Source of the DNA: Bacillus sp. FJAT-22090
GTDB lineage: Bacteria; Bacillota; Bacilli; Bacillales_A; Planococcaceae
Length of the DNA: 64,000 nt
Assembly (NCBI RefSeq): GCF_001278755.1
Contig: NZ_CP012601.1
Span: 2,604,001 to 2,668,000 of the forward strand
Reading direction: 5' to 3'
Below, piece by piece: positions 1 to 64,000 of this stretch (position 1 is the first letter of the stretch; each line of letters opens with the position of its first letter). The position numbers and the translations under genes were made by a program. The notes beneath the pieces are model-generated. The model saw nothing but the letters and a program-made list of their open reading frames with translations. It had not been told where the DNA came from and searched no databases.

Positions 1-632
1 GCATTTGTAATGAGCAGTCCAGGAACAAGCGGCATTACAGAACCTATAATAATTTTATCTATATCCCTTCCAAGACCATATTCAACTGAAGCAATAGCTA
101 TTACGCTAATTATTAATGCAGCTAATAATTCTGCAAAAAACTTAACCTTTGTTTTTACCTGTAGCGTTTCAGATACTGTGTATCCTATTCCTCCTGCTAA
201 CATGGCTAAGGGTATATCAGTAGGATTTGCACCGAAGAGTAAGAGAAAAGCCCCCGATGCTATGGACGCCGCGATTATTTGTATCCAAAAGGGATACTTT
301 TTATGTTCTTCCTCTATTTTTTTTAATTCTAAATACGCTTCATCCAAAGTAATTACTTTATTGGCTAAATTTCTGGAGACAGCATTAACGAGTGCAATTT
401 TTTCTAAATCTGTTGTTCTATTACTAATTCTTGCTAATCGAGTTGGAATAGCTCTGTTTCCGCTGAAAAGAATGCCTGTTGGCGTCACAAAGCTTTGCGA
501 TTCGGTTAATTGTTGCGACTGAGCCATGCGATCCATGGTATCCTCTGCACGGTAAGTTTCCGCTCCACTTTCCATCATTAATCTACCTGCAAGAATACAA
601 CACTCTACTGCTAAATCATAATCAGGTCTCAA
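1..632 (-). CDS. Threonine/serine exporter (ThrE/DUF1212) family protein, partial
   Basis: The minus strand is open from a TTG at 632, preceded by a GGAAGG ribosome site, to the left edge, so the C-terminus is missing. The translation begins MRPDYDLAVECCILAGRLMM and carries the family's early 'SGAETYRAEDTM' and 'FVTPTGI' motifs, followed by at least three hydrophobic segments. ThrE/YjjP proteins export threonine and serine across the membrane; in Firmicutes the two halves are usually adjacent genes, so a small YjjB-like partner may lie just outside the window. Substrate is inferred from the family only. The 170-codon plus-strand frame over it is an antisense shadow. Confidence 0.8.
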   Translation of the reverse strand, partial: MRPDYDLAVECCILAGRLMMESGAETYRAEDTMDRMAQSQQLTESQSFVTPTGILFSGNRAIPTRLARISNRTTDLEKIALVNAVSRNLANKVITLDEAYLELKKIEEEHKKYPFWIQIIAASIASGAFLLLFGANPTDIPLAMLAGGIGYTVSETLQVKTKVKFFAELLAALIISVIAIASVEYGLGRDIDKIIIGSVMPLVPGLLITN

Positions 633-1021
633 TCGAAACACCTTCCTTCCTCTATTTACGATAATCTTATCGAACGATGAACATAAAAACAATCCAGTTT
701 ATTACTTTATCATATATTCATCGATAAATTCTAATATAATATTTATGCAATAATAATCCTTCATATAATACTTCAAGCTTCCTCAAAATAAGGCGTTCAT
801 ATACCCTCGTTTATCGCTTTGCGGGTATTTCGACCGATTCCCCGAATTATTTTTTTATCCGTAGTAGGAAGCTTTTCCTTAAGTGCTGTTGCAGACATTT
901 GTTCGTACTAAAAGGATAGCGGAAATTCATTTATTCTCAAAATCTTTAGGGCTTTGTACAATGTCGTGAACAGACCGAAAAAGGATGAAGTCAACCTTAG
1001 CGGTTGCCTTCATCCTTTATG
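633..1021. other. Intergenic stretch, no convincing gene
   Basis: This holds the AT-rich promoter region of the ThrE-like gene on its left and the terminator of the beta-propeller gene on its right. A 33-codon minus-strand frame (797-898, starting MSATALKEKLPTT) looks slightly protein-like but has no ribosome site; it could be a decayed gene fragment. Nothing else recognised. Confidence 0.4.
975..1019 (-). terminator. Intrinsic terminator of the beta-propeller gene
   Basis: A long stem with AAAGGATGAAG on one side and CTTCATCCTTT on the other, plus an inner GGTTG/CAACC pairing, lies just past the stop codon. Read on the minus strand it ends in five T residues. Confidence 0.85.
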
Positions 1022-3127
1022 CTAGTATTTCAATTTTCCTATTTTCTCAAATTTATTTAAGTTATAGCTTGTGATTTCCCTTACTGCTATCGTGTACAAA
1101 GAATCCTCAACATACAACATTCGTTGAATACTACTTTCCCAATTTTCATAGAGCTGAGAAGGATTGTGGGGGTTTAATAAATTCCCTTTCATTACAATCC
1201 CTTTTTCTGGAGTTATTTCATAAATTAAAGCTCCGTCTTGCTTAAACTGAGCATACTCTTGACCAACGCCTTGCTCATAAATAGTAATTGGAAAGCCATA
1301 TAGATTTTTTTCACGATGTTGGAACAAAGCATGATGATCGTATTGAATAGGTGAGAAAGTTCCTTGCCCTCCAATAACTTCTGTATCCACTTCTTTAGGA
1401 TTTGATAAATCACTTACATCAAACAAAGACACTTTCATTCCCTCAGTCATAATAAGAGGTTCTTTAGAACCCTGTTGTGGGACAATCTTTGTTTCATATC
1501 CAAATCCTATTAGGTGATTTTCGTCTAATGGATGCAAATAATTACTAAAGCCAGGAATTTTTAATTCTCCTAAAACTTTCGGTGCAGTTGGTGTTGCAAC
1601 ATCGATGACAAATAGCGGATCTGTTTGCTTGAAAGTCACCATATATGCTTTATCACCCATGAACCTTGCAGAATAAATACGCTCATCTTTTGCTAGACCC
1701 GTTAAGGACCCAACTATTTTCATCCCTTTATCTAAAATGAAAAGATTGTTTTCGGAAGGTTCATTTTCATCCCAGCTACTCCCTTTCGTAGTTACAGCTC
1801 TGAAATATCCATCATGTTCATCCATGGAAAACTGATTCAATATCGTACCCGTCAAACGACTTGATGCAACAAATTGAACGGATGTTTCGTGAAGCGCAAA
1901 TTTAAATACTTCCGTATCCATTTTACCTGGATTCCATATAAATTTTTTAGAATTGGAATTTGTTGATTCAAAAATTGTTGAAGTTAAATATAAATTTTCC
2001 TTGGACATATATAACTGTTCACTTCCTCCAAGGTACCCCTTTGTCATAACGGTATTATCTTGTAAGTTTTCTACATTGATTGCTGATATAATACTATAAT
2101 TTGCTTGCATGGAATTAGGAAGAATCGCAATGTTATCATAGTTCATAGGTTTCGGTTCTTTATCTGTCTTGGAATCATATACACTAGGACGTAGCTCTAT
2201 ATCCTCATTCTCTTCCATCATCCAAAACTTTGGATAGACAGTAGTTACATAATACAGGGTATTATTTGTTAAACGTGCGCCATTCATATATCCTTCTGTG
2301 GCAATCTCCCTAGACAGTTTAGGTGACGCAGGGTTTGTAATATCATAGAAATACACACTCGTCATGGAATCCATTGGCATTCCAATTCTATCAATATTTT
2401 GTTTACTGTCTGATTCTAGTGTGCGAAACACATTCTTTTGCCCAATGATTATTAACGTATCATTAGACAATAATAGTTGAGAAGGATAAAAATCATTCGT
2501 AAAGCGGATTTTCGTTTCTTCTCTCATTTTCTTGGGATCTTTTACATTTACTATGACTACATTATTTTCACTAATTGAAAAAACATGGGAGCCATTTGTT
2601 TTTACCATATCAGCTTCATCTACACCATCTACCTGGTTATTTGTAGTAGAATAATCTCCTCCTTGAGCATTGGAAGATTCTTTCGATTCTGTTTCCATAG
2701 TGTCTTCCATAATTGTGACTTCTTCATACCCTTGAGTTTTTTTCGCTAGCTCGAAATAAGCTTTTAGTTCTTCCTTTGATTTTACGGATTGAAGTTCTTT
2801 GTACACCGTGAAAGGAAATTTCGTTTTCATAAACTTATTTTTTACATATAAGCTATAGGTACCTTCTTTTAAGCCTGTTATTACAACTACCTTCCCCTTT
2901 TTAGATACACTATGCTTTGCATTAACTTTTTTCCCTTGTTGGTCAGTTACATACATTTCCCCTTTTTTGAATGCATCCTCACTAACTGCCGAAGACAAAG
3001 TAACGATAAATGGTTGGTTGGAAAATACAACATCCTGAGCACTCACGGACGTTCTAGCTGAAAAAAATACTATGACCAATCCAACAATTAATGCCGTACC
3101 AATTATCGACATAATCCACTTCTTCAT
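1022..3127 (-). CDS. Secreted C-terminal beta-propeller domain protein
   Basis: The 701-residue product starts with an uncleaved or weakly cleavable signal/anchor segment (residues 5-25). A roughly 100-residue beta-rich N-terminal domain follows, then the acidic 'TTNNQVDGVDEADMVKTNG' signature that opens the Beta_propel family (PF09826, COG4880). The remainder is WD40-like blades with repeated 'V.DV..P..P' strands. These proteins are extracytoplasmic and of unknown function. The ATG at 3127 has an AGGGAG ribosome site. It is a single gene with its own terminator. The family call is confident; no biochemical role can be read from the sequence. Confidence 0.88.
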   Translation of the reverse strand: MKKWIMSIIGTALIVGLVIVFFSARTSVSAQDVVFSNQPFIVTLSSAVSEDAFKKGEMYVTDQQGKKVNAKHSVSKKGKVVVITGLKEGTYSLYVKNKFMKTKFPFTVYKELQSVKSKEELKAYFELAKKTQGYEEVTIMEDTMETESKESSNAQGGDYSTTNNQVDGVDEADMVKTNGSHVFSISENNVVIVNVKDPKKMREETKIRFTNDFYPSQLLLSNDTLIIIGQKNVFRTLESDSKQNIDRIGMPMDSMTSVYFYDITNPASPKLSREIATEGYMNGARLTNNTLYYVTTVYPKFWMMEENEDIELRPSVYDSKTDKEPKPMNYDNIAILPNSMQANYSIISAINVENLQDNTVMTKGYLGGSEQLYMSKENLYLTSTIFESTNSNSKKFIWNPGKMDTEVFKFALHETSVQFVASSRLTGTILNQFSMDEHDGYFRAVTTKGSSWDENEPSENNLFILDKGMKIVGSLTGLAKDERIYSARFMGDKAYMVTFKQTDPLFVIDVATPTAPKVLGELKIPGFSNYLHPLDENHLIGFGYETKIVPQQGSKEPLIMTEGMKVSLFDVSDLSNPKEVDTEVIGGQGTFSPIQYDHHALFQHREKNLYGFPITIYEQGVGQEYAQFKQDGALIYEITPEKGIVMKGNLLNPHNPSQLYENWESSIQRMLYVEDSLYTIAVREITSYNLNKFEKIGKLKY

Positions 3128-3229
3128 ATGATCTCCCTCTCTTTTACTATGTTAAACCATTAGACTGCGAATAAAATAAATGGTTTCACCTCTTAATTAA
3201 ATTATTTTTCACATGAAAGAATTAAGAAA

Positions 3230-4012
3230 AAGACCCCTCTTAAGAAAGGGGTCTTCAGACTGTAGACAAACTCAAATTTATTTTTATATAGGATAGACAG
3301 TTTTTTCCGAACCTTACCGCTCGTTTTCCGCGGGTAAGCTCCGAGGTTACTGAGAAATTCTATAGAATCTTACTTTACTAAATAATATCATCCGATAAAT
3401 GAGAAAATCGTTGAAACGGCTCCCTTTCCGTGGGCGTTGCCTTAGCCTTCTAGGCCAACACGATGTTGGTCATGCAATCGTTGCCGCAGGATGCGGCGAA
3501 CTTAGATTGCCTTCCCCTCAACTGCGGGGTCTTCGGCTAACGCTATTCCCACAGGAGTATCGCCTTTTTCAACGATTTTCTATAAATACTAATTGAAAAG
3601 ATTTTATTTAAAATTTCTCTATTAATGGCATATGGTTTCTAATTTAAATGTGGATAATAGTTGATTGGAGTGAAAGGCGGCGACTCCAGCCGGAATAGCA
3701 AATGTTTTCTGCACCGAAAGCGAAGCGGCAGGTGCATGAGCGAAAAGACCCTGGACTGAACATAGTGAAGGAAGCAGCTGAAGCCATGCCGGCGGAAAGC
3801 GTCCGCTTGGAACGGAAATTAACGAGTCCAACATACCTATTATGAAATCTCATAGAGGACTTTTTCAGTCACCTCGCAACGCTGCTCCTGCAGGGTCTCG
3901 TCTGTCTCGCTTTTCCCGCAGGAGCAGAGCGGATACTTCTCCAATGCACGAGACCAATTAGCCAACTGCCTTTTGTCTTCAATTTGAAGACCCCTCTTAA
4001 GAATGGGGCCTT
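3230..4012. repeat. Composite GC-rich intergenic repeat, block A, flanked by duplicated hairpin
   Basis: A non-coding block bounded by two direct copies of a 26-nt hairpin (3230-3255 and 3987-4012, 24 of 26 identical; arms AAGACCCC/GGGGTCTT). Inside the left copy lies AGACTGTAGACAAACTC (3257-3273), a terminus also seen in block B. Positions 3371-3870 align directly with 52271-52708 of block C. One submodule has inverted ends, AGAAAATCGTTGAAA (from 3402) and its complement (to 3581). Another is bounded by GTTGATTGGAGTG- and GGAAATTAAC-type ends (3660-3822). Positions 3453-3512 are an extra insertion relative to block C and recur inverted in block B. Short open frames here are not genes. Confidence 0.8.
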
Positions 4013-4019
4013 TTTCGTT

Positions 4020-4250
4020 TTATTCTTCTATTTTATTTCCTCTAGTCAATTTTTCGAATTCTTCCATGTCTCTGTTCCTTTTTGGGAGGTAATTAAAAGG
4101 ATTTCTTTCCTGTGCAAATTCCTCTCTTGCATTAACTTGGATACCGATTTTCGTTCCAGCAGTTGCTGTCGGATCATTATATATATTTTCCTTTTCTCCA
4201 TCGAAATGTGGAGTTGCTTCGACATGTTTGTTATCACTTTTTCGAGTCAT
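4020..4250 (-). CDS. Small hydrophilic protein of unknown function (76 aa)
   Basis: The ATG at 4250 is preceded by AAAGGAGAG at good spacing; an in-frame TTG at 4253 is a worse start. The product is charged, has no membrane segment, and begins MTRKSDNKHVEATPHFDGEK. It has a short Asn/Pro/Asp-rich middle and an acidic C-terminus. I do not recognise a family. Expression as a single gene is supported by the ribosome site and by the original terminator hairpin directly after its stop, which block A has since split. Confidence 0.6.
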   Translation of the reverse strand: MTRKSDNKHVEATPHFDGEKENIYNDPTATAGTKIGIQVNAREEFAQERNPFNYLPKRNRDMEEFEKLTRGNKIEE

Positions 4251-4411
4251 CAAATCATCTCTCCTTTATAGATAATATGATGTTGTTAAAGTTGAACTAT
4301 TCCTCTTACTTTTAAGACTATAATTAGTTGCGCAAATCTCCCCTTCTTATAGCAATGCCTCTTTTATTTGTTTCTAAAGTTCGGTGGACGGTCATAGTTT
4401 ATTTTTCAAAC

Positions 4412-4448
4412 AAAAAGGTTTTCTTGATCAAGTCAAGAAAACCTTTTT
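4412..4448. terminator. Bidirectional intrinsic terminator
   Basis: A perfect 16-bp stem (AAAAAGGTTTTCTTGA and its complement) around a 5-nt loop gives T-tracts on both strands. It ends the minus-strand lysine-degradation operon that stops at 4496. Confidence 0.9.
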
Positions 4449-4495
4449 ATATAGTATTTGTTCAGAATCAACACCAGTTACATTTTCTTTCCCTA

Positions 4496-5692
4496 TCACT
4501 CTTCTTCAAATGGCCATTTTGGTAGCATATGAGAAAGTGTTTTATCTTCTCGGTAGCCAAGTACATATTCCGCTTGCATAATGGTATGGATTTCACGTGT
4601 TCCTTCATAAATTACAGGTGCTTTGGAATTACGTAAATATCTCGCTACTGGATATTCATCTGAATACCCATAAGCACCATGAATTTGTACAGCATCATCT
4701 GCAGCTTTATTTGCAAAGTCGCATGCTTGCCATTTTGCAAGTGACGTTTCACGTGTATTACGAACACCTTTGTTTTTTAACTCTCCTACACGGTAAACGA
4801 GTAATCGGCTCATTTGAAGTCCTGCTTCCATCTTCGCAACCATTTGTTGCACGAGCTGATGTCTTCCAATTTCCTTACCAAAAGTTTCTCTTTCATGACA
4901 GTACTTAACACTTGCTTCTAAACAAGCTAAAGAAAGTCCTACTGCTCCTGCTGCTACCGTAAACCTTCCATTATCGAGAGCAGACATAGCAATTTTAAAC
5001 CCTTCTCCTTCTTTTCCTAAAAGATTCTCTTTCGGCACTCGCATATTTTCAAAAAACAGTTCACCGGTATTTCCGGATTTAATACCGTATTTCCCCTTAA
5101 TTGCTTTGGAGGAGAAGCCTTCCATTGTTCGTTCTACGATGAAAGCACTTATACCGTGGTGCTTTTTAGATTTATCCGTATAGGCAAAGACGATAAAATG
5201 ATCAGCCGCATCACATAATGATATCCATGTTTTTTGCCCATTAATGACATAGTGATCCCCATCGAGCACTGCAACAGTCGACATGGCCGCTACATCTGAA
5301 CCTGCACCTGGTTCTGTTAATCCAAAGGCTCCTATTTTTTCTCCCTTTGCTTGGGGAACTAAATATTTTTGCTTTTGTTCTTCAGTTGCCCACTGCATAA
5401 GCGTCATTGAATTAAGTCCTATATGCACCGACACGGCAGTTCGAAAAGCTGTGTCACCACGTTCTAGTTCTTCGCAAGCAATCGCAAGTGAATTATAATC
5501 CATTCCACTTCCGCCGTATTTCTCCGGAACACAAACTCCCATTAAGCCAAGATCCGCTAGACGTTTCCAGATTCCTTTATCAAATGCACCTTCTATTTCC
5601 CATTTGGCTATATGAGGAATGATTTCACTATCTACAAATTGACGAACTGTTTTTCGTAAAAGGACTTGTTCCTCCGTTAATTCGAAATTCAT
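4496..5692 (-). CDS. Acyl-CoA dehydrogenase, glutaryl-CoA dehydrogenase-like
   Basis: The 398-residue protein has the full acyl-CoA dehydrogenase fold: 'GLTEPGAGSD' at 124-133, 'KTWIS' at 154-158 and the catalytic base in 'IYEGTREIH' (Glu363). The C-terminal 'YGYSDEYPVAR' and 'YEGTREIH' segments resemble bacterial glutaryl-CoA dehydrogenases. The start codon shares one base with the stop of the lysine 6-dehydrogenase gene (TAATG), so the two are translationally coupled. That context supports glutaryl-CoA oxidation to crotonyl-CoA as the last step of lysine breakdown here. The family is certain; the substrate is inferred. A general short-chain enzyme is the alternative. Confidence 0.75.
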   Translation of the reverse strand: MNFELTEEQVLLRKTVRQFVDSEIIPHIAKWEIEGAFDKGIWKRLADLGLMGVCVPEKYGGSGMDYNSLAIACEELERGDTAFRTAVSVHIGLNSMTLMQWATEEQKQKYLVPQAKGEKIGAFGLTEPGAGSDVAAMSTVAVLDGDHYVINGQKTWISLCDAADHFIVFAYTDKSKKHHGISAFIVERTMEGFSSKAIKGKYGIKSGNTGELFFENMRVPKENLLGKEGEGFKIAMSALDNGRFTVAAGAVGLSLACLEASVKYCHERETFGKEIGRHQLVQQMVAKMEAGLQMSRLLVYRVGELKNKGVRNTRETSLAKWQACDFANKAADDAVQIHGAYGYSDEYPVARYLRNSKAPVIYEGTREIHTIMQAEYVLGYREDKTLSHMLPKWPFEEE

Positions 5693-6852
5693 TATTCTTC
5701 ACCTCTCACAACGGTCTCTACAATATCAACTCCACGAGTTGCCATTTCTCTAATATATAATTCTCCTGGGACAATCAATTCAGGTGGGTATACGCCTCGT
5801 TTAGAAATAACATTATTCCCAATCATTTGTGCTACTACAGAAATTGTATTGGCAGTTGCTCTTGCCATTGCGGTTGTCCCGGAAAGTTTATCTTTTTTCG
5901 TAGACAATTCATATGAAAAAGTTGTGTTTTCCCCTTCTTTTATACCTTTAACGATTACACGTAATAAAACAGCATCTTCTTTATCACCAAGTAATAATTG
6001 TGGTGTTAATACTTCTTTTAAGACATCGCGAGCCTTCACCATATTTCCATTTACATTCACTATGGTTTTTTTATTTGTTAATCCTAAATCTACAAGTAAT
6101 TTAAACTTATCTGCATGCCCTTTGTAACGTATCGTTTTATATTCCAATGTGTCTATGTTCGGAAAAGATTTAGGTAATGTCGAAGTTCCACCTGCAGTAT
6201 GGAATGCCTCTAACTCACCATACTCATCAAAGAATATCGGCTCTATCTCTGATAGGGATTCCACTTCTTGCAGTTTACCATCCCGGATTACATGGGAAGG
6301 GTCGGTATAATGGTCAAATACACCTTCTAATGAAAAGACAATGTTGTATCCGAAAATTCCTTCTGGTTTTACTGGTATTCCACCAACGTATAAATGGATT
6401 CCTGAAACTTCATCTAGTTTACTAGCTCCATATCCCGCAAGAATATTAATCATACCCGGTGCTACACCTAAATCTGGGATTAGTGTGATCCCTTTCTGCT
6501 TTGCCTTTTCATGAAGTGATAGAACTGTATCTGTTGCTCCTCCAATATGGCCACCTAGATCGATTGAATGAACACCAGCATCTACTGCTAGTCTAGCTAC
6601 TTTTTCATTGAACGAATAAAACAATGCATTAATGACTACATCAACCTTTTCCATGATTTGCAGTATATTCGCATCATCATTTGCATCTAATCTTAAAACA
6701 TCTATTTTCGAGTTTTGTAGTCTTTCTTTAAACATCGTTGCTTGTCCCACATCTAAATCACATAATAGTACCTTTTCCACATTAGGGCTCTTCACTAAAT
6801 CCCGAGCTGCTTCTTTTCCCATTAATCCTGCTCCCAATACAGCAACCTTCAT
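5692..6852 (-). CDS. L-lysine 6-dehydrogenase (saccharopine dehydrogenase-like)
   Basis: The 386-residue protein opens with a Rossmann nucleotide-binding motif GAGLMG (residues 7-12) and matches, in length and in motifs recalled from the family, the Geobacillus lysine 6-dehydrogenase. Shared motifs include '[11 protein letters not shown]', '[12 protein letters not shown]', '[10 protein letters not shown]', '[10 protein letters not shown]' and '[10 protein letters not shown]'. Such enzymes oxidatively deaminate the epsilon-amino group of lysine with NAD(P), giving aminoadipate semialdehyde, which cyclises to piperideine-6-carboxylate. It sits between an aldehyde dehydrogenase and a glutaryl-CoA-dehydrogenase-like gene on one strand, consistent with catabolism. 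A saccharopine-reductase role is less likely because no partner gene is nearby. Confidence 0.83.
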
Positions 6853-6867
6853 GTAATCATCCCCCTA

Positions 6868-8346
6868 TTATTCTGTATCTATTTGTGCTCTTTGCAATTT
6901 CCCACTAAAGTCTACATAAATGCTCTTCCATTCCGTATATACATCTAATGCCGCCACACCTGAGTCTCGGTGTCCGTTTCCGGTACCTTTAGTCCCACCA
7001 AACGGCAAATGGATCTCAGCTCCTGTAGTTCCAGCATTAACATAAACAATTCCCGTATCTAAGTCCCGCTGTGCACGGAAGACTTTATTTACATCTTTGG
7101 AAAAGATAGAACTTGAGAGTCCAAATTTCACTCCGTTATTAACTTCTATCGCTTCTTCTAAAGAACCTACTTCAATAAGTGAAACAACTGGACCAAAGAT
7201 TTCTTCTTGCGCTATTCTCATATTTGGTTTAACGTCCGTGAAAAGGGTTGGAGCATAATAATTTCCGTTTGCTAAGTCCCCTTCTTCTAATACATTTCCA
7301 CCAACTAGAAGATTAGCCCCTTCTTCTTGTCCAATTTTGATGTAGGAATGAATTTTATCTAACGCTTTCTTGTTAATAACTGGCCCAATTTTGACTGATT
7401 CATCTAAGCCGTCTCCAATTGTCAACTTTTCCATTTGCTCTAGTAATTTAACTTCTAATTCTTTCTTTACATCTTTATGCACGATTACTCGACTACATGC
7501 AGTGCAACGTTGACCCGCTGTTCCGAATGCACTCCATAAAATCCCTTCTACAGCAAGAGACAAGTCTGCATCTTCCATCACAATAACAGCATTTTTTCCA
7601 CCCATTTCAAGAGACACTTTCTTTAAATGCCTTCCTCCAAGCTCTGCTACTTTACTACCTGTTTCAGTAGAACCTGTAAAGGAAATCACTTTTACATCCG
7701 GGTGCTCAATCATTGCGGTTCCAACTTCCGAACCAGAACCAAAAACTATATTTGCTACCCCATCAGGTAAACCAGCCTCTTCAAATATTTTTGCCATTTC
7801 ATAAGCCATCATTGGTGTTTCAGTTGCAGGCTTCCAAATGAAAGTATTTCCTGCTACTATCGCTGGAAATGACTTCCACGTAGCTATGGCTACAGGAAAA
7901 TTCCAAGGTGTAATCAGTCCAACTACTCCAATTGGTGCGCGCACGCTCATCGCAAATTTATCTGCTAGCTCAGATGGTGTCGTTTCTCCAAATAACCGGC
8001 GACCTTCCCCTGCCATATAAAACGCCATGTCTATTCCTTCTTGTACTTCCCCACGGCCTTCTTCAATTACTTTTCCCATCTCTTTCGTTAGAACCTGTGC
8101 CAGATGTTCTTTCTTTTCTTTCATTAGCCTACCAATTTCATATAAATAATCTGCACGTTTTGGCGCTGGTACAAGTGCCCATTTTTTCTGTGCTTTCGTA
8201 GCAGCCGCAACAGCTAAATCTACATCCTCTTTTGTTGACATCCTTACTTCCGCCAACTGTTCTCCACTCGCTGGATTTAAAACAGCTGTATATTTTTCCT
8301 CGCCAATATCTTGCCATTTCCCATCAAAAAAGTTTGTGAGCTTCAT
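6868..8346 (-). CDS. Aldehyde dehydrogenase, probable piperideine-6-carboxylate (aminoadipate semialdehyde) dehydrogenase
   Basis: A 492-residue NAD(P)-dependent aldehyde dehydrogenase with all catalytic elements: Asn149 in 'PWNF', Lys172 in 'IWKPA', Glu247 in 'LEMGG' and the nucleophile Cys281 in 'GQRC'. The C-terminal 'HLPFGGTKGTGNGHRDSG' type ending is shared with semialdehyde dehydrogenases such as the ketoglutarate-semialdehyde group. It is the first gene of the operon, 15 bp before the lysine 6-dehydrogenase gene. Oxidation of that enzyme's product to 2-aminoadipate is the obvious job, by context. A succinate- or ketoglutarate-semialdehyde substrate cannot be excluded. Confidence 0.78.
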   Translation of the reverse strand: MKLTNFFDGKWQDIGEEKYTAVLNPASGEQLAEVRMSTKEDVDLAVAAATKAQKKWALVPAPKRADYLYEIGRLMKEKKEHLAQVLTKEMGKVIEEGRGEVQEGIDMAFYMAGEGRRLFGETTPSELADKFAMSVRAPIGVVGLITPWNFPVAIATWKSFPAIVAGNTFIWKPATETPMMAYEMAKIFEEAGLPDGVANIVFGSGSEVGTAMIEHPDVKVISFTGSTETGSKVAELGGRHLKKVSLEMGGKNAVIVMEDADLSLAVEGILWSAFGTAGQRCTACSRVIVHKDVKKELEVKLLEQMEKLTIGDGLDESVKIGPVINKKALDKIHSYIKIGQEEGANLLVGGNVLEEGDLANGNYYAPTLFTDVKPNMRIAQEEIFGPVVSLIEVGSLEEAIEVNNGVKFGLSSSIFSKDVNKVFRAQRDLDTGIVYVNAGTTGAEIHLPFGGTKGTGNGHRDSGVAALDVYTEWKSIYVDFSGKLQRAQIDTE

Positions 8347-8512
8347 AATCCTATTACCTCTTTTCCTTTTTATGAAAACGCTAACATAAAGAATACATTC
8401 TCTATTACTTGAAGAATCCCTTTAATTTTTTCTAAAAATAAGAATTTTCAGAGTGAAACTTTTCATAACATGATTCGTATTAATAAATATTGAATAAGAG
8501 GAGGAAATAAAC

Positions 8513-9313
8513 ATGAACAATCACGAAATAGATTACAAATTATACGGAGACGATATGCAATTTGTAGAAATTGAACTAGACCCTCAAGAAACAGTAGTTG
8601 CAGAAGCCGGCAGTTTAATGATGATGGAAGACGGCGTTTCCATGGAGACAATCTTTGGTGACGGCTCCAGCTCTGGTGGCGGCGGTGGTCTAATGGGCAA
8701 ATTAATGGGTGCAGGTAAACGTATGCTTACAGGTGAAAGTTTATTCATGACAACCTTTACGAATACAGGCAGCGGAAAGAAACATGTTTACTTTGCTTCT
8801 CCATACCCAGGTAAGATCATTCCAATGGATTTAAGCGAACATAGAGGAAAAATAATTTGTCAAAAAGATGCTTTTCTTGCAGCAGCAAAAGGTGTTTCTG
8901 TAGGGATTGAGTTTCAACGAAAATTAGGAACTGGATTCTTCGGTGGTGAAGGTTTCATCATGCAAAAGCTTGAAGGTGATGGGCTTGCATTCATTCATGC
9001 TGGCGGAACAATCCATAAAAAAGTTTTACAGCCAGGAGAGGTTTTACGAGTAGATACTGGATGCCTAGTAGCTATGACTTCTGAAGTGGATTACAATATC
9101 GAAATGGTTAAAGGTGTAAAAACGGCTCTATTTGGTGGCGAAGGGCTATTTTTTGCAACACTTCGTGGACCAGGTACAGTGTGGATTCAATCCTTACCAT
9201 TTAGCCGTTTAGCAAGCCGAGTGTTTGCAGCTGCTCCTCAAACTCCAGGTGGAGGCTCACCAGGTGAAGGAAGTATTGCTGGAGGACTGTTCGATCTTTT
9301 AGGCGGAAAATAA
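8513..9313 (+). CDS. AIM24 / TIGR00266 family protein
   Basis: The 266-residue soluble protein starts at an ATG behind GAGGAGG. It carries the AIM24-family pattern of Gly-rich beta strands: '[15 protein letters not shown]' early, a flexible Gly/Ser-rich stretch near 45-57, '[23 protein letters not shown]' (split here as two strands) and 'VDTGCLVAM'. Homologues are widespread in bacteria and occur in mitochondria, but the bacterial role is unknown. It is transcribed alone, divergently from the lysine operon, and ends in its own terminator. The C-terminal [10 protein letters not shown] linker is low-complexity. Confidence 0.85.
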
Positions 9314-9434
9314 TAAATAGTGGCCTTCGGTTGATGGGGAGAAAAATACTAACAAAAGGTAAATTTTCATACTAATGGAATATAAATATTTAAAGGTTTA
9401 ATGGCACTACTAGGGAAAAATAAAAAGAAGTTTA

Positions 9435-9461
9435 GACTCAGATGTTATTCTGAGTCTTTTT
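9435..9461 (+). terminator. Intrinsic terminator of the AIM24 gene
   Basis: The stem GACTCAGA/TCTGAGTC with a 6-nt loop is followed by five T residues on the plus strand. Confidence 0.85.
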
Positions 9462-9559
9462 GATTTACTTCCCACAAATAAAATATTATCTAATAGGAGT
9501 TTACAAATATCTAAAGGAATTGTAAAAAAAGGAGTATTCCATCTTATAGGGAAATCTAA

Positions 9560-9589
9560 TTTAACTAACCTTTGGCTGGTTTAGTTAAA
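9560..9589 (-). terminator. Possible weak terminator after the YozG-like gene
   Basis: An imperfect inverted repeat (TTTAACTAACC against GGTTTAGTTAAA) lies just downstream of the minus-strand stop. The T-tract is short, so termination is a guess. Confidence 0.4.
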
Positions 9590-9604
9590 GAAATTTATTA
9601 TCTA

Positions 9605-9826
9605 TTATTTTAGAGTGTCCTCGTCACTTCTGTATTCTAAAAGATCTCCCGGCTGACAGTCTAAAGCCTTACAAATTGCTTCTAACGTGGATAGTCGAAT
9701 CGCTTTTGCCTTTCCATTTTTCAATATAGAAAGGTTAGCCATTGTTATTCCAACCCTCTCCGAAAGTTCTGTTACGCTCATTTTCCTTTTAGCCAGCATC
9801 ACATCAATATTAATTATTATTGTCAT
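9605..9826 (-). CDS. yozG: YozG-like XRE/Cro helix-turn-helix regulator
   Basis: A 73-residue single-domain repressor-type protein. The HTH runs through 'SVTELSERVGITMANLSILK', followed by 'NGKAKAIRLSTLEAICKALDCQPGDLLEY', a signature of the small YozG-type regulators. An ATG at 9826 is preferred to the in-frame GTG at 9835 because that GTG overlaps the GAGGTG ribosome site. It follows the DUF2975 membrane gene by ten bases, an arrangement also found in Bacillus subtilis (yoaS-yozG). It probably controls its own operon; a palindrome ahead of the operon is the candidate operator. The gene symbol is by similarity. Confidence 0.83.
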   Translation of the reverse strand: MTIIINIDVMLAKRKMSVTELSERVGITMANLSILKNGKAKAIRLSTLEAICKALDCQPGDLLEYRSDEDTLK

Positions 9827-9836
9827 GTTATTCACC

Positions 9837-10328
9837 TCAGACTATTAAGTCGTTCTCTGATTTTATATCGATGGCTTCTTGTAAAAGTCTTTGAAGAACG
9901 GCCGCAAAAACAGCAATCACCATTGGAGCAAAAATCATGACCATTCCGATTAGTACGAGACCTGGTGCGTCATCTATCTCCGCTAGGATAAATACGAATG
10001 GTAAGGCTATCGTATACAAGCCACTGATTGTGATAGCACAGTTTTTGATTTTCTTTAGAGCTCTTACAGATAATTTCGAGAAAGCTTTGTTCTTGTCAAT
10101 ATAGCTTAAAAGGTTAAAAGATTGATATAAAGCAATGTAAAATGGGATCGCCGAAACATACATAACCATTAAAATGCCATATACTACATAAGCTAAATCT
10201 GAACCTCGTTCTGCTGCTTCATTTGCTTCATTCGCTATCTGAGGCAACAAAAATAGACACAAAGCAAGAACCGGAATGCCAATAAAAATAACAGCTACCT
10301 TTAAAAAGAGTGTTGAACTTCGTTTCAT
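9837..10328 (-). CDS. yoaS: DUF2975 (YoaS-like) membrane protein
   Basis: A 163-residue protein with four predicted membrane helices, a layout typical of DUF2975. The loop 'SYIDKNKAFSKLSVRALKKIK' (21 residues, given here only as a landmark) lies between helices two and three. The start is taken as the ATG at 10328; the upstream in-frame GTG at 10337 is inside the GAGGTG ribosome site. It is co-transcribed with the small XRE regulator that follows. The function is unknown; the pairing suggests the two act together, perhaps as a membrane sensor and regulator, which is speculation. Confidence 0.8.
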   Translation of the reverse strand: MKRSSTLFLKVAVIFIGIPVLALCLFLLPQIANEANEAAERGSDLAYVVYGILMVMYVSAIPFYIALYQSFNLLSYIDKNKAFSKLSVRALKKIKNCAITISGLYTIALPFVFILAEIDDAPGLVLIGMVMIFAPMVIAVFAAVLQRLLQEAIDIKSENDLIV

Positions 10329-10351
10329 AAAACGCACCTCATTTATTTATT

Positions 10352-10368
10352 GTTAAATTGAATTTAAC
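10352..10368. promoter_or_regulatory. Candidate operator for the YozG-like regulator
   Basis: GTTAAATTGAATTTAAC is a perfect 17-bp palindrome, 24 bp before the yoaS-like start codon. It is flanked by copies of TTATTTATTG, in the position expected for an autoregulatory site. Confidence 0.5.
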
Positions 10369-10503
10369 ACATTATTTATTGATTTACAATAAAAAAATAT
10401 TGATTTTAATTACATTATTATTGTTTATAAAATCATCAGTTTGTTTTAGACGAAATAAAAAGCACTCCTCATTACAGCGAAATGCTCTATAACTTTAAAC
10501 TAT

Positions 10504-10747
10504 TCATTTTAAAACCATGGTGCCATAGAGCCTATCCTTGAGTCTAACTCCAACGACCACGATTGCTATAAATCCTGCCATTGTTAAAACGCCATCAATT
10601 TATATGCGTATTGATGTCTAATTAATTTGTAAAATCTACTAAAGCATTGATATAACCACAAAAAGGGAAACACCAACTCATATGTATTGCATCCCCGATT
10701 AGGTTGTTATTAATATTTTCTCCCCAATAACCGAACCCGTTATCTTT
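10504..10747 (-). pseudogene. Possible decayed membrane-protein gene
   Basis: Two consecutive minus-strand fragments look protein-coding but lack a start and ribosome site. The first (10622-10747) reads DNGFGYWGENINNNLIGDAI and further residues. The second (10504-10599) reads TMAGFIAIVVVGVRLKDRLY and ends 'GTMVLK'. Stop codons lie between them. They could be the C-terminal remains of one membrane protein. The rest of the 10338-10917 gap is AT-rich with no other recognisable gene. I do not recognise the family. Confidence 0.3.
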
Positions 10748-10917
10748 CTAGGGTCCTCTTTTTCGTGGAATAAATAATGCCTGTCCGTCTACATTTTTCG
10801 GCAAATTGTTTATTTTTTATCGAACACCCCTTCATATACTATGAGTAAGATCAATAATGTGGATATTACGTTTCTATTAATTTATTGATCTTTAGTATAA
10901 AAAAGGAGGTGTTCGAC

Positions 10918-11115
10918 ATGAAAGCTTCTTTTGGTATGTGGATTGGCTGGGTAGCTATTATTCTTGCTGTAATAGGGTTCTTTTACTCACCTATTTGGTT
11001 CGGTGGAGCTGCAATAATTTTAGGCCTAATCAGCTTAGCTTCCCCTCAAAAGTTCCTAGCTTGGAGTGCAATTGTACTTGGAGCAATTGCGTTCTTTCTT
11101 CCGATGCTCTTTTAG
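10918..11115 (+). CDS. Small hydrophobic membrane protein (65 aa)
   Basis: An ATG at 10918 is preceded by a textbook AAAGGAGGTG site at ideal spacing; an in-frame upstream ATG at 10885 has none. The 65-residue product is almost entirely hydrophobic. It has about three short membrane segments joined by 'YSPIWFGG' and 'SPQKFLAW' and ends in 'FLPMLF'. A strong terminator follows, so it is a single-gene unit. The function is unknown; similar small proteins are common and unnamed in Bacillales. Confidence 0.7.
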   Translation: MKASFGMWIGWVAIILAVIGFFYSPIWFGGAAIILGLISLASPQKFLAWSAIVLGAIAFFLPMLF

Positions 11116-11138
11116 ATAAATGGTAATTATGTATTTAC

Positions 11139-11174
11139 GGCATGTCCGGGTCAAGTTACCGCACATGCCTTTTT
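11139..11174 (+). terminator. Intrinsic terminator
   Basis: The stem GGCATGT/ACATGCC is followed by TTTTT, directly after the small membrane-protein gene. Confidence 0.8.
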
Positions 11175-11211
11175 ATATAAGAGAAGCACTAATCACGAAC
11201 TTCTTTTTATA

Positions 11212-11280
11212 TGACCGGATAAAAATAAATGTGTCCAGATAATAAAATTTCTGACCGGATAAAATTTTATCTGTCCACAT
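11212..11280. repeat. Short interspersed GACCGGATAAAA/TGTCCAGATAA repeats
   Basis: TGACCGGATAAAA occurs at 11212 and 11252, alternating with TGTCCAGATAA (11232) and an inverted TTTATCTGTCC (11266). A 14-bp palindrome GATAAAATTTTATC sits in the second unit. The role is unknown. Confidence 0.4.
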
Positions 11281-11317
11281 TAAAAGATTTTGACTGTATG
11301 GCATCTTTTCAATAATT

Positions 11318-11357
11318 AAAAAAGCTCAGTAAGTGTTTTACACTTACCAAGCTTTTC
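11318..11357 (-). terminator. Intrinsic terminator of the ABC transporter operon
   Basis: The hairpin AAAAGCT...TAAGTG/CACTTA...AGCTTTT gives a run of six T residues on the minus strand immediately after the binding-protein stop codon. Confidence 0.85.
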
Positions 11358-11362
11358 TCTAC

Positions 11363-13174
11363 TTATTTGCTTGCTTTATATGCATCTAAGAATTCTTTTG
11401 CTTTTGCTGGATCTGCTACTAGCTCATTTCCAGTATCAACAAGTGGACTTACAGTGGAAACTGCTTTCTTTTTGTTTCCTTGGTAGTAATTTAAAATTTC
11501 ATCTTGGTTAATTGAATAAAGAATAGCTTTTCGTAGGTCTTCGCTATCGGATACTTCACGATTTTTTGTATTAAATAACAAATAAGATACGGCATTACTA
11601 TCACTTTTTTGAAGGGTTAATTTACTATCTCCTTCTACTAAATCATACTTTGTTTCTGGAACACCATTGAAAATATGAATTTCTCCATTACGTAATGCGG
11701 AAAGTGCGCTGTCAGGATCTTGAATGAAACGTACAGTTACATTTGAAATTTTAGCTTCATTTTCAGTACCTGCCATATAAGCTGGGTTTTTCAAGAATAT
11801 TGCTTCGTAGTCATTTTTATGAGATAAGATGTACGGACCGCTTGCATATAACGTATTGTTATATTTGTCGCCTTCTGTAACTGTATTTTGATCTCCGTAA
11901 GGAATATCTTTATTTACATCAAATGTTGCCACATCATAAGTATTAATGCTTTCTACTTGTTTTTTAGAAACAATTCCTGCAGATTGGTGAGCTAAATAAT
12001 TTAGTACTTGTGGGAATGGATTTACTGTTGTAATTTTCACCACTTGATATTTGCCTGCCGCATTATCTGCAGTATTTTTGTCTTCTACCAATTCGGTAAT
12101 TTTAGCGTCTAAGCCTTCTTCAAGCGCTTCTCTTACAGTAACATCGCTTCCAGATTGTTTAACATCAAGCTCTGATAAGTCAGTTACTACTTGAATGTCT
12201 TTCATACTTTCATGCAAGCTATATGTGCGGTGATCTGGAACTGAGTTTTTATCCTTTGCACGGTTTAAAGAGAATACAACATCATCTGCTCCTACGCGTT
12301 CCCCAGTGTCAACTGCTTTTTTATCTGTAACAGCAGCAAAGTTTATATCATCACGAAGAAGGAAGTAATATGATTCATTACCTTCTGCGATTGCGTGATT
12401 AAGTGATAAAGAACCATCTGAAACCACTTTATCGTCATCAGTTAAATTAACAAGTCTTACATACATATTAGTATTTAGCGTATTGATAGATCCATCATTA
12501 CCTTTAATCGGATCTAAAGAAGTTAAAGTCCCGATTGCTTGTTGCATAATTAATGGTTGTGTTGCTCTTTTTGAAGTGTCTGTAAAATCAATCGTTTCCC
12601 ATGCAATTGCACGTGAAGTTGCAAGTCTTACTGTATCTGCATTTAAGATTTCTTTATTTACACCTTGAGCTTTGAAAGAATTATAAAGCGGTGCAATATA
12701 TGCTTTATCCAAAACAAGACGTTGCTCTAATTGTTTATATGTTTCGGTAAATTCCTCTTCTGTTTCTGTACTTGCTTGATCAATTAATTTATCCACTTCT
12801 TCATCAGACATAATACTGTTATCTCCATCTGATTTGAACAGCGAACGAACTGCGTAGTCAGGGTTTCCTGTAACCGTTGTCCAGCTAGATAAAGCTAAGT
12901 CATAGTTTCCTGCATCTTTTTGTGCAGTAAAGCTACCGTAATCAGGTTGAATATTTAACTTCACATCAAAACCATTTTTAATCAGTTGGTCACGGACGAT
13001 GTTCATATCCGCTTCACCTGTACTCATGCCTAAAAGTTCAATTTCTACCTTACTTTGATCTGTGTTAGCGTCTTTATTATCATTTGCTTTATCGGCAACA
13101 TCCGATTTCGTATTTACACATCCTGCTAAAACCAAAACAAAAGCAATCAGGATAGCTAATATACTTTTCTTCAT
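11363..13174 (-). CDS. Lipoprotein solute-binding protein (SBP_bac_5), circularly permuted
   Basis: The 603-residue protein starts at the ATG behind AGGAGG (not at the upstream in-frame codon) and has a lipobox LAGC with Cys19. Family 5 motifs are present in the wrong order. Residues 42-190 carry what is normally the C-terminal part ('GNYDLALSSWTTV' at 89-101, 'NPDYAVRSLF' at 104-113, 'EEVDKLIDQA' at 125-134, 'APLYNSF' at 161-167). The normal mature N-terminus ('TLTSLDPIKGNDGS') appears only at 216-229. The protein ends at 'DPAKAKEFLDAYKASK', normally mid-domain. It should capture peptides or similar ligands outside the membrane for the permeases encoded upstream. The ligand is unknown. Confidence 0.85.
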   Translation of the reverse strand: MKKSILAILIAFVLVLAGCVNTKSDVADKANDNKDANTDQSKVEIELLGMSTGEADMNIVRDQLIKNGFDVKLNIQPDYGSFTAQKDAGNYDLALSSWTTVTGNPDYAVRSLFKSDGDNSIMSDEEVDKLIDQASTETEEEFTETYKQLEQRLVLDKAYIAPLYNSFKAQGVNKEILNADTVRLATSRAIAWETIDFTDTSKRATQPLIMQQAIGTLTSLDPIKGNDGSINTLNTNMYVRLVNLTDDDKVVSDGSLSLNHAIAEGNESYYFLLRDDINFAAVTDKKAVDTGERVGADDVVFSLNRAKDKNSVPDHRTYSLHESMKDIQVVTDLSELDVKQSGSDVTVREALEEGLDAKITELVEDKNTADNAAGKYQVVKITTVNPFPQVLNYLAHQSAGIVSKKQVESINTYDVATFDVNKDIPYGDQNTVTEGDKYNNTLYASGPYILSHKNDYEAIFLKNPAYMAGTENEAKISNVTVRFIQDPDSALSALRNGEIHIFNGVPETKYDLVEGDSKLTLQKSDSNAVSYLLFNTKNREVSDSEDLRKAILYSINQDEILNYYQGNKKKAVSTVSPLVDTGNELVADPAKAKEFLDAYKASK

Positions 13175-13202
13175 ACTATTTCCTCCTAAAATATAATTCT
13201 TT

Positions 13203-14693
13203 TTAATCCATTCTTGGATCAAAAGCATCTCGTAATCCATCACCTAAAAAGTTGAAGGATAATACTAGGCCAATAATAGCAAGCCCTGGTATTACAGCAA
13301 GATACGAATGTGATTCAAGATAGGTACTTCCTATTTTTAAAATATTTCCCCATTCTGGAATATGTGGTTCCACTCCAAGACCTAGGAAACTCAAGCTACT
13401 AGTAGCGATGACGGCTCCTCCAATTGTCAAGGTTGCCTTCACAATCATTGGGGCTAGAGAGTTCGGCACGATTTGCTTAAAAATAATAGACAAATCAGAC
13501 GAACCAAGTGCACGCGCAGAATCGACAAATTCATAGTTCGAAACCATTAGTACGTTAGCTCTCATCGTTCGAGCATAGGTCGGAATTGATCCGACACTTA
13601 ATGCCAAAATTAGATTCATAGTGTTTGCCCCAAATGCAGCAATAATAGCTATGGCAAGTAAAATTCCAGGAATAGCGTACAAAATATCTAGAAGACGCAT
13701 AATCACATTATCTGCACGTTTCGTATAATATCCTGCTAAAGCTCCTAAAAATCCACCAATAATCGCTGGAATTATCGTGGAAGCAAATCCAACAATAAGT
13801 GAAATTCTCGCTCCAAAGACAATTCTTGAAAACAAATCTCGTCCAAAATTATCTGTACCAAATGGATGCTCCAGACTAGGATTTTGAAGTAATTCTCCAT
13901 AATTATTCTCAACAGCCATATCATAATCAAACGTGAATTTACTGCAAACCGACAATGAAAACATTAGAATGATAAAAAACATTCCTAATATTGCCGTTGA
14001 GTTGCGAGTAATTTTGCTCCACATCGTATTCCACTTCAGAATTCTAGATTGATCATGACTACGTACTTTTACAATTAAACTAATACCTAATAATAAGTTA
14101 AATATATTTCCCGTCAGGGAAGTAGTTATTAACAGAATGGCAATAGCCATCATCCATGACGGTGCTAAGTTATCTTCCACATGTTTGGACACCAGAACTA
14201 GCGTTATGACTTGGAATATTAATATCCCTATCAAAATACCCATTGCCGGTAAAAAGGTGTCTGTCACATATGGTTTAAACAAATTGAGGGACGAAATAGC
14301 TAGGATAAATATTTGTGTTAACAACATATACACAGCAAATGTGTACTCTGGTGTTTTTTTCTTTTTTATTATGTTAAATGCAAATGAAGCTATAAATATA
14401 TTTGCACTCAATATGCTAAGAAGTTGAATATAGCCGAGTTTTCTTGTTTTGCTTTGTATCTCACCTGTATTCAAAAGGTCCCTCTTCATTTTCCATGTAA
14501 GGAAAAGTTGAAAAACAGTAAATACAAGATAAACAAGAAATACAGTAAAAACAGCACCCTTCAATGTCCCCTCTTTAAAGTTGAAACTATTTACTAATAA
14601 AAGAAGGGTCACGATAAGAGAAAGAATCCATGCAAAGTTTGCTTGTGTATAATCTCGGGATAACTTCAACGCATGTTTTTGATTTGAAATCAC
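13203..14693 (-). CDS. DppC/OppC-type ABC permease with N-terminal membrane extension
   Basis: The C-terminal ~270 residues are a classic DppC permease: 'HPFGTDNFGRDLFSRI' then the EAA-loop region 'SARALGSSDLSIIFKQIVPN'. It ends '...LRDAFDPRMD'. Ahead of this lie about 220 extra residues with six or so hydrophobic helices. Typical DppC proteins are near 300 residues, so this one (496) is much longer. It follows the DppB-like gene by 18 bp and precedes the binding-protein gene in one minus-strand operon. The role is the inner-membrane channel subunit. The extension's job is unknown. Confidence 0.87.
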   Translation of the reverse strand: MISNQKHALKLSRDYTQANFAWILSLIVTLLLLVNSFNFKEGTLKGAVFTVFLVYLVFTVFQLFLTWKMKRDLLNTGEIQSKTRKLGYIQLLSILSANIFIASFAFNIIKKKKTPEYTFAVYMLLTQIFILAISSLNLFKPYVTDTFLPAMGILIGILIFQVITLVLVSKHVEDNLAPSWMMAIAILLITTSLTGNIFNLLLGISLIVKVRSHDQSRILKWNTMWSKITRNSTAILGMFFIILMFSLSVCSKFTFDYDMAVENNYGELLQNPSLEHPFGTDNFGRDLFSRIVFGARISLIVGFASTIIPAIIGGFLGALAGYYTKRADNVIMRLLDILYAIPGILLAIAIIAAFGANTMNLILALSVGSIPTYARTMRANVLMVSNYEFVDSARALGSSDLSIIFKQIVPNSLAPMIVKATLTIGGAVIATSSLSFLGLGVEPHIPEWGNILKIGSTYLESHSYLAVIPGLAIIGLVLSFNFLGDGLRDAFDPRMD

Positions 14694-14711
14694 CTTTACA
14701 CCTACTTCTCT

Positions 14712-16157
14712 TTACAGTTGCTTCATCTTAGATCGAATGCGAGGATCAAAAAACGCATACAAAATATCGATGAGCACATTTACTAAAGAAATGGTTATGG
14801 CAATATAAATTACCCCACCCATAATCGCTGGTATATCTGGAACGAATTGTTTATCAACAATATAACTTCCTATACCACTAATATTGAATACTTTCTCGGT
14901 TACTGCTGCTCCTCCGAGCATATCACCAAACAGTAAACCAATTACTGTAATAATAGGAATCATTGCGTTTCCAACTGCATGTTTCCAAAGTACCTGTCTT
15001 TCGTTTAGCCCCTTGGCTTTTGCTGTAATAATATAATCCTCATTAATAATTTCTAACATGGAGGATCGTGTCATCCTTGCAACAGATGCCGTCAATCCGG
15101 TTCCAAGAACAATGACCGGCATAATGATCGACAACAAATTTTGAGGATTATAGGTTGCAGGTAACCACTGCAATTTAATCGAGAAATTTAAAATAAACAC
15201 TAGACCTTGCCAAAAGTTAGGAATAGATAATCCAATTAAAGCAACAAACATGAAAGAGTAATCTAAAAACGTATTTTGTCTAGTAGCTGAAATTATTCCT
15301 ACTGGTATTGCAATAACAATCGCCATTAACAATGAAAAAATTGCAATAGTTAAGGTAATTGGGAATTTATTCGCAATACTTGTGGCTACTTCTTCATTTC
15401 CATTAAAAGAAGCTCCTAAATCAAACATAGCTATTCCTTTTAGTGCATCCCATAATTGAGCCAAGTAAGACTGATCCAAACCATGCATCTGATTGAAAGC
15501 TGCAATTTGCTCTTTCGTCGCTGCTTCTCCCAAGATATTAGCTGCAGGATCAAAAGGAGATAAATATAGAATAGTAAATACTAGAATGGATACACCTGCT
15601 ATAACAAATACACTCATAATTAGTCGTTCAAAGATAAACTTAACAAAAGCGTTACTATACAAAATTAGTATTAGATACATAAGTATCCCAGGTATAAATG
15701 AAACAACTAAAAATGACTTTTTATTAAGTAAACTTTGAAAATAAGAAACATACGTTAGCTTTTTTAATCCATTTTGCTCATACTGTTCCTCTATCTTCTC
15801 AGAGAGTACTTTTGTGTATCGTTCCTCTGCAAGCTTTTCTACTTCTCTCTCCATTTCCTGTTCATTAACTTTTTCACGAAAGAAAGCATGCTTGCGCACA
15901 TATTGGTCTGCAAATTCTCTCTTCAGCTCTTCTTTTAGACCCGAGTCTTTCAAGGAAGCATTCATTTTTTCATAAATAATAAAATATGTATCGTTCTTCT
16001 TTTTCAATTGATAATAAAAAAAAGTGATAAAATGCAACGGAAATCCTAAAATTATCAACAAGAATTTAAACGGCGCTCTCTGCATCAATTTCCCGAAAAT
16101 GAATGCAAGATGATCGGATATATCAAAATTGACGGATTGCTCTTTATTTAACCCCAA
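14712..16157 (-). CDS. DppB/OppB-type ABC permease with N-terminal coiled-coil extension
   Basis: Residues from about 175 form a standard DppB permease: 'ISILVFTILYLSPFDPAANI'-like opening, 'LPATYNP', then 'MLEIINEDYIITAKAKGL', the EAA loop that docks on the ATPase, and a terminal 'FFDPRIRSKMKQL'. The first ~170 residues are additional: a hydrophobic segment near 28-50, then a charged, heptad-like stretch (about 65-130), then another helix. It is the first gene of the operon, 113 bp from the divergent ATPase gene. The extension is not part of the usual ~310-residue family. Confidence 0.87.
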   Translation of the reverse strand: MGLNKEQSVNFDISDHLAFIFGKLMQRAPFKFLLIILGFPLHFITFFYYQLKKKNDTYFIIYEKMNASLKDSGLKEELKREFADQYVRKHAFFREKVNEQEMEREVEKLAEERYTKVLSEKIEEQYEQNGLKKLTYVSYFQSLLNKKSFLVVSFIPGILMYLILILYSNAFVKFIFERLIMSVFVIAGVSILVFTILYLSPFDPAANILGEAATKEQIAAFNQMHGLDQSYLAQLWDALKGIAMFDLGASFNGNEEVATSIANKFPITLTIAIFSLLMAIVIAIPVGIISATRQNTFLDYSFMFVALIGLSIPNFWQGLVFILNFSIKLQWLPATYNPQNLLSIIMPVIVLGTGLTASVARMTRSSMLEIINEDYIITAKAKGLNERQVLWKHAVGNAMIPIITVIGLLFGDMLGGAAVTEKVFNISGIGSYIVDKQFVPDIPAIMGGVIYIAITISLVNVLIDILYAFFDPRIRSKMKQL

Positions 16158-16276
16158 CGACTATTTACCTCCTTTCCTATATTGTATAAATCCAAGTGGT
16201 ATAGTATAGTATAGATTCGAACTTTTATTAAGTCAATGGATTTTAAATAATTACATATAGAATTAGGAAGGTGTTT

Positions 16277-18019
16277 ATGTTGGAGACGGTTTTAAAAGTA
16301 AAAGATCTACATATCTCGTTTCTAACCAGCGACAAAGAATTTGAAGCTGTACGAGGTGTCAGTTTTGACGTGAAGAAAGGAGAAACTTTAGGTATTGTTG
16401 GAGAATCTGGTAGCGGAAAAAGTGTTACTGCCCGTTCCATTATGAGACTTCTTCCCTCACCTCCCTCCTTGTTGAAAAACGGAGAAATTGAGTTCCTCGG
16501 TGAAAATCTGGTAAATAAATCAGAAAAAGAAATGGAAAGTATTCGTGGAAGAGATATTAGTATGATTTTCCAAGATCCTATGACCTCTCTAAACCCTACT
16601 ATCCGAATTGGAAAGCAAATCGCTGAAAGCTTAACTAAACATCAAAAGTTATCTAAAAAGGAAGCATACAAACAAGCAGTTGAACTACTTAAACTTGTAG
16701 GCATTAAAAATAGTGAAGAACGTTTTAATCAATATCCGCATGAGTTTTCTGGGGGAATGCGTCAACGTGTCATGATTGCAATTGCACTTGCATGTCGACC
16801 TACTTTACTAATTGCAGATGAACCGACTACAGCACTTGATGTAACGATTCAAGCACAAATATTAAATCTGATGAAAGATATGCAAACACGTTTTGGAACA
16901 TCCATTATTTTGATCACCCATGATTTAGGAGTTGTCGCAGGTATGTGTGACAGGGTTGCAGTAATGAAGGATGGGGAAATTGTTGAAACTGGAACAACAG
17001 AAGAGATCTTTGAAAACCCTCAACATGCTTATACCAAAAGATTGCTCAATGCCCTTCCTCGTCTGGATCAAAAGAAAAAACCTAAACGTCTCCCTCTTCG
17101 CTCTATTGGAATAGAAGAAGGAAAACCATTACTCGATGTTAGGTCTCTAAAACAACATTTCAATACTGGAAAAGGCAATGTATTAAAAGCAGTCGATGAT
17201 ATCAGCTTTTTCATAAAACCGGGAGAAACGTTAGGCTTAGTTGGAGAATCTGGATCAGGAAAGTCTACAACCGGTAGAGCTGTTTTACGACTTCACGAGC
17301 CGACAGATGGAGACATATTATATCAGGGTATAGCCATTAACAGATTAAACAAAAATGAATTGAAAACAATGCGACGTCATATGCAAATGATCTTTCAAGA
17401 TCCCTATTCGTCTTTAAACCCACGCTTTAAAGTCCTTGATATTATAGGGCAAGCATTAGATATTCATCAGTTGAGTAAAAATAATGAGGAAAGAAAAAAT
17501 AGAGTAGAAGAATTGCTTGTAATGGTTGGATTAAAACCAGAGCATGCAATGCGGTATCCACATGAGTTTTCAGGTGGGCAGCGACAAAGAATAGGAATTG
17601 CTCGAGCACTAGCAGTAGAACCTGACTTTATTGTTTGTGATGAACCATTGTCCGCATTAGATGTTTCTATCCAAGCACAAATTGTTGAATTACTTGAGGA
17701 CCTTCAACATCGGTTGGGACTTACCTATCTCTTTATCGCCCATGATTTATCGATGGTCAAGCATATTAGTGATAGAGTGGCAGTTATGTATGCAGGAAAA
17801 ATTGTCGAGCTTGCAGAAAGTGAAGAATTGTACTCTAACCCATTGCACCCATACACAAAATCACTATTAGCAGCGATACCTATTCCAGATCCTAAAATTG
17901 AAGCAAAGAAAAAACGATCACTAATGGAAGAAAATCGGGAAAAAGATCGATATCAATTATCACAATCAGAATTACTAGAAGTCTCCAAAGGACATTGGGT
18001 TGCTATACCGAAAAATTAA
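16277..18019 (+). CDS. Fused double-ATPase subunit of the peptide-type ABC transporter (DppD-DppF fusion)
   Basis: One 580-residue chain contains two complete ABC ATPase domains. Domain 1 has Walker A GESGSGKS at 42-49, signature 'FSGGMRQRV' and Walker B '[12 protein letters not shown]'. Domain 2 (from about residue 280) has a second GESGSGKS, 'FSGGQRQRI' and '[12 protein letters not shown]'. Each is followed by an oligopeptide-transporter C-terminal extension ('AYTKRLL', 'PYTKSLL'). The ATG at 16277 fits AGGAAGG; the earlier in-frame GTG overlaps that site. It is divergent from the permease/binding-protein operon and clearly its energy-coupling partner. Confidence 0.9.
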
Positions 18020-18130
18020 GCACCTCCTATTGTACTATTTAGAAATACACATAAAAAAAGACCTTGTATAAAAATTCATCCCGTGATAAACTTACCTAAA
18101 TTAATTTTTTGAAAATTTTATATTTTATTT

Positions 18131-18292
18131 CTTATCAAGAGAGACGGAGGGATTGGCCCGAAGATGTCTCAGCAACCAGCCCAATAAAGGTGTGGTGCTA
18201 ATTCCAATAGACGTTCTACGTCTTGAAGATAAGAAGACTAACTTCAGTATTTTATTGAGGATTCTCTTCTTATTAGAGAATCCTCTTTTTTT
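18131..18292 (+). promoter_or_regulatory. SAM-I (S-box) riboswitch with terminator
   Basis: The aptamer (18131-18233) has the S-box consensus pieces 'AGAGAGACGGAGGGA', 'GGCCCGAAGATGTCTC', 'GCAACC' and 'AAGGTGTGGTGCTAATTCC', closed by P1 arms CTTATC and GATAAG. A terminator follows (GAGGATTCTCT at 18257-18267 with AGAGAATCCTC at 18275-18285, then seven T residues). ATAAGAAG (18229-18236), overlapping the 3' side of P1, can pair with CTTCTTAT (18266-18273) to form the antiterminator. High SAM should therefore switch off the met genes that follow. Confidence 0.96.
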
Positions 18293-18295
18293 ATT

Positions 18296-18364
18296 TCTCG
18301 CAGACTCCAGCGTCTTGCTCCTGCGCAAAAGCTCGTCGCAGAAGGAACTTGCGCTTGCGCATGA
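18296..18364. repeat. Fragment of a GC-rich intergenic repeat
   Basis: A GC-rich stretch with GACTCCAGCG and GCTCCTGCGC motifs resembling the modules of blocks A-C lies between the S-box terminator and metI. It is short and has no flanking duplication that I can see. Confidence 0.4.
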
Positions 18365-18389
18365 ATAATTTAATAGTAAAGGATGAATA

Positions 18390-19514
18390 ATGATGTCTAA
18401 AAAGAGTATAGAAACTCAGCTAGTACAATTAGGGAACCATAGTGATTCGAAGACAGGAGCTGTAAATCCACCAATCTATTTATCTACCGCTTACAAGCAT
18501 GCCGGACTTGGTCAATCAACTGGTTATGACTATACACGTACAAAAAACCCGACAAGAGCTATATTAGAAGAAGGCATCGCGAAGCTAGAAGCTGGAGATG
18601 CGGGATTTGCCTGTAGTTCCGGTATGGCTGCAATTCAATTGGTATTATCTCTATTTAAATCAGGTGATGAACTGATTGCCCCAGAGGATCTTTATGGCGG
18701 GACTTATCGCTTATTTAATCAGTACGCAGATTCCTACAATATACGCACATCCTATTCAAAGTTTGAAACTGTTCAAGAAGTAGAAGCCCTCATTACTAAA
18801 AACACAAAAGCAATCTTTATAGAAACGCCTACTAACCCGTTAATGCAAGAAATCGACATAGAGCAATATGCGACATTAGCTAAAAAGCATCATTTATTAT
18901 TAATCGTGGATAATACATTCTTAACCCCTTACTTACAGCGCCCAATTGAACTTGGTGCCGATATTGTTATTCACAGCGGCACAAAATACATTGGCGGCCA
19001 TAACGATGTTCTTGCTGGTCTCGTTGTTTCTAAAGGCACCGATATAGGTGAAAAATTACTAATAAATCATAATGCAGCAGGTGCAGTGCTTTCTCCATTT
19101 GATTCATGGTTATTAATAAGGGGGTTAAAAACACTTCACTTACGTATGAAACAGCATGATGCAAATGCAAAAAAGATTGCTAAATTCTTACAAAATGAAT
19201 CAGTAGTAAAGGATGTTTTATATTCTGGAAAAGGCGGAATGCTTTCTTTCCGCTTACAAAAAAGTGAATGGATTAATCCCTTTCTTGAAAACCTCCAATT
19301 AATCGTTTTTGCAGAAAGCCTTGGAGGAGTGGAAAGTTTTATCACCTATCCCGCAACTCAAACACACGCGGAAATTCCAGAAGAAGAACGTATAGCACGT
19401 GGTGTAGATAACAGCCTACTACGCTTCTCTGTCGGTGTTGAAGAGGCAGAGGACTTAATAAAAGACTTGAAACAAGTTTTTGCATTATTGGAAAGTGAGG
19501 TGTCCGTAAAATGA
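18390..19514 (+). CDS. metI: Cystathionine gamma-synthase / O-acetylhomoserine thiol-lyase
   Basis: A 374-residue Cys/Met-metabolism PLP enzyme, the length of B. subtilis MetI. The PLP lysine is Lys199 in 'IHSGTKYIGGHND'; substrate-binding 'YDYTRTKNPTR' (47-56) and 'SLGGVES' are present. It condenses an activated homoserine with cysteine or sulfide in methionine synthesis. It is the first gene behind the S-box leader. The AAAGGA site can serve either the ATG at 18390 or the adjacent one at 18393. Its stop overlaps the next start by four bases (ATGA). Confidence 0.9.
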   Translation: MMSKKSIETQLVQLGNHSDSKTGAVNPPIYLSTAYKHAGLGQSTGYDYTRTKNPTRAILEEGIAKLEAGDAGFACSSGMAAIQLVLSLFKSGDELIAPEDLYGGTYRLFNQYADSYNIRTSYSKFETVQEVEALITKNTKAIFIETPTNPLMQEIDIEQYATLAKKHHLLLIVDNTFLTPYLQRPIELGADIVIHSGTKYIGGHNDVLAGLVVSKGTDIGEKLLINHNAAGAVLSPFDSWLLIRGLKTLHLRMKQHDANAKKIAKFLQNESVVKDVLYSGKGGMLSFRLQKSEWINPFLENLQLIVFAESLGGVESFITYPATQTHAEIPEEERIARGVDNSLLRFSVGVEEAEDLIKDLKQVFALLESEVSVK

Positions 19515-20698
19515 GTGGATATAAAGAGTCATTAGAAACGAGTATTGTCGTGGCATCAACTCGTGGGCATGGAGAGAGAAAAACTGGTGCTGTCAATGTC
19601 CCGATTTATCTGTCCTCTACCTTCCATCAAGAAAGCTTTGATGAATTTGGTCCATATGATTATAGCCGTTCTGGAAATCCAACGAGAGATGCTTTAGAAA
19701 AAACGATTGCTGAACTAGAAGGTGGTACTCGAGGTTTAGCATTCTCCTCCGGACTTGCTGCAATCTCTTCCGCATTCATGCTCCTATCCGCAGGTGATCA
19801 TATTGTTATTACAGAAGATGTCTATGGAGGTACATTTCGTTTTGTAACCGAGGTATTGCCTCGTATTGGAATTAAGCATACTTTCGTTGATTTTACGGAT
19901 TTAGAATCCGTTGCTTCAGCGATTCGCTCCAATACAAAATTGATTTATATTGAAACACCATCCAATCCATGTCTAGGTATAACGGATATTAATCGAATCG
20001 TGGAGCTCGCTAAAGCAAACAATTGCCTAACCTTTTTAGATAATACATTTATGACACCACTTTACCAACGTCCACTCGACCTTGGAGTAGATGTAGTTTT
20101 ACATAGCGCTACTAAATTTTTATCAGGACACAGTGACATAATTGCAGGTCTAGCTGTTACAAAAGATGAGGAACTTGGAAAACGATTAGCATTCCTTCAA
20201 AATTCATTCGGTGCGATTTTAGGTGCCCAAGATTCATTTTCACTTATTCAAGGAATTAAAACGTTGAGCGTTCGATTTGAAAAATCAGCAGATTCAGCCC
20301 AACAGATTGCTGCCTATTTAAACAATCATACTTTAGTCGAAGAAGTTTATTATCCAGGGTTAACATCCCATCCAGGATATGAAATTCATGCACAGCAAAC
20401 AACAAGCCCTGGGGCAGTCCTCTCCTTCCGTTTACCTACGCAAGCAATAGCAAAAGCATTTGTTGAAAGTGTTCAGATTCCTGTTTTCGCTGTAAGTCTT
20501 GGCGGAGTGGAATCTATTCTTTCCCACCCTGCCCAGATGTCCCATGCCGCTATGCCAAAATCGGAACGGGAAAAACGAGGAATCACTGATGGATTACTTC
20601 GATTCTCAGTTGGTTTAGAAAATGTAGATGATTTAATAGCAGACTTCGACCAAGCACTTCTAGTAGCTGCAAAACTAATAGAGAAAGTTGGAATTTAA
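19511..20698 (+). CDS. metC: Cystathionine beta-lyase
   Basis: A 395-residue PLP-dependent enzyme of the same fold as its neighbour, with the PLP lysine at Lys202 ('LHSATKFLSGHSD') and 'YDYSRSGNPTR' near 49-59. It cleaves cystathionine to homocysteine, pyruvate and ammonia. The gene starts within the metI stop codon and has a GAGGTG site inside the metI 3' end, so expression is coupled to the S-box. Order and lengths match the B. subtilis metI-metC pair. The two family members are hard to separate by sequence alone, so the assignment rests partly on gene order. Confidence 0.87.
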   Translation: MSGYKESLETSIVVASTRGHGERKTGAVNVPIYLSSTFHQESFDEFGPYDYSRSGNPTRDALEKTIAELEGGTRGLAFSSGLAAISSAFMLLSAGDHIVITEDVYGGTFRFVTEVLPRIGIKHTFVDFTDLESVASAIRSNTKLIYIETPSNPCLGITDINRIVELAKANNCLTFLDNTFMTPLYQRPLDLGVDVVLHSATKFLSGHSDIIAGLAVTKDEELGKRLAFLQNSFGAILGAQDSFSLIQGIKTLSVRFEKSADSAQQIAAYLNNHTLVEEVYYPGLTSHPGYEIHAQQTTSPGAVLSFRLPTQAIAKAFVESVQIPVFAVSLGGVESILSHPAQMSHAAMPKSEREKRGITDGLLRFSVGLENVDDLIADFDQALLVAAKLIEKVGI

Positions 20699-20699
20699 C

Positions 20700-21801
20700 A
20701 TGACAAATCAATTAGTACATAAAGCGCCTTTTAAAGCAGATCACGTTGGAAGTTTTTTACGTCCAGAACGTTTAAAACAGGCTCGTTTACAATATGAAAA
20801 TAAAGAAATTACTGCAGATCAATTAAAACAGATCGAAAACGAAGAGATTATAAAACTAGTAGAAAAAAGAGACAGGGTTAATATCCGTTACAGATGGGGA
20901 ATTTCGTCGTAAATGGTGGCACTTTGACTTTCTAGGAGGCCTTGATGGAGTAGAGTTCTATGAAACAGATAAAGGACTCTCCTTTAAAGGAGTACAAACT
21001 AGAGCACACGGTATTAAAGTAACAGGTAAGATCAGTTTTAGCACTCATTATATGATTGATCACTTCAAGTTTCTAAAAAGTATTGCTGGAGACTCCGTTG
21101 TTAAGTTTACTATCCCGAGCCCAAATATTCTTTACTATAGAGCAACAATTGAAGAAGGTATTTATAGCAGTGACGAAGATTTATTTAATGATTTAATCGC
21201 TGCATATCAAGACGTAATTCAGGCATTATATGATGAGGGCTGTCGATATCTACAAATCGATGATACATCTTGGGCAACCTCTTTTTCTGAGGAAGGCATT
21301 GCTTCTTTAAAAGAACGCAGTTTAGATTTGGATCATGCTCTTCAACTTTCTGCACGCGCCATCAACGAATCCATCGCAAAAAGACCTAATGATATGCTCG
21401 TAACTATGCATATTTGTCGTGGTAATTTCCGTTCTACATATATTACGAGCGGAAGCTATGAGTTGGTTTCGGAAACGATTTTTGGTGGACTAAATGTAGA
21501 CGGTCTTTTCTTAGAATTTGACGATGAGCGCTCTGGAAACTTTGAACCACTTCGTCATGTGAACCGTTCTGATTTATATATCGTACTTGGTTTAATAACT
21601 TCCAAACATGGTGCTTTAGAAGACGCGGACCAAATAAAAGCAAGAATTGCAGAAGCAACAAAATATGTGCCTCTAGAACAGTTATGCTTAAGTCCACAAT
21701 GCGGCTTCTCTTCTACGGAGGAAGGAAACATTCTTACAGAAGAAGAACAATGGGAAAAAATCCGCCATGTCGTTCAAATCGCAGAAGACGTTTGGAAATA
21801 A
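20700..21801 (+). pseudogene. Frameshifted MetE-like (YxjG/YxjH-type) methionine synthase
   Basis: Two frames together encode one 366-residue cobalamin-independent methionine-synthase C-domain protein. The first starts at the ATG at 20700 ('ADHVGSFLRPERL'). It runs to about 20867, just after an A6 run (20863-20868). Skipping one base continues as 'GLISVTDGEFRRKWW' and on to 21801. Zinc ligands are intact: His and Cys in 'TMHICRGNFRS', Glu in 'LEFDDERSG', Cys in 'LSPQCGFSS'. The third gene of the S-box operon, it would methylate homocysteine. The clean remainder suggests a recent mutation or a sequencing error in the A run. Confidence 0.85.
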
Positions 21802-21915
21802 AATATGTTGGTAAAGTGTGGATAAGAGCAACCAAATAAGATATAAAGCGACTAGTTTATTCAATAGACCGACCATTTCCCCCCAAAAAAGAGTTAACTT
21901 CATAAATTAACATAA

Positions 21916-22653
21916 AAAGTGTGTGATTTTATTTTAATCGCACACTTTAGACTGGGGACAAACTCGAATATCTTCGTGTTTGAACTACAGTCTTTTTTCT
22001 TACAATAAATATAAATAACCTATTTAGTTGAATTTCACTACGGGCGGACGCTTTCCGCGGGCGGTCCGTGAGCCTCCTCGTCGCAAGCTCCTTCGGGGTC
22101 TCACTTGGACACGCTGTTCCCGCTGGAGTCGCCGTCCTCCGTTTCAATCAACATATGGCTTCCTAATTTTCAAATAGTAAAAGCAAGTTCACTTTGTGTG
22201 AATACTGAAGGCTGCCATTAATTTTTGAATATTTTTTTCCTACAAAAAAATATTTAGAGATATATTATATCTTTCGGATTGAAGACAAAAGGCCGTTAGC
22301 TAAGTGGTTTCGTTCATTAAGTTAATATTGTGTCATCATTTTCAATATTATTCTTCCTGAGTATATAGAAATAATAAGGTAGCATTTTATCGGTTTGGAG
22401 AAGCGTCCGCTCGACTCCTGCAGGAAAAGCGAGACAGACGAGACCCTGCAGGAGCGAAGTAGAGGATGGCAATCTAAGTTCGCCGCGTCCTGCGGCAACG
22501 ATTGCATGACCAACAACCTGTTGGCCCAAGCGGCTCGGCGCTCGCCCGCGGAAAGCGAGCGGTAAGCTTCGGAAAACCTAAACTATCCAATATAATAAAT
22601 TCGAGTTTGGCTACAGTCTGTAGTGTGTGATTTTATTCTGATCGCACACTTTT
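21916..22653. repeat. Composite GC-rich intergenic repeat, block B, with terminal inverted repeats
   Basis: The block is bounded by near-identical direct copies of a hairpin (21916-21948 and 22622-22653, 29 of 31 shared positions; arms GTGTGTGATT/AATCGCACAC). Just inside are 21-bp inverted ends with 18 matches, AGACTG...CAAACTCGAAT at 21949-21969 and its inverse at 22599-22619. The left part holds a GGCGGACGCTTTCCGCGGG / CTGGAGTCGCCGTCC foldback module (about 22030-22140). The right part (about 22275-22525) contains inverted copies of block A segments, including the 58-bp insertion seen at 3453-3512. No gene is present in the 21802-22783 interval. Confidence 0.82.
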
Positions 22654-22783
22654 CTCTTGCTCCAAGTTGTGGAGAACTTGTTGATATCTTTAATCGTACT
22701 GTATGATTTTGTTTTCCTAATGTTTTATTAATTACTTCATGGGTAAATAAATTATACGTTATTAATTGAAGGAGGAATATTAT

Positions 22784-23092
22784 ATGACCAATCATCTATA
22801 TGAACACTCAACAGACGACATCGTAAAAGAAACAGGAGAATACACTTGCGAAGCTGGTATTACGAAAACATTATATAAGGGCGATAAATTTCCTTCTTGC
22901 CCAGAATCGGAAATTTCGACCTATTGGAAGCATTCGGAAAGTCATTATCATAATTCTGGAGATAAGGTAACGGAATCTGGTAAATATGTAGATGAAGACG
23001 GAGATGAATTAGAATTAGAAGCAGGAGCAACATTCCCAAATTGCCCTAAAGCTGGAACACCTACTAAATGGAAACACGCAGGAAATTTATAA
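22784..23092 (+). CDS. Small YjzC-like protein with a duplicated domain
   Basis: A 102-residue soluble acidic protein with ATG behind GGAGGA. It is built of two copies of a ~45-residue unit: 'GEYTCEAG...GDKFPSCPES...YWKH' (about 22-58) and 'GKYVDEDG...GATFPNCPKAGTPTKWKH' (about 63-99). The G.FP.CP....W pattern resembles the small Bacillus protein YjzC, which has one copy. The paired Cys/His residues could bind metal, but this is not established. A convergent terminator follows. The function is unknown. Confidence 0.72.
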   Translation: MTNHLYEHSTDDIVKETGEYTCEAGITKTLYKGDKFPSCPESEISTYWKHSESHYHNSGDKVTESGKYVDEDGDELELEAGATFPNCPKAGTPTKWKHAGNL

Positions 23093-23098
23093 AATTGT

Positions 23099-23120
23099 GG
23101 CTGGCTCTTTGCCAGCCTTT
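23099..23120. terminator. Convergent terminator
   Basis: The stem GGCTGGC/GCCAGCC with loop TCTTT lies between two convergent genes. T-tracts are short on both strands. Confidence 0.65.
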
Positions 23121-23124
23121 CTAA

Positions 23125-23472
23125 TTAGAGCAATCCTTTGACAAAATCAATCGTAACGTCTTGTACAAATAAAAACAAAAGCCATCCACAAATCCCTAAT
23201 CCGATAGACACGAATAAATGAAGAGAATTTTGTAAGGAGATATAAACAATTAACAACATCACTGCAGTAGCAGGAAATCCCCAAAGAACTCCTAATGCAA
23301 ACTTACTTAACACAGTAGTTTGTTCACCTTGTACATATAACCATATAATACTTAAAAGGCTAACTAAAGGAAGCGCAGCGATTATTCCGCCATAGGTCGG
23401 AAACCTTCTCGAAACTTCTGTTACAATCCCTATTAAAATAGCAGAAATCATTATTTTCACAATTACATACAT
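23125..23472 (-). CDS. DUF3147 family membrane protein
   Basis: A 115-residue protein with four membrane helices and the family's 'RRFPTYGGIIAALPLVSLLS' loop after helix one. DUF3147 proteins are small integral membrane proteins of unknown function. The start codon overlaps the 3' end of the upstream MarR gene by ten bases, so the two form one operon. The regulator probably controls this protein, perhaps as an efflux or membrane-stress module; that is inference from context only. Confidence 0.82.
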   Translation of the reverse strand: MYVIVKIMISAILIGIVTEVSRRFPTYGGIIAALPLVSLLSIIWLYVQGEQTTVLSKFALGVLWGFPATAVMLLIVYISLQNSLHLFVSIGLGICGWLLFLFVQDVTIDFVKGLL

Positions 23473-23879
23473 TTATTCGCACCCTTACTTAATATTTCTA
23501 ATGCTTTCTCAATCATCATTCTTTCTTGGTTCGATAGCTGCTCTAGTACTATTTTTAATTTTTCCTCATCCAAACTCGTATTTCGATGTAACACGCTTTT
23601 GCCTAGCTCAGTTAAAGTTAAACTTACTTTCCTTTGATCCTCGGCGCTCTTTTCTTTTTTAATATATTTTTTCTCCAATAATCTCTTTACATGTTCTGAT
23701 GCTGTATTAGGCGAAATTTGTAAAAAAATAGCTACATCATTCACGCCAACAAATTGTTTTTTTTCTATAAGCTGAAGTATACGTACTGCCTGATGGGAGA
23801 TTTTATCCTCATGTGGATAATGTAAGTAAAAATAAATATCTGTCCAATATTGATTTAGCCTCGTTATTTGCCCGGTCAC
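23463..23879 (-). CDS. MarR family transcriptional regulator
   Basis: A 138-residue winged-helix protein with the MarR layout: the recognition region 'VNDVAIFLQISPNTASEHVKR' (split over helices) and wing 'KKEKSAEDQRKVSLTLTELG'. I chose the GTG at 23879, which sits nine bases after AGGGAG. The longer open frame upstream would place the start inside the large palindrome that must be the operator. It heads an operon with the DUF3147 gene. Autorepression through the palindrome at 23903-23937 is likely. Ligand unknown. Confidence 0.83.
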   Translation of the reverse strand: MTGQITRLNQYWTDIYFYLHYPHEDKISHQAVRILQLIEKKQFVGVNDVAIFLQISPNTASEHVKRLLEKKYIKKEKSAEDQRKVSLTLTELGKSVLHRNTSLDEEKLKIVLEQLSNQERMMIEKALEILSKGANKCM

Positions 23880-23902
23880 CTTTGTATTCTCCCTAAAATA
23901 AT

Positions 23903-23937
23903 ATTTATTTATATCGTAACATACGATATAAATAAAT
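23903..23937. promoter_or_regulatory. Perfect 35-bp palindrome, probable MarR operator
   Basis: Arms ATTTATTTATATCGTA and its exact complement (16 bp each) surround a 3-nt spacer, 24 bp ahead of the MarR start codon. The position and symmetry fit a MarR dimer site covering the core promoter. Confidence 0.75.
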
Positions 23938-23940
23938 AGC

Positions 23941-23980
23941 AAAAAAAACCTCCGAATACCGACATTCGGTCTTCGGAGGT
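23941..23980 (-). terminator. Intrinsic terminator of the Mhq-like operon
   Basis: The stem ACCTCCGAA/TTCGGAGGT with an inner ACCGA/TCGGT pairing gives eight T residues on the minus strand, right after the flavin reductase stop. Confidence 0.9.
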
Positions 23981-23993
23981 AATCTTATCTATC

Positions 23994-24602
23994 TTATTTT
24001 GGTCTTTCTATCGAAAATACTTCACCAATTTTAGCGTAGTTAGAACCTGCTAAACGGCTAACCGCTCCAAGTGTTTGATGATTGATTCTGCCGTCTTCGT
24101 AAATAGATTCATCTATATGAAAACGAACGATTTTTCCTATAATGAGATCCGTTCCTATAGAATGACCTTCACCCAACTCAATAATTTGCTCTAAAGTGCA
24201 TTCAAACCTAACTTTCGCTTCTTTGATTCCTGGAGTACCGATTATTTCACTTGATGCCAAGGTTAACCCAGCTTTTTTGATTTCACTTTCATTCGGAGGC
24301 AGCGAGACAGCAGTTATATTAATCTTTTCTACATTTTCTTCATCCACAATGTGGACAACAAACTCATTTCTTTCTAAAATGTTTCGTGCGGTATCTTTTC
24401 GTTCTCCATTTTTCCGCTGAATCGCAAGGGAAATCATTGGCGGATTAGACGAAACAATATTGAAATAACTAAAGGGTGCACCGTTAATCGTATCATCTTT
24501 CGCCAAACTAGTGACAAATGCAATCGGTCTAGGAACTATACTACCGATTAACAATTTATAATTTTCTCTTTCTGTCCTTTTTTTCGGATCAAAAGAAAGC
24601 AA
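23994..24602 (-). CDS. Flavin reductase / flavoredoxin-like protein (YwrF-like)
   Basis: A 202-residue FMN-binding split-barrel protein. Family marks are 'LIGSIVPRPIAFVTS' (18-32), 'NGAPFSYFNIVSSNPPM' and 'HSIGTDLIIGKIVRFHID'. It should bind FMN and transfer electrons to or from it. The start is a TTG nine or so bases after GAGGAGG. It is the last gene of a three-gene operon (MhqR-like regulator, ring-cleaving dioxygenase, this protein), 17 bp after the dioxygenase gene. That context points to handling of quinones or other aromatic electrophiles. Confidence 0.84.
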   Translation of the reverse strand: MLSFDPKKRTERENYKLLIGSIVPRPIAFVTSLAKDDTINGAPFSYFNIVSSNPPMISLAIQRKNGERKDTARNILERNEFVVHIVDEENVEKINITAVSLPPNESEIKKAGLTLASSEIIGTPGIKEAKVRFECTLEQIIELGEGHSIGTDLIIGKIVRFHIDESIYEDGRINHQTLGAVSRLAGSNYAKIGEVFSIERPK

Positions 24603-24619
24603 ATGGATTCCTCCTCAAA

Positions 24620-25555
24620 TTAGTCAAAGTTTCTTATTTTGATTGGAATTAACTCATTGGTCAATCGTTCTCGATACTTTTCATATTGATAAGGTAGCAT
24701 TAAATTCTCGCCCATAGTTTCAAGCGATTCATCATGAGCAAATCCTGGAGGATCCGTTGCGATTTCAAATAATATCTCGCCATGCTCTCTGAAGTAGATT
24801 GCATTAAAGTAGTTTCTATCTTTTACTTCGGTTACTCCATATCCATGATTGCCTACATATTGCTGCCAATCTAGTTGATCTTTATCATCTTCAGCTCTCC
24901 AAGCAATATGATGAACTGTGCCTACACCCATTTGCCCACGGCCTCTAGATGTCGTTTTTAAATCGATCACATTCCCGATTTCACCAATTGATTTGAAACG
25001 AATTAAATCACCTTCTTCTGCAATTTTCTCAAAGCCCATCACTTCTTCTAGTGTTTTTGCAGTTTTTTCTGGTTGTGATGAAAACAATATTGCTCCACCA
25101 AAACCTTTAATTGCTACTTCAGCGGTAATATCACCAAAAGTCCAATTGTTAGCTTCACCATCTTCTCTTTCCACTAGTTCTAATCGGAGGCCATGTGGGT
25201 CCTCCAACGTAATATAAGTTTCTCCAAAGCGTGATTCCTTATTAAAAAGAACACCTAATTTTTCCAATCTTTTTTCCCAAAAAGGCATTGCCCCAACTGG
25301 TATCACATAAGATGTCACACCAACTTGTCCATCCCCAATTTTCCCTTGATAAGCGCCAACCCATGGAAAAAATGTAATAATTGTCCCTGGTTTTCCTCCA
25401 CCATTTCCGAAGTATAAATGATATGTTCCTGGGTCATCGAAATTAATTGTTTTCTTCACTAACCTTAGTCCTAAAACCCCTCCATAAAAATCGACATTTT
25501 CCTGTGGATGTCCTACAATTGCCGTAATATGGTGTATTCCTGCTGTTTTTTTCAT
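24620..25555 (-). CDS. Ring-cleaving dioxygenase, MhqO/MhqA-like
   Basis: A 311-residue vicinal-oxygen-chelate protein with two glyoxalase-type modules. The opening 'GIHHITAIVGHPQENVDFY' supplies a metal-ligand His pair; 'GTVHHIAWRAED' begins the second module and 'HGEILFEIATDPPGF' gives the acidic ligand near residue 270. In B. subtilis, related MhqA/E/O proteins protect against methylhydroquinone and catechol, presumably by opening the ring. The gene lies 23 bp after an MhqR-like regulator, which matches that biology. The exact substrate is not deducible. Confidence 0.86.
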   Translation of the reverse strand: MKKTAGIHHITAIVGHPQENVDFYGGVLGLRLVKKTINFDDPGTYHLYFGNGGGKPGTIITFFPWVGAYQGKIGDGQVGVTSYVIPVGAMPFWEKRLEKLGVLFNKESRFGETYITLEDPHGLRLELVEREDGEANNWTFGDITAEVAIKGFGGAILFSSQPEKTAKTLEEVMGFEKIAEEGDLIRFKSIGEIGNVIDLKTTSRGRGQMGVGTVHHIAWRAEDDKDQLDWQQYVGNHGYGVTEVKDRNYFNAIYFREHGEILFEIATDPPGFAHDESLETMGENLMLPYQYEKYRERLTNELIPIKIRNFD

Positions 25556-25578
25556 TTTACAATTTCCTCTCTTATTAT

Positions 25579-26010
25579 TTAGTGACTGTTGTTATTCTTT
25601 CCAACTTTTTTTAATAAATCGATCAATACAACCTTTTCTTCTTTCGTTATTCCTGAAAAGATTTCTTCAATTACGGATACATGCTTTGGAAAGATCTCAT
25701 CCATAAATTGTTTACCAGCTTCCGTAATTTGAATATAGACAACACGACGGTCTTCTTTACAATTTAATCGCTCTAATAAACCCTTTGTTTCTAATTTATC
25801 GATTACGTAAGTGATGGAACCCGAATTAATAAGCACTGAATCTGAAATTTGTCGTACCGTTTGTTTTCCTTTATTATATAGGGCTTCTAACACCGTGAAT
25901 TCAGATGTATGCATTTCATAGCTACTAATGTCTTTTTTCGTCCGATCTTGCACAGATTTAGATGCTTTCATCAAAACAACAAACGATTTTAACGATAAAT
26001 TCTCCCCCAT
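25579..26010 (-). CDS. mhqR: MhqR-like MarR family repressor
   Basis: A 143-residue MarR protein closely resembling B. subtilis MhqR in its recognition segment 'SVLINSGSITYVIDKLETKG' and wing 'CKEDRRVVYIQITEAG'. MhqR represses quinone-resistance genes and is released by electrophiles. Here it is the first gene of an operon with the dioxygenase and flavin reductase. A near-perfect palindrome TATCTTGAATTAAAGATA directly next to a TATAAT box upstream is the likely operator. There is no conserved N-terminal Cys of the YodB type, consistent with MhqR. The symbol is by similarity. Confidence 0.82.
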   Translation of the reverse strand: MGENLSLKSFVVLMKASKSVQDRTKKDISSYEMHTSEFTVLEALYNKGKQTVRQISDSVLINSGSITYVIDKLETKGLLERLNCKEDRRVVYIQITEAGKQFMDEIFPKHVSVIEEIFSGITKEEKVVLIDLLKKVGKNNNSH

Positions 26011-26047
26011 ATCTTTCCCACTCCTCTCACTTTACTTTGAATTCGTT

Positions 26048-26065
26048 TATCTTGAATTAAAGATA
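26048..26065. promoter_or_regulatory. Candidate MhqR operator
   Basis: TATCTTGAATTAAAGATA has 9-bp arms with one mismatched pair and abuts a minus-strand TATAAT. The core is close to the MhqR box known from B. subtilis. Confidence 0.65.
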
Positions 26066-26103
26066 TTATATACCTTTTTTATTTTGATGTCAAACAATAA
26101 GGA

Positions 26104-26140
26104 ACCTCATTCCCCTGTCCTTTAGACAATGAAATGAGGT
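26104..26140 (-). terminator. Probable terminator of the beta-oxidation operon
   Basis: Outer arms ACCTCATT/AATGAGGT and an inner CTGTC/GACAA pairing form a long stem just after the acyl-CoA dehydrogenase stop. The T-tract is weak. Confidence 0.5.
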
Positions 26141-26147
26141 CTAATTT

Positions 26148-27296
26148 TTATAACCCTAAATTTTTTGCAATGATTACCTTCATAATTTCGTTAGTACCTG
26201 CGTAAATAGAGGCGACTGGTATATCACGATATCTTCTTGCTATTTTGTATTCTTCCATATAGCCATAGCCTCCATGTAATTGCATGCACTCTACGGAAAT
26301 TTCACGAGCCGTTTCAGTCAACCAATACTTAGCCATTGACACCTTTGTCACGACGTCTTTTCCAGCAAGATGATCCTCAATTAGTGACTCTAGGAATGAT
26401 TTCCCTAGCTCTATTTTTGTCGCCATCTCCGCTAGTTTAAATTGTGTATTTTGAAAGGATGACACAGCGTTACCAAATGCTTTACGAGATTTCACATATT
26501 CCATAGTTATTTCCAACATATCCTCGGAAGCAATTTGTGCTGTAATAGCAACTACTAGCCTTTCTTGTTGTAGTTTTTCCATCAAATAACTAAAGCCATG
26601 CCCTTCTTCTCCAATTAAATTACCAATTGGTACTCGACAATCCTCGAAATATAATTCGGCAGTGTCTTGTGCGTGAAGTCCTACTTTATCAAGTTTTCGA
26701 CCTTTTGTAAAACCGGGAGTTCCTTCTTCTACCATGAGCAGACTTATACCTTTATGTTTTGGTTCTGCTTTTGGATTTGTTTTAACAACAACCAAAAATA
26801 AACTTCCGTTAATACCATTTGTGATAAACGTCTTTTGACCATTCAACACATAGTGCTCATCATCCAAAATAGCAGTCGTTTGAACATTAGCTAGGTCAGA
26901 TCCGGTTCCTGGCTCGGTCATTGCGATGGCTGTAATCGAATCACCTGATATACAATTGGGGAGCCAACGCTGCTTTTGTTCCTTTGATCCAAAAGACTCA
27001 ATATATGGAACGACGATATCATTATGTAGACCGACTCCTACTAAACTAGTCCCTACTCTCTCTAACTCCTCAGAAATAATTACACTATAACTAAAATCTA
27101 GCCCTAGTCCTCCAAATTCCTCTTCCACTTGGGGGCAGAGAAATCCCATCTCTCCTAGCCTCTTCCAAAAAGAAATAGGAATCGCTTTTTGTTTCTCCCA
27201 AGTATCGTAAAAGGGGACAGCTTCTTTTTGAAGGAACTTCCGAAGCGATTGACGAAATATTTCATGGTCTTCCGTTTCAAAACGATACCTTGCCAA
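26148..27296 (-). CDS. Acyl-CoA dehydrogenase, long-chain (LCAD)-like
   Basis: A 382-residue FAD enzyme with 'AMTEPGTGSD' (125-134) and 'KTFITNG'. The usual C-terminal Glu of medium-chain enzymes is replaced ('IYAGTNEIMK'). A Glu occurs instead in 'QQER' (Glu245), the position used by long-chain and isovaleryl-CoA dehydrogenases. The second TTG (27296) is preferred to the one at 27302 because the ribosome site AGGGGGG nearly touches the first. Last gene of an operon with a thiolase and a type II hydroxyacyl-CoA dehydrogenase; it catalyses the first oxidation step. Substrate not resolved. Confidence 0.84.
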   Translation of the reverse strand: MARYRFETEDHEIFRQSLRKFLQKEAVPFYDTWEKQKAIPISFWKRLGEMGFLCPQVEEEFGGLGLDFSYSVIISEELERVGTSLVGVGLHNDIVVPYIESFGSKEQKQRWLPNCISGDSITAIAMTEPGTGSDLANVQTTAILDDEHYVLNGQKTFITNGINGSLFLVVVKTNPKAEPKHKGISLLMVEEGTPGFTKGRKLDKVGLHAQDTAELYFEDCRVPIGNLIGEEGHGFSYLMEKLQQERLVVAITAQIASEDMLEITMEYVKSRKAFGNAVSSFQNTQFKLAEMATKIELGKSFLESLIEDHLAGKDVVTKVSMAKYWLTETAREISVECMQLHGGYGYMEEYKIARRYRDIPVASIYAGTNEIMKVIIAKNLGL

Positions 27297-27309
27297 ATTC
27301 AATCCCCCC

Positions 27310-28461
27310 TTATTCTATCCGTTCAATAATAGTTGCATTGGCCATTCCCATGCCTTCACAAATGGCTAGAAGCCCATAACGACCACCAGTACGTTCTAAT
27401 CTATGCAAAATAGTTACTAAAAGCTTCGCTCCTGTTGCTCCCAATGGATGTCCTAGTGCGATTGCTCCTCCATCTGGATTTAATTTTTTTGGATCCGCCC
27501 CTGTCTCTTTCAACCAAACAAGTGGAACTTGGGCAAATGCCTCATTTACCTCATATGTGTCTATGTCGCCAATCGTCAGTCCAGCCTTTAACAAAGCTTT
27601 TTTAGTAGCTTCAATTGGACCCGTTAGCATTAGCGTAGGATCTGATCCTGTTACACTTCTAGCAACAATGCGTGCTTTTGGTCTTAGGCCGAGTTGGTTT
27701 GCCCTTTCTTGAGACATAAGCAAAACAGCAGAAGCACCATCACTCATTTGACTCGCATTCCCTGCAGTAATTACGCCTTCCTCATCAAATACCGTTTTTA
27801 ATTGATTTAGTACTTCTGGCGATGAACCATCCCTTGGCCCTTCATCAATATCAACTATTTTGACGCTACCATCTTCTTGAAGTATTTCAATCGGCACGAT
27901 TTCTTTTTTAAAGTGACCATTCTTAATTGCTTCTAATGCTTTTTTATGACTATCAGAAGAATATTGATCCAGCTCATTCCGTGTTAAATTCCACTTCTTT
28001 ACCATTCTTTCTGAAGATAATCCTTGATTGATAATTTCATATTTTTCGGTTAGTTTAGAACTCGGTTTAGTATCTCCAATATTTGAAAACATAGGCTCCC
28101 GCGTCATACTTTCTACGCCTCCAGCAATCACAATGTCCATATCACCAGATGCGATTGCTTGTGAAGCAAAATGAACCGCTTGCTGACTGGAGCCGCATTG
28201 TCTATCGATTGTTACACCCGGCACGTGAATTGGAAATCCTGCAATCAACGCTGCAGTTCTTGCAATATTACCACCTTGTTCTCCTGATTGGGTGACACAT
28301 CCTAAGATTACATCCTCCACTTCCGCCTTATCTAAACCTATACGTGTTACAAGCTCATCTAGAACAACTGCTGCAAGTTCGTCCGATCTATAATTAGCAT
28401 AAACCCCTTTTCTACGCCCTACCGCTGTTCGAACACCGTCTACTATTACGACTTCCCTCAT
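27310..28461 (-). CDS. Acetyl-CoA acyltransferase (thiolase)
   Basis: A 383-residue thiolase with the acyl-binding nucleophile Cys89 in 'IDRQCGSSQQA', the active-site His in 'ALGHPLGATGAK' and a C-terminal 'CEGMGMANA' Cys. The ATG at 28461 has AAGGGTGG upstream; the longer frame adds twelve unsupported residues. It cleaves 3-ketoacyl-CoA with CoA in beta-oxidation, or in branched-chain amino-acid breakdown given the neighbouring short-chain dehydrogenase. An enoyl-CoA hydratase, needed between the dehydrogenases, is absent from this operon and must be encoded elsewhere. Confidence 0.88.
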   Translation of the reverse strand: MREVVIVDGVRTAVGRRKGVYANYRSDELAAVVLDELVTRIGLDKAEVEDVILGCVTQSGEQGGNIARTAALIAGFPIHVPGVTIDRQCGSSQQAVHFASQAIASGDMDIVIAGGVESMTREPMFSNIGDTKPSSKLTEKYEIINQGLSSERMVKKWNLTRNELDQYSSDSHKKALEAIKNGHFKKEIVPIEILQEDGSVKIVDIDEGPRDGSSPEVLNQLKTVFDEEGVITAGNASQMSDGASAVLLMSQERANQLGLRPKARIVARSVTGSDPTLMLTGPIEATKKALLKAGLTIGDIDTYEVNEAFAQVPLVWLKETGADPKKLNPDGGAIALGHPLGATGAKLLVTILHRLERTGGRYGLLAICEGMGMANATIIERIE

Positions 28462-28505
28462 TATTCTGTCCACCCTTCTTTGTAAGTAACCTTCCAAACT
28501 AGTAC

Positions 28506-29276
28506 TTATCTCGGTGACATTCTAATCCCACCATCAAGACGAATCACCTCACCATTAATATACTCATTTTCGATGATGAACTTTACTAGTGATGCATACT
28601 CATCTGGTCGTCCTAACCGTTTTGGAAACTCGACCATCGACTCTAATTTTTCCACTACTTTATCTGGTAAAGACGCTGCCATTGGTGTGCGGAATAATCC
28701 TGGAGCAATCGTATTTATTCTTATTCCATAAGAAGACAAATCACGTGCAATAGGTAATGTCATTCCAGCTACCCCTGCCTTACTTGCACCATAAGCCGCT
28801 TGCCCCATTTGACCATCAAAAGCTGCAACAGATGCAGTATTAATAATGATTCCACGTTCTCCCCCAACAGTTAGAGGCTCGTTTTTTGTCATTTCTGCTG
28901 CAGCTAGCCTTAAAACATTAAAAGTACCTATTAAGTTAATATCAATTACTTGCTTAAAATTTTCTAAAGGCATAGCACCTGAGCGCCCAATTGTTTTTTG
29001 AGGCGTTCCAACCCCCGCACAATTAATACAAATGTGAATAGCTCCGTGTCGCTCGATTGTATGTTGAATGGCTGACTGCACTGATTCTGGATCGGACACA
29101 TTTACAATGAAATAAAATACGTTTTGACCCAGCTCATCACATGCTTTTTTTGCATTGATTTCATTAATATCAAGTATTACAACCTTGGCTCCTTGCTCTA
29201 CTAAACTTGTAACTGTTCCTAGCCCTAAACCAGATGCACCACCAGTTACGACCGCTATTTTCCCTTTAATATTCAT
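28506..29276 (-). CDS. 3-hydroxyacyl-CoA dehydrogenase type II (HSD17B10-like SDR)
   Basis: A 256-residue short-chain dehydrogenase with TGGASGLG near the N-terminus, 'NTASVAAFDGQMGQAAYGASK' (catalytic Ser, Tyr and Lys; listed in part) and 'APGLFRTPM'. The unusually specific 'GQAAY.ASK', 'FPKRLGRPDEYA' and 'INGEVIRLDGGIRM' motifs are those of the HSD17B10 branch. That branch oxidises 3-hydroxyacyl-CoA and 2-methyl-3-hydroxybutyryl-CoA. First gene of the three-gene operon. The ATG at 29276 is spaced best from GGGGTG; two other near starts exist. An isoleucine-degradation role is plausible but inferred. Confidence 0.83.
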   Translation of the reverse strand: MNIKGKIAVVTGGASGLGLGTVTSLVEQGAKVVILDINEINAKKACDELGQNVFYFIVNVSDPESVQSAIQHTIERHGAIHICINCAGVGTPQKTIGRSGAMPLENFKQVIDINLIGTFNVLRLAAAEMTKNEPLTVGGERGIIINTASVAAFDGQMGQAAYGASKAGVAGMTLPIARDLSSYGIRINTIAPGLFRTPMAASLPDKVVEKLESMVEFPKRLGRPDEYASLVKFIIENEYINGEVIRLDGGIRMSPR

Positions 29277-29651
29277 ATTCATCACCCCAGAATTTTTTTT
29301 ATAAGACGGATATTCCTAATTAAAAGCTTGTAAGTAAACTATAACTCTTTTTATATTATATTTCTAATTATTCTAATAATTTAAGCGAGATTAATCTATG
29401 AAATGACTCTGAAATTTATTACGGATGATTTTTCACTTTGTAAGATGCAACTTAGAGCGTACCAAGCGGCTGGAAGGGCACGAATGCCAGTCTTGATAAG
29501 AAATAAAGTAGAATTCTATTAATGTATTGTCAATCTATTATTTTGAAAGCAGATGTAGAATTCCATCTTTGATAAAATTGTTTCTACGGCCAGAGGAGGC
29601 TCAGAGTGAGGCAAGCGCCTCCGCTCCACTATCATCAGAGCAATAAAATAC
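29277..29651. other. Intergenic stretch with a degraded GC-rich repeat
   Basis: The promoter of the beta-oxidation operon lies at the left. Around 29450-29640 is GC-rich sequence with GGCTGGAAGGGC, GAGGAGGCTCAGAG and AGGCAAGCGCCTCCGCTCC motifs, like a worn version of the repeat modules. I see no gene and no duplicated flanking hairpin. Confidence 0.4.
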
Positions 29652-29695
29652 AAAAAAATGCCAAGTTGAATAGTAAACTCAACTTGGCATTTTTT
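29652..29695. terminator. Bidirectional intrinsic terminator
   Basis: A 12-bp stem (ATGCCAAGTTGA and complement) with A and T runs on both sides ends the FMN reductase gene. Confidence 0.9.
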
Positions 29696-29711
29696 AGGTA
29701 TTTTATTTAAA

Positions 29712-30278
29712 TTAGCGAATTGTTTTTAAAGCGCCGCCCCATGCAAGAACTTCATCAAGCATTTGGTTTGCATTTGCTGCATGGTATTCAGCTGGTTTGA
29801 AAACGCTCATGTTTTCAAAATCAGACATAAGTGAGAATGTCACTGCAGTACGAACGTCTGCTACAGAAAGTTCACCTAAGATTAAACGAAGATTTTCATG
29901 TGCACGTGTACCACCTAAGCTACCGTAACCTACCATACCAGCTACTTTGTTTGCAACTTCAGGTTTAAGGTAATCAAGTGCATTTTTAAGAGCTCCACCA
30001 ATTGCATGATTATACTCAGGTGCTACAAAAATGAAACCATCGAATGAAGCCATTTTGTCTGACCAAGATTTAATTGCTGTATTAGCAGCATCTTGTCTAT
30101 CTGCAGGAAGTTCTTCCCCTAAGAATGGTAATTTGTAATCTACAAGGTCTACTAACTCATAATCTGCATCGTTGCGTTTTGTAGCAAAGTCATACATCCA
30201 TTTAGAAACTGCTTCCGCATTACGTCCTTGACGTACACTACCAACTACGATACCAATTCTTAATTTTTCTACTGTCAT
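29712..30278 (-). CDS. NAD(P)H-dependent FMN reductase / quinone reductase-like
   Basis: The 188-residue flavodoxin-like protein has the FMN phosphate loop 'GSVRQGRNA' near residue 12, 'PEYNHAIGGALKNALDYL' binding the flavin ring and 'GYGSLGGTRAHENLR'. It reduces FMN, azo dyes or quinones with NAD(P)H. The ATG at 30278 follows a strong GAGGAGG. An in-frame ATG at 30329 would add 'MGFIDKLFGRTKEEEIV' but has only a distant ribosome site. A perfect MhqR-like palindrome 48 bp upstream of 30329 suggests shared control with the dioxygenase operon. Confidence 0.85.
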   Translation of the reverse strand: MTVEKLRIGIVVGSVRQGRNAEAVSKWMYDFATKRNDADYELVDLVDYKLPFLGEELPADRQDAANTAIKSWSDKMASFDGFIFVAPEYNHAIGGALKNALDYLKPEVANKVAGMVGYGSLGGTRAHENLRLILGELSVADVRTAVTFSLMSDFENMSVFKPAEYHAANANQMLDEVLAWGGALKTIR

Positions 30279-30376
30279 TACTATTTCCTCCTCTTTGGTT
30301 CTACCAAATAATTTGTCTATAAAACCCATAACCTAATCACTACCTCTACTTTGAATTAATATATCTCATTATGACA

Positions 30377-30394
30377 TATTTTGAATTCAAAATA
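30377..30394. promoter_or_regulatory. MhqR-type palindrome before the FMN reductase
   Basis: TATTTTGAATTCAAAATA is a perfect 18-bp palindrome differing from the site at 26048 mainly by one symmetric pair. It lies just upstream of a CATAAT-like box on the minus strand. Confidence 0.55.
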
Positions 30395-30563
30395 ACTATA
30401 AATTATATTTTTGAAAGTGTCAATTCTTCTGCCTATTCTACAAATTTTTCTCTCAAGACACTTTTTAAACGTCTTACTCTGAGTATGTACCTCCAGAAAT
30501 AGCGAGGAATATCAGGAAATATCTGAGTTTAAAGGTATAAATCATTATGGAATAGTTGCCAAT

Positions 30564-30593
30564 AAAAAAACCTCACTAATAGTGAGGTTTTTA
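30564..30593. terminator. Intrinsic terminator of the DUF2935 gene
   Basis: The stem AACCTCAC/GTGAGGTT is flanked by an A run and a T run, so it works on either strand, and overlaps the DUF2935 stop codon. Confidence 0.85.
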
Positions 30594-31352
30594 TGTGGTC
30601 GCTAGCTTTGTTAAATAATAGGTCTCTTCTCTCGCCATATGATCAGCCATGAGCGGCGTAAAAGTTCCAAGAGCTTCTTTTTTTATTCTCATTTCTTCTA
30701 ATTCCTTTAGAAACATCTTAAATATTTTCATTTCTAATTCTACATCATCGTGGAATTTATCTAAGGCTGGAAACTTTTCAATATTGGTACGTAAATAACC
30801 AGCAAATTCAACTGCTTTCAAATAGAAGTCTTCCCATTCCTTCATAAATTGTTGACCTTTTTCTTTTAGTTTTTTCTCTACACTATCCAAATTTGCATCT
30901 ATTGCACCTGCGTGACCGGCAGCATCTAATAGCCATAGTAAATCATGGTGCAGTAGATGTACAATAGGAACGTTCTCACCCTTTTCTAAGTAGGAAAACA
31001 CACGTATCGCTTCTTCTACTTCATTGACCATATGATTGATGAAAGTTGGTGGCAAAGCGATTTTAATATTACCAACTAAGTGTTCTTTTAATAAATATAA
31101 TTTAAATGCACGTATTTTTTCACTTGATGTTTTCGCCTTAGCGGCCAAAGTTATTAATTCCTGTTTCGATAAGGATTGTTTGGAAGTAGTAAGTAACTGG
31201 CTAAATCTTTTAATAAATGAACTTGCAGCATCAATTTTTTCCTTCTCACTTGGAGCCAATGAATCATGAATAAATCTTCCGTGGTCCTCCAACACTTTTA
31301 ACCAGAAATGAAGTTCATACAGCGCTGACTCTTCGAATGTTTTTCCCAGCAA
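30591..31352 (-). CDS. DUF2935 family protein
   Basis: A 253-residue, all-helical soluble protein with two hemerythrin-like four-helix halves. Conserved acidic and histidine residues appear in 'YELHFWLKVLEDHGRFIHD' (13-31), 'HHDLLWLLDAAGHAG' (middle) and 'MADHMAREETYYL' near the end. These fit a metal-binding site, as found in DUF2935 structures. It begins at a TTG after GGGAGGG. The cellular role is unknown. Single gene, divergent from the carrier gene. Confidence 0.83.
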   Translation of the reverse strand: MLGKTFEESALYELHFWLKVLEDHGRFIHDSLAPSEKEKIDAASSFIKRFSQLLTTSKQSLSKQELITLAAKAKTSSEKIRAFKLYLLKEHLVGNIKIALPPTFINHMVNEVEEAIRVFSYLEKGENVPIVHLLHHDLLWLLDAAGHAGAIDANLDSVEKKLKEKGQQFMKEWEDFYLKAVEFAGYLRTNIEKFPALDKFHDDVELEMKIFKMFLKELEEMRIKKEALGTFTPLMADHMAREETYYLTKLATT

Positions 31353-31467
31353 AAACCCTCCCCCTTTTTGACACTCTTACTATATATGCCAATGCCCAGT
31401 ATAAATTACTAGAAGTTATTGCCATTACCTAATATATAAATGTAATATATTTGTAGAGGTGAGTTTT

Positions 31468-32373
31468 TTGGAATTAATTTTAATTATTTTACCGGTATTT
31501 TTAATATTTTTTATTGGCTATATGGGACAAAGATTAATTGGCTTTGACATTAAATCTATATCCAGTGCCGCACTTTATTTGATGTCCCCATTCTTAGCTT
31601 TTCGGACATTTTATACGAATGAATTGACGATAGATTATTTCTATATTGTACTAGCTTGTTTATTGCTTACTTTTACACTATTGCTTGTTTCCTGGATAAC
31701 TGCTCGCATAATGAAAACTACTCGTCCTCAATATGCAGCAATCATACTTGGGGCAGTGTTTCCGAACAGTGGTAATTACGGGGCACCAGTTGTACTTTTT
31801 GCTTTAGGTGCTGTAGGGTTTGATTATGCCGTTGTTATTATGGTTTTACATGGCCTAATCATAAATACGTTTGGAATCTTTTTTGCTTCTCTTGGAGGAG
31901 AAGAAAAAGCTACTTGGAAGCAGTCTGTTCATAAAGTAATACGTATGCCAGTTATTTACACAGCTGTTGCAGGTATTGTTTTACAATTAACGTCCATTAC
32001 GATACCTCAAGTAATAATGGAAGGAATCAGCCTTGTAGCAGATGCTTCAATCCCAACTGTTATGCTTGTTCTTGGAATGCAGCTGGCAGTTATTTCTCGT
32101 AAAAAAGTAGCTTATCGTTTTGTTTCAGCTGTAACTGTTATACGAATGGTTGTATCACCTCTACTTGCAGTTGTAATTGTTTATTTCATGCCACTTAATG
32201 ATCTGATTAAAACAGTGTTTATCATACAAGCGGCAATGCCAACTGCAGCGAATACAACACTTCTTGCGCTCCAATTTGGCACTGAACCAGATCTCGTTTC
32301 TTTCACTACCTTTGTTACAACATTAATAAGTATAATCAGCATCCCACTCGTTCTATTTTTTTTAGGGGTATAA
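31468..32373 (+). CDS. AEC (auxin efflux carrier) family transporter
   Basis: A 301-residue membrane protein with ten predicted helices in two repeats. Family marks are 'FPNSGNYGAPVVLFALG' in the first half and 'MPTAANTTLLALQFG' in the second, the unwound crossing segments of the fold. AEC carriers export or exchange organic acids such as malate. The start is a TTG six bases after GAGGTG; the in-frame GTG at 31459 is inside that site. A second transporter gene follows after 28 bp and may be co-transcribed. Substrate unknown. Confidence 0.84.
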   Translation: MELILIILPVFLIFFIGYMGQRLIGFDIKSISSAALYLMSPFLAFRTFYTNELTIDYFYIVLACLLLTFTLLLVSWITARIMKTTRPQYAAIILGAVFPNSGNYGAPVVLFALGAVGFDYAVVIMVLHGLIINTFGIFFASLGGEEKATWKQSVHKVIRMPVIYTAVAGIVLQLTSITIPQVIMEGISLVADASIPTVMLVLGMQLAVISRKKVAYRFVSAVTVIRMVVSPLLAVVIVYFMPLNDLIKTVFIIQAAMPTAANTTLLALQFGTEPDLVSFTTFVTTLISIISIPLVLFFLGV

Positions 32374-32401
32374 ATTACATTTTGAGAAAAGGGTTTTGTT
32401 C

Positions 32402-33286
32402 ATGAATAGTGTTCCACCTATTGCATTACTAATAATCGCTACTCTACTATGGGGAGGGAATTTCGCATATGGACGAGCTGTTGCGGATGAATTACCTCCC
32501 TTTACATTTGCTTTTATAAGATGGTGCTTAGCATTTATCATCTTTTTACCAATTGTTTGGAACCCCTTGAAAAAGGAATGGAAGTTAATAAAGAGATATT
32601 GGCAAATTGTATTAGCAATGTCTTTAACGGGAATTGTAGGATTTACCGCATTTCTGTATTTAGCCCTGCATTATACAACATCTATAAATGCTTCCATAGT
32701 AAATACGACTACACCAATCCTTATCTATATCATATCTTTTGTTTTTTTTAAGGAGAGACTAAATAAAAATCAATTACTGGGTACGTTTGTTTCTTTGATA
32801 GGTCTGTTATGTATCATCTCCAAAGGTTCTTTTAAAAGTTTCCTTGAGTTGTCATTTAATAGAGGAGACTTGTTAGTAGTTACGGCCGTTATTTGTTGGA
32901 GCATTTATTCCATCTTAGTGAAACAATATTCACAAAGACTTCCCGTTCACTCTACCTTTCAAGTAACTATTTTAGTGGGAATCTTTATTCTATTTCCTTT
33001 TTTCCTTTACGAAACATGGAATCCAGCTATTAATGTAATCTGGTCTATAAAATCTATTTCTGCTATTTTCTATACAGGGATTTTTGCCTCCATCGTCGCC
33101 TTCCTCTCATGGAACACAGGAGTAGTGAAAATAGGAGCGAATAAAGCCGGCATTTATTTGAATTTAATACCTGTTTTTGCTACAGTATTCGCCGTTTTAT
33201 TCATTGAAGAATCTATTCAATTGTTCCATATAGTTGGAGGATTTTTCACCATATTGGGTGTTTACCTAACTAGTAAGAAGGGATAA
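32402..33286 (+). CDS. EamA / DMT-superfamily transporter
   Basis: A 294-residue protein with ten membrane helices in two EamA repeats; the first begins 'ALLIIATLLWGGNFAYGRAV' and the second near residue 155 ('LLVVTAVICWSIYSILVKQ'). Family members export amino acids and other metabolites. ATG 32402 is chosen over an upstream TTG because the AAAAGGG site is eight bases away. It lies 28 bp after the AEC gene and ends in a terminator overlapping its stop codon. Substrate cannot be predicted. Confidence 0.86.
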   Translation: MNSVPPIALLIIATLLWGGNFAYGRAVADELPPFTFAFIRWCLAFIIFLPIVWNPLKKEWKLIKRYWQIVLAMSLTGIVGFTAFLYLALHYTTSINASIVNTTTPILIYIISFVFFKERLNKNQLLGTFVSLIGLLCIISKGSFKSFLELSFNRGDLLVVTAVICWSIYSILVKQYSQRLPVHSTFQVTILVGIFILFPFFLYETWNPAINVIWSIKSISAIFYTGIFASIVAFLSWNTGVVKIGANKAGIYLNLIPVFATVFAVLFIEESIQLFHIVGGFFTILGVYLTSKKG

Positions 33287-33302
33287 TTCCCTTCTTTTTT
33301 TT
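33275..33302 (+). terminator. Intrinsic terminator
   Basis: The stem AAGAAGGG/CCCTTCTT contains the EamA stop codon in its loop and is followed by T residues. Confidence 0.85.
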
Positions 33303-33368
33303 GACGTTGTCCACTACGAATCAGACGAGCCTTTGCTCACATAGGATGAACAGAAGGAGTGATGTCAT

Positions 33369-33587
33369 TTGGACCGTTCAATGTTCCGAGGTAGTTACAA
33401 GCCTTATGTATCGCCAAGAGACCCCTGTCCACCTATGTTAGTAAAGAAATTTGTTTTACCTCCACAAGTTTACACAAACTTTCAACAACCTGGTCTCCCT
33501 CAATTTTCTCCTGAGGAAGCGCTCATGCATGGGTCCCTCTGGCCTGCATTTGTCGATGGATTTTTTCGGGAGGAGGGAATTTCATGA
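33369..33587 (+). CDS. cotJA: Spore coat protein CotJA
   Basis: A 72-residue Pro-rich protein with the CotJA pattern 'YKPYVSPRDPCPPM', 'FVLPPQVYTNFQQPGLPQF' and 'ALMHGSLWPAF'. The start is a TTG nine bases after GGAG; an in-frame ATG four codons on is a poorer alternative. CotJA, B and C are coat proteins made in the mother cell during sporulation. The upstream CATAGGAT could be a sigma-E -10 element, but I cannot see a clear -35. The stop overlaps the cotJB start by four bases. Confidence 0.9.
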   Translation: MDRSMFRGSYKPYVSPRDPCPPMLVKKFVLPPQVYTNFQQPGLPQFSPEEALMHGSLWPAFVDGFFREEGIS

Positions 33588-33850
33588 ATGTGTATGACGA
33601 TGAGTGGAACTTGTTGAAAAAAGTGCAGCAACTGGATTTTGTCGTAGTGGAGCTAACCTTATATACCGATACACATCCAGATGATGAGGACGCACGAAAT
33701 CAGTGGAGAGACGCAATAAAGGAAGCAGCTAGAGTTCGTAGACACTATGAAAGTAAATACGGACCACTTTCATTAACATCGGTCCCTTCCAAACAAGCAA
33801 TTGAAGTCGGCTGGCAATGGAATTCACCTCCATGGCCATGGCAACGATGA
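33584..33850 (+). CDS. cotJB: Spore coat protein CotJB
   Basis: An 88-residue protein with the CotJB signature 'LLKKVQQLDFVVVELTLYTD' and 'THPDDEDA', ending 'GWQWNSPPWPWQR'. It is translated from an ATG overlapping the cotJA stop, with GGAGG in the cotJA 3' end. It is a small inner-coat component known from B. subtilis to be needed with CotJC; no enzymatic motif is present. Confidence 0.93.
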   Translation: MNVYDDEWNLLKKVQQLDFVVVELTLYTDTHPDDEDARNQWRDAIKEAARVRRHYESKYGPLSLTSVPSKQAIEVGWQWNSPPWPWQR

Positions 33851-33865
33851 GAAAGGGGAAACGCC

Positions 33866-34435
33866 ATGTGGGTTTATGAAAAAAAACTGCTTTATCCAGT
33901 GGAAGTAACTACATGTAATCCTATGCTTGCTAGGTATTTAATGGAGCAATATGGTGGTGCTGATGGAGAACTCGCTGCCGCTCTACGATATATGAATCAA
34001 CGGTACACGGTTCCAGATAAAGTAATTGGTCTTCTTACGGATATTTCGACAGAGGAATTTTCTCACCTGGAAATGCTTGCAACGATGATTTATAAATTAA
34101 CGAAAGACGCGACACCAGAGCAACTAGAAAAAGCTGGTCTTGGCGCCCACTTTGTTAATCATGGCCATGCACTATTTTATGAAAATGCGGGAGGAGTGCC
34201 ATTTAGAACGGAATATATCCAGGCAAAAGGAGATCCAATTGCAGATTTATATGAAGACATTGCAGCGGAGGAAAAAGCACGCGCAACCTATCAATGGTTA
34301 ATCGATATCTCCGATGACCCTGGCGTTAGTGATGCTTTAAGATTTTTAAGAGAAAGAGAAAATATTCACTCTCTCCGCTTCCGGGAAGCAGTAGAGATGA
34401 TAAAAGACGAAAGAGACCGCAAAAAAGTATTCTAA
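33866..34435 (+). CDS. cotJC: Spore coat protein CotJC, manganese-catalase family
   Basis: A 189-residue protein of the ferritin-like Mn-catalase fold. The di-metal ligands are visible: Glu in 'GGADGELAAALRYMNQRY', 'TEEFSHLEMLATMI' (Glu and His), and 'EDIAAEEKARATYQWL' followed by 'RERENIHSLRF'. It is shorter than cytosolic Mn-catalases, as usual for CotJC. Catalase activity in the coat is possible but not demonstrated by sequence. The ATG has an AAAGGGG site 15 bp after cotJB. Last gene of the operon. Confidence 0.93.
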   Translation: MWVYEKKLLYPVEVTTCNPMLARYLMEQYGGADGELAAALRYMNQRYTVPDKVIGLLTDISTEEFSHLEMLATMIYKLTKDATPEQLEKAGLGAHFVNHGHALFYENAGGVPFRTEYIQAKGDPIADLYEDIAAEEKARATYQWLIDISDDPGVSDALRFLRERENIHSLRFREAVEMIKDERDRKKVF

Positions 34436-34440
34436 ATTGC

Positions 34441-34483
34441 TACAGGAGTATTGCAGGTGCCTGGCACCCGTAATACTCCTGTA
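34441..34483. repeat. Palindromic repeat with GGTGCC core (copy 1)
   Basis: A 43-bp foldback with 21-bp arms, 19 pairs matching, centred on GGTGCCTGGCACC, between convergent cotJC and a diguanylate cyclase. No T-tract follows, although it might still stop transcripts. Confidence 0.75.
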
Positions 34484-34489
34484 ATACCC

Positions 34490-36046
34490 CTAACTATATG
34501 AATAGATATTGTTTTCCTCATAAGATTTTACGCAATTTCTTCCATTGTTTTTGGCAGTGTATAAAGCCATATCTGCCTGCCGAATTAGGTCTGAAAGAGA
34601 ATAACGATCCTCCCCTTCTTCAACAATAGCATTAGAGACTCCAAAGCTTGAAGTTACCATAATTTTTTCACCATTAAAAATCGTATAGCTTTCCTCTACT
34701 GCCGCTCGAATGCTTTTAGCACGAGCACTAGCCTCTGCTAAAGAGGTTTTTGGCATACATATGATAAATTCTTCTCCACCATAACGGCCCATAAATTCTG
34801 TATTATGTAATTCTTCTTGGACAGTTTTGGTAACTTGCGTTAATACTAAATCCCCTGCTTCATGTCCAAATGTATCATTAATTTTTTTAAAGTAATCGAT
34901 ATCAAACATGATTACCGAGATACTACCACCATTCAGTATTAGATGGTCCATAATCATTTCCGATTTTCTCATAAAAAAAGTTCGATTCAATACTTGAGTC
35001 AAGCCATCCAAACTAGCTAGCTTCTTTAGTTTGTCCTGCATATTCACTCTCTCTGTCACATCAATAAAGGTAATAATTTTCCCAACATGTAATCCATTTT
35101 TATTCAGAATCGGAGAAAAGTTTATTCGGTAATGTAAAACTTTCTCGTCTAAAGACATCGTGTAGTCGCACTCCTGCTCAGCCTTTATTTTTTCTGAAAG
35201 GCTTGATTTATTTCCTAGAGTCTCATTAATTGTTTTACCTATTTGCTGCTCGCTCAATGCAGGAATAATAGTTAGCGCCGCTTGATTGAAGTCGACAATT
35301 ACTTGGTTTTGATTAATAACAATAACTCCTTCCTTCATACTTTCAAATACACTATCTCTGGCAATTGGGGCTACATTGAACATTTTCAATGAAATAAGAG
35401 CCACACCATGAAAGAGAAAGGTGATACTTAAAGAGACAGGACCTAAATCGATACCTTTGCTCCACCCATTTAAATAAAAATAGTTCGCTATGATAGGAGT
35501 AAGTAGTCCCGCAACCATCAATAAAATCTGCATTCGGAACATAAATAAGGCATTTCTAAATTGTCTAAGTAATACAACGATAGATATGATTAAGCACAAG
35601 AAAACAAAGATAGAGTGAAAATAAAACCATGGACCCCAATCAAGTTTTAGTATAGGAGAGGTACTAGTATTCTCTAAATTTAGAGATGTGTAGTATAGAT
35701 GATGTAGATTATTTGTTTGCATCATGAAAATAGTCGTGAAAGGAATAAGAAACAGAACATAGTATACCCAGTGCTTCAGCTTATGCCCTACATACTCCAA
35801 ACACATTAATAGGACAAACACAGGGATAAAAGGCATAGCAAGATACTCGACACTAAGCCAAAACTTCATTTGTTGTAAAGTGGTACTAGCTAATTCAAAA
35901 GCGTAGGCGAAAGTGAAGACTGATGACAAAAAAGTAACTATAACATACGACTTGGCACCTGGAGCATCCTTAATATTTATTTGTGCGTATAAGCTTAAAA
36001 ACAAACTGAGCGTGCCAGCCATTATAACGATGAATATGTATGTCAA
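34490..36046 (-). CDS. Membrane diguanylate cyclase (7TM-PAS-GGDEF)
   Basis: A 518-residue protein with seven membrane helices in the first ~225 residues (histidine-kinase-type N-terminal 7TM region). A PAS domain follows ('VFESMKEGVIVINQNQVIVDFN', approximate start 230; sequence shown in part), then a GGDEF domain from about 345. The active site is GGEEF in 'RYGGEEFII', with 'DIDYFKKINDTFGH' binding substrate, so synthesis of cyclic di-GMP is expected. The RxxD inhibitory site is missing ('HNTE' occupies it). TTG start after GGAGC. Signal unknown. Confidence 0.87.
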   Translation of the reverse strand: MTYIFIVIMAGTLSLFLSLYAQINIKDAPGAKSYVIVTFLSSVFTFAYAFELASTTLQQMKFWLSVEYLAMPFIPVFVLLMCLEYVGHKLKHWVYYVLFLIPFTTIFMMQTNNLHHLYYTSLNLENTSTSPILKLDWGPWFYFHSIFVFLCLIISIVVLLRQFRNALFMFRMQILLMVAGLLTPIIANYFYLNGWSKGIDLGPVSLSITFLFHGVALISLKMFNVAPIARDSVFESMKEGVIVINQNQVIVDFNQAALTIIPALSEQQIGKTINETLGNKSSLSEKIKAEQECDYTMSLDEKVLHYRINFSPILNKNGLHVGKIITFIDVTERVNMQDKLKKLASLDGLTQVLNRTFFMRKSEMIMDHLILNGGSISVIMFDIDYFKKINDTFGHEAGDLVLTQVTKTVQEELHNTEFMGRYGGEEFIICMPKTSLAEASARAKSIRAAVEESYTIFNGEKIMVTSSFGVSNAIVEEGEDRYSLSDLIRQADMALYTAKNNGRNCVKSYEENNIYSYS

Positions 36047-36133
36047 AATGATTGCTCCATTTCCATTTAATTCATTTTGCTGAATTTATTATATAGCAGA
36101 AAATCACCTCCTGCCTATAAATATTTATCATCA

Positions 36134-36172
36134 CAAAAGTGTTACTGGTGCCAGGCACCCGTAACACTTTTG
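36134..36172. repeat. Palindromic repeat with GGTGCC core (copy 2)
   Basis: A 39-bp foldback with 19-bp arms (one mismatch) centred on GGTGCCAGGCACC, between two minus-strand genes. Confidence 0.78.
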
Positions 36173-36182
36173 AAACATCCAT

Positions 36183-36223
36183 AAAAAATCACTTGGTAGT
36201 TTTGAGGTTGCTGCTACCAAGTG
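36183..36223 (-). terminator. Intrinsic terminator of the MMPL gene
   Basis: The stem CACTTGGTAG/CTACCAAGTG gives a T-run on the minus strand immediately after the MMPL stop codon. Confidence 0.85.
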
Positions 36224-36232
36224 TTTTATGTT

Positions 36233-38326
36233 TTATTTTTTATCTTTTTCAAACAATACGATTAATGCTGGCAGTAGTATTCCTCGAATCAAGAAAGTAT
36301 CGAGTATGATTCCAACTGCTACGATAAAGCCAAATACAAATAGTAATTGTATAGGTTGTGTCATTAACACGGCGAAAGTTGCTGCGAGGAGGATACCCGC
36401 GGAAGAAATAACTCCCCCAGTATGAGAAACTGCTATTTGTACCGCTTTTTTAACCGAGTGTTTTTCCCTTTCTTCCATAAATCTAGAAATTAGAATTATA
36501 TTATAATCAATTCCTAATGCTACAAGGAATACAAACGAATAAAGAGGAACTCGGTTACTAATTGTATCAATGTCGAAGAAAAGGTTTGTCAAGAACATAC
36601 CTAGACCAAGTGCTGCCAAAAATGATAATAGGATAGTTCCCATCATGTAAATAGGCATTTTAATGGATTTTGTTAACACGATCAATAAAACAAAAATCAA
36701 AAGTGTTTCTAACAATACGATGACGATTAAGTCTCGATTGTTGATTGAGCGGTCATCCACTTGGGATGCTGTTTCACCTGCAAAATAAATATCGCCTTGA
36801 ACGTTGCTATCGCTCACAATGCTCTTTGCTTCCTCTATCATCTGTTCCAAAGCATCCATTGATTCCGAAGAATATGGATTTTCTTTAAAAGTTAATTGAA
36901 ATTGCGCTGCAAGCCCATCTTCGGAAATTCCTGATGCACGTACACTACTTACTAAGTTCTGCTTAGAAAGCTGTTTTATTAAATTTGCCTGCATTTCCTC
37001 TGTTATTTCATTTTCAGATTCAAATAGTACTGTCGTTGGTGCGAGATCTCCTTTTTCAAATTGTTCTTCAATAATTTCATACCCTTCACGTGAAGCCATA
37101 TCACTTGGGAAAGACTTCATCGTATCAAACTCATATTTTAAATTAAACAAGTTCAATGAAGAAATTACTAAAATAGCAAGAATAGAAAGAGCTGCTACAA
37201 CTGGCTTATTTACAACAAATGAACCGATTTTATTCCATAAAGAGTTTGCTTTTACCTCTTCCTCCCCAAACTTTGGAATCTTCGGCCAGAAAGATTTTCT
37301 TCCGAAAAGCGTGAAGAGTGCTGGAATCAATGTAACAGATGCAATCATAATGACGAACATCGTAGTCCCAAATATCGGTGCAAAGTTTTTGTAATCCCCA
37401 AATTCTGCAAAGAACAAAACAAGCATTGCGGCAAGAACAGTTCCCCCAGCGAAGGATACTGGAATACCAGTTTCACGCATCGCCCATTTCATCGCATCGA
37501 ACTTACTTTCATAGTTTTTTAATTCTTCGCGGTATCTCGAGAACACGAATAATGAGTAATCGATTGTCGCCGCAAACAATAAAATAGACATAATTGAAGT
37601 TGATTGGCTAGCAAGATCTAATCCTGCTTTTCCAAACAAACCAAGGATTTGATTTACTACTTCGTACACAAATGCTGCAGCTAGTAATGGAATTAAAGCA
37701 AGCAATGGCGAACGATAAATAATAATTAGTAGAACCAGTATTATTCCTACAGTAGCCAGAAGTAAAACAATATCTGCACGTTCAAATAGCTTTGTTGTAT
37801 CTACTGCAATTCCTGCGGGTCCTGTCATATAAACAGTAGAGCCTGTTTCCTTTGCTACTATTGTTTTCACTTCTTCTAAACTTTTTTCAAGATCTGAGAT
37901 TTGCAAAGAAGTAATAAAACTAAGCGGAATGACTGCTGTTTCTTTATCCTCTGAGAAAAATCCTGCAAGCGCTTGAGGAGGTAAGCTACTAAATGGAATG
38001 ACTTCCTTTAGCCCGTTAATATTAGAAGCACTTACCTTATCTAAAGCTACCCCTATTGCATCTATATTTAATTCAGCCTCTTCCGATTGCAAAACGAGAA
38101 TAGCTGGAAGACTTTCTGCATCTTTAAAATGCTCATCCATATTTTTTTGCGCAATGACAGATTTAGCATTCTCCGGTAATGATGCAACACTGGAGACTTT
38201 GTACTCGCTTGCACTCGGAGCCAATACTGCAAGCAATACAGTTATAACTAGCCAACTTCCGAGGGTAATCCACATTCCTTTTTTACTAGATACAAAATCT
38301 GTAATGTGTCGTAAAACGGTCTTCAT
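36233..38326 (-). CDS. MMPL/RND-superfamily transporter (YdfJ-like)
   Basis: A 697-residue membrane protein with two repeats of one helix, a large extracytoplasmic loop, and five helices, the MMPL layout. 'IMSILLFAATIDYSLFVFSRYREEL' (shown as landmark; positions about 245-269) and 'LVALGIDYNIILISRFMEE' carry the paired Asp-Tyr motifs used for proton coupling. It probably exports a lipid or hydrophobic compound. A TetR gene lies upstream on the same strand, with symmetric GTGACA sites between them, so this is likely a regulated efflux system. Confidence 0.85.
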   Translation of the reverse strand: MKTVLRHITDFVSSKKGMWITLGSWLVITVLLAVLAPSASEYKVSSVASLPENAKSVIAQKNMDEHFKDAESLPAILVLQSEEAELNIDAIGVALDKVSASNINGLKEVIPFSSLPPQALAGFFSEDKETAVIPLSFITSLQISDLEKSLEEVKTIVAKETGSTVYMTGPAGIAVDTTKLFERADIVLLLATVGIILVLLIIIYRSPLLALIPLLAAAFVYEVVNQILGLFGKAGLDLASQSTSIMSILLFAATIDYSLFVFSRYREELKNYESKFDAMKWAMRETGIPVSFAGGTVLAAMLVLFFAEFGDYKNFAPIFGTTMFVIMIASVTLIPALFTLFGRKSFWPKIPKFGEEEVKANSLWNKIGSFVVNKPVVAALSILAILVISSLNLFNLKYEFDTMKSFPSDMASREGYEIIEEQFEKGDLAPTTVLFESENEITEEMQANLIKQLSKQNLVSSVRASGISEDGLAAQFQLTFKENPYSSESMDALEQMIEEAKSIVSDSNVQGDIYFAGETASQVDDRSINNRDLIVIVLLETLLIFVLLIVLTKSIKMPIYMMGTILLSFLAALGLGMFLTNLFFDIDTISNRVPLYSFVFLVALGIDYNIILISRFMEEREKHSVKKAVQIAVSHTGGVISSAGILLAATFAVLMTQPIQLLFVFGFIVAVGIILDTFLIRGILLPALIVLFEKDKK

Positions 38327-38353
38327 TTAATCACTCTCCAGTAAAATTATTTT

Positions 38354-38371
38354 AGTGACACTTGTGTCACT
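38354..38371. promoter_or_regulatory. Candidate TetR operator before the MMPL gene
   Basis: AGTGACACTTGTGTCACT has perfect 8-bp arms and lies 28 bp before the MMPL start. A related TGACAGATATGTCA site (38412-38425) lies next to the tetR stop codon. Confidence 0.65.
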
Positions 38372-38426
38372 TTTAACAAAAAAATATCTGTCTCTTACAA
38401 TACTTCATAAGTGACAGATATGTCAA

Positions 38427-39002
38427 TTACTCTTTACTGAACATTCCATGACTTAATATTTCTTTTATGGATGCAATCCATTCATCTTGTGGGATGGCAA
38501 AATGGTTCGGAATTGCAATTGTTTGAAAGATCATTCCCAACATAACCGCTGTAGGAATATGACTTTTTATCTTATTTTCTTTTCGTCCTAACTCGATAAA
38601 GCCTTGGAATTGCTTATACATATCCACATGATATTCACTTAATTTGGATTTGTTATCTTCTACTCTTTTTGTTGTGTTAGAAGGTATTTGATGAATTATT
38701 TCCAACACTTGATGGATATTATTATGTTCAAATATGAAATCAATTAATAAATTAAATTGACTTTGGAAATCTCCTGTTTTGTCTAGCGCATTAAACTCAA
38801 GTAGGAAACGATTCATTTCGTACATAAGAAATTCCGATATTAGTTCGTCTTTATTTTCGTAATACTTATATATACTACCTCTTGAAACATTTAAGACCGC
38901 CGCTAATCGACTAAATGTAAATGCTTCGTATCCATCGTGGATAATCATTGATTTTGTAGCATTAAATAATTCTTCATCTGTAAACTTACGATCTCTACCC
39001 AA
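38427..39002 (-). CDS. TetR family transcriptional regulator
   Basis: A 191-residue protein with an N-terminal TetR HTH ('AFTFSRLAAVLNVSRGSIYKYY' region, about residues 27-48) and an all-helical ligand domain. The TTG at 39002 sits six bases after GAGGTG; the ATG at 39020 lacks a good site, so the shorter start is preferred. It precedes the MMPL exporter gene by 100 bp on the same strand. The GTGACA palindromes between them make it the probable repressor. The inducer is unknown. Confidence 0.83.
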   Translation of the reverse strand: MGRDRKFTDEELFNATKSMIIHDGYEAFTFSRLAAVLNVSRGSIYKYYENKDELISEFLMYEMNRFLLEFNALDKTGDFQSQFNLLIDFIFEHNNIHQVLEIIHQIPSNTTKRVEDNKSKLSEYHVDMYKQFQGFIELGRKENKIKSHIPTAVMLGMIFQTIAIPNHFAIPQDEWIASIKEILSHGMFSKE

Positions 39003-39077
39003 CGTACTCACCTCGTTCATAACTCAAGTATAGTATACCAAGACTAAACCGAAAACTAATCCATCCAAATAAAAAAA

Positions 39078-39122
39078 TTACAGTAGTGTTACTGGTGCCA
39101 GGCACCAGTAACACTACTGTAA
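39078..39122. repeat. Palindromic repeat with GGTGCC core (copy 3, perfect)
   Basis: A perfect 45-bp palindrome: 22-bp arms around one central A, core GGTGCCAGGCACC. It is intergenic between tetR and the PBP4 gene. Confidence 0.85.
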
Positions 39123-39147
39123 CATTATCTCTTGATTTCAATTGTTA

Positions 39148-40632
39148 TTATTTGAAGTTTGTTATGGCTGTTGCGAATTGGTCGATGACAGGTATTGTGC
39201 TCGTCTTTGTGTCTTCGGTTAGTATTGTAAAGATCAACGTTTCACCATTTTGGGTCTTTGCATAGCCAGCAAGTGATTTAATATTTTCGAGGCTTCCTGT
39301 TTTTGCCATTATATTCCCTTTTGCAGGGAATCCTTTCAAACGATTTCGAAGTGTTCCCCCAATAAATCGATCTGATGATCCCGCTATTGGAAGGCTCTTT
39401 ATATACGTGGTATACCAAGGTTCAGAACGTACAACATAAAGTAATTGAGATAATTGTTCGGAAGTAATTTTATTGGAATATGACATGCCTGACGCATCCT
39501 CGAATTTCCACTGTCTACCATCGAGACCGATAGAACTTGCGTAATCACGCATAGCTTTTAGACCTGCATCCCAACTACCTACCCCATATTTTACTTTCCC
39601 CATCTCTTTGGCTAACATTTCTGCATGTGTATTATTACTTAACTTCATAAATGGAATGATTAATTCTTTTAATGGCATCGATTTTCTTGATACGAGCGCT
39701 TTAGCATTTTTTGGCGCCTTTCCTTGGGCTACTTTGGAGGTAGATACAAATGTAATACCTTTTGCTTTTAATGAACTTTTAAAAACATCCAATGTATACA
39801 AGGCTGGATTTGTCACTGAAATCCATTCTTTTTTACCAGAAGTGCCTACTGGTGAATTCCCTGTAATAATTACCTTATTAGAACCGACTTGACGAGTAAT
39901 TTTCAGTGTATTTTTATACCCCTTCGGAACTGTTTTTGATCTATTGACTACTTGTAGCACACTTGTTACAGGAGATAATGTTACTTTCGTAGCTTTACCA
40001 TTCACTCCAGGCTTCGCTTCCACTATGACTGATCCTGCATCAAAATCTCCATTTGGTGAAAGTGTTAAAGCCGAAATCGGAGCTGCATAATAATAGGGCT
40101 CGTCCTCTGCTAAAATTCCTGCAGATAATCGAACAGAATCAAACCAAGTATCATCACCAATTAAATTACCCGAAACTTTTTTAATCCCTTGTTTCGCTAA
40201 TCCATCTGCAAATTTATCAAGATGTGATTTTAATAAAGTCGGATCTCCTTGACCTCGTAAATACAAGTTGCCATTTAACGTTCCCTTTTTTACGGTACCA
40301 TCAGTTAAAACAACTGTAGAAAAACGATAATTTTCACCTAGAGTATCTAGTGCAGCTGCACCAGTTAACAATTTCAACGAGGAGGCTGGTGTTATTCCTT
40401 TGTCCGGATTATGATGATAAATCACTTCTCCAGTGGAAGCTTTTCTTACTGTCACACTGGTATTTGCATTTTTCATCCTACTATCTAACATAATATTATT
40501 AAGCGTACTTGTTAATTTTGAATAAGTAGTAGCAGCTTCAACGCTAGAATTATCTGTTACTGGAATAATTACTGATCCAGCTATCATAAAAACAGCAACG
40601 ACACTACCTAAGAGTTTTCTCCAAATATTCAC
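39148..40632 (-). CDS. dacB: D-alanyl-D-alanine carboxypeptidase/endopeptidase (PBP4, peptidase S13)
   Basis: A 494-residue secreted penicillin-binding protein with a signal peptide (about 1-34, cleavage near 'VEA-AT'). Catalytic motifs are SSLK at 84-87, SNN in 'MKLSNNTHAEM' and KTG in 'MAKTGSLEN'. The insertion between SxxK and SxN is typical of class C PBP4. It trims D-Ala from cell-wall peptides. GTG start after GGGAGG. Closest in size to B. subtilis DacC (PBP4a), a stationary-phase enzyme. Single gene. Confidence 0.9.
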   Translation of the reverse strand: MNIWRKLLGSVVAVFMIAGSVIIPVTDNSSVEAATTYSKLTSTLNNIMLDSRMKNANTSVTVRKASTGEVIYHHNPDKGITPASSLKLLTGAAALDTLGENYRFSTVVLTDGTVKKGTLNGNLYLRGQGDPTLLKSHLDKFADGLAKQGIKKVSGNLIGDDTWFDSVRLSAGILAEDEPYYYAAPISALTLSPNGDFDAGSVIVEAKPGVNGKATKVTLSPVTSVLQVVNRSKTVPKGYKNTLKITRQVGSNKVIITGNSPVGTSGKKEWISVTNPALYTLDVFKSSLKAKGITFVSTSKVAQGKAPKNAKALVSRKSMPLKELIIPFMKLSNNTHAEMLAKEMGKVKYGVGSWDAGLKAMRDYASSIGLDGRQWKFEDASGMSYSNKITSEQLSQLLYVVRSEPWYTTYIKSLPIAGSSDRFIGGTLRNRLKGFPAKGNIMAKTGSLENIKSLAGYAKTQNGETLIFTILTEDTKTSTIPVIDQFATAITNFK

Positions 40633-40940
40633 CTTATACCTCCCAAATTTTAATATGAAATGCGCTTTAGCATGTAACTTTAAAAGAGTTTATTCAACCC
40701 AATTAACTATTCAGCTGTGCTTATTGCACACTGAATAAGGCTCAAAATGATATAACTATTCTAACACCAAATTATCAGATAATACCTTATTTTTTTCAAA
40801 AAGAGACAAAATACGGCATATTTTCCTAGTAGACAATTACCCCACGCTTGTATATACTCTAATTAACTACTTTGCAAAACAAGGTAGTTAATTTTTAACT
40901 AGCTATTATGTTTTCAAGATAGCTTTATGGAGGCTCACTT
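40633..40940. other. Divergent intergenic region with an inverted repeat
   Basis: Promoters of the PBP4 and PadR genes lie here. AATTAACTACTTTG (40861-40874) and its near-complement (40880-40893) form a 14-bp stem followed by TTTTT. It is either a PadR operator or a small terminator/attenuator ahead of padR. TATATACT lies just upstream of it. Confidence 0.5.
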
Positions 40941-41285
40941 ATGTCAATTAGAAGTCAACTCTTGAAAGGAATTCTAGACGGATGCGTGCTTGCTGTAATA
41001 GAAAAGGAAGCTGTTTATGGATACGAACTGTCACGAAAACTGCAAGAAATCGGTTTATCAGATGTTAGCGAGGGAACAATTTACCCTGTTTTATTAAGAC
41101 TTCAAAAAAACAAACTTATTATAGGTGAAATGAGACCTTCCGATTTTGGTCCAAATCGAAAGTATTACTCTTTAACAGCAGCAGGCAAAGAAGTTCTTGA
41201 AATCATTTCAGAGGAATGGAATCAATTATCAGTACCGATTAACACCCTATTGTCAAAAGGAGGAAATACGAATGAAAGCAAGTGA
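40941..41285 (+). CDS. PadR family transcriptional regulator
   Basis: A 114-residue winged-helix protein of the short PadR class: 'GILDGCVLAVIEKEAVYGYE' opening, 'DVSEGTIYPVLLRLQKNKLI' recognition segment and 'GPNRKYYSLTAAGKEVL' wing. PadR proteins repress neighbouring genes in response to small molecules or envelope stress. Its 3' end overlaps the next gene by 14 bases, so it is coupled to a DUF1129 membrane protein, a pairing frequent in Bacillales. Confidence 0.87.
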   Translation: MSIRSQLLKGILDGCVLAVIEKEAVYGYELSRKLQEIGLSDVSEGTIYPVLLRLQKNKLIIGEMRPSDFGPNRKYYSLTAAGKEVLEIISEEWNQLSVPINTLLSKGGNTNESK

Positions 41286-41937
41286 ATTAATAGAGCAAAA
41301 CAATCAAAAAAGAGAATTGCTGACAGAAGATAACGAAAAATATTATTCCGGAATGCTTCTTTATATACGTACTAAACTAAGTCTATCTGAACAACAATCG
41401 GAAGAAGTATTAATGGAGATGTTAGATCATTTAATAGAAGGTCAAGAAGATGGCAAAACAGCGAGAGAAATATTTGGCGATGACCCGAGAGGTTATGCAG
41501 ACGAAATAATTAACCATTTACCAAAGGAAGAAAGAAAAAGCACGTCTAAATTTCTTAGCCGAATAGGAGTGAATTTGCTTGGATGGTTTTTAGTCATCCG
41601 AAGCGTTGCTACTCTATTAGTAGGGCAAGAGAGTGTTTCTAGAGTTTATATTGTCCCCTCTCTTCTAATTTTCTTATTAATTGCACTATTGATTGCTATT
41701 GGAGTAAAAGTAATTTTTGGTTTAATTCATAAAACAGCTTTCGATCAAAATTCAAGTGATAAGAAAATGATGTTGCAAGCAGGTTTATATGGTGCTGGAA
41801 GCTTCTTATTTATTTTTATAGCTAGCTATTTTATCAAAGATTTCGGTCCTTCCTTTGTGCTTCCATGGACTGTTTCACTTGGAATTGGTGCAATTTTATT
41901 GCTAACTTCATGGTTAATGAAAAAAGCAGGCAATTAA
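41272..41937 (+). CDS. DUF1129-type membrane protein
   Basis: A 221-residue protein: a soluble, acidic, helical N-terminal ~95 residues, then four membrane helices. The ATG at 41272 has GGAGG at good spacing; the upstream in-frame frame is the padR gene read out of phase. 'LDHLIEGQEDGKTAREIFGDDP' style sequence (about 55-76) is typical of proteins encoded next to PadR regulators. Function unknown; it may be the effector that PadR regulates. Confidence 0.77.
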   Translation: MKASELIEQNNQKRELLTEDNEKYYSGMLLYIRTKLSLSEQQSEEVLMEMLDHLIEGQEDGKTAREIFGDDPRGYADEIINHLPKEERKSTSKFLSRIGVNLLGWFLVIRSVATLLVGQESVSRVYIVPSLLIFLLIALLIAIGVKVIFGLIHKTAFDQNSSDKKMMLQAGLYGAGSFLFIFIASYFIKDFGPSFVLPWTVSLGIGAILLLTSWLMKKAGN

Positions 41938-41942
41938 AAATC

Positions 41943-41965
41943 GCTGCTCAAAATCTTTGAGCAGC
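41943..41965 (-). terminator. Terminator between convergent genes
   Basis: A perfect stem GCTGCTCAAA/TTTGAGCAGC spans the esterase-family stop codon and leads into TTTTT on the minus strand. Confidence 0.8.
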
Positions 41966-43228
41966 CTTAGTCTTATGTTGCTCTCTATCTAAAGGAGAAA
42001 GCGCCTTTGTTTTGTCGATATAAATAAATGCATCATACCGTTCCCCTATTTTGGATGGTACGTAATTGGCATATGCATCATAATCCGGATTGTATTCAAC
42101 CCCTATTGCTCGATGACCTATCCAATCATTAAATAAAGACCTGTTTTCTTCATTAAAAATCAATACCTTATCAAATGCTCCTGCGTCATGCAATGCATCT
42201 TCCCAAGAGTCTTTTCGTGCTTGTGGAACATCCATAATTTTATAAGGAAGTCCCCATTCATCTGCTGCAATAACAGTTCCTCTATGAGTACCAAAACCAA
42301 CTGCAAAAACGTTTTCCTTTCTATTTTGCAGGCGGAGGAGCTGTCCGACATTGATCATATCGGAATTTTTCATGTCCGTAGCAGATGCATCTCCGATATG
42401 GGTATTATGCTCCCAGACGATTATTTTTGCATCTTTCCCATGATAGTCCATTATTTCATTGATTGACTCGACCATATGCTCATCACGAACATTCCATGAC
42501 AATTCATCACTACGAACCATTGCGCGGTAGTATTCCTCCGCATTTTTAGCAACCATTGCATTTATTTTTAAATTTAAGTCAGACTCTACTTCATCCTTAT
42601 AATTGTCCTCATGAGCACGTATGGAAGAAACTAATTTGGCAACTTCCTCTATACATGCATCCGAAATATTTAAAGATGAAAATGCATAGGTTTCGGGATG
42701 GCGATTAAAGGGTTGGAAACATGAGAGTGCTTTTTTGGCAAATGCTAAATCCGTTCCTTCGGGATTCGTTTGACTTAAATACTTCACTACTTCATCTAAT
42801 GACTCCCACAAACTATATATATCAATTCCATAAAAACCAACCTTATGCTCTTTTTGCTCGTTGTACACCTTTAACCAACTAACAAATTCAGCAGTTTCTT
42901 CATTTGCCCACATCCAAGTTGGCCAGCGTTCAAATGCCTGAAGAGCTTCCATTACATTACTCGGTTCCTTCGTATAGCCCTTTATAAACCTATTTATACG
43001 CTGAGTGGATGGCCAATTTCCTTCAATTGCAATCAAAGAGAACCCTTTCTCTTCTAATAATCGTTTAGTCAATTCAGCTCGGACGGTATAAAATTCTGAT
43101 GTACCGTGACTAGCTTCCCCTAGAAGGACTATTTTCGCATCACCAATGGCATCAATTATTGGCGTTAAATCGTTTTTTGTTTCATAACGCAATGCATATT
43201 TTTTTATAGATTCTTCAAGAGAAACCAA
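41948..43228 (-). CDS. Erythromycin esterase family protein
   Basis: A 426-residue enzyme of the Ere superfamily: 'VLLGEASHGTSEFYTVRAEL' near residue 35 holds the catalytic His and Glu, and 'IVWEHNTHIGDA' near 270 a second His. Named members hydrolyse the macrolactone of erythromycin, but most chromosomal Bacillales homologues have not been shown to confer resistance. It is a single gene starting at TTG after GGGAG. I would not infer macrolide resistance from this alone. Confidence 0.83.
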   Translation of the reverse strand: MVSLEESIKKYALRYETKNDLTPIIDAIGDAKIVLLGEASHGTSEFYTVRAELTKRLLEEKGFSLIAIEGNWPSTQRINRFIKGYTKEPSNVMEALQAFERWPTWMWANEETAEFVSWLKVYNEQKEHKVGFYGIDIYSLWESLDEVVKYLSQTNPEGTDLAFAKKALSCFQPFNRHPETYAFSSLNISDACIEEVAKLVSSIRAHEDNYKDEVESDLNLKINAMVAKNAEEYYRAMVRSDELSWNVRDEHMVESINEIMDYHGKDAKIIVWEHNTHIGDASATDMKNSDMINVGQLLRLQNRKENVFAVGFGTHRGTVIAADEWGLPYKIMDVPQARKDSWEDALHDAGAFDKVLIFNEENRSLFNDWIGHRAIGVEYNPDYDAYANYVPSKIGERYDAFIYIDKTKALSPLDREQHKTKAAQRF

Positions 43229-43359
43229 CTAATTCACTCCCTTCTATTAAAGGTTGAGTCATTTCACCTATTTTCATTCATAACTATCCGTACCGTATTC
43301 TTAATGATTTGCATATGCTGATTTTAGTGTTTGAATTCAACTTTGCCTTAGGAGGTACA

Positions 43360-43845
43360 ATGATAAAGCGACTTCTTTTTATTATTTTAGCTTTTATTCC
43401 TATATTTGTTCTAAGTGCGTGTGGTGACCCTGTTCAAGATGATTTACTTCAATATATAAACAATGAAGTAAAGACATTAGAAGAACTAGAGACTGAAGCT
43501 ATCTCAGAATATGAAAGTGTCATTGGTGAAAATTTTGTGGATGATGAAACAACATACCACCATATACATGATGTTGTCATACCGAAATACAGAAAGCTTA
43601 TAGAAGAATTAGAGGAAATTAGACCAGAAACTAAAGAAGTGAGAGAGATACATGAACTTTATATAGACGCAAGCAACACACAATTTAATGGTATAGTAAC
43701 CGTTTTAGCGGCAATTGAAGCCCAAGATTACGATAAAATCAACGAAGCCAACCAAATGCTTAACGAAGGAAGAGCATTAATGCGCCAAGCTTTAAATGAA
43801 ATTGAAGATTTGGCAAAAGAACATAATGTAACTTTGACCGAATAA
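43360..43845 (+). CDS. Small helical lipoprotein of unknown function
   Basis: A 161-residue protein from an ATG after AGGAGG (an upstream in-frame ATG at 43309 has no site). A lipobox 'VLSACGDP' gives a lipidated Cys near residue 21. The rest is acidic and strongly helical ('KTLEELETEAISEYESVIGE' and similar heptads). It probably lies on the outer face of the membrane. I do not recognise a named family; it broadly resembles YkyA-like cell-wall lipoproteins only in type. Confidence 0.75.
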   Translation: MIKRLLFIILAFIPIFVLSACGDPVQDDLLQYINNEVKTLEELETEAISEYESVIGENFVDDETTYHHIHDVVIPKYRKLIEELEEIRPETKEVREIHELYIDASNTQFNGIVTVLAAIEAQDYDKINEANQMLNEGRALMRQALNEIEDLAKEHNVTLTE

Positions 43846-43887
43846 AATGTAACTAGGTGAAAGATTATTCTAATCCATCCCCTTTCC

Positions 43888-44619
43888 TTATTTCACACAA
43901 GAAAAAGCCAACACAACAGGAATTCTTAATCTTCTTTTAAATTCCTCTTCGTTGCTAAAATGTTCAATCTTTGGCTCACCTTCTCGTAAGTCGACTATTT
44001 GAAAGCCTGCTCTAACTAACGCTTGAAAGTATTGCTCAATCGTTCGGTGAAATTTGATAACCACTTCATCCATCCATGGTTCTTTTCGTTCCCCGGCGAT
44101 AAAGTAGTCATCCACAATCCAGTTCTCCCGTCTATCTCCAGCCTTTTTACTTTCAAAGGATGACGTGGTAAGTGGATGTTGAACGCTAAACACAAACTTT
44201 CCATTCTCTTTCAAAGCATTATGCACGTTATTAAACAGTTTTTGAATATTATCTACATAATGTATGGCAAATCTTGAAGTGACAAGATCATATTCATTTT
44301 GTGGATAATGAAAAGTCTCCATTGATTCCAAATGGATTACCCCATTCATACCTGAAATATGCTGAATAGCAGTTGCCGCCATTTGTTTAGAACCTTCTAA
44401 GCCAATGTATTGCTTTGCTCCATTTTCCAATAGTTCTTTACCAAACCTAGCATCTCCACAGCCTAGGTCAAGTACCGTTATATTTGTAAAATCTCCAATT
44501 AGTTCATATATAATTGGTCCTTCAATCGCGTTATTGGGACTGTCCTTTCTCCCTCTTCTTTTCAAATAGTTTGAGAAGAATTCCGATTGATCGTAAGCAC
44601 TAGAGCCTCGGTAGTTCAT
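43888..44619 (-). CDS. Class I SAM-dependent methyltransferase
   Basis: A 243-residue Rossmann-like methyltransferase: SAM motif 'VLDLGCGDARFGKELL' near residue 55, 'YIGLEGSKQMA' as motif II and 'YDLVTSRFAIHYV' as motif III. The 'RGSSAYD' N-terminus is typical of small-molecule methyltransferases annotated from UbiE/Tam-like families. Its ATG overlaps the stop of the preceding YdeI-like gene (TAATG), so they are coupled. Substrate unknown. Confidence 0.82.
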   Translation of the reverse strand: MNYRGSSAYDQSEFFSNYLKRRGRKDSPNNAIEGPIIYELIGDFTNITVLDLGCGDARFGKELLENGAKQYIGLEGSKQMAATAIQHISGMNGVIHLESMETFHYPQNEYDLVTSRFAIHYVDNIQKLFNNVHNALKENGKFVFSVQHPLTTSSFESKKAGDRRENWIVDDYFIAGERKEPWMDEVVIKFHRTIEQYFQALVRAGFQIVDLREGEPKIEHFSNEEEFKRRLRIPVVLAFSCVK

Positions 44620-45296
44620 TATATTCCCTCATTTCTTCTATATAAATCCTTTGACTTATAACCTTCCCCAAGGATTTTCTCCATTTCAAGCAGTCTTTTC
44701 TCTTGTGTTTCTTTACGCTTTGCACTATAAACATAACGAGCCCAATCCTTTTGGTAACCAGGTTTTAATTGATTATAAAAATCGAGTAATTTCTCATTCT
44801 TCTCTAAATACCTTATAATATATTTAACATTCAGAATATAATCGTCTACACATTGACTGTTTTGGGTTGTAGTACTTTTTTTCTTTTTCTTAGGCACTGA
44901 TTTTAAACCCACAACAGTAAATGTTTCGTTCATACTGACCATTCTTGAAAATTTCAAATCACTACCTGTAACGTATCCATCCTCATCTGGTGAAATCGAA
45001 TTGATCATATCATCACGATCAATATATTCCCTATACGTCGGATTATTCTTTTTCGGATAAGCAAAGAATAAGTAGCCATTATTCTCAATCAACTTCTTTT
45101 CGATCATTTCATTTAAATAGTTCGTATAATCCTCTAAGTTATTAACAAATACAAATACAAAATCATATTTACTTTCATTTATAGAAGTATCAAAGTCAAT
45201 TTCATCAAAATCCTTCATACCCGTTGGCAAATGGAGGATTAATTTATTTATGTATTTTTCTACATTTAATTTTTCTACAATTGATTTAGTCGGCAT
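44619..45296 (-). CDS. YdeI/OmpD-associated family protein
   Basis: A 225-residue soluble protein in two parts. The N-terminal ~135 residues resemble DUF3052-type folds ('FVNNLEDYTNYLNEMIEKK'). The C-terminal part holds the OmdA/YdeI helix motif 'LKPGYQKDWARYVYSAKRKETQEKRL' (positions about 187-212). Related proteins are linked to bacteriocin protection in enterobacteria, a role that need not apply here. It is the first gene of a two-gene unit with the methyltransferase. Confidence 0.75.
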   Translation of the reverse strand: MPTKSIVEKLNVEKYINKLILHLPTGMKDFDEIDFDTSINESKYDFVFVFVNNLEDYTNYLNEMIEKKLIENNGYLFFAYPKKNNPTYREYIDRDDMINSISPDEDGYVTGSDLKFSRMVSMNETFTVVGLKSVPKKKKKSTTTQNSQCVDDYILNVKYIIRYLEKNEKLLDFYNQLKPGYQKDWARYVYSAKRKETQEKRLLEMEKILGEGYKSKDLYRRNEGI

Positions 45297-45420
45297 ATAA
45301 CTACTCCTTTTACGAAAAAGTCTTGCACTCTTTTAAGAATAACAATGCCCAAAATTTTTTACAAAGACTAAAGCATGGTAGGATAAAATTAACGACCTTT
45401 ATCGAAAGAACAGGTGACCT

Positions 45421-46110
45421 ATGAAGACAAATATGAACAAACTCCTAAAAAAACAATGGATCGTATGGAGCGGACTACTTCTATTAGTCCTGTTTTTTAT
45501 ATTAAATAAAGATTTAATCTCTTTGCTCTTAGATGGAGATGTCGAAGGTATTCGCAACTTCTTAAATAAAAATTTAGGATTTGCCCTATTCTTCCTATTC
45601 ATCGTTATGCTCATACAAAACTCTTTTACAGTATTCCCCTTAGTCCTTGTCATTACAATAAATATTACTTTATTTGGATTTATGAAGGGTTTTTTATGGA
45701 GCTGGTTTACAAGTGTCGTTGCCTCAGTAATTGTCTATTGCTCTGTTCGCTATATTTTCCAAGATATAATTATGAAAAAATTTAACCCGAAGTTAATTGA
45801 AAAAGTTGACGCAAATGGTTTTACATATGTATTCCAAGCAAGAATTTTCCCCTTCGTTCCAACAAGTATCATAAATATTTTAGCAGGGCTGAGTACTATA
45901 CGGTTATTCCCATATTTATTAGCAACCTCCATTGGAAATTTTCTTTACTTCTTCGTTTTAGCTTTAATACCTGCGGGGATATTGTCTGCAGAATGGGATG
46001 AATATGTCATTTGGATCGTTATTATAGCTGCGATTGCACTATATTATTTCATTAAAATAGTTCGAAATAAAAGAAAAGCAGTTTCTTTAGAAAAGGATAA
46101 TATCGATTAA
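45421..46110 (+). CDS. TVP38/TMEM64 (VTT domain) membrane protein
   Basis: A 229-residue protein with five or six membrane helices and the VTT-domain signature: 'FPLVLVITINITLFGFMKGF' and, after it, 'FQARIFPFVPTSIINILAGL'. In eukaryotes the family acts on lipid scrambling and trafficking; bacterial members (DedA relatives) affect the envelope and cell division. The ATG follows AGGTGA. Single gene. Specific function unknown. Confidence 0.83.
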   Translation: MKTNMNKLLKKQWIVWSGLLLLVLFFILNKDLISLLLDGDVEGIRNFLNKNLGFALFFLFIVMLIQNSFTVFPLVLVITINITLFGFMKGFLWSWFTSVVASVIVYCSVRYIFQDIIMKKFNPKLIEKVDANGFTYVFQARIFPFVPTSIINILAGLSTIRLFPYLLATSIGNFLYFFVLALIPAGILSAEWDEYVIWIVIIAAIALYYFIKIVRNKRKAVSLEKDNID

Positions 46111-46152
46111 CTTCATCCATATTACAATTGTGTGTTTTCATAGCAAAACAGA

Positions 46153-46170
46153 TATTTTGAATTCGAGACA
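46153..46170. promoter_or_regulatory. MhqR-like half-symmetric site before an SDR gene
   Basis: TATTTTGAATTCGAGACA shares TTTTGAATTC with the site at 30377, but the arms match at only 6 of 9 positions. It lies 63 bp before the SDR start. Confidence 0.35.
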
Positions 46171-46232
46171 TTGAAGCGTTATACTAAATATGTAAAGAAA
46201 ATGTCAAAATTTCATTTGAGGAGGAACATTAA

Positions 46233-46979
46233 ATGGCAACAGAAAGTAAAGTAATTATTGTTACAGGTGGCGGTAGTGGAATTGGACGAGAATCAGCGTA
46301 CAAATTGTCAGAAGCAGGTAACACAATTGTAATTGCTGATTTTAATGAAGCTGGTGCAAAGGAAACAGTGGCTCAAATTGAAAAAAATGGTGGTAAAGCT
46401 ACCTCCTACAAACTAGATGTTTCAAAAGCAGAAGAAGTAGAAGCGCTAATCAATTTCACAGTAGAGACATACGGTACATTAAATGGAATTTTCAACAACG
46501 CAGGAATTGGTTTAGTAAAACCATTTTTAGAAATGGACCCTGCATCTTATCATAAAGTAATAGATGTCGATCAACATAGCGTATATTATGGTATGTACTA
46601 TGCAGCGAAAAAAATGGTAGAAATCGGTGCAAAAGGAGTATTTGTTAACACTGCTTCTATTTATGGCACAATGGCTGCTAAAGGTAGTTTCAACTATAAT
46701 GCTGCAAAAGCAGCAGTAGTGATGATGTCTAAATCAGCAGCTTTAGAACTAGCTGAATATGGTATCCGAGTAAACGGAGTTGCACCTGGATTTATCGACA
46801 CTCCTATTCTTGGCGAAGATAAAGAAATGAAAGACTATTTAGCTGCGCAACATATGCACAATCGATTAATTAAACCACAACAAGTAGCAGAAGTTGTTGC
46901 CTTCTTGTTTTCTGATGCAGCAAGCGCGATTAACGGTCAAACAGTTCCAGTGGACGATGGATTCTTAAGTTTTAAATAA
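46233..46979 (+). CDS. Short-chain dehydrogenase/reductase
   Basis: A 248-residue classical SDR: cofactor loop 'TGGGSGIG' near residue 10, 'NNAGIG', catalytic Ser in 'NTASIYG' and Tyr-Lys in 'YNAAK', then 'APGFIDTP'. It uses NAD(H) or NADP(H) to interconvert alcohols and ketones. ATG after GAGGAGG. It is monocistronic with a strong terminator. The MhqR-like element upstream hints at control by electrophile stress but is weak. Substrate unknown. Confidence 0.86.
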   Translation: MATESKVIIVTGGGSGIGRESAYKLSEAGNTIVIADFNEAGAKETVAQIEKNGGKATSYKLDVSKAEEVEALINFTVETYGTLNGIFNNAGIGLVKPFLEMDPASYHKVIDVDQHSVYYGMYYAAKKMVEIGAKGVFVNTASIYGTMAAKGSFNYNAAKAAVVMMSKSAALELAEYGIRVNGVAPGFIDTPILGEDKEMKDYLAAQHMHNRLIKPQQVAEVVAFLFSDAASAINGQTVPVDDGFLSFK

Positions 46980-47050
46980 AATTAGTAGGTTGAAGATACT
47001 TGTATTAGATGAGCACGCAATGAAGAACGAAAGCATTTGTCAATAGTCTG

Positions 47051-47080
47051 AGGTTGTCCAATAAAAGGACAACCTTTTTT
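47051..47080 (+). terminator. Intrinsic terminator of the SDR gene
   Basis: The stem AGGTTGTCC/GGACAACCT with a 7-nt loop is followed by six T residues. Confidence 0.9.
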
Positions 47081-47112
47081 ATACATATAGATATAAAAAG
47101 GAGCGAATACAT

Positions 47113-47850
47113 TTGAAGCTTGCAATCATAACAGATGTTCATGGCAATGAAATGGCATTAAAGGAAGTTCTAAAAGAAATTGACCTGAGTGGAGATATAG
47201 AAGAAATTTGGTGTCTTGGAGATATGATTGCAATGGGGCCAGAAACAAACGAAGTATTAGATTTACTGTTTGCTCGTAACGATATTCGTATGATTACCGG
47301 AAACCATGATGAAGCTATTTTGTCCCTATTGGCTGGTGAAGGTCATCCAGAAAGTTATAAACATACATTTGAACATCACGAGTGGATTGCAAACCAATTA
47401 TCTTCTAACCATATCGAAAAGCTAAACCAACTTCCCCGAATAATAGAAAAAGAAATTAATGGCATCAAGGTCATTGGTATTCATTATCATATTGAATTTA
47501 ATAAGCAACACGCACATATTAAAGATGACCCTTTTTACAGTATATTAGAGCCAAACTTAGAGAATATGGAGAAGATGTACGAAAATTATCCAGCTGATAT
47601 TATTTGTTTTGGCCACCATCATCCAGAACATTTTTTTCAAAATGAACGCCAAATCTATTTAAATCCTGGGGCACTTGGGGTTTCAAAAGGAAATACTGCT
47701 CCTTATGCAATAATTGATTTCACTGACAGTAAACCTACTGTTCGAATTCATAAAGCAACTTATGATAAAGAAGCGTTTATTACAAAGTTTAAAACACTAA
47801 AAGTTCCTCAAAGAGAGATACTGTTTAAGCTTTTTTACTTAGAAAACTAG
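47113..47850 (+). CDS. Metallophosphoesterase (calcineurin-like superfamily)
   Basis: A 245-residue protein with the five phosphoesterase blocks: 'ITDVHGN' (6-12), 'CLGDMIAMGP', 'ITGNHDEA', 'IHYHIEF' and 'FGHHHPE'. The ligands form a two-metal site. YfcE/Ap4A-hydrolase-like members cleave phosphodiesters. The start is a TTG nine bases after AGGAG. The cytosolic substrate cannot be assigned. Confidence 0.85.
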   Translation: MKLAIITDVHGNEMALKEVLKEIDLSGDIEEIWCLGDMIAMGPETNEVLDLLFARNDIRMITGNHDEAILSLLAGEGHPESYKHTFEHHEWIANQLSSNHIEKLNQLPRIIEKEINGIKVIGIHYHIEFNKQHAHIKDDPFYSILEPNLENMEKMYENYPADIICFGHHHPEHFFQNERQIYLNPGALGVSKGNTAPYAIIDFTDSKPTVRIHKATYDKEAFITKFKTLKVPQREILFKLFYLEN

Positions 47851-48011
47851 ATTACAATTTCTCTCTTTTCTTATCCATTCTCTAACGAGTTCAAAGATGA
47901 AACAAAATGTGCCTTTAGAACAACAAACTGAAAACAAAAACGAAGTAGTTCCCAACCCCTCCTTTTATCTCTACATATGCTAATTTGAAGAATAAAAAGG
48001 AGGAAAATTGA

Positions 48012-48521
48012 ATGTTTCGGAAGTTTCGAAGAGGACAAATGCAACAAGGCTATCCTTGGATGCAAGGCCAGTATGGTCAGCAAGGGTATCCTTGGATGCA
48101 GGGTCAGTATGGTCAGCAAGGTTACCCTTGGGGGCAAGGCCAGTATGATCAGCAAGGTTATCCTATGGGGCAAGGCCAGTATGGTCAGCAAGGTTATCCT
48201 ATGGGGCAAGGCCAGTATGATCAGCAAGGGTACCCTATGGGGCAAGGCCAGTATGATCAGCAAGGTTATCCTATGGGGCAAGGCCAGTATGATCAGCAAA
48301 GTTATCCTATGGGGCAAGGCCAGTATGATCAGCAAGGTTATCCTATGGGGCGAGGCCAGTATGATCAGCAAGGTTATCCTATGGGGCAAGGTCAACAAGA
48401 TCAGCAAGGGTATCCTTGGGGGCAAGGTCAACAAGATCAGCAGGGTTACCCTTGGGAGCAAAGTCCTCAGAATCAGCAAGGTCAGTCTGATTGGCCATAC
48501 GGGTATAGGATGCCAGACTGA
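48012..48521 (+). CDS. Gln/Gly/Tyr/Pro tandem-repeat protein, possibly a spore-coat or surface protein
   Basis: The 169-residue protein starts at an ATG after AGGAGG. It has a basic head 'MFRKFRRGQ', eleven full 12-residue repeats of the form YDQQGYPMGQGQ plus a partial one, and a tail ending 'WPYGYRMPD'. Each repeat is encoded by 36 bp, so other frames are also open and are not genes. It has no signal peptide or membrane segment. The composition resembles Bacillus coat and exosporium-type low-complexity proteins, and Tyr could be cross-linked, but this is inference. No family recognised. Confidence 0.72.
   Translation: MFRKFRRGQMQQGYPWMQGQYGQQGYPWMQGQYGQQGYPWGQGQYDQQGYPMGQGQYGQQGYPMGQGQYDQQGYPMGQGQYDQQGYPMGQGQYDQQSYPMGQGQYDQQGYPMGRGQYDQQGYPMGQGQQDQQGYPWGQGQQDQQGYPWEQSPQNQQGQSDWPYGYRMPD
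48051..48470 (+). repeat. 36-bp tandem repeat array within a coding region
   Basis: Eleven or so in-frame copies of a 36-bp unit (for example the CAGTATGATCAGCAAGG part) code for the 12-residue repeat. Most copies differ by a few synonymous or Gly/Asp and Met/Trp changes, as expected from slippage and conversion. Confidence 0.9.
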
Positions 48522-48717
48522 TCCTCCACTTGTTAATCAGAGAGACATTTTATTCATATAAGTACAAATAGATAACATCTTTTTGAAATCCTTTTTACAA
48601 TTAGGTACAGTTCTATCACTATTATGAGGAGTTCATTTTTTAGTTCTTCTAATCGTCTTGAACATCGGTCTTATCGATGCATTCTCACGCAAGCTCGGTG
48701 ACTATAAATTAAACATG

Positions 48718-48746
48718 AAAAAAGGATATCTCTTTAGATATCCTTT
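48718..48746. terminator. Bidirectional terminator
   Basis: The stem AAAGGATATCT/AGATATCCTTT with flanking A and T runs ends the flavin reductase gene. The rest of the 48522-48749 gap holds no gene that I can support. Confidence 0.85.
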
Positions 48747-48749
48747 TTC

Positions 48750-49247
48750 TTATTTATAAAACTCTTTTGGAATAGCTCCAATAGTTCTTCGATGATATAG
48801 TAGCGGTTCTTTATTATAATTTTGAATATCAATTACTTCTCCAATCATAATTGTATGATCGCCAGCCTCCACTTGCTTAAATACCTTACATTGCAATACT
48901 GCTAGCACATCGGTGAGTATAGGTAATTTTAAGTCAGACTCCTGCCAGTCACATTGACCAAATCGGTCCTCTACTTTACTTGAAAATAAATTACATAAAT
49001 CACTTTGATTCTCAGCTAAAATATTTACACTAAATTTATCTACTTTGAGAAAATCGTTATACGAGTTTACTCTCTTATCTATAGACCATAAAATTAGCAA
49101 GGGTTCTAAAGAAACCGATGCAAAGGAATTAACCGTCAATCCCATTGGTTTACCTTCTGGATTAAATGCAGTCACAACCGTAACACCTGTCGGGTAATTT
49201 CCCATAGCAGCTTTAAAGCTAGCTATTTGTTCCAATTTATTTTCCAT
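48750..49247 (-). CDS. Flavin reductase family protein
   Basis: A 165-residue FMN-binding split-barrel protein of the HpaC/DIM6 type: 'YPTGVTVVTA', 'GLTVNSFASVSLEPLLILWS' and 'GEVIDIQ' are typical. It reduces FMN with NAD(P)H, often for a partner monooxygenase, though none is adjacent. The ATG at 49247 follows GGAAG; the longer frame adds 19 residues with no good site. Single gene. Confidence 0.85.
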   Translation of the reverse strand: MENKLEQIASFKAAMGNYPTGVTVVTAFNPEGKPMGLTVNSFASVSLEPLLILWSIDKRVNSYNDFLKVDKFSVNILAENQSDLCNLFSSKVEDRFGQCDWQESDLKLPILTDVLAVLQCKVFKQVEAGDHTIMIGEVIDIQNYNKEPLLYHRRTIGAIPKEFYK

Positions 49248-49330
49248 TAAGCAACTTCCATTCTCTTTTCTTTTTAGAATATCAAAATCAACCTTTTCTT
49301 TCACATATTTAGATTTCTACCCGACTCTTT

Positions 49331-49356
49331 GTTTAAACAACCCTAATGCAGGGTAA
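49331..49356 (+). promoter_or_regulatory. Sigma-B promoter
   Basis: GTTTAA (49331-49336) and GGGTAA (49351-49356) with a 14-bp spacer match the general-stress sigma-B consensus, 41 bp before the yflT-like start. Confidence 0.85.
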
Positions 49357-49397
49357 AGATAGATATAGCAAATAATACAACAATGGAGGAATTTAAT

Positions 49398-49718
49398 ATG
49401 ACAATTAAAGTAACTGTTGAAAATGCCGTTCAAGCGAAACAAGAAATTGAAAAATTTGAAACACAAGGTTATTCAAGAGATAACATTCATATTTTCGCCC
49501 ACTTTAAAGAAAGAGCGGACGATATTAACGACGCTTTAGATACGAAAGACGTTGGAGTAAAAGAACAAGGCTTTCTAGAATCGATGAAGAACCTTTTTAC
49601 TTCTCGTGGTGATGAGTTACGAAGTAAAATGGAAGCTGCTGGATTAACAAAAGAAGAAGCTTCTGCTGCTGAAAAAGAGCTAGATGCCGGTAAGCTAGTT
49701 ATCGTTGCTCATAATTGA
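49398..49718 (+). CDS. yflT: General stress protein, YflT family
   Basis: A 106-residue soluble protein with the YflT/17M domain: 'NAVQAKQEIEKFETQGYSRDNI', then 'AHFKERADDI' and a short C-terminal helix pair. In B. subtilis YflT is induced by sigma-B under heat, salt and ethanol stress; a sigma-B-type promoter is present here too. The ATG at 49398 sits after GGAGGA, which itself overlaps an earlier in-frame ATG. Function in stress survival unknown at the molecular level. Confidence 0.88.
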   Translation: MTIKVTVENAVQAKQEIEKFETQGYSRDNIHIFAHFKERADDINDALDTKDVGVKEQGFLESMKNLFTSRGDELRSKMEAAGLTKEEASAAEKELDAGKLVIVAHN

Positions 49719-49732
49719 TTCATGTATATGTA

Positions 49733-49769
49733 AATCCCATTCCCCTTCATTGGGCGAATGGGATTTTTA
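49733..49769 (+). terminator. Intrinsic terminator of yflT
   Basis: The stem AATCCCATTC/GAATGGGATT is followed by TTTT. Confidence 0.88.
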
Positions 49770-49846
49770 TTTGTATTTTTTAAAAATTTGATGCACAATT
49801 ATAAGAACGAGTGTTTTATTTTTTTACAACTGTGAGGTGTACTTGT

Positions 49847-51994
49847 TTGAAACCAGTTATTCTAGCTGAAAAACCTAGTCAGGCAAAAGCATATGCTGAT
49901 GCTTTTTCAGTCAAAAAACATGAGGGCTTCTTAGAAATCAACCCATGCCCTATTTTCCCCGAAGGAGCCTATATAACCTGGGGAGTAGGTCATCTTGTTG
50001 AACTAAAGGAACCGAAAGCATACGATCCAAAATGGGATAAATGGTCTTTGAATAGTCTTCCCATATTACCAGATCATTATGAATTCCAAGTGGCAAAGGG
50101 GAAATACAAGCAGTTCACCATCGTGAAAAAACTTATGAAAACAACGGATACAATCATAAACGCATGTGATGTGGACCGTGAAGGATCAAATATATTCTAT
50201 AGTATTTACAATCATACTGGAGCAAAAGGAAAGACGATTAAACGATTATGGATTAATTCATTAGAAACTGAAGAAGTTCGTAAAGGTTTTGCTAACTTAC
50301 AGGATAACCGAAAAGATTTACTTTTATATGATGAAGCAAAGGCACGCCAAATTAGTGATTGGCTTGTTGGAATGAATGGATCTAGGCTGTATTCTCTTTT
50401 ATTACAATCACAAGGTATTCGAGAAGTCTTTCCTATCGGCCGTGTTCAATCACCAACTATTTACTTAATTTATCAACGTCAATTGGAAATTGAAAACTTT
50501 GTATCTGAACCATTTTTTGAAGTAGAAGCAATATTCACTGCAACAAACGGGAACTATAAGGGGAAAGCAAAAGTAAAGGAGCCAAAACGAGAAATCATTC
50601 AGGAGCTTCTTGCTAAACATGCTATTCAACGGAATTCACCTGGAGAAATAACTTCTGTAGAAAAGCAGGAAAAACGTATTCCTCCACCCCAACTCCATTC
50701 ATTGTCGACGCTACAAGCTACAGCGAATCGATTATGGAAAATGAGTCCTGCTAATGCTTTAAAGACAATGCAGGGATTGTATGAGAAAAAGCTTGTTACC
50801 TATCCTCGTACGGATTCACGTTATATTACACCAAGTGAATTCTCTTATTTATCATCTAAAGTATCAGAATATCAACAGCTAATTGGACATTCCTTCCCTG
50901 TTACTTCACTCGCTCCTAAAAAGCGATATGTGGACAGTTCAAAAGTACAGGAGCACTACGCAATTATACCGACCAAAAAAATACCTTCGCAGGCTGTACT
51001 TGCCGGCATGTCAGGTATGGAAAGAAATCTTTATGAGGAAATTATCCGTTCAACCCTTGCAATGTTTCATAGTGATTATTTGTATACAGAAACTAAAGTG
51101 ACAACAGTTGTTAATGGGCTGCCCTTTTTCACAACTGGAAAAACGGAAAGAGACAAAGGCTGGAAAGCGTTATTTATTCGTTCTGATAAAGAAAGTGAAA
51201 AAGAAGAACCAACACTCCCTCCTTTATATATGCAAGAAAAAGTAGACAGCGATATTACTATAAAGGAAGGAAAAACAATGCCTCCCAAACCATATACAGA
51301 AGGTCAACTCATTGCAATGATGAAAACCTGTGGAAAATTGGTAGAAGACAAAGGGGAAACTGAAATATTAAAAGAAGTAGAAGGACTGGGAACAGAAGCA
51401 ACCCGAAGTGGAATCATTGAAACAATTAAGAAACACGGATATATTGATGTTACAAAAAATATCGTTTCTATCACAAATAAAGGACGAGTTCTATGCCAAG
51501 CAATTGAAGGAAATCTTCTAGCAAGCCCATCCATGACAGCAAAGTGGGAAACCTATTTACGGAAGATTGGTAATGGAGAAGGTTCTCAGGAACGTTTCCT
51601 TCATAGCATTGGGAAGTTCATAAACAGTTTATTACAAGAAGTTCCTACTCAATTAAAATCAAAAAATATTGATATCAAACTCATTCCGTCTAAAACATCA
51701 AGTTCTAAATATACTAAATATAAACAAGAACCGATCGTGCTATGTCCAAAATGTAAAGAAGGATCTATTGTTGCGCGAAAAGGTTTTTATGGCTGTACCA
51801 ATTATAAAAAAGGTTGCTCGCAAACCTTTAATGGATTCTTTTTAAAAAAGAAGATTACGCCAAGTCAGATTAAACTGCTCTGTACAAAAGGAAAAACAAA
51901 TATTATCAAAGGATTTGTTGCAGAAAACGGGCAAACCTTTAATGCTAGCCTTATGCTAGTCGAAGGCAAGTTAAAACTAGACTTCAAGGAATAA
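49847..51994 (+). CDS. topB: DNA topoisomerase III (type IA)
   Basis: A 715-residue type IA topoisomerase. The Toprim motifs are 'ILAEKPSQA' (Glu8) and 'DVDREG' (108-113), and the catalytic tyrosine is Tyr319 in 'LVTYPRTDSRY'. A C-terminal four-Cys zinc finger 'CPKCKEG...GCTNYKKGC' is present. It relaxes or decatenates DNA through single-strand breaks. The sequence is nearer to the second, plasmid-like TopB of Bacillus cereus-group genomes (IIIbeta) than to the main one, as I recall the families. The start is TTG, seven bases after AGGTG. Monocistronic. Confidence 0.88.
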   Translation: MKPVILAEKPSQAKAYADAFSVKKHEGFLEINPCPIFPEGAYITWGVGHLVELKEPKAYDPKWDKWSLNSLPILPDHYEFQVAKGKYKQFTIVKKLMKTTDTIINACDVDREGSNIFYSIYNHTGAKGKTIKRLWINSLETEEVRKGFANLQDNRKDLLLYDEAKARQISDWLVGMNGSRLYSLLLQSQGIREVFPIGRVQSPTIYLIYQRQLEIENFVSEPFFEVEAIFTATNGNYKGKAKVKEPKREIIQELLAKHAIQRNSPGEITSVEKQEKRIPPPQLHSLSTLQATANRLWKMSPANALKTMQGLYEKKLVTYPRTDSRYITPSEFSYLSSKVSEYQQLIGHSFPVTSLAPKKRYVDSSKVQEHYAIIPTKKIPSQAVLAGMSGMERNLYEEIIRSTLAMFHSDYLYTETKVTTVVNGLPFFTTGKTERDKGWKALFIRSDKESEKEEPTLPPLYMQEKVDSDITIKEGKTMPPKPYTEGQLIAMMKTCGKLVEDKGETEILKEVEGLGTEATRSGIIETIKKHGYIDVTKNIVSITNKGRVLCQAIEGNLLASPSMTAKWETYLRKIGNGEGSQERFLHSIGKFINSLLQEVPTQLKSKNIDIKLIPSKTSSSKYTKYKQEPIVLCPKCKEGSIVARKGFYGCTNYKKGCSQTFNGFFLKKKITPSQIKLLCTKGKTNIIKGFVAENGQTFNASLMLVEGKLKLDFKE

Positions 51995-52038
51995 ATGGTT
52001 AAGAGTGGCCAATTTTTTTATATAATACAATTTTCAAA

Positions 52039-52878
52039 ACGCTTGGACAAATATCCAAGCCCAGATTGTCTACAAAAGGTATCAAGAGGTCGTCCTCTCG
52101 ATACCTTTTGTCATTATAATATTTTACCAGGGGAAATCTTAACTTATATCATATATGTAATTATTCAAAATATTAATCGGAGCGGAGGCGGCAACTCCAA
52201 CGGCAAAAGCGGGACTGTCGAGATCCTGGATTGAGCTTTGGTTGGCACTGAAAAGAAGTCCATAGAATTTGACTTTACTAAATAATGTCGTCCGATAAAT
52301 AAGGAAATCGTTGAAACGGCTCCCTTTCCGCGGGCGTTACCTTAGCCTCCTCGCTGCGCTGCGGGGTCTTCGGCTAACACTATTCCCACAGGAGTATCGC
52401 CTTTTTCAACGATTTTCTATAAATACTAATTGAAAAAATGTAAGTGATAAAAACTTGCTCTATTAATGGCATGATGATTTCCTAATTGAAAAGCGGATAA
52501 TAGTTAATTGGAGTGGAAGGCGGCGACTCCAGCCGGAAGAGCATGAGCTGAAGACCCTGGACTGAGCGTAGCGAGGGAAGCGGCTGAAGCCATGCCGGCG
52601 GAACGCGTCCGCCTGGAACGTAAATTAACGGATCCAAAATAAAAACGAGTATGTGAACAATTTGTCGTTCACATACTGTTATGAAATCTCATGGAGGACT
52701 TTTTCAGTGCCCTAGAGCTTTGCGAAGGAAGCGGCTCGGCCCAGCCCGCGGAAAGCGTCCGCCGGAAGCGGAATCCCAATTCTATTTATCATATTTTTAT
52801 CTTAAAAGAAAAAAGACTATAGATAAACTCAAAATCCAGAGTCTACCTAAAGTCTGACGCTTGGACAAATATCCAAGC
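52039..52878. repeat. Composite GC-rich intergenic repeat, block C, flanked by duplicated hairpin
   Basis: Two identical 22-bp copies of a hairpin (52039-52060 and 52857-52878; stem GCTTGGA/TCCAAGC) bound this block between convergent topB and a GNAT gene. A further terminator-like stem, ACAAAAGGTATC/GATACCTTTTGT, is at 52072-52111. Positions 52271-52708 match block A. The submodule with ends AAATCGTTGAAA is at 52302-52419. A second GC-rich foldback runs about 52504-52630. A local hairpin GTATGTGAAC/GTTCACATAC (52650-52677) is absent from block A. AGACTATAGATAAACTC (52814-52830) resembles the element terminus. No gene lies between 51995 and 52900. Confidence 0.8.
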
Positions 52879-52900
52879 GCTTTTTCTTGCATAAATTATT

Positions 52901-53305
52901 TTAACTTCCAGATTGCATTTTATAGTTCCTCAAAATCATTCCATTTGTCTTCGTCATTCCGAACTTTTCGTAATAAGGAACTAAGTCATCGTCACAGCAT
53001 AAATCAATCATATATATGTCTTCAAGCTCTATGAGCATTTGATTTACTAATTCCTTACCTATACCAATACTTTTATATTCTGGTAAAACTTCAAGAAATG
53101 GAATGTAAGCAGATAGAATCCCATCGCTTATCGCTGTAATAAATCCAACTACTTGCTTCGTATTATCATCAATAGCAATAATCACTTTACTGCTCTTCTT
53201 TAACAGATTTAAGTGAGTTTGTGGATTTGGCGGATTCGGCCAATCTACAAAAAAACCATTTAACATATCAGATGAAATACCCTCGAGCGAATTTTTGTAA
53301 ATCAA
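52901..53305 (-). CDS. GNAT family N-acetyltransferase
   Basis: A 134-residue single-domain acetyltransferase with 'VVGFITAISDGILSAYIPFL' forming the central strands and the acetyl-CoA loop 'PEYKSIGIGKELVNQML' near residues 76-92. The start is a TTG eight bases after AGGAGC. It is monocistronic and small for the family but complete. It transfers acetyl from acetyl-CoA to an unknown amine. Confidence 0.84.
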   Translation of the reverse strand: MIYKNSLEGISSDMLNGFFVDWPNPPNPQTHLNLLKKSSKVIIAIDDNTKQVVGFITAISDGILSAYIPFLEVLPEYKSIGIGKELVNQMLIELEDIYMIDLCCDDDLVPYYEKFGMTKTNGMILRNYKMQSGS

Positions 53306-53513
53306 TATATTTCAGCTCCTAATTTATATGAAATTTTTAGGTAGATGATATATATCAAAAATAAAATAACAAAGGTATTACCTCCAAGCTTTATAAGAAA
53401 TACTTATATGTTATTCTACTTAAAGTATAGAATTCCTTTCATTTATAACAATTTATTTAGTAATTCTATTGTTTCTCAACGATACCTGATCTACTTAACT
53501 TCAATGGAGATTC

Positions 53514-54128
53514 TTATTTTAGTTTCAGTCTAAACTGCTGAGCAGCATAAAAGGGATCCGCCGCCTTCATTATCGCTGAAACTACAGCGACCCCAGCAAT
53601 TCCTCTATCTTGCAACGAGGATACATTTTCAAGTGTTATCCCCCCTATTGCAACTACAGGAATGGAAACAGTTTTCGTTATTTCTTCGAGGACACCCTTA
53701 CGTAAAAGCTTTGCATCACTTTTTGTACCAGTAGGAAAAGCAGAGCCGACGCCTATATAATTAGCGCCTTCAAGCTCAGCATTTTTTGCTTCTTCGAGCG
53801 TTGCCACGGAAACTCCAATTATAAACGAAGAAGGTACAATTTCTTTCACTATCGAAATCGGTAAGTCTGTCTGACCTACATGGACCCCAGCCGCTTTCAC
53901 TGCGATTGCTATATCTATACGGTCATTAATGATAAGGGGTATTTGATAATAATCTAGTAATCTCTTTAATGCCTTTGCTTTTTCATAAAAGTCTCTTCCA
54001 GAGCTATTTTTTTCCCGGAGTTGAACAACTGTTACCCCACCTTTAATAGCCTGTTCCACAACTGTTAGCAATGAATCTATAGAAATCGATTCTTCTGTCA
54101 CTAAATATAATGTCATATTATGTTTCAA
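53514..54128 (-). CDS. thiE: Thiamine-phosphate synthase
   Basis: A 204-residue TIM-barrel enzyme with 'LREKNSSGRDFYEKAKAL', 'INDRIDIA', 'GVHVGQTDLP' and 'GVGSAFPTGTKSDA', and the phosphate loop 'VVAIGGITLENV'. It joins hydroxymethylpyrimidine diphosphate and thiazole phosphate to thiamine phosphate. The start, a TTG inside the thiM 3' end, follows GAGG; an ATG four codons on is possible. Last gene of the TPP-regulated salvage operon. Confidence 0.93.
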   Translation of the reverse strand: MKHNMTLYLVTEESISIDSLLTVVEQAIKGGVTVVQLREKNSSGRDFYEKAKALKRLLDYYQIPLIINDRIDIAIAVKAAGVHVGQTDLPISIVKEIVPSSFIIGVSVATLEEAKNAELEGANYIGVGSAFPTGTKSDAKLLRKGVLEEITKTVSIPVVAIGGITLENVSSLQDRGIAGVAVVSAIMKAADPFYAAQQFRLKLK

Positions 54129-54927
54129 TTATAGAAACCTCTTTTCCCCATACTTCTTCATTCATATGAAAAATTTCATCCATCAATTGAGCTTTAAAAT
54201 GACCAATCCCATCTTCCTCAGACATACTCTTTTTCGCTCTCTCCCCAGCTAAACTCATTACAGACATGCCAGCTATGCTTGCCGAAAAATAGTCGGCTGT
54301 CGTTCCAGTGAAAGATGCTATTAAAGAAGTAGTCATGCATCCAGTACCAGTCACTTTGGTTAACCAGTGGTCCCCGTTTGTAATTTGCACCGTTTCTAAG
54401 CCATTGGATACTATATCTGTTTCACCACTTATTACTGCTATGCAAGAAAATAAATTCGCTACTTTTTCGGCAAGTATTTTTCTATCTAAAGAAATATCAG
54501 TAGAATCTACACCTCTAGTTCTTCCATTTTCTCTAATGAGAGAGTACATCTCACTCGCATTTCCTCTAATAACACTTATTTTTACTTTTTGTATTAGTTC
54601 TTTTGCTAATCTTCTTCGATAAGCGGTTGCTCCAACACCAACTGGATCAAAAATGACTGGAATCCCTTTCTCGTTTGCCACTTTTCCGGCTAAAATCATA
54701 GCTGTAAATATCTCAGCCTGTATTGTTCCTATATTAAGCACTAGTGCATTAGCTAATTGAACCATTTCCTCTACCTCTTCTACACTGTTTGCCATTACAG
54801 GAGAAGCACCTATAGCAAGCGTCACATTTGCACAATCGTTTACAGTTACAATATTTGTAATATGGTGTACGAGTGGATTTTTTTCTCTTAAGCGTGAAAA
54901 AAGATTGCTTACTACACTTTTATTCAT
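54118..54927 (-). CDS. thiM: Hydroxyethylthiazole kinase
   Basis: A 269-residue ribokinase-like enzyme. 'PLVHHITNIVTVNDCANVTLA' opens it, 'GASPVMA' and 'VFDPVGVGATAYR'-like 'PVIFDPVGVGAT' bind substrate, and 'VTGTGCMTTSL' carries the catalytic Cys loop. It phosphorylates salvaged thiazole alcohol. ATG 54927 after a GGGGG site. Overlaps thiE by 11 bases and follows thiD by 13. Together with ThiW it implies uptake and reuse of thiazole. Confidence 0.93.
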   Translation of the reverse strand: MNKSVVSNLFSRLREKNPLVHHITNIVTVNDCANVTLAIGASPVMANSVEEVEEMVQLANALVLNIGTIQAEIFTAMILAGKVANEKGIPVIFDPVGVGATAYRRRLAKELIQKVKISVIRGNASEMYSLIRENGRTRGVDSTDISLDRKILAEKVANLFSCIAVISGETDIVSNGLETVQITNGDHWLTKVTGTGCMTTSLIASFTGTTADYFSASIAGMSVMSLAGERAKKSMSEEDGIGHFKAQLMDEIFHMNEEVWGKEVSIIET

Positions 54928-54940
54928 TTTCAATTCCCCC

Positions 54941-55747
54941 TCACCGAGCTATCATATTTGATTTTTTGTAAAGATCATAAAAGTGATTTGTTGGCCCATG
55001 ACCAGAACCTAATGGAAAACTATGTGTTATCGCTGTAGTTATATAACATTTGGCTAAGGTAACCGCTTCTAATAAGGTTGACCCTTTGGCGAGATTTGCA
55101 GTAATCGCTGATGATAATGTACATCCAGTTCCATGGGTGTTTTTCGTCTCAATTCTATCCGCTTTTAACCAATGAAAATCCTTACCGTCGTAAAAAAGAT
55201 CGTTTGATGGACCACTCAAATGACCTCCTTTTAATAAAACAGCTGTAACTCCCATACTTCTAATTTGTTCACACGCTAAATACATCTCATCTTCCGAATG
55301 CAATGTTGACCCTATTAATACTTCTGCTTCTGGAATGTTCGGTGTCAAAATAGACGCTAGGGGAAATATTTCTCTTTTTAAAGCTTCTACAGCAGATTGT
55401 TCTAATAGATAGTGCCCACCTTTCGAGACCATTACTGGATCAACAACAATAAATTTAGGGGAATATTTCTTTAAGGTATTTGCTACAACTTGAGTAATTT
55501 GTGCATTCCCAAGCATACCGATTTTCACTGCGTCCACTTGGATATCATCAAAAACCGACTCTATTTGTTCTTGGATCATTTTCAAATCAACATACTGAAC
55601 AGAACGAACCTCATTAGTATTTTGAGCTGTAATTGCGGTAATAGCGGACATGCCAAATACACCATTTGCAGAAAAAGCTTTAATATCCGCTTGAATACCT
55701 GCACCTCCACCCGAATCAGAACCGGCTATTGTGAGCGCTGTTTTCAT
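54941..55747 (-). CDS. thiD: Hydroxymethylpyrimidine/phosphomethylpyrimidine kinase
   Basis: A 268-residue ribokinase fold enzyme with 'TIAGSDSGGGAGIQADIK' at the N-terminus, 'DPVMVSKGGHYLL' in the middle and the nucleotide loop 'NTHGTGCTLSSAI' near 205. It phosphorylates the pyrimidine precursor twice. Its start lies 32 bp inside the thiW gene after GGAGGG. Required for both de novo and salvaged pyrimidine, here fed by YlmB and TenA. Confidence 0.93.
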   Translation of the reverse strand: MKTALTIAGSDSGGGAGIQADIKAFSANGVFGMSAITAITAQNTNEVRSVQYVDLKMIQEQIESVFDDIQVDAVKIGMLGNAQITQVVANTLKKYSPKFIVVDPVMVSKGGHYLLEQSAVEALKREIFPLASILTPNIPEAEVLIGSTLHSEDEMYLACEQIRSMGVTAVLLKGGHLSGPSNDLFYDGKDFHWLKADRIETKNTHGTGCTLSSAITANLAKGSTLLEAVTLAKCYITTAITHSFPLGSGHGPTNHFYDLYKKSNMIAR

Positions 55748-56237
55748 TTATCAATCCCTCCATAACTCTGTTTTTCATCATCAGCTTCAATAAACCAAAC
55801 GCTAGTAATGCACCTGTAAACGAACTAAACATAAAAGATGGAACGAAACCAAATAATGTTAGCTCTTCTCCAAATAAAAGAACTCCTATTGGATAAGTAG
55901 CAACAGCGCCGATAATACCTGTGCCAATAACCTCTCCTAATAATGCTGATCCAATATTTTTCATTTTCATGTATAAAAGACCTGCTAATAGCGCCCCAAA
56001 AACACTCCCAGGATACGCAAAAATAGATCCTGTTCCTAACAAATTTCGTAGAGTTGATACAATTAATGCACCTGCAAGCGCGTACCATGGTCCTAGTAAA
56101 ACCGATAAGAGTACATTTGCAAAATGTTGGATTGGAAAGATTTTTGCAAAACCTACTGGTATAAATATGAGATGGCTTGATATCGTCGTTATAGCGATAA
56201 TTAGTGATGTTAATGTTAGTTTCCTAGTTTTGTTCAT
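55716..56237 (-). CDS. thiW: ThiW, predicted thiazole transporter S component (ECF type)
   Basis: A 173-residue membrane protein with five or six helices. The signature 'IPVGFAKIFPIQHFANVLLS' and 'LGPWYALAGALIVS' place it in ThiW, an energy-coupling-factor substrate component linked genomically to thiamine salvage. It should take up hydroxyethylthiazole using a shared ECF module encoded elsewhere. The ATG at 56237 has AGGG close by; an upstream in-frame ATG lies in the tenA 3' end. Located between tenA and thiD. Confidence 0.87.
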   Translation of the reverse strand: MNKTRKLTLTSLIIAITTISSHLIFIPVGFAKIFPIQHFANVLLSVLLGPWYALAGALIVSTLRNLLGTGSIFAYPGSVFGALLAGLLYMKMKNIGSALLGEVIGTGIIGAVATYPIGVLLFGEELTLFGFVPSFMFSSFTGALLAFGLLKLMMKNRVMEGLINENSAHNSRF

Positions 56238-56254
56238 TTTTCCCTGCTTCTCCT

Positions 56255-56938
56255 TTAAATCGGCCACTTTTCTAATTGATAATTCATCTCCCAAAATAAA
56301 TACTCAAACTTAGAGGTCATTTGAAAATGTTCTTCTATGCGAGCCAGTTCTCTTTCCGGTTTCCCTTCTGTTAACTGATCCATCAACTGTATTAACCACT
56401 TGGCACCTTCTGCAAATTCCTCTGAATCATACGTTTCTATCCATTTTGCATACTTGTTGATGGACAAGGTGTCCCCATACTGTTTGCGCAATAGTTTCCC
56501 TATTTCCCAGTAATCCCAAGCACATGGAAGTAAACAGGAAACTAATTCTACTAGCGAGCCATTTTGAGAAACATTTAACATATAACGCGTATAAGCTAAA
56601 TTGGTAGGTGCAGGTTTCGTAGATTCCAGTTCTTCCGGAGTAATACCAAACTCTGCCGCAAACGCACGATGTAAATCCATTTCAAAATGCAGGGTGTCAT
56701 GAAGAGTTTTAGAAAAGTTTGACATCATCTCTAAATCAAGTGATTTTTGAACTCCTACCGCAAACAATTTAGAATAGTCGAGTAAATAGACGTAATCTTG
56801 TTTCATATAATGAATAAATTTCTCTTCAGACAATGTTCCTTTTCCCAACTCTTGTACAAAAGGATGCTGATGACTTTTTTCCCAAATAGGTTTAGCGTTC
56901 TCAAATAATCGGTCACTAAATTTCTTTGTAGATATCAT
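56255..56938 (-). CDS. tenA: Aminopyrimidine aminohydrolase (thiaminase II)
   Basis: A 227-residue all-helical TenA protein. The catalytic Cys135 stands in 'ELVSCLLPCAWDYWEIG', exactly the B. subtilis position; 'YMKQDYVYLLDYSK' (44-57) provides the acidic and tyrosine residues. It hydrolyses aminomethylpyrimidine from degraded thiamine to hydroxymethylpyrimidine. It follows ylmB by 21 bp, its metabolic predecessor. Confidence 0.93.
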   Translation of the reverse strand: MISTKKFSDRLFENAKPIWEKSHQHPFVQELGKGTLSEEKFIHYMKQDYVYLLDYSKLFAVGVQKSLDLEMMSNFSKTLHDTLHFEMDLHRAFAAEFGITPEELESTKPAPTNLAYTRYMLNVSQNGSLVELVSCLLPCAWDYWEIGKLLRKQYGDTLSINKYAKWIETYDSEEFAEGAKWLIQLMDQLTEGKPERELARIEEHFQMTSKFEYLFWEMNYQLEKWPI

Positions 56939-56959
56939 AAAATTTCCCTCCGGTAATAA

Positions 56960-58237
56960 TTATTTTTTTGTATTACACCATCGATAAATAAATAATAAGA
57001 GTGTTTTTGTAAATGTTAGTAACTCCTCTACATTTAATTTTTCATCTACAGAATGCGCTTCTTCCAATTTACCTGGTCCATATATAACAGTGGGAATACC
57101 TGCTTCACCTAACCATCCTGCATCCGTCACAGATTTAGACATTCCAATTTCGACCGGCACTTTCTCTATCTCTTCATGGCATTGCCCAAGCAATTGAACT
57201 GCTGAATGTTCAGCGTTCATTTTTAATGCGGGAAATATTTCGCCACGTTCTTCTATCATCGATTTGCCACCCCAACGGTATTGTAGTGGGTTATCTCGTA
57301 ACCAAGGATCCGCCATTGCGACATTATTTAAATGCTCTTCTATTTCTTGTACTACTGATTGATACGTTTCATTTGGATAAAAATGAACGGTGATCCATAG
57401 TCGACATTCATCGGCCACAAAAGCAGCGTGTCTCCCTCCCTCAATAACCGCGGGATTAATGGTAGTGGTTCCAGGTGAAAACCCTGGATATTCTTTCGTT
57501 ACTGCCCAATGACGTTCAAGCTCCTGAAGACCAACAACTACTTTCATCATTTTTTCAATTGCGCTAGCACCCTTAACTAGACCTCCTGCATGAAGCATTT
57601 TCATCCTCATCGCATCATGGAAAACCTCTTTGCTTTTTATTGTTATCCATCCAGTTATTACGCCACCTTGTCCATGGATTTGACGATTGCTTCCATCTAC
57701 TACTAGTGCAAAATCGGCTGTATAGCCCTTTTCAACACACGAAAGAGTACCAGCCTCTCCTGCTTCTTCCCCAATAACAGATTGTATTTGTAAGCTCCCT
57801 TTTAGATTAATATCCATCTCTTTTAATAGTTTAGTGACAAATAATGTTGCAGCTATCGCACCCTTCATGTCCGAAGTTCCCCTGCCATAAACATTTCCGT
57901 CTTTATTTGTCAGATTAAATACTGGCACCGTCCACTCACTAATATCACCCACTTCTGCAACATCAATATGACCGTTAATAATTAAGCTATTAAAATTTTG
58001 GTCATCGCTTCCTTTTTTGGTGGCTACTACATTAGGATCGTTCGGATAAACCTCCCAGCTATCAGTCTGGAATCCTTGTTCCTCTAAAAAGCGAGCAATA
58101 TACATTTGTGCATCCACCGTATTTCTCGCTGGCGGACTAACGGTCTGAAAACCAATTAAATCCGCAAGTATTTGTAAAAGCTGCTCTTTCTGTTCATCTA
58201 CTACTTTAGAAATTTGTAGTTCCAGTATTTGTGTCAT
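56960..58237 (-). CDS. ylmB: N-formyl-aminomethylpyrimidine deformylase (YlmB), M20/ArgE family
   Basis: A 425-residue metallopeptidase-like enzyme with zinc ligands in 'NGHIDVAEVGD', 'GRGTSDMKGA' and 'GEEAGEAGTLS'. Length and TPP-riboswitch context match B. subtilis YlmB, which deformylates a base-degraded thiamine product. The ATG at 58237 is seven bases after GGAGGG; the earlier starts are weaker. First gene of the six-gene salvage operon. Without that context it could have been read as acetylornithine deacetylase. Confidence 0.87.
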   Translation of the reverse strand: MTQILELQISKVVDEQKEQLLQILADLIGFQTVSPPARNTVDAQMYIARFLEEQGFQTDSWEVYPNDPNVVATKKGSDDQNFNSLIINGHIDVAEVGDISEWTVPVFNLTNKDGNVYGRGTSDMKGAIAATLFVTKLLKEMDINLKGSLQIQSVIGEEAGEAGTLSCVEKGYTADFALVVDGSNRQIHGQGGVITGWITIKSKEVFHDAMRMKMLHAGGLVKGASAIEKMMKVVVGLQELERHWAVTKEYPGFSPGTTTINPAVIEGGRHAAFVADECRLWITVHFYPNETYQSVVQEIEEHLNNVAMADPWLRDNPLQYRWGGKSMIEERGEIFPALKMNAEHSAVQLLGQCHEEIEKVPVEIGMSKSVTDAGWLGEAGIPTVIYGPGKLEEAHSVDEKLNVEELLTFTKTLLLFIYRWCNTKK

Positions 58238-58267
58238 CCTTCTTCCCTCCATCAATTATTTTTGGTA

Positions 58268-58304
58268 ACAAAAAACCGCTCTCCATAAACGGAAAGCGGC
58301 TGTT
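58268..58304 (-). terminator. Expression-platform terminator of the TPP riboswitch
   Basis: The GC-rich stem CCGCT...AGCGG with T residues on the minus strand lies between the aptamer and ylmB. Confidence 0.85.
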
Positions 58305-58345
58305 TTCTACATAATTAACCAAACATACGACAGTAGGGGTCCCAG

Positions 58346-58433
58346 CTGCTTCCCTCCGCTAGTATTAACTAGATCAGGTTCAAAGGGTTTACATCAACGA
58401 TGTGTCTCAGCCTAACAAAGGCTCCCCTAGCAG
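58346..58433 (-). promoter_or_regulatory. TPP (THI-box) riboswitch aptamer
   Basis: Read on the minus strand it shows the THI-box pieces: AGGGGAGCC, GGCTGAGA, CCCTTTGAACCTGATCTAG and GCGGAGGGAAGC, closed by P1 arms CTGCT and AGCAG. With the terminator at 58268-58304 it should turn the thi operon off when thiamine diphosphate is plentiful. Confidence 0.97.
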
Positions 58434-58506
58434 TCATTTATTTAGTTATTAATTGCATTTAAATCTTACCATAGGACTTAAAAATTACAAGATTGTTTTC
58501 TTAAAC

Positions 58507-59553
58507 TTAATCAAAAGGAAAAGCATATGCGGTATTCCCCATACGCCCAGCCGTTGTTTCAGCCTGTGACAAAGAATTTAATATTGCCTCTTCTGTAACT
58601 TCCGCTGCACCTTGAAAAAGACTATTTATTATAGGTTGATCATCTCTCAATTGCTCTCTTGTTTCCATATTTTCTGATGAAGAATGAGGAATCTTATGTG
58701 CGGTAGAAAAAGCAATAACAATATCCCCGCTTCCATTACTAAAATGACTACCTGTTCTACCAAGCCCGATACCACATCTTTTCGCCAATCGCTTTAACTG
58801 TCTACTACTCAGCGGAGCATCTGTAGCCAGAACAATCATAATCGATCCATCAGCTGGTTTAAGAAAATCGGTAATTTCTTTCTGTTTTACAACTTTATAG
58901 TTGTCACTTTGAAAATCATCCTTACTCCCAAAATTACTTAGAACGATACAACCAAGTGTATAGGTTAAGTAGCTATGTTCTTCTTTTACAAGTCGAGAAG
59001 AAGAACCTATTCCACCTTTATAGCCAAAGCATATCATTCCTTTTCCTGCCCCAACCGCACCTTCTAGAGAGACATTTGATGAAGCTTTTTTAATACACTC
59101 TACTGCGTGCTTCGGCTGAATCGGTAATTTGCGAATGGAGTTTAATCTACTATCATTGCACTCCCCCACTACTATATTAATCGTTCCTGTAGTGTCCCCT
59201 ATTTCCGGATTACCCTCTAGCATATGTTCCAATGTTCCTTGGGTTACTGCTGGTACAGCAAACGTATTGGTTAACATAATAGGTGATTCAATAAGTCCTA
59301 ATTCATCTACTTGTACAAGACCTGTTGTTTTTCCAAATCCATTTAATACATAACTAGCTCCTACCACTTTTTGTTTAAATAAATTTTTTTCGTGCGGCAG
59401 TATTGCTGTCACTCCAGTGCAAGCATGCTCCCCTTCACCTAAAGGAATATCAAGTGTTACATGACCCACTTTTACACCTTTAACATCTGTAATACAATTT
59501 TTTTCTCCTACTGGAAGACGACCAATTACAATTCCTCTTTCTCTTATTTTCAT
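58507..59553 (-). CDS. P1 family peptidase (DmpA/L-aminopeptidase-D-esterase type)
   Basis: A 348-residue Ntn-hydrolase. 'NCITDVKGVKVGHVTLD' at the N-terminus and 'GAVGAGKGMICFGYKGGIGSSSR' (in part) mark the self-cleavage site, where a Ser becomes the nucleophile. Further conserved 'ATDAPLSSRQLKRLAKR' lies near the C-terminus. Members cleave N-terminal beta- or D-amino acids. The ATG overlaps the preceding nucleotidase stop (ATGA), so they are co-transcribed. Substrate not known. Confidence 0.88.
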   Translation of the reverse strand: MKIRERGIVIGRLPVGEKNCITDVKGVKVGHVTLDIPLGEGEHACTGVTAILPHEKNLFKQKVVGASYVLNGFGKTTGLVQVDELGLIESPIMLTNTFAVPAVTQGTLEHMLEGNPEIGDTTGTINIVVGECNDSRLNSIRKLPIQPKHAVECIKKASSNVSLEGAVGAGKGMICFGYKGGIGSSSRLVKEEHSYLTYTLGCIVLSNFGSKDDFQSDNYKVVKQKEITDFLKPADGSIMIVLATDAPLSSRQLKRLAKRCGIGLGRTGSHFSNGSGDIVIAFSTAHKIPHSSSENMETREQLRDDQPIINSLFQGAAEVTEEAILNSLSQAETTAGRMGNTAYAFPFD

Positions 59554-60944
59554 TGGAATACCCTTTCTTTTGATAAGTCCTTCCATCTGTTCTTATATGC
59601 TTTTTCAATAAAACCACTCTGATCTGCATAAGCACGAATGACATCTTTTATTTCTTCAGGTAGATATTTTTCGTTTCGATTGTTTGCAAGACAAAGATAT
59701 CCAGAACCTCTTTGTAAATAATCCGAGCTAGCCACTGTGTACCACGCTTCATCTTCCAATAGTTTGTTATTTACAAAAACTGTATCAATCTTTCCTTCTT
59801 TATATTTAATTTCAGCTCCTGCTATATGTAATCGCCCTACAAATCTCCCTCTAAAACCAGGTCCACGTCCATCCGCTAAGCAAGCTTGAACATCAAGTGA
59901 TTGTTCCAAAGCCTCTTTAATATATTTCCCTTGTATTTCAAAAGAAGTTGGATTTAATGGAGACGGGCATACTTCGATCAGTTTTTTATTTGTCATTTTA
60001 TGGAATATTCCAGCGTTACAAATACCACTATTGATTAAACCAATGTCACAATGTAGCATATCCTTTAGCCCATCTGCTATTAAATTAGTTAAAGGGTTTT
60101 CTTCCACAACATCATGCCATAAAGCTTTTTCTAATGGATAAAGAGGCTGACTCAATACTTGAATTGCTTTTTCTTTATTCAATTTTAATATAGAAAGCAC
60201 TCCTTCATTCTTTTTCACATCTATTGAAGAAATGGTAGCAGAGTGAAGTAGTGTCACCTTACCTTCATTGATTTCTAGTTCTAGTATTCCTAAATGTTCC
60301 CCATAGTTCCCAGCACTGTTCATAATAATATTGTTTATAACTTTAGCTTGAGGGAAAAGTTTATGGTCATGGGCGGAAATAATAATATCAATTTCCGGTA
60401 TTTCCAATGCAAGTGGTTCATCCGCAAATGTGCCAATATGACTTAGGAGAATACAAATATCAAATTTTCCTTCATAGCTTTTTATCTCATTATGTATCGC
60501 TTCTTTATATTCGGTCATGTAAATACCAAGACCATCATTAAATTCTCCCATATTAGGAGAAGACCCAGTTAATAGAATTCGTACACCACTTTTCTCTATG
60601 ATGATACTTTTATAAACACCATTTATAATACTTTTATCTTTTTTAAATAAATTATTGCTTATAAAAGGGAATGAACTATTACTCGCCATATACTCAAGTG
60701 TATCCACCCCATTAAACATTTCGTTATTACCTATCGTAAGCGCATCGTAGCCTACTGCTTCTAATAATTCAATAGCAGCTAATCCTCTTGTGCCTTGCAA
60801 CTCGATACTTTTAAAGTCGGCAAAGTCTCCAGCATCCAATAATAACGTGTTTTCATCTTTATACTCATTAATAAGCGTAACTACTTTAGCAAAATTTTCA
60901 AAGTTGCTGTGAACATCATTTGTATGTAAAATTTTTAATTTCAT
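59550..60944 (-). CDS. 5'-nucleotidase / metallophosphoesterase (UshA-like), cytosolic
   Basis: A 464-residue protein from the ATG after GGAGGA. Its N-terminal metallophosphatase domain has 'ILHTNDVHSN' (5-14), 'DAGDFAD', 'TIGNNEM' and 'SAHDHKLF'. The C-terminal nucleotidase domain begins near 275. UshA-type enzymes hydrolyse nucleotides to nucleosides. There is no signal peptide, unlike the usual secreted forms, so an intracellular role is likely. Coupled to the P1 peptidase gene. Confidence 0.85.
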   Translation of the reverse strand: MKLKILHTNDVHSNFENFAKVVTLINEYKDENTLLLDAGDFADFKSIELQGTRGLAAIELLEAVGYDALTIGNNEMFNGVDTLEYMASNSSFPFISNNLFKKDKSIINGVYKSIIIEKSGVRILLTGSSPNMGEFNDGLGIYMTEYKEAIHNEIKSYEGKFDICILLSHIGTFADEPLALEIPEIDIIISAHDHKLFPQAKVINNIIMNSAGNYGEHLGILELEINEGKVTLLHSATISSIDVKKNEGVLSILKLNKEKAIQVLSQPLYPLEKALWHDVVEENPLTNLIADGLKDMLHCDIGLINSGICNAGIFHKMTNKKLIEVCPSPLNPTSFEIQGKYIKEALEQSLDVQACLADGRGPGFRGRFVGRLHIAGAEIKYKEGKIDTVFVNNKLLEDEAWYTVASSDYLQRGSGYLCLANNRNEKYLPEEIKDVIRAYADQSGFIEKAYKNRWKDLSKERVFQ

Positions 60945-61099
60945 AGGTTCCTCCGATTTGTATGTCTGTACATATTCTACCATATTCTGATAATTCTATA
61001 AAAACGCTCTTACAAATATTTTCTTTTCAACTATGAAATTCCCTTCTTGCATGTATATAATTTTGGTAATATAGGATAAAAGCTATTAGGGGGCTTAAA

Positions 61100-61531
61100 A
61101 TGGAAAACAATAAACTTTCAATGATGGATGCTATTTTACTTGAGACAATTCGTAATAAAGGCATTTCCAATGATGAAATACTACAAAAACTTGAGGAAAA
61201 AGAGACTCACTTATTTGATAGAAACACTGAAGTCACTTCGTTAATCTCCTTATACGAAGAAGATAAATCGAAGTTTGCTTCCATCATTCATGATGGTTAT
61301 ACTGTTAAGTTCGTAACAAGAAACGGCCTTATAAACCTATTGAAATTAAAGTTCAATAAAATTGCGGAGAGAGATTACCAATTACTAGAGAACGGAATAA
61401 AACAATTACAAATGGATGAACAACAGCTAGCTTCCTTAAAGCAACTTCTGTCCATTAACTGGGTTATTCAAGAAGAGACGAATGAAAGTTCCTTAAAATT
61501 TATTCATATAATTTCTGCCGCTACGATTTAA
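61100..61531 (+). CDS. Uncharacterised soluble protein (143 aa)
   Basis: The ATG follows AGGGGGC. The product is charged and mostly helical ('GISNDEILQKLEEKE', 'NKIAERDYQLLENGIKQLQ' with a coiled-coil-like rhythm) and has no signal or membrane segment. I do not recognise the family. It lies divergently from the nucleotidase operon and 130 bp before the XRE-cupin gene. Function cannot be guessed from sequence. Confidence 0.65.
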   Translation: MENNKLSMMDAILLETIRNKGISNDEILQKLEEKETHLFDRNTEVTSLISLYEEDKSKFASIIHDGYTVKFVTRNGLINLLKLKFNKIAERDYQLLENGIKQLQMDEQQLASLKQLLSINWVIQEETNESSLKFIHIISAATI

Positions 61532-61570
61532 ACCACTTTGCCTATAATAAATGACGCGTATGAATAAAAC

Positions 61571-61614
61571 ACAAAGTCGATTATTTGAGTACATGTATTA
61601 GACTTTGTTTGTTA
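61571..61614 (+). terminator. Possible terminator
   Basis: ACAAAGTC (61571-61578) pairs with GACTTTGT (61601-61608) across a 22-nt loop, then TTGTT. Weak. Confidence 0.4.
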
Positions 61615-61660
61615 AATGTACTGATTATTAATGGAGAGCATTATCTAGGAGGAGAGTACA

Positions 61661-62224
61661 ATTTATCTTCAACACAATATTGGAAAAAAAGTTAAAGAGG
61701 CTAGATTAAGTAAGTCATTCACTCAACAGGAACTAGCTGAGAGATGTAATTTGACTAAGAGTCATATTTCAAAAATAGAAAATGGACAAGCTGCCCCTGC
61801 TGTAGCAACACTTTCAAAAATAGCTCAGGAGTTAGACACACCCTTATCATGGTTTTTAGAATCAAATCTCCACAATAAATTATCTATCGTAAAAAGTAAT
61901 GAAAAAACAGTAAAGGTCGGAAATAAAGAAATAGGCTACACTTACGAAGCTCTTGCAAATCGTTCTCGTTTTAGCAAAGTAGAACCTGTAATTGTCACCG
62001 TCCTACCAGAAGCGGAATATGTAGAACCCTTTACACATATAGAAGATGAGTTTATTTATATTCTTTCTGGATCTATTAATCTTTATTATGATGGCGAATT
62101 ACATTATTTAGAACAAGGAGATAGTGCTTATTTTGAAGGAAATGTGCCTCATATCTTTCTTTCAGCAGATAAAAATAGCGAGGCGAAAGTATTAACATTA
62201 TTCATTCAAACGAATCCACTATAA
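61661..62224 (+). CDS. XRE-family regulator with C-terminal cupin domain, apparent AUU start
   Basis: The 187-residue protein has an N-terminal HTH ('IGKKVKEARLSKSFTQQELA' then 'CNLTKSHISKIENGQ') and a cupin domain from about 115 ('HIEDEFIYILSGSINLYYDG', 'DSAYFEGNVPHIF'). In-frame ATG, GTG or TTG codons first occur at 61751, inside the HTH. A stop codon (TAG at about 61646) closes the frame upstream. The AGGAGG at 61648-61653 leaves ATT at 61661 at ideal spacing. It probably senses a metabolite through the cupin and controls the adjacent HMG-CoA reductase gene. The start is inferred. Confidence 0.82.
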   Translation: MYLQHNIGKKVKEARLSKSFTQQELAERCNLTKSHISKIENGQAAPAVATLSKIAQELDTPLSWFLESNLHNKLSIVKSNEKTVKVGNKEIGYTYEALANRSRFSKVEPVIVTVLPEAEYVEPFTHIEDEFIYILSGSINLYYDGELHYLEQGDSAYFEGNVPHIFLSADKNSEAKVLTLFIQTNPL

Positions 62225-62353
62225 TAATCTTTTTCCCTGGAAAACACTCGTATCTTTCTTTTCGTTCCCCTGTATTCGCAAGATCCTCATTAATAATTAT
62301 TTTTTGTTATCTCATAAATATTTTCAGAATAAAATTTAAATTTAGTATTTACA

Positions 62354-62369
62354 ATTAATAATTATTAAT
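62354..62369. promoter_or_regulatory. AT-rich palindrome, candidate operator
   Basis: ATTAATAATTATTAAT is a perfect 16-bp palindrome; ATTAATAATTATT recurs at 62289-62301, and TTATTAAT occurs just before the regulator gene (about 61625). Confidence 0.45.
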
Positions 62370-62374
62370 GTACT

Positions 62375-62417
62375 TTTGTGTAATAGGATTCAACTAAGTT
62401 GAATCCTATTACACAAA
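62375..62417. promoter_or_regulatory. Perfect 43-bp inverted repeat ahead of mvaA
   Basis: Two 21-bp arms (left begins TTTGTGTAATAGGATTCAAC) are exact complements around one A, ending 4 bp before the AGGGGTG ribosome site of mvaA. No T-run follows. It could be an operator or a leader hairpin. Confidence 0.7.
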
Positions 62418-62434
62418 TACAAGGGGTGTATGTA

Positions 62435-63715
62435 ATGACAAATTCAAGAGTTCCAGGTTTTTATCGTCTATCAACTAAAGAAAGATTTGATATTGTTACC
62501 AAGGGACGAGATTTAACAGAAAATCAATTAAAATATCTTTCTGGAGACCACGCTTTATCTATGGATTTAGCAGATTCAATGATTGAAAATGTTATTGGAC
62601 AAATAGGAATCCCTCTAGGGATTGCAACTAACTTTAAAATTAATGGAAAAGATATGTTTATTCCTATGGCAACGGAAGAACCTTCTGTTGTAGCTGCAGC
62701 TAGCAATGCAGCAAAAGCTGCTTATGATCATGGAGGTTTTTTCACATCCATGAGCGGAACAATTATGCGTGGACAAATTCAAGTATTACATGTTGCGGAT
62801 CCCTATGCTGCAAGAGCAAAGATTTTTGAGCATAAAGAGGAAATTTTAAATTATTGTAACGAAAAAGATCCTACCTTAGTCTCTTTTGGTGGAGGAGCTA
62901 AAGATTTAGAAGTCCATATTGTTCCAACTACTTCTCAAATAATGTTAGTCATTCATCTAATTGTTGATACGAAAGATGCGATGGGCGCGAATGCGGTTAA
63001 CACTATGGCAGAGGCAGTTTCACCGACTATCGAAACAATTACAGGTGGTAAAGTGGTACTTAGAATAATTTCGAATTTGGCAGATCGCCGGTTAGTTCGT
63101 GCTAGAGCTGTATTCTCTACTGAGGCACTTGGTGGTAAGGAAATCGTCGAAAACATTGTAAGCGCTTTCGAATTTGCAGACTTTGACCCATATCGTGCAG
63201 CTACCCATAACAAAGGAATAATGAATGGTATATCAGCAGTGGTTTTAGCAACAGGAAATGATACTCGAGCAGTAGAAGCAGGCGCACATGCATATGCATC
63301 TATATCAGGTCACTATAAATCGCTAACTAAATGGGAAATAAATGCCGATGGCAATTTATCTGGATCAATTGAACTTCCTATGGCAGTTGGTATTGTAGGA
63401 GGAGCTACGAAAACACATCCGGTAGCACAGGCTGCCCTAAAAATTATGGATGTAAATTCAGCTGAAGAACTTGCAGGCAGCATAGCCGCTGCAGGTTTGG
63501 CACAAAATGCTGCTGCTTTACGTGCCTTATCTGCTGAAGGTATTCAAAGAGGTCATATGTCTCTACATGCTAGAAATTTAGCAGTAATGGCAGGTGCGGA
63601 TAAGTCCGATATTGATAGAATCGTAGCTCAAGCTATAAAAGAGAAAGACCTTAGATACGATCGTATTTTAGAGATAACAAAAGCAATTCAAAGAGGTGAG
63701 CAAGATGTCAAATAA
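62435..63715 (+). CDS. mvaA: Hydroxymethylglutaryl-CoA reductase, class II (degradative type)
   Basis: A 426-residue class II HMG-CoA reductase. Catalytic residues are visible: Glu82 in 'ATEEPSVVAAASNAA', Lys260 in 'THNKGIMNG', Asp276 in 'GNDTRAVEAGAHAYA' and His378 in 'SLHARNLAVMAG'. Class II enzymes interconvert HMG-CoA and mevalonate and may act in either direction. No other mevalonate-pathway gene is in view. The regulator upstream and the membrane protein overlapping downstream resemble a mevalonate catabolic cluster. The ATG at 62435 follows AAGGGGTG. Reaction certain, direction inferred. Confidence 0.9.
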   Translation: MTNSRVPGFYRLSTKERFDIVTKGRDLTENQLKYLSGDHALSMDLADSMIENVIGQIGIPLGIATNFKINGKDMFIPMATEEPSVVAAASNAAKAAYDHGGFFTSMSGTIMRGQIQVLHVADPYAARAKIFEHKEEILNYCNEKDPTLVSFGGGAKDLEVHIVPTTSQIMLVIHLIVDTKDAMGANAVNTMAEAVSPTIETITGGKVVLRIISNLADRRLVRARAVFSTEALGGKEIVENIVSAFEFADFDPYRAATHNKGIMNGISAVVLATGNDTRAVEAGAHAYASISGHYKSLTKWEINADGNLSGSIELPMAVGIVGGATKTHPVAQAALKIMDVNSAEELAGSIAAAGLAQNAAALRALSAEGIQRGHMSLHARNLAVMAGADKSDIDRIVAQAIKEKDLRYDRILEITKAIQRGEQDVK

Positions 63716-64000
63716 ACACGAAACATCCACAACTGATTTGAACGAAAATAATAATACTAAAACCTATTTAGAGATTCTTGGGGATACTATTTTACCTAAC
63801 CAATTACTTCTAGCAATTTTGTTAAGTGTAGGTGTTAGTTTAGGAGGATACAATATTGGTCTTTGGTTGCTCCCCTCTATCGCTAGTGAGAATATGGTAG
63901 CTTCCTATTCCCTTCTTATTGGGATTTCTGGAAGTGTCATATCACTTGTTATATGCTCAATTATTTTTAAACCAAAAAGATTATTAATCGAAGAGGAAAC
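63705..64000 (+). CDS. Membrane protein, partial (right window edge)
   Basis: The ATG at 63705 overlaps the mvaA stop by eleven bases and follows GAGGTGAG. The first 98 residues comprise a hydrophilic head with 'NENNNTKTYLEILGD' and two membrane helices ('LLLAILLSVGVSLGGYNIG', 'YSLLIGISGSVISLVICSII'), then 'FKPKRLLIEEE'. The frame is open at the edge. It is surely co-transcribed with mvaA and may be part of a transporter for mevalonate or a related acid, but I do not recognise the family. Confidence 0.65.
   Translation, partial: MSNKHETSTTDLNENNNTKTYLEILGDTILPNQLLLAILLSVGVSLGGYNIGLWLLPSIASENMVASYSLLIGISGSVISLVICSIIFKPKRLLIEEE

Follow-up and report, generated by a model that had tools for sequence, protein, structure and literature searches.

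A probable IS1182-family derivative without a transposase lies between two copies of a terminator hairpin in Bacillus sp. FJAT-22090

Results

The window, i.e. the whole 64,000-nt stretch of Bacillus sp. FJAT-22090 DNA analysed here, contains a non-coding block (block A) whose adjoining ORFs, at 1022–3127, 4020–4253 and 4496–5692, all lie on the minus strand. The second of these ORFs encodes 77 aa and is sited between an acyl-CoA dehydrogenase gene and a propeller-like gene. Two 26-nt direct repeats, AAGACCCCTCTTAAGAAAGGGGTCTT at 3230–3255 and AAGACCCCTCTTAAGAATGGGGCCTT at 3987–4012, are identical at 24 of 26 positions and 731 nt apart, with an A-tract (aattaagaaa) outside the left copy and a T-tract (tttcgttttatt) outside the right one. 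This comparison confirmed an earlier sequence-only reading, which had reported a repeated hairpin with A-rich and T-rich outer flanks. The fold of the left copy has a free energy of −13.8 kcal/mol, and none of 150 neighbouring segments of the same length was equally stable. The anchored repeat score of the pair is 20, compared to a best score of 12 among 25,318 cross-locus pairs (loci L001–L060), and the G+C content of the block is 44.4% compared to 36.5% for the window.

The 731 bp between the repeats (3256–3986, plus strand), which begin and end with a terminal C and G, make up element A, very probably a decayed, non-autonomous IS1182-family derivative to judge by its ends and by comparison with complete insertion sequences (IS). 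Its left end, CAGACTGTAGACAAACTC (3256–3273, plus strand), is the same as that of the complete IS in a relative, G012, and its right end, CCTTTTGTCTTCAATTTG (3969–3986, minus strand), resembles the IS right end CCTTTTGTCTACACTCTG, with three mismatches in the 14-nt core; block A and the IS thus have terminal inverted repeats in common. An Rfam search placed a Bacillaceae-1 RNA (RF01690) module at 3455–3521 on the minus strand (68.7 bits). The ORFs of at least 60 aa in the block encode 65, 69 and 70 aa; the block carries no transposase and is classed here as a non-autonomous derivative rather than as an IS. Element A is one of three such elements in the window. Element B (21949–22619, plus strand), whose first 204 positions align to positions 2–207 of the full IS at 73.7%, carries a Bacillaceae-1 RNA module at 22458–22524 (plus strand, 71.2 bits) and lies between hairpin copies at 21918–21948 and 22622–22652 that are identical at 29 of 31 positions. 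Element C (52063–52855, plus strand) lies between convergent ORFs (49811–51994, plus; 52901–53305, minus) and is flanked by hairpin copies at 52039–52060 and 52857–52878, identical at 22 of 22 positions.

A terminator scan assigned the left hairpin of block A (A-tract outside) to the minus strand and reported the right one (T-tract outside) on neither strand, and the count at the block was not above that in shuffled sequences (two overlapping hits compared to a mean of 1.3). The proposal that the block would be carried as 3′ untranslated RNA from both sides found no support here: the neighbouring ORFs all lie on the minus strand, which leaves only transcription from the right to enter the block. 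Such transcripts would meet a right hairpin without a T-tract on their strand and would run on to the left copy. This gene arrangement makes it plausible that block A is carried as 3′ RNA from a single side. Element C, being placed between convergent ORFs, could fit the two-sided picture.

The opening motif of the elements occurs at 56 sites in the 4.21-Mb genome (at most two mismatches), compared to none for a reversed-pattern control; the loci around these sites are L001–L047 and the window. The motif often stands directly 3′ of a stem-loop whose sequence varies by locus. A stem-loop abuts upstream at 36 of the 56 sites at a minimum free energy (MFE) of −6 or below, compared to 66 of 470 random positions, and at 31 sites compared to 22 of 470 positions at −8 or below. 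The remaining 20 of the 56 sites have no abutting stem-loop at the −6 threshold, which counts against insertion with hairpin duplication. When the upstream 40 nt were searched for downstream, with about 65 rows compared, 15 elements showed the hairpin recurring at 160–780 nt, well above all controls, and four (L002, L013, L024 and L028) were marginal. Requiring both ends and an ungapped anchored repeat gave 17 elements (18 rows, with L022 and ‘windowB’ both being element B), of which all except L017 (score 10) have a repeat that folds. Within this genome, anchored hairpin repeats with a score of at least 15 were found in 11 of 235 same-locus comparisons and in none of 25,318 cross-locus ones; at a score of at least 9 the counts were 16 of 235 and 7 of 25,318. 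Locus-specific repeats that fold as hairpins are thus present around genome-wide copies, which was one of the checks proposed with the sequence-only reading.

The kind of element had been left open in that reading; its ends, the matches to the IS1182-family transposase model NF033551 and shared internal sequence now place it with the IS1182-family insertion sequences. NF033551 matches IS loci that have block A-type ends, and the copies in G012 (465.8 bits) and in another genome, G049 (479.3 bits), score above its 270-bit cut-off; several relatives likewise contain IS1182 loci with ends as in the block A elements. In the FJAT-22090 genome there are four NF033551 matches, and the best, the one listed, covers 117 of 488 positions; an active source copy in this genome is thus hypothetical, which counts against the main reading. 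A match over 117 positions begins 290 nt inside element L006, which starts with the exact motif and whose ORF listing shows a transposase remnant in two pieces. Elements L006, L007 and L009 align with the 5′ end of the complete G012 IS over 179–187 nt at 77–78%, and L007 also matches IS positions 466–585, a coding stretch in the IS, at 79%. Internal sequence is shared with the IS by element B (204 nt) and by element A, whose positions 489–567 match IS positions 159–81 over 79 nt at 83.5% in the opposite orientation. Together, the ends and the shared sequence suggest a series that starts with the complete IS of the relatives, continues with copies that have lost internal parts and ends in mosaics such as A and C; the remaining modules of these mosaics recur among the loci in mixed order and orientation. 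At the IS left end, as seen in L092, in relatives and in many copies of this genome, the terminal repeat can pair with an inverted version of itself that lies about 10 nt inward and precedes a T-run, so this end itself looks terminator-like.

The genome contains 56 matches to Bacillaceae-1 RNA. Among the 31 copies with enough flank to be tested, 8 lie in hairpin-flanked elements, compared to 0 of 145 controls. We rejected this RNA as a hallmark of the elements because the other 23 tested copies lie outside them; although a copy is found inside both A and B, most tested copies are located outside such elements, and the RNA acts like a scattered repeat module that occurs elsewhere too. This suggests that the sRNA-gene annotation should be re-examined. 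At one RF01690 locus, L051, a direct repeat of about 111 nt is seen on each side of the match.

In the full-length relatives, the repeats can be compared between nearly identical IS copies. G012 carries six copies of one IS whose bodies are 99.9–100% identical over the aligned part; five have a complete, locus-specific hairpin that is the same on the left and right, and the sixth is truncated at the left. All three copies of the G049 IS are flanked on both sides by a complete, locus-specific hairpin. We then scanned a species-level genome collection with the G012 transposase and took the best 80 of 243 loci, from about 38 genomes, regardless of repeats; these 80 IS loci were found by similarity to that transposase and not individually scored against NF033551. 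Twelve further loci were picked after their repeats had been seen. A search that made no use of the ends gave a direct repeat with a score of at least 16 in 68 of these best 80 of 243 loci, compared to 2 of 796 cross-locus pairs. In L154, which is among the 68, this search picked up a non-hairpin repeat, and shorter flanks gave a hairpin repeat there. An exact repeat abuts both IS ends in 63 of the 80 unselected loci and in all 12 preselected ones (75 of 92 overall), while the 17 unselected loci without an exact repeat at both ends count against the main reading.

These 75 exact repeats span 19–42 nt with a median of 26 nt, and their length follows the span of the stem-loop (Spearman 0.978, and also 0.978 in the 63 unselected loci alone). 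All 75 fold at −5 kcal/mol or below, compared to 126 of 1500 control segments, and they are flush with the 5′ foot of the stem-loop in 64 cases and with the 3′ foot in 62. The 8 nt on the left are 59% A (background 32%) and those on the right 65% T (background 30%), so the IS targets look mostly like intrinsic terminators. One IS copy (L066 and L162, the same locus) bears two different terminator hairpins, one per end, and counts against the main reading, although recombination between two IS copies would give such a pair.

To compare the family more widely, the transposases were grouped by best match into branches a (the G012 type), b and c, with 115 rows in which three duplicated loci were counted once; ten further loci were dropped for having no usable ORF or no match. 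Branch a transposases are 41–100% identical except for an outlier at 21%, L081, which hardly belongs there, and branch b, whose relatives include L238–L243, takes in elements annotated IS1182 and ISSep1. The hairpin repeat is present in 71 of 90 loci of branch a, compared to 0 of 13 in branch b and 0 of 9 in branch c. Branch a is undercounted by these figures, since L196, L200, L204 and L211, which are among its 19 negatives through ORF limits, show a whole or partial hairpin repeat in the end-free search; some of its other negatives end at contig ends, and L081 is one of the 19. The negative loci of branch a count against the main reading. In a 74-row tree, branches b and c each form one clade (100/100) and every row with a hairpin repeat falls within branch a, whose main cluster has a support of 82/97; L063 (G049) sits on a long branch apart from this cluster, and branch a may not be a single clade. 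The hairpin-repeat label needs 10 changes on this tree, because negatives are scattered inside branch a. By reading of the sequences, all six branch-c copies L117–L122 as well as L112 have 8-bp repeats. The branch-b type with ends GAGGCTGGGACAAAA (L099–L108, L110, L125 and L126) has a hairpin on neither side, and several branch-b copies sit between an A-rich and a T-rich flank, an arrangement that would fit replacement of a terminator.

Sites without an element were found for two of the insertions. On the E. faecium linear plasmid pELF_AA94, an IS1182 element (L233) sits between two copies of AAACGATGCCTATTTAGCATCGTTT, and three pELF plasmids without it (AP026606.1, AP026619.1 and NZ_AP026602.1) have a single hairpin with continuous flanks and 100% identity over the 721-base left-flank query. 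The name ISEfa7 comes from the plasmid annotations and is given to L233 through a row at 55% identity, its own record saying only ‘transposase’. For element B, both flanking genes are kept in six of the nine relatives examined. Two of these six, G007 (L254) and G006 (L257), have a single terminator with a related stem (AAAAG[TC]...GTGCATCC...) in gaps of 186 and 153 nt, respectively, whereas the gap here measures 968 nt and holds two hairpins; further along, L254 also has an unrelated second stem-loop. Two unrelated hairpins lie between these genes in G001 (L252), and no hairpin was found between them in G018, G004 and G012 (L253, L255 and L256). After the first flanking gene, 5 of 13 relatives (L246, L251, L254, L257 and L258) have a single hairpin with the related stem, and the element motif was found within 330 nt in none of the 13. 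The differences among these relatives suggest that the terminator turns over in the genus and is single wherever its stem is recognisable. Empty sites of the kind sought by the sequence-only reading exist at other loci, each with one hairpin and no element, for ISEfa7 in three pELF plasmids and for element B in two of six relatives. The other four of these six count against the main reading and lower our confidence in it slightly.

At block A itself, a search through the propeller gene gave no allelic empty site among 18 same-genus relatives. Seven relatives in which an acyl-CoA dehydrogenase gene stands beside the propeller gene were considered as empty sites and rejected as non-allelic, since the ORF at 4020–4253 is absent from them by tblastn and their terminators differ. 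For element C, a search through the topoisomerase gene in 15 relatives found no clearly homologous terminator and gave no allelic empty site either. The lack of such sites for A and C counts against the main reading. In one relative, G011, the element motif (one mismatch; L273) is present 38 nt after the topoisomerase gene orthologous to the neighbour of element C, and this genome may carry its own insertion there.

Discussion

The ends, the kinship with IS1182, the locus-specific repeats that track stem-loop length, and the empty sites of ISEfa7 and element B lead us to the view that a branch of the IS1182-family transposases inserted block A into an intrinsic terminator and duplicated the hairpin, and we consider this explanation highly probable as a whole. 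The core of the sequence-only reading, insertion at a terminator with duplication of the whole hairpin, is thereby supported, through repeats elsewhere in the genome and empty sites at other loci. The transposase, supplied in trans or in the past, would insert the element into the terminator, and repair of two hairpin-long gaps would leave a complete hairpin on each side. Non-coding copies would be mobilised in trans, and block A probably came about in the way that its better documented relatives did. The strongest argument for the structure as the target is that the repeat length follows the stem-loop, with no fixed stagger. The form of DNA attacked may be an extruded cruciform or a single-stranded hairpin, and the strand chemistry we propose is likewise an inference. 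In the available text of the published IS1272 model, attack at the 3′ foot leads to loss of the stem-loop, and attack at the 5′ foot is given as a possibility that would duplicate the whole stem-loop (PMC5678879). The repeats observed here are what this 5′-foot pathway predicts.

Several other origins of the two hairpins were weighed. If the outer hairpins belonged to the element as a terminator at each end, a hairpin directly outside both ends would be expected, and most good copies show this; at some IS left ends, moreover, the end sequence itself folds into a terminator-like hairpin. We nonetheless give this explanation almost no credence, since the outer hairpin is locus-specific even among IS copies with 99.9–100% identical bodies, and the element-free sites on the pELF plasmids and in the element B relatives already contain it. 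A fixed transposase stagger of about 26 nt, acting on terminators that are coincidentally of that size, would agree with the median repeat length of 26 nt. It is very improbable given lengths of 19–42 nt that vary with the span of the stem-loop (Spearman 0.978), with the stem-loop feet flush in 64 of 75 repeats at 5′ and 62 of 75 at 3′; for the same reason, branch a does not display a conventional target duplication of fixed short length.

Replacement of the stem-loop as by IS1272, with a second hairpin gained later, takes its appeal from the same family: the available text on IS1272 and TnSha1 describes stem-loop loss with terminators among the targets (PMC5678879, PMC4923244), and branch-b copies are hairpin-free on both sides, several of them between A-rich and T-rich flanks. 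Its chance is very slim in view of branch a, whose elements retain two copies of the original hairpin where three IS-free pELF plasmids have one, and whose hairpin repeat is found in 71 of 90 loci compared to 0 of 22 in branches b and c. Deletion without duplication is also not what the unselected loci record, with two hairpin copies in 63 of 80 and one in empty sites. Finally, the two hairpins and the mosaic interior might both stem from an ordinary tandem duplication or from recombination among dispersed repeats; the modular interior is common to loci in mixed order and orientation, and the hairpin copies of element A differ at 2 of 26 positions. We rate this origin as very improbable because many loci show this geometry again, flush against the ends of a known transposon family. 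Recombination may still account for the interior of block A.

The target duplications left by DNA transposases commonly have a fixed length, which the protein determines. With confidence only a little better than even, we propose that this IS1182 branch instead measures its target by structure: it would recognise an extruded hairpin and attack both strands at their 5′ feet, and the duplicated segment would then be a single complete hairpin, whatever its length. Sister branches would either remove the hairpin or cut with an 8-bp stagger, and target chemistry would thus have switched within the family. With a hairpin left on both sides by each insertion, such elements could spread between genes with little harm and seed terminator-flanked non-coding blocks across genomes. 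The duplication seen here follows the secondary structure of its target and supplies dozens of naturally occurring examples of a pathway that is only drawn in the IS1272 model. Comparison within a family whose members duplicate the hairpin, probably delete it, or leave 8 bp would help to find the part of the transposase that decides the outcome. Hairpin duplication also suggests where the terminator-flanked intergenic repeat blocks of Bacillales come from.

Direct repeats of 0 to 60 bp are listed for IS1182 members in the ISfinder tables, and database curators may know of hairpin duplication already. In the part of the literature that our searches covered, we found no report of whole-hairpin duplication in real IS copies, nor of repeats tracking stem-loop length, of element-free sites, or of restriction to one part of the family. 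The targeting of terminators and hairpins by IS1182 elements is already published, as far as the available text of these papers goes (PMC3098183, PMC4923244, PMC5678879). In ISCbo5, an IS1182-family element of Clostridium botulinum group III and C. novyi, all insertion sites but one are hairpins at gene ends, which were taken as transcription stop signals; compared with the block A kin by description only, whole-hairpin duplication is not stated for ISCbo5 in the available part of that report (PMC3098183). IS1272 and TnSha1, in the family by name, resemble the block A elements in having as their target a stem-loop, often a terminator, with no common target sequence. They differ in that they delete all or part of the stem-loop with no target duplication in the accounts available (Wan et al. 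2017, PMC5678879; Furi et al. 2016, PMC4923244), whereas here it is kept and duplicated. ISEfa7 of Enterococcus faecium has a transposase 55% identical to the G012 type, the same ends and a duplicated hairpin; it is a full-length IS with its transposase, whereas block A is without one.
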